IMG/VR virus record: IMGVR_UViG_3300012178_000015
Location: 1 to 29,252 of that record
DNA: 29,252 nucleotides
Strand: one strand, 5' to 3'
DNA from: a virus
Shown: piece by piece, positions 1-29,252 of the stretch
Layout of the letters: every line of letters starts with the position of its first letter
Numbering within the stretch: position 1 is the first letter of the stretch
Notes under the pieces: model-generated
Database searches by the model: none
The model's input: only the letters and a program-made list of their open reading frames with translations
Told to the model about the DNA's origin: nothing
Made by a program: the position numbers and the translations under genes

Positions 1-113
1 TGCTGTGACTCTCCGGTGCTGTGACTCCGGTGCTGTGACTCTCCGGTGCTGTGACTCTCCGGTGCTGTGACTCCGGTGCTGTGACTCTCCGGTGCTGTGA
101 CTCCGGTGCTGTG
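1..113. repeat. Tandem repeat array of 14/16-bp units
   Basis: Seven head-to-tail units share TGCTGTGACT...CCGG and come in two lengths, 16 bp (with an extra CT) and 14 bp, in the order 16-14-16-16-14-16-14, followed by a 7-bp partial unit. The array starts at base 1, so its true length is unknown. It could be a phage terminal or regulatory repeat, or a collapsed contig end. There are no spacers, so it is not CRISPR. Confidence 0.95.
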
Positions 114-116
114 TTT

Positions 117-243
117 ATGCCAACCCTGCGTACATTTTCCATGCCAACCTTGCGTACATTTTCCATGCCAACCCTGCGTACATTTTCCATGCCAACCCTG
201 CGTACATTTTCCATGCCAACCTTGCGTACATTTTCCATGCCAA
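117..243. repeat. Tandem repeat array of 24-bp units
   Basis: Five perfect-length 24-bp units begin ATGCCAACC and end TTTTCC; a sixth unit is cut after ATGCCAA. Units differ only by C or T at the tenth base (pattern C,T,C,C,T). Because 24 is a multiple of three, the array stays open in several frames (for example the octapeptide MPTLRTFS repeated), but there is no sign that it is translated. It follows directly on the 14/16-bp array, so two unrelated satellites are juxtaposed. Confidence 0.95.
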
Positions 244-550
244 TTTACCCCACCCACCCCTTTTTACAAAAAATTTACATTTTACATTTTTTTCAGACCG
301 AGGCGGGGTCTCCCACTCAAACAATACAAACCCCAAAAACCAATCAAATAAAAAAACACCAGTAAAAACAACAAACACCAGCAAGAAAACAAAAACAAAA
401 AGAAAAAAAAACGAAGAAAACAAAAACAAAAACAAAATAAAAAAAAAGAAAAGCCCCCACCCCTTTTATTTCCCAAAAAACATCCTCAAAAATATCCAAA
501 TCTACTTAACCCAAAAAAATATCGGGGCTTTATTTTTGAAAATCGGTTTT
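244..550. other. Non-coding low-complexity tract, A-rich and T-poor on the plus strand
   Basis: No convincing gene is seen. About 325-460 is almost entirely A with some C and G on the plus strand, i.e. strong strand asymmetry. A short inverted repeat (AGACC...GGTCT) lies at about 295-311 but has no U-run to make it a terminator. Long open frames here are products of the low base complexity. Confidence 0.6.
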
Positions 551-553
551 TTT

Positions 554-560
554 GTGTAAA
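554..560 (+). promoter_or_regulatory. GTGTAAA motif before the 568 gene
   Basis: GTGTAAA lies 7 nt before the ATG at 568, the same arrangement as before the portal gene and the 23932 gene. It is proposed as a phage promoter element or initiation signal. Confidence 0.4.
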
Positions 561-567
561 AAGAACT

Positions 568-1008
568 ATGAACATTCCCTCTTTACAAACAATAAAAGAA
601 AGTCTCCAAGGTCCAAAAGCTGGAATGGGCGCATTGATTTTGGCAATAGGAACATTTTTATATCCGCAAGCTCCCATCCCGCAAGCTCCCGTTTCAGAGC
701 AAGAATACAAAAGAGTAATTGGACAAGAAGAAGAGGTCTTGGCAAATGGGCAAACTTTAATTACCACAATGGAAGTGGTAGACAAACTAACAGACTCGCC
801 GCAAGTTGCTGATATTCAGCAAAAAGCAGAAGTGGCGGAAGGGGCAATAAATCAATTGCGCGAAGTCATTTCCGCATTCTTGATTCAAGCAGCGGAAAAG
901 CCGCTTGGAACTGTTTTCGCGGTTGTTGTGTTTATTTGGTTGAGGATTACCGTGCCGCCAGCTAAAGTACCAAAGCCAGAACCGAAAGCAGAAGAGAGCA
1001 AAAATTAA
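568..1008 (+). CDS. Small membrane protein, function unknown (146 aa)
   Basis: Not recognised as a known family. The N-terminal part has a hydrophobic stretch at about residues 20-33, followed by a proline-rich duplication (PQAPIPQAP). A clear transmembrane segment lies at about 113-128 (GTVFAVVVFIWLRITV), and the tail is charged and rich in proline and lysine. Between the two hydrophobic segments is a predicted helical, Glu/Gln-rich region. It is the only plus-strand gene in the left 12 kb, stands alone, and is preceded by GTGTAAA. A holin or other envelope-acting late protein is possible on size and topology, but nothing proves it. Confidence 0.6.
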   Translation: MNIPSLQTIKESLQGPKAGMGALILAIGTFLYPQAPIPQAPVSEQEYKRVIGQEEEVLANGQTLITTMEVVDKLTDSPQVADIQQKAEVAEGAINQLREVISAFLIQAAEKPLGTVFAVVVFIWLRITVPPAKVPKPEPKAEESKN

Positions 1009-1061
1009 ATGCTTCTATAAAGCAAAAAATTTCCGAGAAATGCTCTTTGTGTTATAATCAG

Positions 1062-1479
1062 TCATAGATCTCTATAGGTTATAATGTTTTCTAAAAAACG
1101 ATGATATTCGCGCATATCATAAACAAATTCGCTTGAACAATCTAATACCCGCAAATAAAGACCAAACCTTTTAACATTGCCGATCATAAACCACTGTTCT
1201 TTCCAGTCTTTAATTTCTAATGATATTTTATGCCCGACTACTTCATTAAAAGATTTGCCTATGGTTTCCAAGTTGAATAAAACCATTGCATTCGTATTTT
1301 TTATTGTGTATCCACTATATAAAAATTTTTTTTTGGTCAACCCAATCCACTCGCATTTCTTTTATTGTTCCAAGTTTATCTGAAAATTTATCTATTATTT
1401 TTTCTGCTAAAATTTTATATGTAAAAAGATTAGTTTCGTGGGCATCTAAATGTTCTTGGGTTTGATTTTTATAATTCAT
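1062..1479 (-). CDS. Paralogous small protein, frameshifted at an A9 run (about 138 aa if joined)
   Basis: Two overlapping frames make one gene. The first starts at the ATG at 1479, which overlaps the upstream stop as ATGA, and reads MNYKNQTQEHLDAHE... to a stop near 1315. The second is open from 1340 with only a TTG start and ends FLENIITYRDL. The switch lies in a run of nine A (plus-strand T9, 1326-1334). Removing one A joins the frames to 417 nt, about 138 aa, the size of the 134- and 135-aa neighbours with the same C-terminal motif. It may be a sequencing indel, a decayed gene, or transcriptional slippage on A9. Function unknown. Confidence 0.6.
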
Positions 1480-1880
1480 AATTGTTGATACGCCAAAATA
1501 TATTCTAAAAAGTCGCGGTACTCTTTTAAATCTTTGATTAATTGTTTTTCAAAGATTTTTATTTCGAAACTGATTGGTATATATATTAAGTCTGGTAATT
1601 GATATCCTATATATTCGAGAGTTATTTCTTTTACGGATAATTGTATTTTTTTATTTGTTATCTCTATCAAATCTTGAAATAAAGATAGGTATTCCAAAAT
1701 ATTTTGCGCGTCTTTATATTTCGACAAATCAAAATACAAAGATGGTTCTCCTCCTTTAAAAAAATTTTTATACGAGTAATATTTTAGATAAAAAAACATC
1801 TTGTCTGTAATTGTTATTAGGTTTTTTAGATTTATAGTTGGCTCACCTATGTATTTTTGTGTATTAAATTTTTGGCTCAT
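1476..1880 (-). CDS. Paralogous small protein of unknown function (134 aa)
   Basis: Second intact member of the five-gene tandem family. It is rich in Ile, Lys, Tyr and Phe, has no obvious signal peptide or membrane span, and alternates hydrophobic residues as in beta strands (for example DLIYIPISFEIKIFEKQL) before an amphipathic C-terminal helix LKEYRDFLEYILAYQQL. The stop overlaps the next gene's ATG (1479) as ATGA, and its own ATG overlaps the end of the 1877 gene, so the genes look translationally coupled. No catalytic motif is visible. A small cytoplasmic beta-helix domain is all that can be said. Confidence 0.6.
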   Translation of the reverse strand: MSQKFNTQKYIGEPTINLKNLITITDKMFFYLKYYSYKNFFKGGEPSLYFDLSKYKDAQNILEYLSLFQDLIEITNKKIQLSVKEITLEYIGYQLPDLIYIPISFEIKIFEKQLIKDLKEYRDFLEYILAYQQL

Positions 1881-2284
1881 AATTCGCGGTAGGATTGTAT
1901 TTTTTCTAAGAATTTAATATATTCGTGCATTTCTGAAAGTATAGAATCTGCGTAAGCGGGTAGAATTGTCAAAGTGATCTTCACAAGAAATAATTTTTTT
2001 CCTTCTATATTAGTGCATATGTTTTCTGTATTATGTTTCTCTATCTCGTAATTTATTATTACTTTTTTGTTTAATATTTTTTTTATTGTGTGTGGCATAT
2101 AAAAATATAAAAAACACACAAATCCTATTGTAATTTCTTCTTCCTTCGAAAGCCAACAAGATGGGGGACTAAATCCACCATTATACAAAAAATTTTCATA
2201 CATATTTTTAATAGTAGAAATATGATAATAAAAACTATGACAAGTAATCTCTAGGTATTTCTCTGTCTCTTCTTCGGCGATCAT
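1877..2284 (-). CDS. Paralogous small protein of unknown function (135 aa)
   Basis: Third member of the tandem family. The N-terminal half holds EKYLEITCHSFYYHISTIK, the middle has an NKKVIINYEIE strand, and the C-terminus is MHEYIKFLEKIQSYREL, matching the helix motif of its neighbours. Two Cys lie in the first half, but there is no Cys pair spaced for metal binding. The ATG at 2284 overlaps the stop of the upstream frameshifted member as ATGA, which supports this start. Function unknown. Confidence 0.6.
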   Translation of the reverse strand: MIAEEETEKYLEITCHSFYYHISTIKNMYENFLYNGGFSPPSCWLSKEEEITIGFVCFLYFYMPHTIKKILNKKVIINYEIEKHNTENICTNIEGKKLFLVKITLTILPAYADSILSEMHEYIKFLEKIQSYREL

Positions 2285-2555
2285 AACTCTTTGAAAAATA
2301 AAATATTTTTTAAAAAATCAACAAACCCGCGCAATTCAATGGTTAAATCTTCCGAAAATACCAAAACTTTTACGTCGAAAGAAATACTAAATTCTGGCGG
2401 GATTGTTATAAAAATGGGGGGGCTACATAGCTATCTACTTTAAAATAAACTTTTTTTTCAATAAATACTTTTTTAAAAATAAAATGGTCCTTGATTATAT
2501 TTTTAAAAACTGAATTGTCTAATTCCCCAAAAGAATCATTCTCTAGCGGAATCAA
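2281..2555 (-). CDS. Paralogous small protein, frameshifted at a C7 run (about 91 aa if joined)
   Basis: The proposed start is TTG at 2555, overlapping the previous stop as TTGA; it reads MIPLENDSFGELDNSV... through KKVYFKVDSYVAPP. In a run of seven C (plus-strand G7, about 2406-2412) the frame breaks. The other frame resumes as FITIPPEFSISFDVKVLVF and ends LRGFVDFLKNILFFKEL, the family C-terminal motif, with the stop overlapping the next ATG at 2284. Adding one C makes 276 nt, exactly 92 codons. Neither half alone has both a start and the family tail. Function unknown. Confidence 0.5.
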
Positions 2556-2803
2556 AAAAAATTTGATAAAATCTCTCCTTTTCTATACAAAGCTCTATAG
2601 TTCTGTATATAAACTATTTTTTTTGGATTAGTGGGTTGGATATAAGTAAAATAAAATTTCTCGGATTCAATAAGCATTGCTCCATATTTTAAATCCTCCG
2701 TCAAAACTACAATAAATTTTTCCAAAAATTCAACATAAAGCTCTAAGTCTATCACGTTAAATTGCTCATAAAAAATACAATATTTTGAAAAATCTATTAC
2801 CAT
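2552..2803 (-). CDS. Small protein at the head of the paralog array (83 aa)
   Basis: Begins at an ATG 32 nt after the methyltransferase stop. It contains LELYVEFLEKFIVVL at residues 20-34, like the C-terminal helix motif of the following four genes, but here it is internal and followed by about 48 residues (including YFTYIQPTNPKKIVYIQNY). It may be a divergent or rearranged family member. No enzyme motif or membrane segment is seen. An AAGGAGAG sequence near its 3' end is too far from the next start for standard use. Confidence 0.5.
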   Translation of the reverse strand: MVIDFSKYCIFYEQFNVIDLELYVEFLEKFIVVLTEDLKYGAMLIESEKFYFTYIQPTNPKKIVYIQNYRALYRKGEILSNFF

Positions 2804-2834
2804 AAAAAAACGATATTAGATTTCTTTTTAATTG

Positions 2835-3362
2835 TCAAGTTTTTATTTTTGTGAAAGATATTTGCTTGCTGTAATTTTCGTTTTTCTGAATAATACACGC
2901 GCCGAGCTGAAATCCAGATTGGGGAAATTCTTTTGGCGTATCAAGAAGCAGAATTTCAGTGGGCCAAAAACCTTTCTCATCCATATCGCGCAAACGAGCT
3001 TTGAGAGCCAAAATATGATTAATGGTAATCAAAAAACATATATTCGGCGCAAGATCCATTGAATGATTCAAAAATGGCCTAGCTTTGCTCCAAGGCGGGT
3101 TTGTAATAATCCAGTCATATTTATTATTTTTGGAAAGATGAAAAAAATCGAACCCCTGTTTTATTTCCGTGGTATGTATGTTTGTTTTGTCAACAAATTT
3201 TTCAATTTCAGAAACAAAATTGCCATTTCCCGCACAAGGTTCTAATACTCGCGTCGATTCTTGGATATGATAGTTTTGAACAAGATGCTCAACTATTTTT
3301 TTAGCAACATAGGAGGGAGTCTGGAAGTCATCGTTGCCGCCTTTTGGTATCAAATTCCTCAT
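2835..3362 (-). CDS. DNA adenine-N6 methyltransferase, small gamma-like type (175 aa)
   Basis: Class I SAM-dependent methyltransferase. Motif I is VLEPCAGNGNF at residues 39-49 (SAM binding), a likely acidic loop residue follows in HTTEIKQG, and the catalytic motif IV is TNPPW at 87-91, as in N6-adenine and N4-cytosine DNA methyltransferases. The N-terminus has DDFQTPSYVA, the QTP element often seen just before the SAM domain in phage orphan methylases. At 175 aa it has no evident target-recognition domain. The ATG overlaps the stop of the preceding membrane-protein gene as ATGA. Likely role: modifying phage DNA against host restriction. The function class is well supported; the target is unknown. 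Confidence 0.85.
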   Translation of the reverse strand: MRNLIPKGGNDDFQTPSYVAKKIVEHLVQNYHIQESTRVLEPCAGNGNFVSEIEKFVDKTNIHTTEIKQGFDFFHLSKNNKYDWIITNPPWSKARPFLNHSMDLAPNICFLITINHILALKARLRDMDEKGFWPTEILLLDTPKEFPQSGFQLGACIIQKNENYSKQISFTKIKT

Positions 3363-3571
3363 TTATTTTTTTGGGCAAGATCTTTGCAACTATAAAACCA
3401 ATTTAATATCTTAACAAACCCATAAAGAGAACCGAACATCACAATGATGGGTGAGGCAAATAAAATTACAATTAGCGCAAAAATTATGCAAAGGGATATC
3501 TGAAAAACCTCAGTCACAGGTTCCAAAAAAATTAAAGCCTGTCCTATGGTCAACTTTGTTTTTTCTTTCAT
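3359..3571 (-). CDS. Small membrane protein (70 aa)
   Basis: The central 30-40 residues are strongly hydrophobic (from VFQISLCIIFALIVILF on), enough for one long or two short transmembrane helices, flanked by a lysine-rich N-terminus and a C-terminus CKDLAQKNK. It sits in an ATGA-coupled operon between a coiled-coil protein and the methyltransferase, overlapping both by 4 nt. The family is not recognised. Size and topology would allow a holin or membrane-associated superinfection factor, but neither is shown. Confidence 0.55.
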   Translation of the reverse strand: MKEKTKLTIGQALIFLEPVTEVFQISLCIIFALIVILFASPIIVMFGSLYGFVKILNWFYSCKDLAQKNK

Positions 3572-3969
3572 AGGTTAACGAACTCAATTGGTTCATAAGA
3601 AGAAACTTTTAGACCAACTTCGCGGAAGAGCTTTTTTGGGCAATTATAAAAAAGATCATCATAGCTATTCGCGGGAAGACGTTTGCCCTTCTTACTTTCA
3701 TTGTATTCTCTTTTTAGTTGGTCCAATCGTTCTTTGATAATAGAAACATCTTCGCCCTCCTCAATTTTGCAAAGAAAGATTTTGTTTTCTTCGAATATTG
3801 GGTTGTTCGTTGTTTTTGCGCCAATAAAGAAGTATTTCTTTGATTCGCCCTTTTCCTCTTTCATTTGCTCGATTAGATTTTCGAGGTCTTGAATGATTTT
3901 GTTCTTTTTTTCTGACTCGATTTCGTTTTTATCGAGTGTGTATTCTATGTCTTCTTTTTTTACGTTCAT
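3568..3969 (-). CDS. Hypothetical protein with N-terminal coiled coil (133 aa)
   Basis: Residues about 5-45 are highly charged and heptad-like (KKNKIIQDLENLIEQMKEEK). A predicted globular stretch follows (YFFIGAKTTNNPIFEENKIF), then a second helical charged segment around IKERLDQLKREYNESKK. The C-terminus contains YDDLFYNCPKKLFREVGLKV. The gene overlaps its neighbours by 4 nt on both sides. The family is not recognised and no catalytic motif is visible. Confidence 0.5.
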   Translation of the reverse strand: MNVKKEDIEYTLDKNEIESEKKNKIIQDLENLIEQMKEEKGESKKYFFIGAKTTNNPIFEENKIFLCKIEEGEDVSIIKERLDQLKREYNESKKGKRLPANSYDDLFYNCPKKLFREVGLKVSSYEPIEFVNL

Positions 3970-4221
3970 ATTTTTTTGTTATTTTTTATTTTGTTTTTTA
4001 CTCTTTCTTTATTTTTGTTATTTAAAAGTGGATTAGTCAATTTCGTTCGTATTTCACTCTTTTCAAGCTGACTCTCCACCTTTGCCTCTAGCCAGTATAC
4101 GTAGCCTATAGACACCTCCATTGTTGTTTTTTTTGGTCCAGTGGTCATCTGGACCCGTTGGGAGCCATGGCTCCTTTCCCGTTTCGGCCTTGTATAGTTC
4201 CTCTGCGTCGTATTTGCTCAT
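3966..4221 (-). CDS. Small phage protein with YVYWLEAK motif, frameshifted at an A8 run (about 84 aa if joined)
   Basis: The gene starts at the ATG at 4221, overlapping the previous stop as ATGA, and reads MSKYDAEELYKAETGKEPW... The frame breaks at eight A (plus-strand T8, 4127-4134). The continuing frame carries SIGYVYWLEAKVESQ and ends at 3966, where its stop overlaps the next ATG. Removing one A joins them into 255 nt, 84 aa. Small phage proteins ending in a YVxWLE-type helix after an N-terminal YKxETG element are familiar to me, but I recall no function. A stand-alone reading from 4148 (60 aa) would lose the conserved-looking N-terminus. Confidence 0.55.
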
Positions 4222-4334
4222 AGTGTTATCTTTCCGTTTAGTGTTATTGTTGCGTTAAAAAAGTAGAACCAATCAGAGCTATCAACCCCGCTCTCATCGG
4301 TGGTTTCGTTATCGTTTGGATTATCTGTTTTCAT
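4218..4334 (-). CDS. Very small hypothetical protein (38 aa)
   Basis: Short open frame MKTDNPNDNETTDESGVDSS... ending NATITLNGKITL. It is acidic at the N-terminus and hydrophobic in the middle (DWFYFF). Its stop overlaps the ATG of the 4221 gene as ATGA, the same junction type as the rest of this operon; that junction is the main reason to believe it. It is the first gene below the GC-rich island. Confidence 0.35.
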   Translation of the reverse strand: MKTDNPNDNETTDESGVDSSDWFYFFNATITLNGKITL

Positions 4335-4341
4335 AATTGTA

Positions 4342-4390
4342 TTTTTAGGGTTACGGACGAGCGGTGTGCTAGTCCTTGTAGTTAGAAGAA
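4342..4390 (-). other. Degenerate attC-like palindrome at the end of the GC-rich island
   Basis: On the minus strand, AAC, five bases, GGACTAGC, a short loop and GCTCGTCC follow the coding end of the 4369 gene. The two arms pair except for one mismatch. The expected downstream GTT box is missing (GTAACCC instead). It is compatible with a decayed attC site at the lower boundary of the island, but weak alone. Confidence 0.25.
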
Positions 4391-4611
4391 AGAATTGGCC
4401 GAAGCGTTATTAGTGCAACCAAGGCGTAAAGGAGTATCACGCTTCCAGTCACTATTGATCCGCAATCAAAACCCCGATAAATTCCCACCCCGAGTTGCAG
4501 ATACCCTCCAAATATCAAAGCGAGAATAACACCCCAAGGCGTATCTCTAACCATACGGAGTAGCCAATGCGATTGACGCGCTGGTGTTGATCTTGAGTCT
4601 TTATTTCGCAT
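4369..4611 (-). CDS. Small two-span membrane protein (80 aa)
   Basis: Basic N-terminus (MRNKDSRSTPARQSHW), then two hydrophobic segments at about 26-45 (WGVILALIFGGYLQLGVGIY) and 51-73 (GSIVTGSVILLYALVALITL) joined by a short loop with one Cys, and a short polar tail. The gene overlaps the end of the 4601 gene by 11 nt, so the two are probably co-expressed. Base composition is clearly GC-richer than the flanking phage DNA. Function unknown; an integral inner-membrane protein is likely. Confidence 0.55.
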   Translation of the reverse strand: MRNKDSRSTPARQSHWLLRMVRDTPWGVILALIFGGYLQLGVGIYRGFDCGSIVTGSVILLYALVALITLRPILSSNYKD

Positions 4612-4999
4612 GGCTATCCTTGTTGTTAGCCGAAGAACGAAGCTCGCGCATCTTCCCCGTGGTGTTGCCGTAGTCGCCTTGGTGCCACAGCGTTGTCAGT
4701 TCGTCCCAGTGATCCACGTATGCCGCCCATACCGGCGACGCGAGCCGCAGGATCGGGAAGCAGTTGAGCACGGTCGGAGCTTTTTTGATCAGCCGCACGC
4801 ATCGGCCAAGATCGGGAGCATCGGATGGAGTAGAGTCGGCCCATCTGGATTTCAGGACGCTTCCCGCGATAGCTACGCTTGCCATGTATTGAGAGCTTAC
4901 GCCCGTATCGTCGCCCGTGAGCCATTCCGCAACGGCTAACAAGTCGCTGGTGGACAACGGCATCCCGCCGTCCTGTTGGTGTGTTTCTGGTGGTTTCAT
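4601..4999 (-). CDS. Conserved phage/prophage hypothetical protein (132 aa)
   Basis: Contains LAVAEWLTGDDTGVSS near residue 21, then APDLGRCVRLI and SPVWAAYVDHWDELTTLW. From memory this is a widespread protein of proteobacterial phages and prophages with no known function. The ATG at 4999 is used here; an internal ATG at 4963 (MPLSTSDLL) has a better upstream AGGA and may be the true start. Composition and similarity both point to a source outside the AT-rich phage backbone. Confidence 0.7.
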   Translation of the reverse strand: MKPPETHQQDGGMPLSTSDLLAVAEWLTGDDTGVSSQYMASVAIAGSVLKSRWADSTPSDAPDLGRCVRLIKKAPTVLNCFPILRLASPVWAAYVDHWDELTTLWHQGDYGNTTGKMRELRSSANNKDSHAK

Positions 5000-5007
5000 A
5001 AGTTTTC

Positions 5008-5040
5008 AGTGTTGGCGGCGACCGCTGATGAGCGGTTGCC
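5008..5040 (-). other. Strong intergenic hairpin, possibly a degenerate attC
   Basis: After the methyltransferase-like gene the minus strand can fold TTGGC-A-ACCGCT against AGCGGT-C-GCC(GCCAA), with loop CATC. It is preceded by AAC and the five bases GCCTA, the same layout as the better attC-like sites, but no GTT follows. There is no U-run, so it is not a standard terminator. Confidence 0.35.
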
Positions 5041-5045
5041 AAGAT

Positions 5046-5747
5046 TTAGGCGTTCGTCTGACGGAATTTGCCGCCCCATTGTTCGGCCATTGCGCGGGCT
5101 ATCCCGGCGTAAGTGGTCGAGCGTAGTTTCCAGCGGTCGGCACTTGGCGCGAGTTTGTTCTGTCCGCCATCCGTTTGATTTTTCCACCGCTTTTTTCCGT
5201 CGATGATTCGCGGCGGGATTGATTCGGTGGCGTGGAGTCTTGGAAGCCCTTTGAGCCAGAGACAGGTCGCCTTGCTTGCATCGTGGCCGTATTGGTGAGG
5301 TTGGATGATTTGATCCGGCTTGCGGATCTTACTGGAGATGACCGACACGGGATTTTCTATCGCAATTTTCGGGATGTCCGCAGCCATCAAGAGTCGAACG
5401 AAGTCCAGCGCGGCGTCGGTTCCTTCCCATCCTCTTCCCCGGTCGTTCCAGTGGATTCCCGAGACGGACAGGAAGGTGCATGGCGGGTGCGCTATCATCA
5501 GATCCCATCCCTCGTTTATGACTTCTTCCACTTTGCATTCTAAGTGCCACTGTTTGGCGGCATCGGTTGGCAATACGTCGCAGCTCCAGGCGTCATGTCC
5601 TAAGCACCGGAAGGCATCGCGCACCGTCCCAGAATACTCGCACGCCACCAAAACCCGCAAAGACGAACAAGACGGCGCATACAATCCCAGCTCTCCATCT
5701 AAACGGAGCGGTGGGGAAGTTAGGAAGTCTGATTGTGCAGCGATCAT
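5046..5747 (-). CDS. Phage DNA cytosine methyltransferase-like protein (233 aa)
   Basis: Begins RVLVACEYSGTVRDAF at residue 31 (glycine-containing SAM-type loop), has AHPPCTFLSVSG at 86-97 with the PPC element of C5-cytosine methylases, and IENP at 130-133 where C5 enzymes have ENV. The C-terminus holds the WKLRSTTYAGIARAMAEQWG tail typical of this phage family, usually annotated as a DNA (cytosine) methyltransferase. The ATG at 5747 was chosen because it overlaps the DUF551 gene stop as ATGA; a longer frame from 5849 would overlap that gene by over 100 nt. Genes of this kind are common in proteobacterial phages. Activity is unproven because several C5 motifs are not evident. Confidence 0.75.
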   Translation of the reverse strand: MIAAQSDFLTSPPLRLDGELGLYAPSCSSLRVLVACEYSGTVRDAFRCLGHDAWSCDVLPTDAAKQWHLECKVEEVINEGWDLMIAHPPCTFLSVSGIHWNDRGRGWEGTDAALDFVRLLMAADIPKIAIENPVSVISSKIRKPDQIIQPHQYGHDASKATCLWLKGLPRLHATESIPPRIIDGKKRWKNQTDGGQNKLAPSADRWKLRSTTYAGIARAMAEQWGGKFRQTNA

Positions 5748-6001
5748 TTCGGGGGCTGGGATGTATGGCCTGAAGCGTTCGGCGGAAAAGGAAACGGCAT
5801 CCAGTGAGTTGGCGTCTCCATTGGCAGACTCGTCCCGTAGATGAACCATTGGCCTCTCCCGTTATGGTATCCCGCTCCCGTTTTCCCTGCATCCCCCACA
5901 ATCAAGGTGGTGCGTTTCGGGGCGTCTTTGGCGGGCAACCAAGAGCCGAACAAGGCGCTGCTACCAACAGACGGAGCGGTGGAGTTTATTTGTGTATTCA
6001 T
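5744..6001 (-). CDS. DUF551-like phage protein (85 aa)
   Basis: The pattern LFGSWLPAKDAPKRTTLIV...GRGQWFIYGTS...PTHWMPFPFPP matches DUF551, a short phage domain beginning with a W...LP element, with a central beta strand and ending THWMPLP-PP. Function is unknown in the family. The ATG at 6001 is preferred; extension to GTG at 6031 would overlap the upstream gene. It is coupled to the methyltransferase-like gene by an ATGA overlap, so both probably moved as one cassette. Confidence 0.7.
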   Translation of the reverse strand: MNTQINSTAPSVGSSALFGSWLPAKDAPKRTTLIVGDAGKTGAGYHNGRGQWFIYGTSLPMETPTHWMPFPFPPNASGHTSQPPK

Positions 6002-6020
6002 AAGTTTATTGACCGGGACT

Positions 6021-6260
6021 CTATGAGTCACCTTGAGCGTTCGATGAGATAGCAGAGAAGAATCTGTCGCCCTTTCCCGTGGGTCGCACGGTCATGTGGT
6101 CAAATCCCATCCTGTCGCCTAATCGTTTCCATGCGGCGTTAGCGTTCTCCTGTGGGCTTTGTGGGGTTCCACATTGTAGCATCATCATTTTCACGGGTTT
6201 GCTGGCGGCGATGAGCGATTCAAGATCGCTCGTTGTCATTTCATAGTTTTGTCTGTTCAT
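6021..6260 (-). CDS. Hypothetical phage protein (79 aa)
   Basis: Reads MNRQNYEMTTSDLESLIAAS..., then VKMMMLQCGTPQSPQENANA and WKRLGDRMGFDHMTVRP. It resembles the short early-region proteins of proteobacterial phages, but I recall no function. Composition is GC-rich like the rest of the island. The coding end (ATCGAACGCTCA) includes an AAC box whose 7-mer ATCGAAC is the reverse complement, with one mismatch, of GTTCAAT at the gene's upstream border. That is what an integron cassette would show. Confidence 0.55.
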   Translation of the reverse strand: MNRQNYEMTTSDLESLIAASKPVKMMMLQCGTPQSPQENANAAWKRLGDRMGFDHMTVRPTGKGDRFFSAISSNAQGDS

Positions 6261-6271
6261 AATAATTAAGA

Positions 6272-6330
6272 ATTGAACAACGGGATGGACAGCACCCGCT
6301 ATCGCGGTGCGTCATCCTTGCCGTTAGCGG
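6272..6330 (-). repeat. attC-like site 3, between the 6299 and 6021 genes
   Basis: Minus-strand order: CGCTAAC (R''), 5-nt spacer (plus 6318-6322), L'' (plus 6306-6317), short loop, L' (plus 6283-6296), 4-nt spacer, GTTCAAT (R'). L' and L'' pair over 12 bp if one G (6288) and one A (6291) are left extrahelical. The stop codon of the 6299 gene lies inside the site, as is common in cassettes. Confidence 0.55.
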
Positions 6331-6559
6331 GAAGAATGTTTTCAAGTCGTTTGTCCTCGATTACTTTATCTCCCCAAGGAATACATTCACCGTTCCATCC
6401 AGTTGGAAGTTGATTCAGCGCGGTGATTTCTTTGGCGTGATTTAGAGTACATTCCTCGTCCCCATCGCGAATGATGCTTTGCGCTTGATTCTCTGCATCC
6501 TGAGCAGATTCCGCTGCAATAACGGTTTCAAATTCGATTGTGACTTTGTAGATTTTCAT
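6299..6559 (-). CDS. Hypothetical phage protein (86 aa)
   Basis: Begins MKIYKVTIEFETVIAAESAQD, a predicted beta strand followed by an Ala/Glu-rich helix, then EITALNQLPTGWNGECIPWG, an element often seen in short phage proteins, and ends NGKDDAPR. Function not known. The gene is flanked by an exact 8-bp inverted repeat, CCGCTAAC (plus 6590-6597) and GTTAGCGG (plus 6323-6330). These are the two ends that would join in a circular integron cassette of about 320 bp. Confidence 0.6.
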   Translation of the reverse strand: MKIYKVTIEFETVIAAESAQDAENQAQSIIRDGDEECTLNHAKEITALNQLPTGWNGECIPWGDKVIEDKRLENILPANGKDDAPR

Positions 6560-6589
6560 AGGTATTGGTTGGTAGTTCGGAAGAAAAGA

Positions 6590-6677
6590 CCGCTAACAAG
6601 ACGTAGATCCCGACGCCGAGACAGCTTTCTGATTAAATTTGGTATTCATAGCGGCGCGGGATTACTTAGCGTTATGC
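6590..6677 (-). repeat. attC-like site 2, between the 6662 and 6299 genes
   Basis: Best example in the window. Outer boxes AAC (plus gtt 6671-6673) and GTT (plus aac 6595-6597) are each separated by exactly 5 nt from inner arms at plus 6603-6618 and 6652-6665. The arms pair over 14 bp (CGCCG/CGGCG, ATCCCG/CGGGAT, GTA/TAC), leaving two extrahelical bases on one arm only (G6606, A6613). This R-spacer-L layout with extrahelical bases is the hallmark of integron attC sites. The stop codon of the upstream gene lies in the first arm. Confidence 0.7.
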
Positions 6678-6997
6678 AAAGAAAGAGCCGCCCTAGCGCG
6701 TTCGGCTATGTTGATACCTCCGCGATACGCTGGATTTTTCCTCATTAGTGCCTCCATTTCGGACAGCGTTTCCTCTAGTGCTTCGATTAGCGGATTGACT
6801 TGAATGTCTCTCTCCGCTGTCCCATATCCCGCAATAAAAGCATGTATTAACTCTGCATAGTATGCGTGATCTTGCTCGAAGTCGTAAGCCTCACACCACC
6901 TCTGAGCCTTGTGGATTTGCTGTATAGGTTCGGGGATGGGCGGAGCAAACTCTGATCCGTCTGGCAAGTCTTTGAATATGTCTGATGCGTTTTTCAT
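6662..6997 (-). CDS. Hypothetical phage protein (111 aa)
   Basis: Mostly helical and acidic. It has a proline-rich N-terminal part (DGSEFAPPIPEPIQQIHKAQ), then YDFEQDHAYYAELIHAFIAG and LEETLSEMEALMRKNP, ending RARAALSLHNAK. No enzymatic motif, membrane span or signal peptide is seen. The ATG at 6997 is 34 nt beyond the GTT end of attC-like site 1, so the gene starts right after the proposed cassette boundary. GC-rich composition. Function unknown. Confidence 0.6.
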   Translation of the reverse strand: MKNASDIFKDLPDGSEFAPPIPEPIQQIHKAQRWCEAYDFEQDHAYYAELIHAFIAGYGTAERDIQVNPLIEALEETLSEMEALMRKNPAYRGGINIAERARAALSLHNAK

Positions 6998-7030
6998 TAT
7001 TTTTATTTGGTTGATTTAGTGTTTGTCGAA

Positions 7031-7084
7031 TTAGAACCATGCGATTGTAGCAACGGAAGACCGCGCTACATCTTCGCGTTCTGT
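7031..7084 (-). repeat. attC-like site 1, at the upper boundary of the GC-rich island
   Basis: Minus-strand order: ACAGAAC, 5-nt spacer GCGAA, arm GATGTAGC, loop of 13 nt, arm GCTACAATC, 5-nt spacer GCATG, GTTCTAA. The arms pair over 8 bp with one extrahelical base, the outer boxes pair over 5 bp (AGAAC/GTTCT), and both spacers are 5 nt. Below it base composition switches from AT-rich to GC-rich. It was also tested as a tRNA and rejected. Confidence 0.6.
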
Positions 7085-7098
7085 AAATAACATAAACT

Positions 7099-7605
7099 TT
7101 ATCGTTTTTTAAAAATTCCCAACGCTCCGACTTGATCAATCTTATTCATAAAATTTTCGATCCAGTGGTAATTAGTTCTTTGCGGTGTATAATCATGTAG
7201 AAATACAATACCATCATTTTTCAATTTGTCAAGACCTTTTTCAATACAAAATATTCTCGCCCTGCCATCAGCGAAGAAAACGTCAAAATGTTCATTTTCG
7301 AAGCTCTCAATAAAATTTATGTAATCCCTAAACTCTTCTGCCTTTGTGGGTTTTGTTCGCGGTTTGTTGTTTTTAACAAGATGAAGGCGGCAATTTGTTT
7401 GTTTGTTTTTTTCTTTAGTTTTCAGATACCAATCCTCATTATGTTCTAGGGAATCATAGCTTTTACAATATTTGGGAAATCTAAGGGTGCTCGTTCCCAT
7501 ACCCCACTCAAATACAGTCGGGTTATTTTTTTTCATGTATGCTTCAATGTAATCGACTTCTATTTTTTGTAAACCGCCAGCATAATCTTCTTTGTTTTTT
7601 GCCAT
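7099..7605 (-). CDS. SAM-dependent methyltransferase-like protein (168 aa)
   Basis: VFEWGMGTST at residues 31-40 looks like motif I, SLEHNEDWY at 52-60 supplies an acidic strand-2 end, FDVFFADGRAR at 107-117 resembles motif IV with Asp, and GIVFLHDY at 132-139 resembles the following strand. This is the small-molecule or O-methyltransferase-like class I fold (methyltransf_24/FkbM-like), not a clear DNA methylase. The ATG at 7605 was chosen because it follows the previous stop as TAAaATG; a longer frame from 7638 would overlap that gene. It is AT-rich, like the backbone. The substrate cannot be told; capsular sugar or nucleotide modification are possibilities. Confidence 0.55.
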   Translation of the reverse strand: MAKNKEDYAGGLQKIEVDYIEAYMKKNNPTVFEWGMGTSTLRFPKYCKSYDSLEHNEDWYLKTKEKNKQTNCRLHLVKNNKPRTKPTKAEEFRDYINFIESFENEHFDVFFADGRARIFCIEKGLDKLKNDGIVFLHDYTPQRTNYHWIENFMNKIDQVGALGIFKKR

Positions 7606-7606
7606 T

Positions 7607-8077
7607 TTATTGTTTTTTAAATTTTCGTGCAGATTCAATTAAATTTTTTAAAAATAATGTCGGAACTTCTATTTCAATTCCGTCTTTGCATTTATCATAA
7701 GTAAGAATTTTTTGTTCTTTTTGGCAGGGATCAGATTTTCTTAGGATTTTAATATAATCGTCGTCATTTAATTTTTCTTCTACACCCCATAATCTTAAAT
7801 TACTTTCATTGATTGGTTCTCCGCATTCGTGATAAAAACCAATAAAAACATCTGTGTAATTGCCCATTTCATAAGTTCCGCCTTTATAGCCATAAAATGA
7901 AGATCCATTTGCTAATTTAGCTTGTTTTAACATTTCTTTTATTGTTGTCTCTTTGACCGGATCAAAAGCGAGATTTTCATAAAAACCTCTATCACAATGC
8001 GGCTCTCCGAATCCATTTTGCACAATTGTATTTTCGTCTTGGCTTTCGAGCCATTCTATTAGTCTTTTTAGTATCAT
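7607..8077 (-). CDS. Conserved phage hypothetical protein (156 aa)
   Basis: N-terminal LKRLIEWLESQDENTIVQ is followed by GFGEPHCDRGFYENLAFDP and later SSFYGYKGGTYEMG. I recall the pattern GFGxPHSxRGxYxxLAFxP...GYKGGxY from a common phage protein of unknown function in which a helix-rich N-terminus precedes this block. The C-terminal about 50 residues (from LRKSDPCQKEQ) look like an addition. The ATG at 8077 overlaps the end of the BCS1-like gene by 4 nt. Confidence 0.65.
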   Translation of the reverse strand: MILKRLIEWLESQDENTIVQNGFGEPHCDRGFYENLAFDPVKETTIKEMLKQAKLANGSSFYGYKGGTYEMGNYTDVFIGFYHECGEPINESNLRLWGVEEKLNDDDYIKILRKSDPCQKEQKILTYDKCKDGIEIEVPTLFLKNLIESARKFKKQ

Positions 8078-9294
8078 AATTTAAAAAATATATTTTGTAA
8101 TTCTGCTTGTGAGATTGGAAAAGAAAGTTTTTCAACCCTATCTTTATCTTTTACTCCGAAAAAATCTGCCATTTCAAGAGCTAATTTTTTATCAGCGTAT
8201 TTTAATTCTTTCTTTACGTCAAATCTTCCGTCTCTTATTAAAGCTGGATCTAAATTTTCGTAATAATTTGTTGTGGCAAAAATAACTGTTCCATCAGGCA
8301 AATCGTCACCATCCAATAAAGAAAGAAGGCTCTGCAAGCTAATAGAGGAGCTATTATCGGATTTCAATTTGTTTTTTGTTTCTTCTCTTTTTTCTGTTGC
8401 GCTCAAAATATCAATATCTTCAAAAACGATAAAAACATTTTCTGCCAAATTAAACAATAGGTTTTTTAGTTCTTTAATACCATCGATTTCGCTCAAATTA
8501 AAATAATAAAGCCTTTTATTATAGTAATTAGCCAAAGCTTTTATAAAACTTGTTTTACCAGTTCCCGGTTTACCGTAAAATAGATAGCCCCTTTTATAAT
8601 TGAAAGAATGGTCCTTGTATTTATTTTCCTCAGAAAAGAAACAATCTAGGTCTTCTAATACCTCTTTTTTTACATTGTTATTTAAAAATATTGAATTTAT
8701 CTTTCTATTATTTTCTTTTTTGATTTTTCTAAAGTAATCATAATCATGAATATAGATTCTATTTTCTTTGTTTGTTTCTTTGAAATTTTCTTCTATAGTG
8801 TTGTATAGGTCATTAAGTTCATTTTGATTGCGGCAAAAGAACTTAATGACTATATATTCTTTTCTTTCAATCATGTTTTCCGCGTTTTCCAAGTTGCAAG
8901 AAATTGACAAAAATCCATTTCTAGAAAAAGAATAATGGGTTCCGTAATTAATTGTTTTCGAAAAAGAACTTCCGTTGGAAGATTTTTTTGCTTTACCAGT
9001 TCTTGGGAGCGAGTATGGATTATCGTCTACTTGTTCAGATGGCCTTTTTCCAACAAGTTTTATTCTTTTTGTTTGCCCCTCTGTTTTTTTTGAAACCCAA
9101 TCAGAAACAAAATTGTAAAGTTCTGTATCACTGTTGTTTACTCTAATCGTATAAATTAGATGTGTATTCACCAAAGAGCTTATTTTTGCTGACAAATTTC
9201 TCAATAAATACAAAGCAGAAGTAAAAATAGCAATACTTATGCCACCAGAAAAAAACTGGTTTGTTTGGAACTCGTTTATTATCCACTCAATCAT
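8074..9294 (-). CDS. BCS1-like AAA+ ATPase with N-terminal membrane anchor (406 aa)
   Basis: The domain order is that of the BCS1 family: a single transmembrane helix at about 15-31, a BCS1-N-like region to about 200, then an AAA+ module. The module has Walker A GKPGTGKTS at 241-249, Walker B VFIVFEDID at 287-295, sensor-1 ATTN at 340-343 and arginine finger region DPALIRDGRFD at 349-359. Mitochondrial BCS1 translocates folded Rieske protein; bacterial and phage homologues have no settled role, and membrane-linked protein remodelling or defence/counter-defence are possible. All ATPase residues look intact. The ATG overlaps the upstream stop as ATGA. Confidence 0.9.
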   Translation of the reverse strand: MIEWIINEFQTNQFFSGGISIAIFTSALYLLRNLSAKISSLVNTHLIYTIRVNNSDTELYNFVSDWVSKKTEGQTKRIKLVGKRPSEQVDDNPYSLPRTGKAKKSSNGSSFSKTINYGTHYSFSRNGFLSISCNLENAENMIERKEYIVIKFFCRNQNELNDLYNTIEENFKETNKENRIYIHDYDYFRKIKKENNRKINSIFLNNNVKKEVLEDLDCFFSEENKYKDHSFNYKRGYLFYGKPGTGKTSFIKALANYYNKRLYYFNLSEIDGIKELKNLLFNLAENVFIVFEDIDILSATEKREETKNKLKSDNSSSISLQSLLSLLDGDDLPDGTVIFATTNYYENLDPALIRDGRFDVKKELKYADKKLALEMADFFGVKDKDRVEKLSFPISQAELQNIFFKL

Positions 9295-9455
9295 TTCTTT
9301 ATATTGTCTATACTAATTTGCGTAACATAGTGACCGTTCCGACTTGTCATTTCACAAAGGTATTCATCTGCGCCAAGGTAAGACTTGATTACGCCTTTTG
9401 TTCCGCCGTTGGTTGTAATCTTGGTTCCTTTTTCTAGCTTTTTATTTTTAGTCAT
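9291..9455 (-). CDS. Small hypothetical protein, beta-rich (54 aa)
   Basis: Reads MTKNKKLEKGTKITTNGGTKGVIKSYLGADEYLCE... and ends with ISIDNIKK. The KGTKI-TTNGGTKGVI-YLCEM pattern suggests a small SH3/KOW-like barrel, but no family is certain. Both junctions are ATGA overlaps: its ATG with the stop of the preceding small frame, and its stop with the ATG of the BCS1-like gene. This strongly favours it being translated. Confidence 0.6.
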   Translation of the reverse strand: MTKNKKLEKGTKITTNGGTKGVIKSYLGADEYLCEMTSRNGHYVTQISIDNIKK

Positions 9456-9574
9456 TTTATTATAGTGATTCGTAGGTTAATTGTGATATTTCTTTTTTTT
9501 GGTTTTTTTATTTCGTTTTTATGGGCAATTATTTTTAATCTTTTTTCTTCGTGTGTAAACACCTTCACCGCAAT
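9452..9574 (-). CDS. Possible tiny basic protein with non-ATG start (about 40 aa)
   Basis: An open frame reads ...VKVFTHEEKRLKIIAHKNEI and ends NLRITIIK, with its stop overlapping the ATG at 9455 as ATGA. No ATG exists; GTG or TTG codons at about 9562-9580 would have to be used. The junction type fits the operon, but an upstream indel hiding the real start is equally possible. Confidence 0.25.
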   Translation of the reverse strand: MAVKVFTHEEKRLKIIAHKNEIKKPKKRNITINLRITIIK

Positions 9575-9586
9575 CTGCAAAACTTA

Positions 9587-10147
9587 TCATAAAATTCCCA
9601 AACCATTTATTTTAGTAGAAATATAATCTTTGTCTAATTCTTTTGTCCATTTTAAGAAAAGCAATTCATCCGCTTCTCTTCGCAAATCATTTTCACAACG
9701 TATTTCTTCATTAATTACTGGCAAAATTGGTTCGCTATTTTCTATTCTTACGATATGAAATGATAATACCTCGGAAAATACTTTTTGTTCTCTAATAAAA
9801 TTTTTAATATACGCTTTTTCTCCAGTTCTTCCGCCAAATCGGAAATCAGTAATTAGATAATTTTTTTTAACATCATAGGCGTTTATAAATTTTTCAACCC
9901 AATATTTGCCTTGCGTTTCGTTTCTTTTCCCACAGCCGTATTCTATCAATTCATCTCTGAATAAATGTTTTTGTTGGTCATCCCAAACAGATACGCCATA
10001 TTTTTGTTCAATTGTTTCCTCTAACTCTTTTTTTAATTCTTTTGCAAAAGCAAATCGCTCGAAGTTATATTGGGGGTATTTTTCTAGTATTATATCCGCA
10101 ACAGTATCTTTTCCAGATCTTGCTGGACCGCTAAGTAATAAAATCAT
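9587..10147 (-). CDS. Deoxynucleoside monophosphate kinase (186 aa)
   Basis: P-loop at the very N-terminus: LLLSGPARSGKDTVAD, with GPARSGKDT at residues 7-15, followed by a helix and FERFAFAKELKKEL, the substrate-side element of phage dNMP kinases (T4 gp1-like). NYLITDFRFGGRTGEKAYI at about 95-113 has the Asp-Arg pattern of the nucleotide-binding strand, and NDLRREADELL near the C-terminus suits the lid/base region. It would phosphorylate dNMPs to dNDPs for phage DNA synthesis in the cytoplasm. Length is within the usual range. The call is good; base specificity is unknown. Confidence 0.85.
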   Translation of the reverse strand: MILLLSGPARSGKDTVADIILEKYPQYNFERFAFAKELKKELEETIEQKYGVSVWDDQQKHLFRDELIEYGCGKRNETQGKYWVEKFINAYDVKKNYLITDFRFGGRTGEKAYIKNFIREQKVFSEVLSFHIVRIENSEPILPVINEEIRCENDLRREADELLFLKWTKELDKDYISTKINGLGIL

Positions 10148-10185
10148 TCCGCAATAATGAGATTTTTCAGAGAAATGTCAAGCAA

Positions 10186-10295
10186 TTAATAAAATTTTAG
10201 TGATTCTTTTGCCCAAAGCGGAGCATTCTCTATGTTAGCCATAATAGTTATGTTCCGTCAATAATTGATGGGTCGTATTTTGCTGGTGTTTTCAT
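10186..10295 (-). CDS. Tiny protein, frameshifted (about 36 aa if joined)
   Basis: The first frame starts MKTPAKYDPSIIDG at 10295 and stops two codons later. A second frame directly continues as NITIMANIENAPLWAKESLK and ends at 10186. One added A near 10249-10252 would join them to exactly 37 codons including the stop. The joined product ends with a short APLWAKE-type element. The alternative is a separate 18-aa peptide from the internal ATG. Function unknown. Confidence 0.35.
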
Positions 10296-10300
10296 TGATT

Positions 10301-10441
10301 TTATTTTTTTATTATTGATGATTGCAAATTGGGAACTTTTTTTGGTATATTTATTTTTCCTTTGGGTGAATACCCGCCTCTTCGCTCTTTTATTTTGATA
10401 TCGCAAAGAGCAAAAATAATTATGAATAATATTATATACAT
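10301..10441 (-). CDS. Tiny protein with N-terminal membrane/signal segment (46 aa)
   Basis: Reads MYIILFIIIFALCDIKIKER..., i.e. a hydrophobic segment at residues 1-12 ending in Ala-Leu-Cys, followed by a basic, glycine-containing tail (GGYSPKGKINIPKKV). The LxxC-like position could be read as a lipoprotein box, but the signal is short and lacks a basic n-region. It ends 5 nt before the next start, so it probably belongs to the same transcript. No function is recognised. Confidence 0.4.
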   Translation of the reverse strand: MYIILFIIIFALCDIKIKERRGGYSPKGKINIPKKVPNLQSSIIKK

Positions 10442-10460
10442 TATTAACTAATTAAGTGTT

Positions 10461-10594
10461 TTATCTATTATAGATAAACATTTTTTTCGAGTTTCTGAAT
10501 GGAGGTTTATTTTTTTCAAAATTATTTTGAAACCATTCCCATTTTCCAAGAGATTCAGGCCATCTAGTTGAACTTTATAGGCTTGGAGAATCAT
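10461..10594 (-). CDS. Tiny Trp-rich protein, probably frameshifted (about 44 aa if joined)
   Basis: The ATG at 10594 overlaps the Dam gene stop as ATGA and reads MILQAYK. In the same frame it can run 48 codons to 10448, but from about 10573 a different frame (SSTRWPESLGKWEWFQNNFE..., ending FIYNR) has mostly A or T at third codon positions and looks far more protein-like. One extra A after TATAAA would join the start to it in exactly 45 codons. Both readings are unproven. Function unknown. Confidence 0.35.
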
Positions 10595-11640
10595 ACTAAT
10601 TTGTAATAGAAATATTCACCAACATTAACACTCTTACCTTTCATTCTACTAAAGCTAGAGTTTCCTGATGATATAATTTCCCTACCTGTATATTTAATAT
10701 TTATTACCTCTTCGTTATCCGTAGAATTAACACCATTAATATTCATAAACCATGAACAAGGAAGTTAAAATTAAAGGAGGAACGAGTATGCATCCCCTTT
10801 TCACAGCACGGGTTCCCAAGGTTCGCCACATTGAGTCTGCCTGTTCTTAGGCTCTCGACCACCCGAAGGCGTGGCCTCCCGACCTCGATGTGCAGTAGGC
10901 CGGGTCCTCCCAGCCATCCTGTCATCCGTGTTTCTACTGTGCCTCCTAAAGTCATAAAAGTTTTAACCAGTCAGTCGTGTGAACGCGAAGACGCGCCACA
11001 CACTTCAGTGTTCATCTACCCAAGGCAGAAGACCATCGAATGATATATTACCAAAATATAATGCCTTGGTATTCGTATATGGCGGGTCTAAATAAACAAC
11101 GTCTTTTTCGCCTTTTGGGGAAATACTCCCAAACGAACCGCAAGTAAAATCAATATCTTTCCCCTTCATTAATTCTGAGTAATACGATATAACTTCTTCG
11201 ACCGTTTTGGGTTGCATTCCGGTTCTTCCGAAATGATGTGACGTATTAAATTCCCCTTTTCTATTGTATCTAATAGTTCCATTATAGCAGGTTCTCGTTA
11301 GAAAGTAGAAAATGAATGGGTCTTTGGTTTTATTGTAAGTTTCTCGCTCCGTATAAAAGAAATTCGGATCTTTTTGTAGTTCCTCCCATTTCTCCCTATA
11401 CGAAAGGATTAATTTTCGGGGATCGTCTTTAACGATTTTTAAAATATTAATTAAGCTATCGTTTTTATCCGAGAGTCTAAACTTTTTAACATTTGCGTTA
11501 TCTTTTAATAGTCTGAAAAATACAGAACCTCCACCTACAAATGGTTCATAATAAGTTTCAATTTCCCTTGGAAAGTGTGATGTTATTTTTGCGGCGATTG
11601 GGCGTTTTGAGCCAGTCCACTTTATTAATGGTGTATTTAT
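10591..11640 (-). pseudogene. Dam-type DNA adenine methyltransferase, interrupted by a 252-nt insertion
   Basis: The 5' part reads INTPLIKWTGSKRPIAAKI, YYEPFVGGGSVFF (SAM motif I with the family's EPFVGGG), and DVVYLDPPYTNTKALYFGN (catalytic DPPY), then NISFDGLLPWVD. There the insertion brings an in-frame stop at 11005. The 3' part resumes at 10758 with CSWFMNINGVNSTDNEEV and REIISSGNSSFSRMKG, the family's C-terminal SGNSSF element. Removing 10760-11011 leaves 798 nt, 265 codons plus stop, the normal Dam (D12 class) length. There is no ATG, GTG or TTG in frame at the 5' end; AAGGAG lies 8 nt before an ATA codon at 11640. As it stands only a truncated protein could be made unless the insert is removed from DNA or RNA. 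Confidence 0.8.
10760..11011 (-). mobile_element. 252-nt GC-rich structured RNA-like insertion element within the Dam gene
   Basis: The boundaries come from the split reading frame: the left side abuts ATGA of the gene on the minus strand, the right side precedes TTGTTCATGG. The insert is much GC-richer than its surroundings. Nested complementarity (plus coordinates): 10764-10770 with 10961-10967; 10775-10780 with 10942-10947; 10802-10811 with 10926-10930/10937-10941. Internal hairpins include one closed by a UUCG loop (10857-10876) and GCCU-AAGAAC-AGGC. The UUCG and G-U pairs favour the minus strand as the RNA. Insertion next to ATGA recalls HEARO/IscB-associated omega RNA elements of IS200/IS605 type, but no IscB, TnpB or TnpA is present. 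Group I and II intron cores were not found. Confidence 0.65.
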
Positions 11641-11778
11641 TCTGATAACTCCTTTTCTTTCTTCTTCCTATTTTGGCTTGAACGCCTTCCGTAAATTTTC
11701 GCTGAAAACTTAGAGAAGTCCATCTGCCAAAGGTTGGTTTGGATTTTTTTCTTTTGATTCGCTATTATTTTCGACCAT
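11641..11778 (-). pseudogene. Broken small ORF upstream of the Dam gene
   Basis: MVENNSESKEK starts at the ATG at 11778 and stops after 22 codons. A neighbouring frame then reads KPTFGRWTSLSFQRKFTEGV and GRRKKRS, which looks protein-like. An extra A in the A7 run near 11741-11747 would connect them. The 3' end is unclear because the frames run into the methyltransferase start region. Function unknown; treated as a damaged or mis-sequenced gene. Confidence 0.3.
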
Positions 11779-11824
11779 GATTCATCCAATAAGATATTTT
11801 TTATTGGGAAAGTCAAGCAAAAAA

Positions 11825-12037
11825 TTATTTTTTTCTCGATAATCTTTTGATTTCTAAATCCAGTATATCAATAATAGGCTTCAAATTATTAGAAATAAAA
11901 AACTCACTGGGTCTTCTATTTTTTAATTTTTTGTTGGATTTACCCAACCATTCGACTACTACATAGGGGCTAGTTTCTTCGCAAAGCTTATTGAGTATAT
12001 CCATTTTTTTATAATAGGTTTTATTTTCCATTATCAT
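11825..12037 (-). CDS. Small protein resembling the MbcA/ParS/Xre antitoxin C-terminal domain (68-70 aa)
   Basis: VVVEWLGKSNKKLKNRRPSE at about residues 26-45, followed by a helix NLKPIIDILDLEI, recalls the DUF2384 pattern (WL..pn..L.g..P...l..g..e.v...L) found at the C-terminus of MbcA/ParS/Xre antitoxins. No partner RES-domain toxin is visible here, so an antitoxin role is only a suggestion. The ATG at 12031 (MENKTYY) is as likely as the one at 12037. It is the first minus-strand gene at the divergent switch point and has its own GTGTAAA motif. Confidence 0.45.
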   Translation of the reverse strand: MIMENKTYYKKMDILNKLCEETSPYVVVEWLGKSNKKLKNRRPSEFFISNNLKPIIDILDLEIKRLSRKK

Positions 12038-12039
12038 TG

Positions 12040-12046
12040 TTTACAC
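12040..12046 (-). promoter_or_regulatory. GTGTAAA motif, minus strand, at the divergent switch point
   Basis: Minus-strand GTGTAAA lies 8 nt before the ATG at 12031 and 2 nt before the ATG at 12037. It faces away from an identical plus-strand motif at 12071, forming an inverted pair 24 nt apart. Confidence 0.45.
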
Positions 12047-12070
12047 AAAAATTCTGTTTTTTAAATTAAA

Positions 12071-12077
12071 GTGTAAA
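12071..12077 (+). promoter_or_regulatory. GTGTAAA motif before the PhoH-like gene
   Basis: GTGTAAA is 9 nt before the ATG at 12087, the first gene of the late plus-strand block. Confidence 0.5.
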
Positions 12078-12086
12078 TTAATTTGT

Positions 12087-12830
12087 ATGCCAAGAAAAAA
12101 GAATTCTAAAAATACGTCTAAAGAAGAAGAAATAGTAATCCCGCAAATTAAAAGCGACTTTAAAATTAAAAAGTTTGATCTTACAGATAAGCAAAAAAAC
12201 TTTTTAAAATTATCTCTAAACAATAAAACAAATATATTCTTTATAAGTGGTGTTGCAGGAAGCGCAAAAACATTTATATCAGTATTATCGGCACTAGAAT
12301 TAATGAAAGTTCATGAGGAACTAGAATTAGTTTATATTAGAAGTCTAGCTGAGAGCGCGGATAAAAGTATTGGGGCTTTACCCGGATCTATAGATGAAAA
12401 ATTTGATCCATTTTTATTACCACTAAAAGAAAAACTAGAAGAGCTTTTGGGCCCAGATGATATAAAAGAATTATTAAAAAGCCAAAGAGTAACTGGGATA
12501 CCAGTGAATTTTTTTAGAGGCGCGAGTCAAAACAAAAAAGTGGTTATTGTGGACGAAGCTCAAAATATGACTTTCAATGAATGTCAAACTATCATAACAA
12601 GAATAGGAAAGCATAGCAAATTCTTCTTTTGTGGAGATCCAATGCAATCTGATATTGGTAGTAAAAGTGGTTTTGAAAAAATGTATAACATATTTGATAG
12701 TGAAGACGCGCAAGAATGGGGGATTCACTGTTTTGAATTTAATGAAGAAGATATTAAAAGAAGCGAAATATTAAAATTCATTATTAAAAGCCTTAAATCT
12801 CACAAAAAAATAAGTTGTAGTGTAAACTAA
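12087..12830 (+). CDS. PhoH-family ATPase (247 aa)
   Basis: P-loop protein of the PhoH family, frequent in large and marine phages. Walker A GVAGSAKT lies at 55-62, Walker B VVIVDEAQN at 152-160 and the following FCGDPMQSDIGSKSGF at 181-196; together these give the PhoH signature (superfamily-1-like ATPase, possibly RNA/DNA helicase-related). The N-terminal 40 residues are lysine-rich and disordered. Its biological role in phages is not established. It opens the late plus-strand block and ends 30 nt before the zinc-ribbon gene. Confidence 0.9.
   Translation: MPRKKNSKNTSKEEEIVIPQIKSDFKIKKFDLTDKQKNFLKLSLNNKTNIFFISGVAGSAKTFISVLSALELMKVHEELELVYIRSLAESADKSIGALPGSIDEKFDPFLLPLKEKLEELLGPDDIKELLKSQRVTGIPVNFFRGASQNKKVVIVDEAQNMTFNECQTIITRIGKHSKFFFCGDPMQSDIGSKSGFEKMYNIFDSEDAQEWGIHCFEFNEEDIKRSEILKFIIKSLKSHKKISCSVN
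12820..12826 (+). promoter_or_regulatory. GTGTAAA motif overlapping the end of the PhoH-like gene
   Basis: GTGTAAA lies 33 nt before the ATG at 12860, inside the last PhoH codons. The spacing is longer than at the other sites, so it may be coincidental. Confidence 0.2.
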
Positions 12831-12859
12831 TTGACCAAAAGTTTTTATTTATTTTTATT

Positions 12860-13252
12860 ATGAGTCATATATATTGCAGTAACTGCGCAGAGAAAATACA
12901 ATTTTCAAGTAAAAAGCCAAAAGTTTGTCCATTTTGTGAAACCAGAATAGGCGAAACATTAATAAAAACACAAAAAAGTACATCTAGATCAGAAGAAATT
13001 AAAGACAATGAATTTGATATTGATATTGATAATTTAAAAATTGATTTTTCATCTGCCAATGTTATTATAGATGGAACAATACAACAAAGAACAACTTTAC
13101 AGTCAGCATTAAACAAATCCTCTGAACAGGGGAACAGCCAATTTAAGATGGGCAAAAGGAAAAACAAATCGGACATAATTGATTACGGGGAATTTTCTAA
13201 AAACATGACAAAAGATTGTTCTCCCGCCTCAAAGTCTAAAGATATTTCCTAA
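12860..13252 (+). CDS. Zinc-ribbon protein of unknown function (130 aa)
   Basis: The first 30 residues hold a two-knuckle zinc ribbon, YCSNC (C6, C9) and VCPFC (C23, C26). The rest is polar and low-complexity (a run of Asp/Ile around FDIDIDNLKIDFSS, then a Ser/Lys-rich tail) and probably unstructured. Position between PhoH and the sigma-like gene suggests a link to late transcription or nucleic-acid binding, but that is inference only. No SD sequence is seen; it lies 10 nt before the next gene. Confidence 0.6.
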   Translation: MSHIYCSNCAEKIQFSSKKPKVCPFCETRIGETLIKTQKSTSRSEEIKDNEFDIDIDNLKIDFSSANVIIDGTIQQRTTLQSALNKSSEQGNSQFKMGKRKNKSDIIDYGEFSKNMTKDCSPASKSKDIS

Positions 13253-13261
13253 TCCCTTCTT

Positions 13262-13990
13262 ATGCAAGACAGAAAAAGGAAAAGAATCTTCGAGGAAAAT
13301 TACGAAGAAATAAATAGAGTCGTAACCTCCAAAAGAAACAAGTGGAATCTAAAGGCGATCCCTTGGATGAGTTTCGAGGATGTAAAACAATTAATATTTT
13401 TACACATATACGAAAAGCTGCACCTTTGGGACGAAGAAAAGGGAAAAATTGGCCCTTGGGTAAACGTAACAGCCCATAATAGAATAAAAAATATTCTCAG
13501 AGACAATTATTATAATTATGCGAGGCCATGTTTGGGATGCGAATTTAATTCCAGCAAAAAAGGCGGTAAATTTGTTCTTAATTCAGAAGAAAATGGTTGT
13601 ACACTAACAAAATCTGGAATCCAATGTGAAGAGTGCCCAATGTATGCTAAATGGATAAGATCAAAAAAACAAGCATACAACATTAAATTACCCGTCCCCA
13701 TCGAAACACAGGAAATTCCAATAGAGAATAGAAATACCACATATATAGACTACGAGGCTTCTGAAAATCTTTTGCACAAGAAGATGAGGCTTTCATTGAC
13801 GATAAAAGATTATAAATGTTATGATTTATTATTTATACAAAAATTACCAGAGAAAATAGTTGCGGAAAAACTTGGATACATAACAAACGAAAAAAACAGA
13901 CCCGCTGGTTATAATACAATAAAAAAATTAAAAAAGAATTTCCTTATTAAAGCAAAAAAAATAATGGAAGATGAGGATATAATAATTTAA
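13262..13990 (+). CDS. Phage sigma-factor-like protein with zinc-binding insert (242 aa)
   Basis: Residues about 36-85 (WMSFEDVKQLIFLHIYEKL and KGKIGPWVNVTAHNRIKNIL) resemble sigma-70 region 2. Residues about 178-235 (YDLLFIQKLPEKIVAEKLGY, then YNTIKKLKKNFLIKAKKIM) resemble the region-4 helix-turn-helix. Between them is a cysteine-rich insert (C90, C93, C113, C122, C125) likely to bind zinc. This would be a late sigma factor directing host RNA polymerase to phage late promoters, analogous to T4 gp55. Lying just ahead of the packaging and head genes suits that role. The cognate promoter may be the GTGTAAA motif. Confidence 0.65.
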   Translation: MQDRKRKRIFEENYEEINRVVTSKRNKWNLKAIPWMSFEDVKQLIFLHIYEKLHLWDEEKGKIGPWVNVTAHNRIKNILRDNYYNYARPCLGCEFNSSKKGGKFVLNSEENGCTLTKSGIQCEECPMYAKWIRSKKQAYNIKLPVPIETQEIPIENRNTTYIDYEASENLLHKKMRLSLTIKDYKCYDLLFIQKLPEKIVAEKLGYITNEKNRPAGYNTIKKLKKNFLIKAKKIMEDEDIII

Positions 13991-13991
13991 T

Positions 13992-15038
13992 ATGACCACT
14001 TCAAAGGAACATACTCTTTCAAAAGAAGAAGAAGAATTTGTTTTGGCAAATTGTAAAAAGAACCCAAACATCAGTTATTTGGCAAAAGAATTAAGTGGCG
14101 GCAAGTATGACGGAAGAAGCAAACTCGGAAAAGCCATAGCTAAATTTTTAGTAGATAGAAATATTGATTATAAAACTACTAAATATAAAAAACTAGATTC
14201 TATAAAATTTAACCAAGACCAAATAAATTTCATTACCGATAAAGCTAGAAAAGGAATGAATAGTTTAGAAATAGCTACGTTAATTTTCCCAAATAAAAAT
14301 ATTAAGCCGCTTTGTTTTGAACAAAAAGAAATTGTTAGGGTTGTAAGAGAGCTGGGTATAGATTCTAATGAAATATTTGATAAAAAGTATTCCGCTCCAA
14401 AATCAATGGGCAAAGTTATACAAAAAATCAACAAATATGTGAATGTTTCTCTTGAAGAAAACAAATTATCGCCAAAATACAAAAAGTCTATTGAAAATTT
14501 ATTAAACTCAATGAACTCGCCGCGATTTGTTTATATGATGAACTCCTATGAAACAATTGAGGATAGAGAAATTTTTGAAAGCAATTTAGTAAAATCAGTT
14601 TGGGACCAGCATGATATAACGGCAGATGAATCAAATCTTTATTTAAATTTATCGGCTGATTATGTTATGCTTAAAGATTTAGAAAGGCACAGAAAAAAGC
14701 TGACTAGATTATTTGATGAAGCAGAAGAAAAAGAGCACTCTGTAAAAATGGCGGAAATGCTTAAAGCAAAAAGTGGGGAATATGCTTCTTGCGCAGATAG
14801 AATCGAAAAATTAATCAACAAACTCAATGGTTCCCGCGCACAAAGAAAACAAAAACAATTGCAATCCAATGAAAGCATTTTGTCTTTGGTCGAGGCTTTT
14901 CAAGATGAAGAGGATCGAAAAAATATCCTCAAACAAGCCAAGATATATGAAAGAGAAAAACAAGACGAGGTGCAAAGACTTGAAACAATCGATGAATTTA
15001 AAGCCAGATTGTGGGGAATAGATACAAGCTTAATTTAA
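13992..15038 (+). CDS. Putative small terminase subunit or DNA-binding protein (348 aa)
   Basis: The N-terminal about 130 residues look like two consecutive helical DNA-binding modules (SKEEEEFVLANCKKNPNISY with LAKELSGGKYDGRSKLG, and FNQDQINFITDKARKGMNSL with IATLIFPNK). The C-terminal half is a long charged coiled coil (LERHRKKLTRLFDEAEEKEH; ILKQAKIYEREKQDEVQRLE). HTH plus coiled coil just ahead of the large terminase fits a small terminase, although 348 aa is long for one. It ends 1 nt before the nuclease gene. Alternative: a transcription regulator. Confidence 0.4.
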   Translation: MTTSKEHTLSKEEEEFVLANCKKNPNISYLAKELSGGKYDGRSKLGKAIAKFLVDRNIDYKTTKYKKLDSIKFNQDQINFITDKARKGMNSLEIATLIFPNKNIKPLCFEQKEIVRVVRELGIDSNEIFDKKYSAPKSMGKVIQKINKYVNVSLEENKLSPKYKKSIENLLNSMNSPRFVYMMNSYETIEDREIFESNLVKSVWDQHDITADESNLYLNLSADYVMLKDLERHRKKLTRLFDEAEEKEHSVKMAEMLKAKSGEYASCADRIEKLINKLNGSRAQRKQKQLQSNESILSLVEAFQDEEDRKNILKQAKIYEREKQDEVQRLETIDEFKARLWGIDTSLI

Positions 15039-15039
15039 A

Positions 15040-15963
15040 ATGTTAGTTCCAAAAGAAGTGCAGGAAAATATCTGCAAAGAATGTAGAAAAAAGTTTGATT
15101 CCAGAAAGGATCTTCATATGCACTTAAAAGAACATGATATGATAATGGCTGGTTATTATACAAAACATTATCCCAAATACAATCTTTTAACTAGGGAGCC
15201 AATGCCATTTAAAAAATTAGAATCTTATTTTGCAAAAGATTTTGATAGTAGAGATCAACTATTTGCTTGGCTAGAAAAACAAAACGATAAAACAGCAAAA
15301 GAATATCTATTCAGTGTCTTAAAAAAAGAAAGGGAATATCGGGAATCAGATATCGCGCCTAATTTTCTTGATTTGCAATTTTCAGAAAGGTTGCCGCAAT
15401 TAAGCGTTTACCAAGAAAGCTTTGGTTCTTATATGAGAATCGCAGAAGAAGCTGGTTTTAATATATTTTACGACAAAAAATTACCAAAAAATTTTTTCAC
15501 AAAAGAAATAAACGAAGTAATACAAATAGACACTAGAGAACAATTAGTTTTGGAATTTGAAAAATCTTTCTCAGAAAAACTTGATTATGGGGATTACTCC
15601 TTCTTGGATAGCAAATATTCTGTTGAAAGAAAAAATCTTGCGGATTTGCTTCAAACTCTTGGCAAAAATTTACCAAGATTCAAAAGAGAAATAAACAGAT
15701 GCGTAAAAAACGAAGGCTATATGTTTATAGTTGTTGAGTGCGAGCTTGATGATCTGATTAATTATAACGAAGTAAACAATTTCCCTATTAATTTAAAAGC
15801 TGTGTATGCAAAAATAAGAGCTTTAACTGATGAATATAGAGAGAATATCCAATTTGTTTTTTCTGGCGGTAGAGAAGAATCTAAATTTTTAATACCAAGG
15901 TTATTGGATTTTGCCGAAGATTTAAAAAAAGTAGATTTGCAATACTTTATATCAAAATGTTAG
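15040..15963 (+). CDS. C2H2 zinc finger fused to an ERCC4-type nuclease (307 aa)
   Basis: Classical zinc finger at residues 12-32: C12-x2-C15-x12-H28-x3-H32. After a helical linker comes an ERCC4 (XPF/Mus81) nuclease core: IDTREQ with D164, LDYGDYSF at 182-188, the signature VERKNLADLL with E196-R197-K198, and PRFKREINR at 212-220. ERCC4 nucleases cut branched or flapped DNA. Here the gene is sandwiched between the putative TerS and TerL and overlaps TerL by 7 nt, so a role in packaging, resolving branched concatemers, or genome-end processing is plausible. All key nuclease residues are visible. Confidence 0.8.
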   Translation: MLVPKEVQENICKECRKKFDSRKDLHMHLKEHDMIMAGYYTKHYPKYNLLTREPMPFKKLESYFAKDFDSRDQLFAWLEKQNDKTAKEYLFSVLKKEREYRESDIAPNFLDLQFSERLPQLSVYQESFGSYMRIAEEAGFNIFYDKKLPKNFFTKEINEVIQIDTREQLVLEFEKSFSEKLDYGDYSFLDSKYSVERKNLADLLQTLGKNLPRFKREINRCVKNEGYMFIVVECELDDLINYNEVNNFPINLKAVYAKIRALTDEYRENIQFVFSGGREESKFLIPRLLDFAEDLKKVDLQYFISKC

Positions 15964-17882
15964 TGGTAGGAGAACAGAAAAGAAGAAACCCAAGATTTCA
16001 TAATATAAATGATGAAATAGAATCTATCGATGGCTATATAGAAGAACATAAAGCCAAAGTTCTCTTGTATAAATTCATGTATCATAACATAAGATGGACA
16101 ACAAAGATGATAATGGATGTTGATTTGTATCCTCTACAAGAAATAATGATTAAAACGATGTTTAATACTGATTATACTATTGGTGTTATTTCGCGAGGTG
16201 GAAGTAAAACTTACTTGTCATCTATTTATGCTGGTCTTTATGCTTTGATGAATCAAGGTGTTACTGTTGGTATTCTCGCACCCTCATTTCGTCAATCAAA
16301 AATGATGTTCACAAAATTAGAGGATATCATGAACAATAAAAAAGCTGGCCCATTCAAAAAATGCGTAACAAAAGTTAGCAAAGGAAGCGACCAGTGGATA
16401 ATGGAAATAGGAAGAAGCAAAATTCTTTCTTTGCCGTTGGGAGACGGGGGCAAGCTCCGTGGTTTTCGTTTTAATGTTATTATCTGTGACGAAATGTTGT
16501 TGATGCCAGAAAAGATTTACAATGAAGTTATAGTTCCCTTCTTAGGGGTTGTAGCCGATCCTAGAGAAAGAGAAAGAATCACAAAAATAGAAGATAAGTT
16601 GATAGAACAGGGCCAACTTACCGAAGAAGAAAGAACTGATTTCCAAAACAACAAATTAGTGAGTTTATCATCTGCGGGTTATACTTTTGATTTCTTTTAT
16701 AGACTTTATTCTACATACATAAATTTTATTGAAGATCCTAATGAAGCATTAAAAAAAGCCAAAGAAGCGAATCCAGACAAAGAAATCAATGATACCGCAA
16801 CAAGAGCAGTTTTTCAAGTTGCCCATGATGCTTTACCAAAAGGTTTGCATGACCAAAATCTTTTGAATCAATCCCGCGCAACAATGACAGAGGCCCAATT
16901 TAAAAGGGAGTTCGGCGCTGAATTTACAGACGATAGTTCTGGATTCTTTAATTTAAAAACAATAAAAGAGTGTGCGTTAAACATAGGTGAATATCCAATG
17001 GTAGAATTAAAAGGGGAGGGTGGAGCAAAATACATTATTGCTTTTGACCCATCTTGGGCTGGTAATGATACGTCAGATGATTTTGCTATTCATGTTATAA
17101 AACTTGTAGAAGAAAAAAAAGCGGGGATAGTTGTCCATAGCTATGCTTTGAGAGGCCAACAATTAGAGTCCCATATGAATTACTTCTTGTATTTATTGAA
17201 AAATTTTAATGTTGTCGGGATTATAGGCGACTATAACGGCGGGGATCAATTTATAAAAGCTTGCAATGAAAGCGCTTTATTTAAAGACCAAAATATTAAT
17301 CTTGGAATATTTCCTTCTGTCAAAACAGAGAGTGACAATTCTGACGAAGGCAAAAGAGAGAGAAAAAAAGAGCTGCAAAAATTAAAAAGATTCTACAAGC
17401 CAGACTATAAAGATTATGTGTTTTTAAGAACTCCTTCTTCAAATTGGATAAGACAATCAAATGAAATGTTATCCAAAAGCTTTGAAAAACAAAAAATACT
17501 ATTTGCTTCTAGACACAATCTGGAAACAAATATGAAAGAGCTGAAAAAAATAGATCTAAAAAACATAAAATTTGACACAGAATTAAAATACAACGACAAA
17601 ATTGAAGAACAAAGTAAAGTGGTTGATTTCCTCGAAAAACAAAGCGACAATATAGACTTAACCATAAACGAGACGGCTTTAATTATACAAAAAGTTTCTG
17701 CGCTTGGAAATAGAAGCTTTGACTTACCTGATAGTTTGAAAAGAGACAAAGGTAAGTATAAAACCCGTAAAGACTCCTACTCTGCTTTGGTGCTTGGGAA
17801 TTGGTTTGTACAATTATATTATGAGATGAATAATATGTCAGACGAAGAAGAATACGGTGGTTTTACTCCAGTTATGTTTTAA
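15957..17882 (+). CDS. terL: Terminase large subunit (641 aa)
   Basis: ATPase and nuclease motor that packages DNA into the prohead. The N-terminal ATPase has Walker A-like ISRGGSKT at 78-85, Walker B VIICDEM at 174-180 and the coupling motif SLSSAG at 236-241. The C-terminal RNase H-like nuclease has YIIAFDPSWAG (D364), GIIGDYNGGD (D425) and a late acidic site in RKDSYSALVLG. An insertion of charged helices (about 470-560, KRERKKELQKLKR onwards) enlarges the nuclease half. It overlaps the upstream nuclease gene by 7 nt; the chosen ATG at 15957 has no SD. Family assignment is firm. Confidence 0.95.
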   Translation: MLVVGEQKRRNPRFHNINDEIESIDGYIEEHKAKVLLYKFMYHNIRWTTKMIMDVDLYPLQEIMIKTMFNTDYTIGVISRGGSKTYLSSIYAGLYALMNQGVTVGILAPSFRQSKMMFTKLEDIMNNKKAGPFKKCVTKVSKGSDQWIMEIGRSKILSLPLGDGGKLRGFRFNVIICDEMLLMPEKIYNEVIVPFLGVVADPRERERITKIEDKLIEQGQLTEEERTDFQNNKLVSLSSAGYTFDFFYRLYSTYINFIEDPNEALKKAKEANPDKEINDTATRAVFQVAHDALPKGLHDQNLLNQSRATMTEAQFKREFGAEFTDDSSGFFNLKTIKECALNIGEYPMVELKGEGGAKYIIAFDPSWAGNDTSDDFAIHVIKLVEEKKAGIVVHSYALRGQQLESHMNYFLYLLKNFNVVGIIGDYNGGDQFIKACNESALFKDQNINLGIFPSVKTESDNSDEGKRERKKELQKLKRFYKPDYKDYVFLRTPSSNWIRQSNEMLSKSFEKQKILFASRHNLETNMKELKKIDLKNIKFDTELKYNDKIEEQSKVVDFLEKQSDNIDLTINETALIIQKVSALGNRSFDLPDSLKRDKGKYKTRKDSYSALVLGNWFVQLYYEMNNMSDEEEYGGFTPVMF

Positions 17883-17904
17883 TTTCTACTTTCAAAGTAA
17901 AATT

Positions 17905-17911
17905 GTGTAAA
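17905..17911 (+). promoter_or_regulatory. GTGTAAA motif before the portal gene
   Basis: GTGTAAAAATATTT directly precedes the ATG at 17919, with 7 nt between motif and start. It lies in the 36-nt gap after terL. Confidence 0.5.
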
Positions 17912-17918
17912 AATATTT

Positions 17919-19937
17919 ATGCCTGAAAAGACAAAAAGACCTTATAAAAAAAAGAATTTAGATTACTGGAACAAGAGATTGGGTAAAGAAACCCCTTCAA
18001 ATACACCTAAAGTTTCTCATTCCGTGTCTTTCGGCGAAGATTGGGAGCCAATGGGTGATGATTCGCCGAATTTATTTAATTCTAATCTCTCAAAAGCAAG
18101 AAGAAACAACTCTACTGGAACAACTGGTTCAAGATTTAATCAGGTTTTTGTTGATAGCAAAGATGCTAGATATCATAATATAGACCAATTAAATATGCCT
18201 TTCAGTACCACAAAACATGGTATAACAATGAGAAAAGCTATTGAGCTTACACAAAAAGCTTATGCCAATATTTCTATTGTAAGAAACACAATCGATATTA
18301 TGTCTGAATTTGCGAATTCAGAAATGTACCTAGAGGGTGGAACAAAACAGAGTCGCGAATTTGTTAAATCTTGGCTAAAAAGAATAAACATAGAAAGCTT
18401 AAAAGACCAATTTTTCAGAGAATTTTACCGTTCTGGCAATGTTTTTCTTTATAGAATAAACGCAAAATTTTCTTTAGAAGAAATCGCACAGATTTCAAAA
18501 ATTTACAATGTAAAAAGTTTAAATATTCCAATAAGGTATTTGTTATTAAACCCTTATGAAATTTCTTTGTATCACTCGTCTTCTTTCCATAACGGTAATT
18601 ACCAAAAAGCTTTGTCTCAATACGAGTTAGAAAGACTTAGAGATCCAAAAACAGACAGGGATCAACAAATTTTCGATGCACTTCCAAAAGAAACGCAAAG
18701 GCAAATCAAAGAAGGAACTTGGTTGGATGATGGCCTTTATATTGAATTGGACCCAGAAAAGATAAGGTATTCTTTTTATAAGAAACAAGACTATGAGCCA
18801 TTTGGAGTCCCTTTTGTTTACCCAGTATTGGATGATATAAACTGGAAATTAGAGCTTAAAAAAATAGACCAAGCAATATGCCGAACAGTAGAACAAATTG
18901 TTTTGCTTATCACAATGGGTAATGAACCAGAAAAAGGCGGTGTTAATCCTAAACACATCAAAGCTATGCAAAGCCTTTTCTTGAATCAAAGCGTTGGCCG
19001 TGTTTTGGTTTCTGATTATACAACTAAAGCTGATTTCGTTATTCCAGATTTAAAGAAAGTCCTTGGGAAAGAGAAGTACGAGATCGTAAACGAAGACATT
19101 AAAGAGGGCTTGCAAAACATTATTCTTGGAACTGGTTCTTCTAGTGAGGGTAAATTCGCTAATCAAATGATTAAAACAAAGATATTCTTAGAAAGAATCA
19201 AAGAACCAAGAGCTAATTTTAAAACTTTTATTCAACAAGAAATTGATGATATCTGTGAACAAGCTGGATTTCAAAAGTCTCCTACAGCGGAATTTCAAGA
19301 AATGAACCTAAAAGATGAAAATGTTGTCAATAGAGTCGCGCAAAGGTTAATGGAGTTGGGGATATTAACACCAGAGACTGGAATTGAATTCTTAAAAACA
19401 GGGGTTTATCCTACAAAAGAAAAATTAGAAGAATCACAAAAAGAATTTTTACAACAAAGAGAAGAAGGACTATATAATCCTATTGTTGGTGGAACTCCAG
19501 TGGGGAAAGAAGAAAATGGGGGGGCTGGCGGTGCTAAAAAACCACCTATTTCATCTTCTGGCCGACCTTCTGAATTAGCACAAAAATCTTCTGCGAGTAA
19601 AAAAGAAGTTCTTTATAAAAAAGACATTGCTGATGTTGTTTTTGCAATTTCTGAATTAGAAAAATACGGAAAAGAAAAATACAAACAAAATCAAGCAAAA
19701 AAAAGAATTACAAAAAAAGATCAAAAGTTTATAGATCATATGGTTGAATCTGTTGCCGCTTCTAGTGAAAACAAAGATTGGCACAAAAATATAGAGAAAG
19801 TTTCTAAAGACATTAATTTGTTAACATCTTTTGATACCAATCCAGAAATATATAATATCGCCGAAAAATACAATGAAAATATATTCAATTCCGCTATTAT
19901 ATATCACAGCAAAAAATTTCACAATAAAGATAAATAA
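17919..19937 (+). CDS. Portal protein (672 aa)
   Basis: Follows terL directly and precedes the protease-scaffold gene, the classical portal position. After a disordered basic N-terminus, residues 90-200 contain AIELTQKAYANISIVRNTID and FFREFYRSGNVFLYRI, the helix and strand pattern of portal clip/stem regions in many tailed phages. The middle has IDQAICRTVEQIVLLITMGN and a tail-ward stretch with FIQQEIDDICEQ. The C-terminal about 150 residues are Lys/Glu-rich and include GGAGGAKKPP, perhaps an internal tail contacting scaffold. It would form the dodecameric ring at one capsid vertex. Confidence 0.85.
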   Translation: MPEKTKRPYKKKNLDYWNKRLGKETPSNTPKVSHSVSFGEDWEPMGDDSPNLFNSNLSKARRNNSTGTTGSRFNQVFVDSKDARYHNIDQLNMPFSTTKHGITMRKAIELTQKAYANISIVRNTIDIMSEFANSEMYLEGGTKQSREFVKSWLKRINIESLKDQFFREFYRSGNVFLYRINAKFSLEEIAQISKIYNVKSLNIPIRYLLLNPYEISLYHSSSFHNGNYQKALSQYELERLRDPKTDRDQQIFDALPKETQRQIKEGTWLDDGLYIELDPEKIRYSFYKKQDYEPFGVPFVYPVLDDINWKLELKKIDQAICRTVEQIVLLITMGNEPEKGGVNPKHIKAMQSLFLNQSVGRVLVSDYTTKADFVIPDLKKVLGKEKYEIVNEDIKEGLQNIILGTGSSSEGKFANQMIKTKIFLERIKEPRANFKTFIQQEIDDICEQAGFQKSPTAEFQEMNLKDENVVNRVAQRLMELGILTPETGIEFLKTGVYPTKEKLEESQKEFLQQREEGLYNPIVGGTPVGKEENGGAGGAKKPPISSSGRPSELAQKSSASKKEVLYKKDIADVVFAISELEKYGKEKYKQNQAKKRITKKDQKFIDHMVESVAASSENKDWHKNIEKVSKDINLLTSFDTNPEIYNIAEKYNENIFNSAIIYHSKKFHNKDK

Positions 19938-19938
19938 A

Positions 19939-19944
19939 TGTAAA
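19939..19944 (+). promoter_or_regulatory. TGTAAA motif before the 19955 gene
   Basis: AATGTAAAACATATAG precedes the ATG at 19955, 10 nt after the motif. It is a weaker match (no GTG). Confidence 0.3.
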
Positions 19945-19954
19945 ACATATAGAT

Positions 19955-20389
19955 ATGAAAATTAAATCAGACTTTTTAACAGAAAAAATGGCTCAAAAAT
20001 ATGCCGATGGGGTCAAAGAAAAATTCGGTTGCGAGCCAACATTAAACAAAGCTTCTGTAGAATATGACATTTCCTATTGGAAAGAAAACAAAGCGTCTGA
20101 CATGACAGAAGAAGAAGTTATGGCTTCTACTCCAACTTACGAAGAAATGGATAGAAGTATTTCCTATGTTTACGATCATATGAATTATAAATTTGACGCA
20201 GTTAGAGAAGAAATGGGCTACTTCATGAAAATCCTCCAAAATCACATGAAAGGACATCTGCCGAACGTAAAAAGTAACGAACAATTATCGAAAGCTATTA
20301 AAGCTCTTGGTTTAGAAGGGGAATACGAAGTTTATAAGCCAATAATTTCTGTGGCAAACAAGAAAACTGGCGAAATCATTGTTGGTTAA
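19955..20389 (+). CDS. Hypothetical protein between portal and protease (144 aa)
   Basis: Not recognised. It has an acidic middle (ASDMTEEEVMASTPTYEEMD) and a helical segment YDHMNYKFDAVREEMGYFMK, and ends YKPIISVANKKTGEIIVG, which looks like a beta hairpin. Its stop overlaps the ATG of the protease-scaffold gene by 1 nt (TAATG), so the two are likely coupled. Position suggests a head-assembly accessory protein, but no motif shows it. Confidence 0.55.
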   Translation: MKIKSDFLTEKMAQKYADGVKEKFGCEPTLNKASVEYDISYWKENKASDMTEEEVMASTPTYEEMDRSISYVYDHMNYKFDAVREEMGYFMKILQNHMKGHLPNVKSNEQLSKAIKALGLEGEYEVYKPIISVANKKTGEIIVG

Positions 20390-22026
20390 TGTTTGATGAA
20401 ATTCAAAGAGCGGTATTTAAAAGTAATATCGCAAAAATTGAAGACATTCATTCGAAAGAAGAATTGTGTGATTTTTCTTGTGCAAACTTAGATAACATAC
20501 AAAAAATTGTCGGCAATGAAATAGACTTTTCTAAAAATGTCGATTTGTTGTCTGTGGCCTTCCCAATTACTGTTGTTAATCAAATTAATGAAAATGGCGA
20601 GGCTTTAATTAGCCCAATTGCAACAGAAGTAATCGATTACTTTAAACACAAACCAACAAATATAGAACACAAGCCACAAAAAGTTGTTGGTCATATGATT
20701 GATGTTTCTTTTAATGAAATGGAAACATATGATATCTTAAAACCAAAAGATATTAAAAAAAGAAAAGACCCTTTTTATTTAAGCGCGTCTGCTGTATTAT
20801 ATAAACTTGGAAACCCAAATTTTATTGATTTAATTAAAAGGTCTTCTGATCCAGAAGATTCAATGTACCAAGCTATATCAGCAAGTTGGGAAATTATTTT
20901 TAAATATTATGCAATCGCAGTTGGCAGCAAAAACATAGAAGAATGCGAAATATACACGGAACCAAAAGACATATTAAAATATAAAAAATATTTGAAGAAA
21001 TTTGGGGGATCTGGAAAACTTAGAGACGGAACTCCAGTGGGGAGAATTATTTTGGGGCCAGCTTTACCAGTTGGGATTGGTTTTACTACTAACCCAGCGG
21101 CTAATGTTAAAGGCATATCTGTAAATATTGGCGAAGAAGATTTGATAGAATTAGTAGATAAAAAAACATTACTAAGCATAGATGGAGAAGAAATAGAAAG
21201 TATATTTAATACAGCTAAAAGCGACTCTTGTAAAGAAGAAAATAAAGAATTATTACAATTTTTTGATAAACCAGAAAAAAATATTTCACATAATAATAAA
21301 AACACTGTAAATAACAACAAATCTAAAAATATGGAACTCGAAAAACAAATCAAACTATTGTCGTCTGAACTTGATAAATTCAAAGATGCCTTCAAGACTG
21401 ATAAAGCTGAAGAAACAAAAGCGAATTTAATTAAAGTTGTCGAATCAACTCTTAAAGAAAAAAATCAAGAGTGGGTAGAAAAAATCGAAGCTGAAAAATC
21501 TGCAAGAGAAAATGAAAAAGCTGAAAGACAAAAACTTTCAGACACAGTAGATTCTCTTAAAGAAACAATTGATTCTCTTAAAACAGAAAAAGCTCAAGCT
21601 AATCAAGAAGCTTTGGTTACATCAAGAATGGACGAAATTCTTGAAAAATACGAATTATCGACTGCCGCTAAAAAACAAGTTTTGAATCAAATCAAACAAA
21701 TCGGCGAATCTGACGAAGATTTCGAAAACTATAAAAAAGACACTTTAGAAGTTATTTTTGCATCTTTTGATAAAGAAGCAATTGAAAACGCTAAAGAAGA
21801 AAGAATCGAAGCTATTAAAGTAGAAGCTAAGAAATTAGTCGAAGCTGAAACAGAAAAAATTAAAGCTGCTGCTGAAAAAGTTTCTGGCCTTACTTTTGAA
21901 GAAATTCTTTCTAAAGCAAGCGAAGAAGGAACAGACCTTCCAAATTCACAAAGGGTTGAAGAAGAAGGCGATCTTGTTGATAAGATCGTATCAAATCTTA
22001 AATCAGAAAACGTAAACGTAAAATAA
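20389..22026 (+). CDS. Prohead protease fused to scaffold-like coiled coil (545 aa)
   Basis: Residues about 50-260 look like a prohead maturation protease (His in EHKPQKVVGHMID at 93-105, Ser in YLSASAVLYKL at 130-140, and a second SASWEI), although the catalytic set is not certain. From about 315 the protein is a highly charged, Lys/Glu/Ala-rich coiled coil (ELEKQIKLLSSELDKFKDAF onwards), typical of scaffolding domains, ending DKIVSNLKSENVNVK. The order protease-scaffold then decoration and capsid is normal. An internal ATG at 21331 (residue 315) begins exactly at the coiled coil and may give a separate scaffold. Confidence 0.7.
   Translation: MFDEIQRAVFKSNIAKIEDIHSKEELCDFSCANLDNIQKIVGNEIDFSKNVDLLSVAFPITVVNQINENGEALISPIATEVIDYFKHKPTNIEHKPQKVVGHMIDVSFNEMETYDILKPKDIKKRKDPFYLSASAVLYKLGNPNFIDLIKRSSDPEDSMYQAISASWEIIFKYYAIAVGSKNIEECEIYTEPKDILKYKKYLKKFGGSGKLRDGTPVGRIILGPALPVGIGFTTNPAANVKGISVNIGEEDLIELVDKKTLLSIDGEEIESIFNTAKSDSCKEENKELLQFFDKPEKNISHNNKNTVNNNKSKNMELEKQIKLLSSELDKFKDAFKTDKAEETKANLIKVVESTLKEKNQEWVEKIEAEKSARENEKAERQKLSDTVDSLKETIDSLKTEKAQANQEALVTSRMDEILEKYELSTAAKKQVLNQIKQIGESDEDFENYKKDTLEVIFASFDKEAIENAKEERIEAIKVEAKKLVEAETEKIKAAAEKVSGLTFEEILSKASEEGTDLPNSQRVEEEGDLVDKIVSNLKSENVNVK
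21305..21311 (+). promoter_or_regulatory. CTGTAAA motif before a possible internal scaffold start
   Basis: CTGTAAA lies 19 nt before the internal ATG at 21331. The same CTGTAAA variant with similar spacing (21 nt) precedes the major tail gene. It is inside a coding region, so chance is possible. Confidence 0.25.
21331..22026 (+). CDS. Possible internally initiated scaffold protein (231 aa)
   Basis: In-frame ATG where the protease domain and an Asn/Lys-rich linker end and the coiled coil begins (MELEKQIKLLSSELDK). In lambda (C/Nu3) and other phages a scaffold is made from an internal start in the protease gene; the layout here is the same. The upstream bases are A-rich without an SD, as at most starts of this phage, so sequence alone cannot prove it. 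Confidence 0.4.
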   Translation: MELEKQIKLLSSELDKFKDAFKTDKAEETKANLIKVVESTLKEKNQEWVEKIEAEKSARENEKAERQKLSDTVDSLKETIDSLKTEKAQANQEALVTSRMDEILEKYELSTAAKKQVLNQIKQIGESDEDFENYKKDTLEVIFASFDKEAIENAKEERIEAIKVEAKKLVEAETEKIKAAAEKVSGLTFEEILSKASEEGTDLPNSQRVEEEGDLVDKIVSNLKSENVNVK

Positions 22027-22058
22027 AAAAACACAAAAAATTAAATTTATAAAAAATC

Positions 22059-22655
22059 ATGAGTAAAAGACTAAAACCATATCGCCAAGTAGCGGAAGAG
22101 GACATCATTAACGGATTGTTCTCTGCTGATACACAGACTCTTGATCAAGGAGTTCTTGTTTCTATCTCAGCATCAGACGGCTCTAAAGATCCTGTTGAGT
22201 ATGTTGATTCTTCACAACTTGGAAAAACTGATTACGCGCATATCGGTGCAGACATGTATCCTGTTGTTCCTAATAAGTTCACAACCGCAGCTAGTGGGGC
22301 AAGAGCAGCAGACGTTCTTGGTATCACACTTTTCGAAGTAGCATATACTGACGAAAACGGAGAAAAATACCTTTATTACAAGCAAAAAAGAATTGAAAAT
22401 CAAATCTGCTTGAGTGGTGAAGCTGTCCCAGTTGCATCAAGAGGTGTCTTTGAAATTACTAGCGGTAATTACGCTGGGACACCAACTCACGAAACTTACG
22501 CAATCGTAGGTGACGATGGTAAACCAGAAGCTGTTACATACGTTGGTCTAACAGGAATGGGACTAACAATGGAAAACGTAATCGGCAAGTTCTTGTCAAC
22601 ACCACAAAGCGGTTCTAAACAAGACAACTCGGTTCTATTGAAATTGAACATCTAA
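22059..22655 (+). CDS. Probable head decoration protein (198 aa)
   Basis: Predominantly beta (for example GVLVSISASDGSKDPVEYVD, DVLGITLFEVAYTDENGEK and GEAVPVASRGVFEITSGNYA) and located just before the major capsid gene, the usual place for the head-decoration or stabilisation protein. The block from RIENQICLSGEAVPVASRG to VFEIT resembles decoration proteins of tailed phages. It would bind the outside of the expanded capsid lattice. Codons are rather better balanced than in the early genes, as expected for an abundant structural protein. No SD is seen before the ATG. Confidence 0.65.
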   Translation: MSKRLKPYRQVAEEDIINGLFSADTQTLDQGVLVSISASDGSKDPVEYVDSSQLGKTDYAHIGADMYPVVPNKFTTAASGARAADVLGITLFEVAYTDENGEKYLYYKQKRIENQICLSGEAVPVASRGVFEITSGNYAGTPTHETYAIVGDDGKPEAVTYVGLTGMGLTMENVIGKFLSTPQSGSKQDNSVLLKLNI

Positions 22656-22678
22656 TTTAAAAAAGGAAATTTAAAATA

Positions 22679-23848
22679 ATGAATATTACACTAAAACACA
22701 CAAAAGATCATGTAGAGCTAGTTAAAGCTATGGCTAGTAACGATATTGCTCTTGCCAACAAAGCTCAATTGGCTGTTGCAGAATTTATTGAACCAGTTCT
22801 TAACGAGGTTATCAATAAAGCCCCAACCGTTTCAAATCTTTTTGCGACAGAAACTTTTAATGAAGATAGTTCACCAAGTCTTCCTTTGGATCTTTATTCC
22901 GATATTGAAACAGAGGATCACCTAAGAATTTGGTCGCAAACACAACCGGGCGGGTTGGCAACTAACATGGTACTTCCCCCTCAACAAGAGTTGAAGTTCA
23001 TGACTTACTCTCTTGATAGTGCTTACGGTTTCGACAAGAAATACGCAAGACAATCTAGATTAGGGGTTGTTGGAAAAACATTCACAAGAATGTTGCAAGA
23101 AGTAATGATCAAAGAGGAAAAGACAACTGCTTCTCTTATCATGAGCGCTTTGGCTAATGCCACAACAAACGGTTCAAAACACGTTTTCAGAACTGGTATC
23201 AAAGGAAGATTTCTTCCTGACGACCTTAACAAGCTTAGAACTCTTTCTAAAAGAATCAACTCTGCTTGGAATAGAGGTACACCAGAAACTCGTGTAGGTC
23301 GTGGTTTCACAGATTTGATTCTTTCGCCTGAAATGATCGAAGAAATCTACGGAATGGCTTATAACCCAATCAACACTAAAGGTAGTATTTACACTTCGAT
23401 TGGAGCTCCTGATAACACAACTGCTGGTGACGCCGCAATTGCGGCTCCTGATAGCGTTAGAGAACAAATGTTCAATGCTTCTGGTCTATCAGAATTCATG
23501 GGCGTTTCTTTGATGGAAATCAATGAGTTGGGTGTTGGACAAAGATTCAATGATATCTTTGTAGCAAAAGCTGGTGCGACAACATACGCAGACAACTATG
23601 CAACCCCAGAAAATGGTGGGAGTGCACAAGCAATCCAAAGTGATGAAGAAATCATCCTAGCGATTGACTTGGGAAGAGACTCACTATTCAGAATGGTCGC
23701 CGTTGATGCAGATAAGGGTTCGCAATTCACAGTTTCACCTGACAATCAATTCATCGTTGATCGTAGAGGTAAGATTGGATTCTACGGGGGCAGAGAAGCG
23801 GGACACGTTATCTTGGATGACAGAGTTCTTACTGGACTTATTTCCTAA
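22679..23848 (+). CDS. Major capsid protein (389 aa)
   Basis: Position (protease-scaffold, decoration, then this gene, followed by a strong terminator), length and composition fit an HK97-fold capsid protein. The N-terminal 60 residues are helical (LVKAMASNDIALANKAQLAV), then a beta-rich region with TETFNEDSSPSLPLDL, a long helix TFTRMLQEVMIKEEKTTASL (spine helix-like) and a C-terminal QFTVSPDNQFIVDRRGKIGF/YGGREAGHVILDDRVLTG strand set. This is one of few genes with an SD-like AAGGAA upstream, consistent with high expression. The N-terminus may be cut by the prohead protease. Confidence 0.85.
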   Translation: MNITLKHTKDHVELVKAMASNDIALANKAQLAVAEFIEPVLNEVINKAPTVSNLFATETFNEDSSPSLPLDLYSDIETEDHLRIWSQTQPGGLATNMVLPPQQELKFMTYSLDSAYGFDKKYARQSRLGVVGKTFTRMLQEVMIKEEKTTASLIMSALANATTNGSKHVFRTGIKGRFLPDDLNKLRTLSKRINSAWNRGTPETRVGRGFTDLILSPEMIEEIYGMAYNPINTKGSIYTSIGAPDNTTAGDAAIAAPDSVREQMFNASGLSEFMGVSLMEINELGVGQRFNDIFVAKAGATTYADNYATPENGGSAQAIQSDEEIILAIDLGRDSLFRMVAVDADKGSQFTVSPDNQFIVDRRGKIGFYGGREAGHVILDDRVLTGLIS

Positions 23849-23870
23849 GCTAAAAAACAAAACATTTACA

Positions 23871-23897
23871 AACCCGCCTATTAAGGCGGGTTTTTTT
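23871..23897 (+). terminator. Rho-independent terminator after the capsid gene
   Basis: AACCCGCC pairs with GGCGGGTT across a TATTAA loop and is followed by a run of T. It is a perfect 8-bp stem 22 nt after the capsid stop. Confidence 0.95.
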
Positions 23898-23917
23898 ATC
23901 TCTAATAAACCGAAAAA

Positions 23918-23924
23918 GTGTAAA
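23918..23924 (+). promoter_or_regulatory. GTGTAAA motif right after the capsid terminator
   Basis: GTGTAAA lies 20 nt after the terminator T-run and 7 nt before the ATG at 23932. A terminator followed at once by this motif is the best positional evidence that it is a promoter element. Confidence 0.55.
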
Positions 23925-23931
23925 AAATACT

Positions 23932-24273
23932 ATGGAAAAAAATATTGGCAAAAAAATAAATTCAGATAAAGAATCAATAGATTCCATTCTTTATACAAAC
24001 ACTAAAAATAGGCTTTTAACTTATTCAGTTTCTTCATTCAAAGATTTGGTAAATAGATCTAGCAATGTCGAATTGGATGAATTATGTGCAAAGTTTAGGG
24101 TTTCGATTGGCCTACCGAATCAATTAAAAAGAGAAAAACTAAACAAAAGCTTTGTTTCTGAAAAATCAAAATCTAATATTGATCAATCTGAAAGCGGTGG
24201 GAACCTTTTTGACAAAGACGGTGTTTTGCCTGTTGAAAAAAGAAGGGATTTGGAAAACTGGTTGAGATCATAA
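23932..24273 (+). CDS. Hypothetical head/connector-region protein (113 aa)
   Basis: Lys/Ser-rich, mostly helical, with FKDLVNRSSNVELDELCAKF in the centre and a C-terminal helix VEKRRDLENWLRS. It is not recognised. It is the first gene of the post-capsid transcript and is 3 nt from the next gene. By position it could be a head-closure or capsid-associated protein. No membrane segment or signal peptide. Confidence 0.55.
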   Translation: MEKNIGKKINSDKESIDSILYTNTKNRLLTYSVSSFKDLVNRSSNVELDELCAKFRVSIGLPNQLKREKLNKSFVSEKSKSNIDQSESGGNLFDKDGVLPVEKRRDLENWLRS

Positions 24274-24276
24274 ATT

Positions 24277-24726
24277 ATGTCTTTGAGCGGATATGCAAAT
24301 CAAATCTGGGAAAATGAGTTTGATTCCAACACTGGAATTTCTGAAACTTATATTTTTTACTGGTTACAAAATAATATCGGCAATCTAAATGTATTATTAA
24401 ATACTGAGTTTGTGGTTAGCGGGGATAATTTTGAGCCTGTTTTTTGCGCAGAAGAAAGCGGAATTTATACCCAATACTTTTTAAAAGAATACTACAAGAA
24501 AGAGTCTAGAAAGGTCTTACAAAATATAACCTCACCATTGGGCCAAGTTGATTGGATATCGCTTTCAGAAGGCGATACTACAATTAAAAGAAATAATAGA
24601 AATGAAGTTGCTAAAACCTTAATTCAACAAAGCAAAGACGCTGGAATAGAATTAAAAGATTTGGTTTTCCAATATAACTATTATAAAAGCGGGCCAAGAC
24701 AAGTTGCTGGCGTTGATGGAAACTAA
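24277..24726 (+). CDS. Putative head-tail connector (adaptor-size) protein (149 aa)
   Basis: Reads MSLSGYANQIWENEFDSNTG, then ETYIFYWLQNNIGNLNVLLN, and further on EESGIYTQYFLKEYYKKESR. The helical middle with an aromatic-rich face and the position downstream of the capsid gene resemble the small adaptor proteins that sit below the portal. The C-terminal part has LVFQYNYYKSGPRQVAG. No family is certain. It is followed after 2 nt by the next gene, so translation is probably coupled. Confidence 0.5.
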   Translation: MSLSGYANQIWENEFDSNTGISETYIFYWLQNNIGNLNVLLNTEFVVSGDNFEPVFCAEESGIYTQYFLKEYYKKESRKVLQNITSPLGQVDWISLSEGDTTIKRNNRNEVAKTLIQQSKDAGIELKDLVFQYNYYKSGPRQVAGVDGN

Positions 24727-24728
24727 TA

Positions 24729-25169
24729 ATGTCATTGTTAACTGCACAGCAAAAATCAAGTATCCAAAGCGTATTTGACAAAATTCATAATACGTTCAAA
24801 ATACCTATTTCTATATACAAAAAAGAAAAAGTGGTATTTATAGCAACAAATGATACTTATAATGCTTTATATGATAGAGAAAGGAACTCCCCGCAACAAA
24901 GAGAACAAGTTAAAAAATATGATAAATTTGCGCGGGTTTTATATGACCAAAAGCAAGAAAAAATATTTTTAAATTCCCAAACAAATGTTGGTATACCAGA
25001 TCCTTTGGGCGAAGTTAGATTAAAAGTTGATGAAGAAACTTATAATTTAATAAATGGATCAGAAAGAATCGAATTAGACGGAAGATCTTGGAATTTACAT
25101 GGAGATCCAGCTAGAACTGGCCCTTTTGATTCTCAGTATTATGTTTTATATTTAAAAAGAGAGGAATAG
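24729..25169 (+). CDS. Putative head-closure or neck protein (146 aa)
   Basis: An N-terminal helix (TAQQKSSIQSVFDKIHNTFK) is followed by beta-strand-rich sequence (VVFIATNDTYNALYDRERN, EVRLKVDEETYNLINGSERI) ending GPFDSQYYVLYLKREE. Small beta-barrel proteins of this size in this place are often head-closure proteins (gp16/SPP1-like). The evidence is positional and by predicted fold only. It ends 1 nt before the next ATG. Confidence 0.5.
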   Translation: MSLLTAQQKSSIQSVFDKIHNTFKIPISIYKKEKVVFIATNDTYNALYDRERNSPQQREQVKKYDKFARVLYDQKQEKIFLNSQTNVGIPDPLGEVRLKVDEETYNLINGSERIELDGRSWNLHGDPARTGPFDSQYYVLYLKREE

Positions 25170-25170
25170 T

Positions 25171-25764
25171 ATGAAATACAAATTTGGAACATTGAAAGCG
25201 ACTCTCGAAAGAAATATTAATAAACAAGGCAAAGAAAAAGTTCGAGGAATGGTTGTTGGCAGAGTTAATTCTGCCCAGAAAAAAGCATTAAAAGCATTTG
25301 ACGATAATCCATACACAAAAGAAATAGAGGCTGGTGCGTTTGCTAAGAGTGGGATTTTAAATACGGGAAATTTATACTCATTTCTTGGTTTTCCTTCTAA
25401 CCCAATTCCAACAATTAGAGCTATTTTAGAAAAAAAAACTAGGGTTTCTAAGGGGAGAAAGATAAATTCTAAAAACAGATACAGATTTATAATTACTGGC
25501 CCACAAATAGAAGATGTTTATTCTGTCACAGGCAATCAATTACCTTGGATTAGCGGAAGAAGTTGGGTCGAGATGTTAGACAAGGGAATAGGTAATTATT
25601 CTAATTATTTATTTAGTCCGGGGAAAACATTTCCAAAATCAATTTCTGGAACAGGTATACAAACAAAAACAACAAAAAGAGGCGGCAGCGAATCAGTTCA
25701 AAGTTCTTATATAAAACAAATATTAGAAAATTATAAACAAGATATATTAAAAGCTTCATTATAA
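25171..25764 (+). CDS. Putative neck or tail-completion protein (197 aa)
   Basis: Basic protein: helical N-terminal 50 residues (TLKATLERNINKQGKEKVRG), then a glycine-rich section SGILNTGNLYSFLGFPSNPI and RYRFIITGPQIEDVYSVTGN, ending IKQILENYKQDILKASL. Mixed alpha/beta proteins of about 200 aa at this place are usually tail-completion/neck proteins (HK97 gp10-like), but no signature proves it. The stop and the next ATG overlap (TAATG). Confidence 0.45.
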   Translation: MKYKFGTLKATLERNINKQGKEKVRGMVVGRVNSAQKKALKAFDDNPYTKEIEAGAFAKSGILNTGNLYSFLGFPSNPIPTIRAILEKKTRVSKGRKINSKNRYRFIITGPQIEDVYSVTGNQLPWISGRSWVEMLDKGIGNYSNYLFSPGKTFPKSISGTGIQTKTTKRGGSESVQSSYIKQILENYKQDILKASL

Positions 25765-26621
25765 TGAAAACTCAATATTCACATACAATTCCCGGTTCCA
25801 TTTATTTATGGGCAGATAAGCTTTTGAACGAAAATGAAGGTTACTATGCTAAAGACACTTATATTTTTGAAAAATATTCTGGTGGAAATGGTTATACAGA
25901 ATATTACGCTCCATATAAAAATTTTAAATTTAATAATGATCAAGGTTATTCATATTCAGGCATTTACATAGATGATCAATTCGTCAACTTCGGCGAATCT
26001 GGCATTATAATCGATAATGAAAAGGGTAGAGCTTTGATTCCCGATCCATTGGTTTCTTCAAACGAATCAGTTAGCGGAGAATTTTCCTCAAGAGAATTTG
26101 GTATATATTTTTCAAACGAATCAGAAAACGATTTGCTCATAAACAAAAACTTTTATTTAATAGACCAAGATCAAACATACTTTGATTATCTAAACAAGCA
26201 AGATAAATACGATTATACATATCCATCTATTTTTATTGGTTATGATGGAAATCAAAATTTTGGATTTGCTTTAGGGGGAATGAAAGACACAAAATCTTAC
26301 ATTAGACTTGTTGTTCTAAGCGAAAATCAATATCAATTAGATGGCGTTTTATCTGTTTTTGATGATGAATTGCATAGTTGTATAAAAAAAATTGATTTTG
26401 ACGATTTTCCCTTGGGTTTTTCAGATTCCTTGAAAACTGGCGAATATCCTTTCAATTATGGAACCTATTTTTCAGAAAGAGAAAACAACGAAAATCTATT
26501 CATCGAGTCAATAAATACTGCAAAATTAAAGGATAACACTATTATATCAAAACAAAGTGTTCCAAAATTTTATGTTGGCTTTGTGGATATAACACTTTCT
26601 AACCCAAGAAACATAATTTAA
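25764..26621 (+). CDS. Hypothetical structural protein before the major tail gene (285 aa)
   Basis: Rich in Tyr, Phe, Asn and Asp with many beta-like stretches (YIFEKYSGGNGYTEYYAPYK; FGIYFSNESENDLLINKNFY; SYIRLVVLSENQYQLDGVLS). It is not recognised. Coupled by 1-nt overlap to the neck-like gene and placed 50 nt before the major tail protein, it could be a tail terminator or a virion-attached protein. It is longer than usual terminators (about 130-180 aa), so this is weak. Confidence 0.5.
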   Translation: MKTQYSHTIPGSIYLWADKLLNENEGYYAKDTYIFEKYSGGNGYTEYYAPYKNFKFNNDQGYSYSGIYIDDQFVNFGESGIIIDNEKGRALIPDPLVSSNESVSGEFSSREFGIYFSNESENDLLINKNFYLIDQDQTYFDYLNKQDKYDYTYPSIFIGYDGNQNFGFALGGMKDTKSYIRLVVLSENQYQLDGVLSVFDDELHSCIKKIDFDDFPLGFSDSLKTGEYPFNYGTYFSERENNENLFIESINTAKLKDNTIISKQSVPKFYVGFVDITLSNPRNII

Positions 26622-26643
26622 TTTTCACAAACAAAGAAAAAAA

Positions 26644-26650
26644 CTGTAAA
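26644..26650 (+). promoter_or_regulatory. CTGTAAA motif before the major tail gene
   Basis: CTGTAAA lies 21 nt before the ATG at 26672, followed by AT-rich AAATATATATT. It is a weaker variant of the GTGTAAA motif. Confidence 0.3.
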
Positions 26651-26671
26651 ACAAGTTAGTAAATATATATT

Positions 26672-27760
26672 ATGGCTACAAGAAAAAGATTTTATTATAA
26701 TAACGCGGTTGTTTACGCTTCTTCTGGAGGCGCAACAGGCGATCACTTTAACAGCGGAACAAGCGGGGTAAACCTTCTTAGACAAATTCACAGAGCGCAA
26801 AGTGTTAGTACTGATATCACTATCAATAGACAGGATATCAATCAATTGGGTGAGCTTGCTGGTAAAAGAAAAATTATCGATCCTGCTACAGTTGGTTTCA
26901 ACTTTGCTTATTATTTAACAGACGGCTCAAACGAATCAAAATTGGGATTTTCGACTGTAAATACACAAAGTTGCATAGCTGATATTATCAGAGGAACAAA
27001 AGAAGAAAAAAATTATTTCATTCTTCAAGTCGGCGAGGGTGAAGATGCAATGAAAACATCTGATTATACACCAACAGAAAGAAATGCCCATATTGTTGCC
27101 GCTCTTGGTAATGGATTTATTAATTCTTGGGCTTTAGAGGCTTCTGTCGGCGGAATTCCAACGGTTACAATCGGAGGGGATGCTTTAAATGCCGCTTTTT
27201 ATACTGGTTCTACTGATCTAGCAAGCCCAGCTATTAATCCTTCTGACGGATCTCAAGTAACTGGAAAACCATTTACAATTCCATTTGCAACAACTGGTGC
27301 TATGGTTGATTGTTTAAGACCGGGCGATATGGTTTTAAGTTTGGGCGGGAACCTTCCTTTCGGTGGTCCAGAAATTAATACTTTGAATGTTCAAAGCGTT
27401 TCTTTGAATGTCCCACTTGATAGAGAAGACCAAAATAAAATTGGAACTAATTTTCCTAACGCAAAACTAATAACTTTTCCTTTGACTGCAACATTGGATA
27501 TTACAGCAGACGTAACAAATTTCACTACTGGTAATTTGGCTAGCATCTTTTGTGCAACAGAATCAAGAGATGTGAGCGTTACATTCAAAAAACCATGTAA
27601 TGGTCCAGTTCAATTTATATTGGAAGGAAAAGGAATGGAATTAGACAGTCAAAGTGTTTCACTTGATATTGGTTCTAATGAATCAGTCGATATTTCATTC
27701 TCAGTTCAAATTGGTGGTCCTAATGATACTGGAAAGGGAATCTTCTTTTCTGGAATATAA
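26672..27760 (+). CDS. Probable major tail (tube) protein (362 aa)
   Basis: Almost all beta: repeated Thr/Ser/Val-rich strands (TVGFNFAYYLTDGSNESKLG, LITFPLTATLDITADVTNFT, ISFSVQIGGPNDTGKGIFFS). A long predicted beta-sandwich C-terminal part (DREDQNKIGTNFPNAKLITF onwards) may be an Ig-like or tail-surface domain. It is followed by two hairpins/terminators, as expected of a highly expressed tube gene, and then by chaperone-size genes. No separate sheath gene is seen, so a non-contractile tail is the simpler reading. Family match is by fold and place only. Confidence 0.65.
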   Translation: MATRKRFYYNNAVVYASSGGATGDHFNSGTSGVNLLRQIHRAQSVSTDITINRQDINQLGELAGKRKIIDPATVGFNFAYYLTDGSNESKLGFSTVNTQSCIADIIRGTKEEKNYFILQVGEGEDAMKTSDYTPTERNAHIVAALGNGFINSWALEASVGGIPTVTIGGDALNAAFYTGSTDLASPAINPSDGSQVTGKPFTIPFATTGAMVDCLRPGDMVLSLGGNLPFGGPEINTLNVQSVSLNVPLDREDQNKIGTNFPNAKLITFPLTATLDITADVTNFTTGNLASIFCATESRDVSVTFKKPCNGPVQFILEGKGMELDSQSVSLDIGSNESVDISFSVQIGGPNDTGKGIFFSGI

Positions 27761-27771
27761 TTAACACCAAA

Positions 27772-27790
27772 TTGGGGAAAATAGCCCCAA
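27772..27790 (+). terminator. Hairpin directly after the major tail gene
   Basis: TTGGGG...CCCCAA forms a 6-bp stem with loop AAAATAG. Only a short T-run follows, so it may act with the adjacent stronger terminator or protect the 3' end. Confidence 0.5.
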
Positions 27791-27794
27791 CTTT

Positions 27795-27824
27795 AAAACC
27801 CTGCTCAAAAGGCGGGGTTTTTTT
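27795..27824 (+). terminator. Rho-independent terminator after the major tail gene
   Basis: AAAACCCTGC pairs with GCGGGGTTTT around a TCAAAAG loop (one U-G wobble) and is followed by a T-run. Confidence 0.9.
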
Positions 27825-27863
27825 GTGTATTTTATTTAAATTCTTTTTATTTATAGTAAACTA

Positions 27864-27870
27864 GTGTAAA
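27864..27870 (+). promoter_or_regulatory. GTGTAAA motif before the tail-chaperone-region gene
   Basis: CTAGTGTAAAAATATATAAA lies just after the tail terminator; the motif ends 12 nt before the ATG at 27883. This is the second case of terminator followed by motif followed by gene. Confidence 0.5.
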
Positions 27871-27882
27871 AATATATAAATT

Positions 27883-28719
27883 ATGAAATTAAAAGATAAA
27901 CAAATACTCCACAAGTATATTCACAGAGACTTCGAGGAAAAAGAAGTAACTGTAATAGAAAAACAAGAAGACGGTTCCGAAAAAAAAGTTTTAGAAACAA
28001 AAAAGATTCCAGTCGAAAAAGAATTTGTTTTTAAATTGCCGAATCGTTTAGAAATGGAAGATTTAGAAATGTTTTATTCTATAAAGGTCAATGAATTCGT
28101 AAAAAAGGGATTAATGACTAAAGATATGATAATGAAGCAATATCTGGATAATGGCGGAGAATTATCAGATAAAGAACAAATGGAGTATCTTGAAAAATCA
28201 AAAGAATTATTCGAGGTCCAAAACGAATATTACTTAATAGCTTCTAAAGATGAAAAAACGGAAATAGAAGAAAAAAGAGAAGAAGAACTTTTTGATAAAA
28301 TTTATATTTTAAGAAGAGAGCTTGTGGCTTTTGAAGAAATCAAAAATAACATATTTAATCATACTGCTGATAATAAAGCAAGAAACAAAACTATACTTTA
28401 CTGCATTCTATTCTTTACTTATGAAAAGGGTGAAGACGAGGATTTTAAAAGCTTTTTCAAGGGAAGGGATTTTGATGGAAAACAATCTTCTTTTTATCAA
28501 ATGGAAGACAATTCTTTTGAAGAAGAGGGGACTAACGAAAGCATATTATTTAAATCTATTTTCGATAGAATGAGTACTGTGGCTTTATTTTACTTCTTGC
28601 ATAATATCACAGATAGAAAAGAAATGGATGATGCCATAAACGACCTCAACAAACAAAGCGAAAGAGAAGAAGAATTCGACAACAAAGTTTCGGAAGGCGT
28701 TGATAAAGAAAATGAATAA
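27883..28719 (+). CDS. Possible tail assembly chaperone, acidic helical protein (278 aa)
   Basis: Very rich in Glu and Lys and largely helical: N-terminal beta hairpin (EVTVIEKQEDGSEKKVLETK), then FVFKLPNRLEMEDLEMFYSI, and a long helical body ending EFDNKVSEGVDKENE. The position right after the major tail gene and before an expected tape-measure gene is that of tail assembly chaperones, and FKLPNRLEMEDLE at the start of the helical domain suits that. It is longer than lambda gpG. The stop overlaps the next start (TAATG), so the pair may be the two-part chaperone set, but no slippery site joins them. Confidence 0.5.
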   Translation: MKLKDKQILHKYIHRDFEEKEVTVIEKQEDGSEKKVLETKKIPVEKEFVFKLPNRLEMEDLEMFYSIKVNEFVKKGLMTKDMIMKQYLDNGGELSDKEQMEYLEKSKELFEVQNEYYLIASKDEKTEIEEKREEELFDKIYILRRELVAFEEIKNNIFNHTADNKARNKTILYCILFFTYEKGEDEDFKSFFKGRDFDGKQSSFYQMEDNSFEEEGTNESILFKSIFDRMSTVALFYFLHNITDRKEMDDAINDLNKQSEREEEFDNKVSEGVDKENE

Positions 28720-29252
28720 TGCATTCAAAAAAAGAAATATATTATTCTATAATGCTGTCTGAAATATGTAGCGGATATACTAAATTCAACTTCCAGAAAA
28801 AATTAATCTTCTATAAGCACCCAAATTGTTTTGATATCGCGAAGTTAAAAGAAAAATATCTGTATTTTTTAAATCGCGCTAAATCTGCTGAAAAGAAAAC
28901 AAACGAAGAACTAGAAAAAGAATTTAAAGAAAACGGCCTTTGGGGGATCGAACAAGAAAAAAAAATAAAAGAAAAAAGAAATTATTTAGGGGGCTTAAAA
29001 GATAATCTTGAAAAAGCAAAAACAAAACAAGAAGAAGAAATAATAGAAAAAAATATTAAAGAAACAGATAGAGAAATTTCTCTTTTATTAAATGAAAAGG
29101 ACAAATTATTTTCTGATTCTTTGGAAAATTACGTTGAAAAAAAAGTAAAAGAATATGAGCTTTTCTATTTATGCTTTAATGATAAAAATTTTAAAGAAAG
29201 ATATTTCGAAACAGAAGAAGATTTCAACTGCTTGAATATAAATGAAATAACA
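28719..29252 (+). CDS. Hypothetical coiled-coil protein, cut by the window end (at least 178 aa)
   Basis: The ATG at 28719 overlaps the previous stop by 1 nt and the frame stays open to the last base. The N-terminal 50 residues look globular (EIYYSIMLSEICSGYTKFNF), the rest is a long Lys/Glu coiled coil (EEEIIEKNIKETDREISLLL). It continues the chaperone-like gene pair and may be the second tail chaperone. The true length is not visible here. Confidence 0.6.
   Translation, partial: MHSKKEIYYSIMLSEICSGYTKFNFQKKLIFYKHPNCFDIAKLKEKYLYFLNRAKSAEKKTNEELEKEFKENGLWGIEQEKKIKEKRNYLGGLKDNLEKAKTKQEEEIIEKNIKETDREISLLLNEKDKLFSDSLENYVEKKVKEYELFYLCFNDKNFKERYFETEEDFNCLNINEIT

Follow-up and report, generated by a model that had tools for sequence, protein, structure and literature searches.

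The hairpin at positions 6591 to 6677 is very probably a genuine attC site of the integron family, marking a cassette boundary in a reversed array without an integrase (CALIN) in the genome of a tailed phage. This reading of the sequence concerns IMG/VR virus record IMGVR_UViG_3300012178_000015, of which the whole stretch of 29,252 nucleotides (the window) was analyzed. The carrier is a phage, its virus record containing terminase, PhoH and nucleotide kinase genes. The assignment to attC, made in the first-pass annotation, was supported by covariance scores, by sibling sites in the same island, by a relative with an empty site and by precise cassette insertions or deletions in other phages. 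A survey of viral contigs suggests that viral cassettes are usually reversed relative to their genes, with the attC site at the 5' end of the gene.

The site was detected on the plus strand by a structural scan and by two covariance models. It consists of the R'' box CGCTAAC, a 5-nt spacer, a 14-bp stem, a second 5-nt spacer and the R' box G|TTATGC, with the hairpin proper at 6595-6673. The AAC box (6595-6597) is followed by the spacer AAGAC and the first arm (6603-6618), GTA-g-ATCCCG-a-CGCCG. The second arm (6652-6665), CGGCGCGGGATTAC, is followed by the spacer TTAGC and the GTT box (6671-6673), with a predicted cut after G6671. The reported pairing of the arms over 14 bp with only G6606 and A6613 extrahelical was confirmed to the base (14 Watson-Crick pairs), and the two 5-nt spacers and AAC/GTT outer boxes were likewise found in the sequence. 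As in attC sites, the boxes end in AAC and start with GTT and are mutually complementary, the two unpaired spacers are short and similar in length (5 and 5 nt), and the extrahelical bases lie on one arm, after 3 bp and then about 6 bp later. Their arm positions, 3 and 10, are like those of class 1 references. The R''/R' complementarity (GCTAAC/GTTATGC) is 4 bp in the inserted form, compared with 5 bp in sibling sites. The first extrahelical base on the bottom strand is almost always G in bacterial attC sites but C in the window (G6606 lies on the top strand); this G is reported as conserved yet replaceable in the VCR (PMC2727003).

A chance origin of the helix had been called very unlikely, and 1000 Markov shuffles of the GC-rich island yielded no such 14-bp site. 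At least 14 bp was reached in 3 of 200 shuffles of the whole window. When R-box pairing was also demanded, the island contained 4 sites against 0.0045 expected. Single-strand folding, suggested as a check, gave a more stable structure than any of 200 shuffles for either strand (z -3.0 and -3.4). The structure of lowest predicted energy, however, has a shifted outer stem that pairs CGCTAA with the spacer-side TTAGCG and not AAC with GTT.

The covariance search proposed in the first-pass annotation was done with two independent models, R1, built from 18 bacterial attC sites (IntI1-type loci), and R2, built from 31 viral sites. The named site scored 27.3 bits with R1 (E=2.6e-4 over the window, unfiltered) and 20.7 bits with R2. 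Both scores exceed 20 bits, the threshold of Qi et al. (2023; PMC9892861), with which they are comparable in kind only, because the models were our own and not those of IntegronFinder. The best matches of both models in the window were all on the plus strand, and only two window sites had E values of 0.05 or below. R1 with Infernal default filters gave no match in the window, but the unfiltered search does find the sites. This miss is probably due to the long loops, and a routine pipeline could therefore overlook the array. No Rfam family matched the window, nor did any match the 246-bp insertion described below.

Two siblings with the same geometry were found on the plus strand. The site at 4545-4631 (CTAAC / 5 / GGA-g-TAGCC-a-ATGCGA / 5 / G|TTAGCC) has a 14-bp stem with extrahelical bases at arm positions 3 and 9 and scored 18.1 bits with R1 (E 0.032 over the window) and 17.6 bits with R2. 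The site at 5662-5783 (CGAAC / 5 / GGC-g-CATAC-a-ATCCCAGC / 6 / G|TTCGG) has a 16-bp stem and an R box of 5 bp in the structural scan, and scored 12.3 bits with R1 (E 0.65 over the window and 0.073 over the island). It adjoins a DNA methyltransferase gene, just upstream in the direction of the gene. Two sites with E <= 0.05 and a third recognized by structure, from 4545 to 6677, qualify the cluster as a phage CALIN. A weaker attC-like site (6276-6326, plus strand) lies between the genes 6299-6559 and 6021-6260; its scores of 10.5 bits (R1, island search) and 10.7 bits (R2, window) are alone near chance level. The short attC-like site at 7031-7084 (plus strand) has 5/5 spacers, a stem of 3 bp, an extrahelical T and 5 bp, and the R box AGAAC/GTTCT, and scored only 4.8 bits with R1. 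A doubtful site at 5945-6045 (plus strand), near the 5' end of the gene 5744-6031, scored 9.5 bits with R1 in the island search only. The terminal loops of the window sites are long, and by their first extrahelical base, loops and scores these sites are weak members of the attC family. Outside the island, a weak attC-like site of the same polarity, which may be due to chance, is located at 2993-3101 inside a methyltransferase-like gene (2835-3362) and is also present in the relative L085.

The sites lie in an inserted cassette island at 4005-7078 (plus strand, 3074 bp), whose center has a GC content of about 50-57% compared with about 30% in the genome nearby. A relative with 98-99% identity in the surrounding sequence, IMGVR_UViG_3300023235_000146 (L085), lacks the island and has an exact junction in its place; when phage pairs are compared singly in this way, insertion and loss are indistinguishable for each difference. 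The right junction is the G|TT (7078|7079) of the site 7031-7084. Both island ends have a 4-nt overlap, TTCT, in common at the empty-site junction, and the empty site at the left end has no G|TT (the target reads T|TTC). Therefore, the island may have entered by something other than a clean IntI event. The relative L118 keeps the right-end site and 6990-7079, followed by a different small gene. The two phages are near-identical, and the alignment of window 6990-7079 with L118:252-342 comprises a common leader and start codon, with unrelated genes from the ATG onward.

All island genes are open frames on the minus strand. The first unit holds a small possible membrane protein gene (4369-4611) for which no family match was found, followed by a phrog_1229-like cassette gene of no assigned function (4601-4999; PHROGs E 1.5e-21). 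The DNA methyltransferase gene (5046-5660) matches phrog_757 (E 1e-61, residues 1-202 of the shortened frame), and its true start is probably near 5660 rather than 5849. The DUF551 gene (5744-6031) matches Pfam PF04448 with an E value of 4.7e-5, above the cut-off of that family. Three small genes follow at 6021-6260, 6299-6559, which starts roughly 36 nt from the named site's AAC box, and 6662-6997, for which no relatives were found in GenBank phages or viral contigs. The last codons and stop of 6662-6997 extend into the named site. Its stop codon (6662-6664) indeed lies inside an arm, as the first-pass annotation had noted, but the likeness to true cassettes drawn from it did not hold. In this site, the extrahelical bases are on the arm farther from 6662-6997, the gene that ends within it, so that the site is reversed in comparison with bacterial cassettes.

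A second insertion, GC rich and without a convincing gene, is located at 10765-11010 (plus strand, 246 bp). It begins with TTAAAATTAAAGGAGGAACGAGTATG, lies between two G|TT points and is missing from the 99.7% identical IMGVR_UViG_3300022885_000045 (L119), which reads GGAAG|TTCATC where the window reads GGAAG|TTAAAA...CAGTG|TTCATC. An attC-like site of the same polarity closes this cassette (10965-11012, plus strand; 8 bp in the structural scan; R2 12.8 bits, E 0.36 over the window). No match to the insertion was found elsewhere in phages and viral contigs. The surrounding stretch, 10591-11714, is a second hypervariable region, different parts of which are missing in L085, L118 and L119; within it, L118 appears to be deleted between two copies of GAAGT.

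Cassette units were also seen in other viral contigs. L175 and L182 are identical over 1000 bp on the left and 400 bp on the right and differ by one 534-bp cassette, which runs from G|TTAGGC to G|TTAGGC and whose own ends match over 12 bp. It contains an attC site and, on the other strand, an HNH-like open frame that has the attC site at its 5' end. Among the matches listed, the edges of homology in viral pairs fell at the R' cut for 21 of the 45 site edges and at R'' for 4 of 45. Together with the 534-bp difference, this indicates that the moving unit consists of an attC site and the gene reading away from it, in agreement with the unit predicted from the extrahelical bases. Two other candidate tests were rejected. 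Cassette ends do not serve as a marker of polarity, as the end-matching test is symmetric. Genes that cross the cut do not disprove reversed units; the commonest position for the TAA of viral genes is with its end exactly at the cut (34/70 viral sites among the matches listed). Some island genes extend a few codons past the expected cut. The position of the stop codon cannot decide polarity, because bacterial cassettes overlap the equivalent box likewise.

It is somewhat unlikely, in our judgment, that the attC sites are fossils that have ceased to recombine in this phage, the whole island having been transferred in one piece by homologous or illegitimate recombination. The degeneracy of the sites and the 4-nt TTCT microhomology at an empty site without G|TT would fit such a history, as would L118, which diverges from the window at the start codon at 6997, away from the cut point or any other recombination cut. 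However, the same genome carries the 246-bp insertion between G|TT points that distinguishes it from the 99.7% identical L119, and the start of the L118 cassette, GTTCTAATT, matches R'' of the site 7031-7084 over 9 bp. Both argue against the fossil reading.

In the island sites, the plus strand carries the extrahelical bases on its 5' arm, a position that marks the top strand in integrons; the genes are on the minus strand. In the VCR, transfer of the extrahelical bases to the opposite arm also switched the strand and box at which recombination takes place (Bouvier et al. 2009, PMC2727003). In none of the island sites did a gene run along the attC site with the site at its 3' end, as in a bacterial-type cassette. 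In 80 loci surrounding IntI1-like integrases, the structural scan located the extrahelical bases at position 3 and at position 10 or 11 of the arm. Every one of the 44 sites in these loci whose stems were at least 12 bp long had the same polarity.

For the survey of polarity, one canonical-attC motif was scanned over IMG/VR (at least 120 loci). As a bacterial control, the same motif was scanned over 369 genomes of one bacterial class, which gave 90-odd matches compared with 4 for a backward control motif. Genes were called identically in both sets with our own calls, which reproduced the GenBank calls in MW202573 and TJE1. Among the 117 distinct viral sites in the matches listed, both flanking genes were opposite to the site in 72 and the same way in 7. 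The bacterial genome sites showed 3 opposite and 34 the same way (Fisher P = 5.6e-19 versus the viral 72/7 among the matches listed). Counted per contig cluster, the ratio of opposite to same was 65/10 for viruses (among the matches listed) and 4/41 for bacteria (P = 5e-18). Two of the three bacterial exceptions were on one phage-like contig, which carries genes for terminase, portal and tape measure. From one site to the next, viral arrays had the same polarity in 75 cases and different polarity in 0 (among the matches listed). Of 10 opposite-strand genes tested that flank the viral matches listed, 9 belonged to methyltransferase and DHH families; these assignments fall on the called strand, which confirms the direction of the flanking genes. 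On the called strand, the viral flanking genes included at least 6 DNA methyltransferases plus DHH phosphoesterases (among the matches listed). Several of the surveyed viral contigs carry tail fibre, portal, primase or phage transposase genes. Viral arrays of eight and nine same-polarity attC sites with small genes on the opposite strand are located at L173:392-5175 and L204:366-4149. On one contig classed as viral, an integron integrase relative (L150:11089-11982; 48% identity to IntI1) lies near an attC-motif site; it is probably a prophage flank.

These counts already disfavor an ordinary phage CALIN, in which bacterial cassettes were caught by chance and the reversal is an accident of a few reversed genes. 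This is improbable even though published phage CALINs can have divergent sites and more than one ORF from site to site (Qi et al. 2023; PMC9892861), TJE1 is canonical, and 7-11 viral sites are canonical (among the matches listed). Chance capture would not lead one to expect 72 viral sites against 7 (among the matches listed) with the reverse in bacteria, a ratio of 65 to 10 by contig cluster (among the matches listed), or reversed arrays that reach at least 9 sites with successive polarity at 75:0. It is most improbable that the hairpins are other RNA or DNA elements resembling attC (terminators, attenuators or processing sites); they do lie between codirectional genes, contain several gene stops and form a stable single-strand fold, but in geometry, box sequences and covariance scores they match attC. 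The exact gain or loss of single cassettes between G|TT points in relatives, like the breakpoints located at the R' cut, calls for a recombination site, and the long loops and absence of T-runs speak against terminators.

The reversed attC array resembles the attC sites and cassettes of bacterial integrons (class 1 and chromosomal) in its R and L boxes, 5- to 6-nt spacers and G|TT cut, in the placement of its extrahelical bases, which follow 3 and about 9 pairs of one arm, and in small genes between sites with matching cassette ends. It differs in that the attC sites are reversed relative to the genes and located at their 5' ends, and in the lack of an integrase and attI. Phage CALINs have been published for TJE1, PH101/H101, P12002L and MW202573, and IntI1 recombined 5 of 6 tested sites (Qi et al. 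2023; PMC9892861). There, too, attC clusters lack an integrase and carry DNA methyltransferase cargo, but the accessible text does not mention a reversal relative to the genes. Two of these published examples were also reversed when reread here: in the GenBank-annotated MW202573 and Pseudoalteromonas phage H101 (PH101), the attC sites are opposite to the genes, whereas the third phage taken as a control, TJE1, is canonical. In P12002L, neither the structural scan nor the covariance model gave a site, and other GenBank phages with genes common to viral arrays had no detectable sites. To the known phage CALINs, the window and its relatives add an empty-site relative, precise cassette indels and a survey of polarity. 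The inverted VCR (Bouvier et al. 2009, PMC2727003), in which recombination shifts box and strand, predicts the cut here; it was made by mutation and is poorly active, whereas in viruses the inverted form, relative to the genes, is natural and the majority state (among the matches listed). No report of reversed or antisense phage cassettes was found in the literature searched, whose coverage mostly leaves out subscription papers and preprints. Phage attC sites and integrase-less arrays are already known, but a majority-reversed viral polarity appears to be undescribed.

With the plus strand as the top strand and the island genes on the minus strand, the mobile unit is attC-leader-gene, extending to the next G|TT. 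An integron integrase would fold and cut the minus strand, i.e., the coding strand, which would here be the recombinogenic bottom strand, and the expected cut would be the complement of G6671|T on the folded minus strand. An IntI1-related integrase gene was searched for in the window and not found, and the enzyme is therefore presumably supplied by the host or another element. Cutting would probably occur when the coding strand is single stranded during phage replication. The phage operon, rather than an integron promoter, would drive expression of the cassette genes. The difference between viruses and bacteria may be due to replication, as the lagging-strand template, on which attC folding is favored (PMC8946536), would be the coding strand for genes oriented along the direction of the fork. 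Alternatively, polarity may perpetuate itself across arrays: an ordinary bacterial cassette that entered a viral array would be transcribed in antisense by the phage, and so would a phage cassette that entered attI be transcribed in antisense from Pc. We tentatively propose, with slightly less than even confidence, that viruses may hold their own pool of cassettes with functionally inverted polarity, in which the coding strand is recombinogenic and orientation is a barrier to expression. Viral and bacterial cassettes would recombine across this barrier, yet be silent in each other's arrays.

Integron polarity is considered to ensure that the integron promoter can drive expression of any captured gene. 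Should most viral cassettes indeed be reversed, phages would carry a partly separate, self-consistent pool and would not be mere couriers of bacterial cassettes. Such a pool would have the attC site ahead of the gene, and DNA methyltransferases would be frequent in it, judging from the larger genes tested. The annotation of phage CALINs would change, with the recombining strand and box becoming predictable, and the channeling of integron gene flow between phages and bacteria would be open to direct experiment.

Near the start of the window, a tandem repeat of ACTTTTCCATGCCAACCTTGCGTAC-like units at 100-330 is translated as a repetitive frame.
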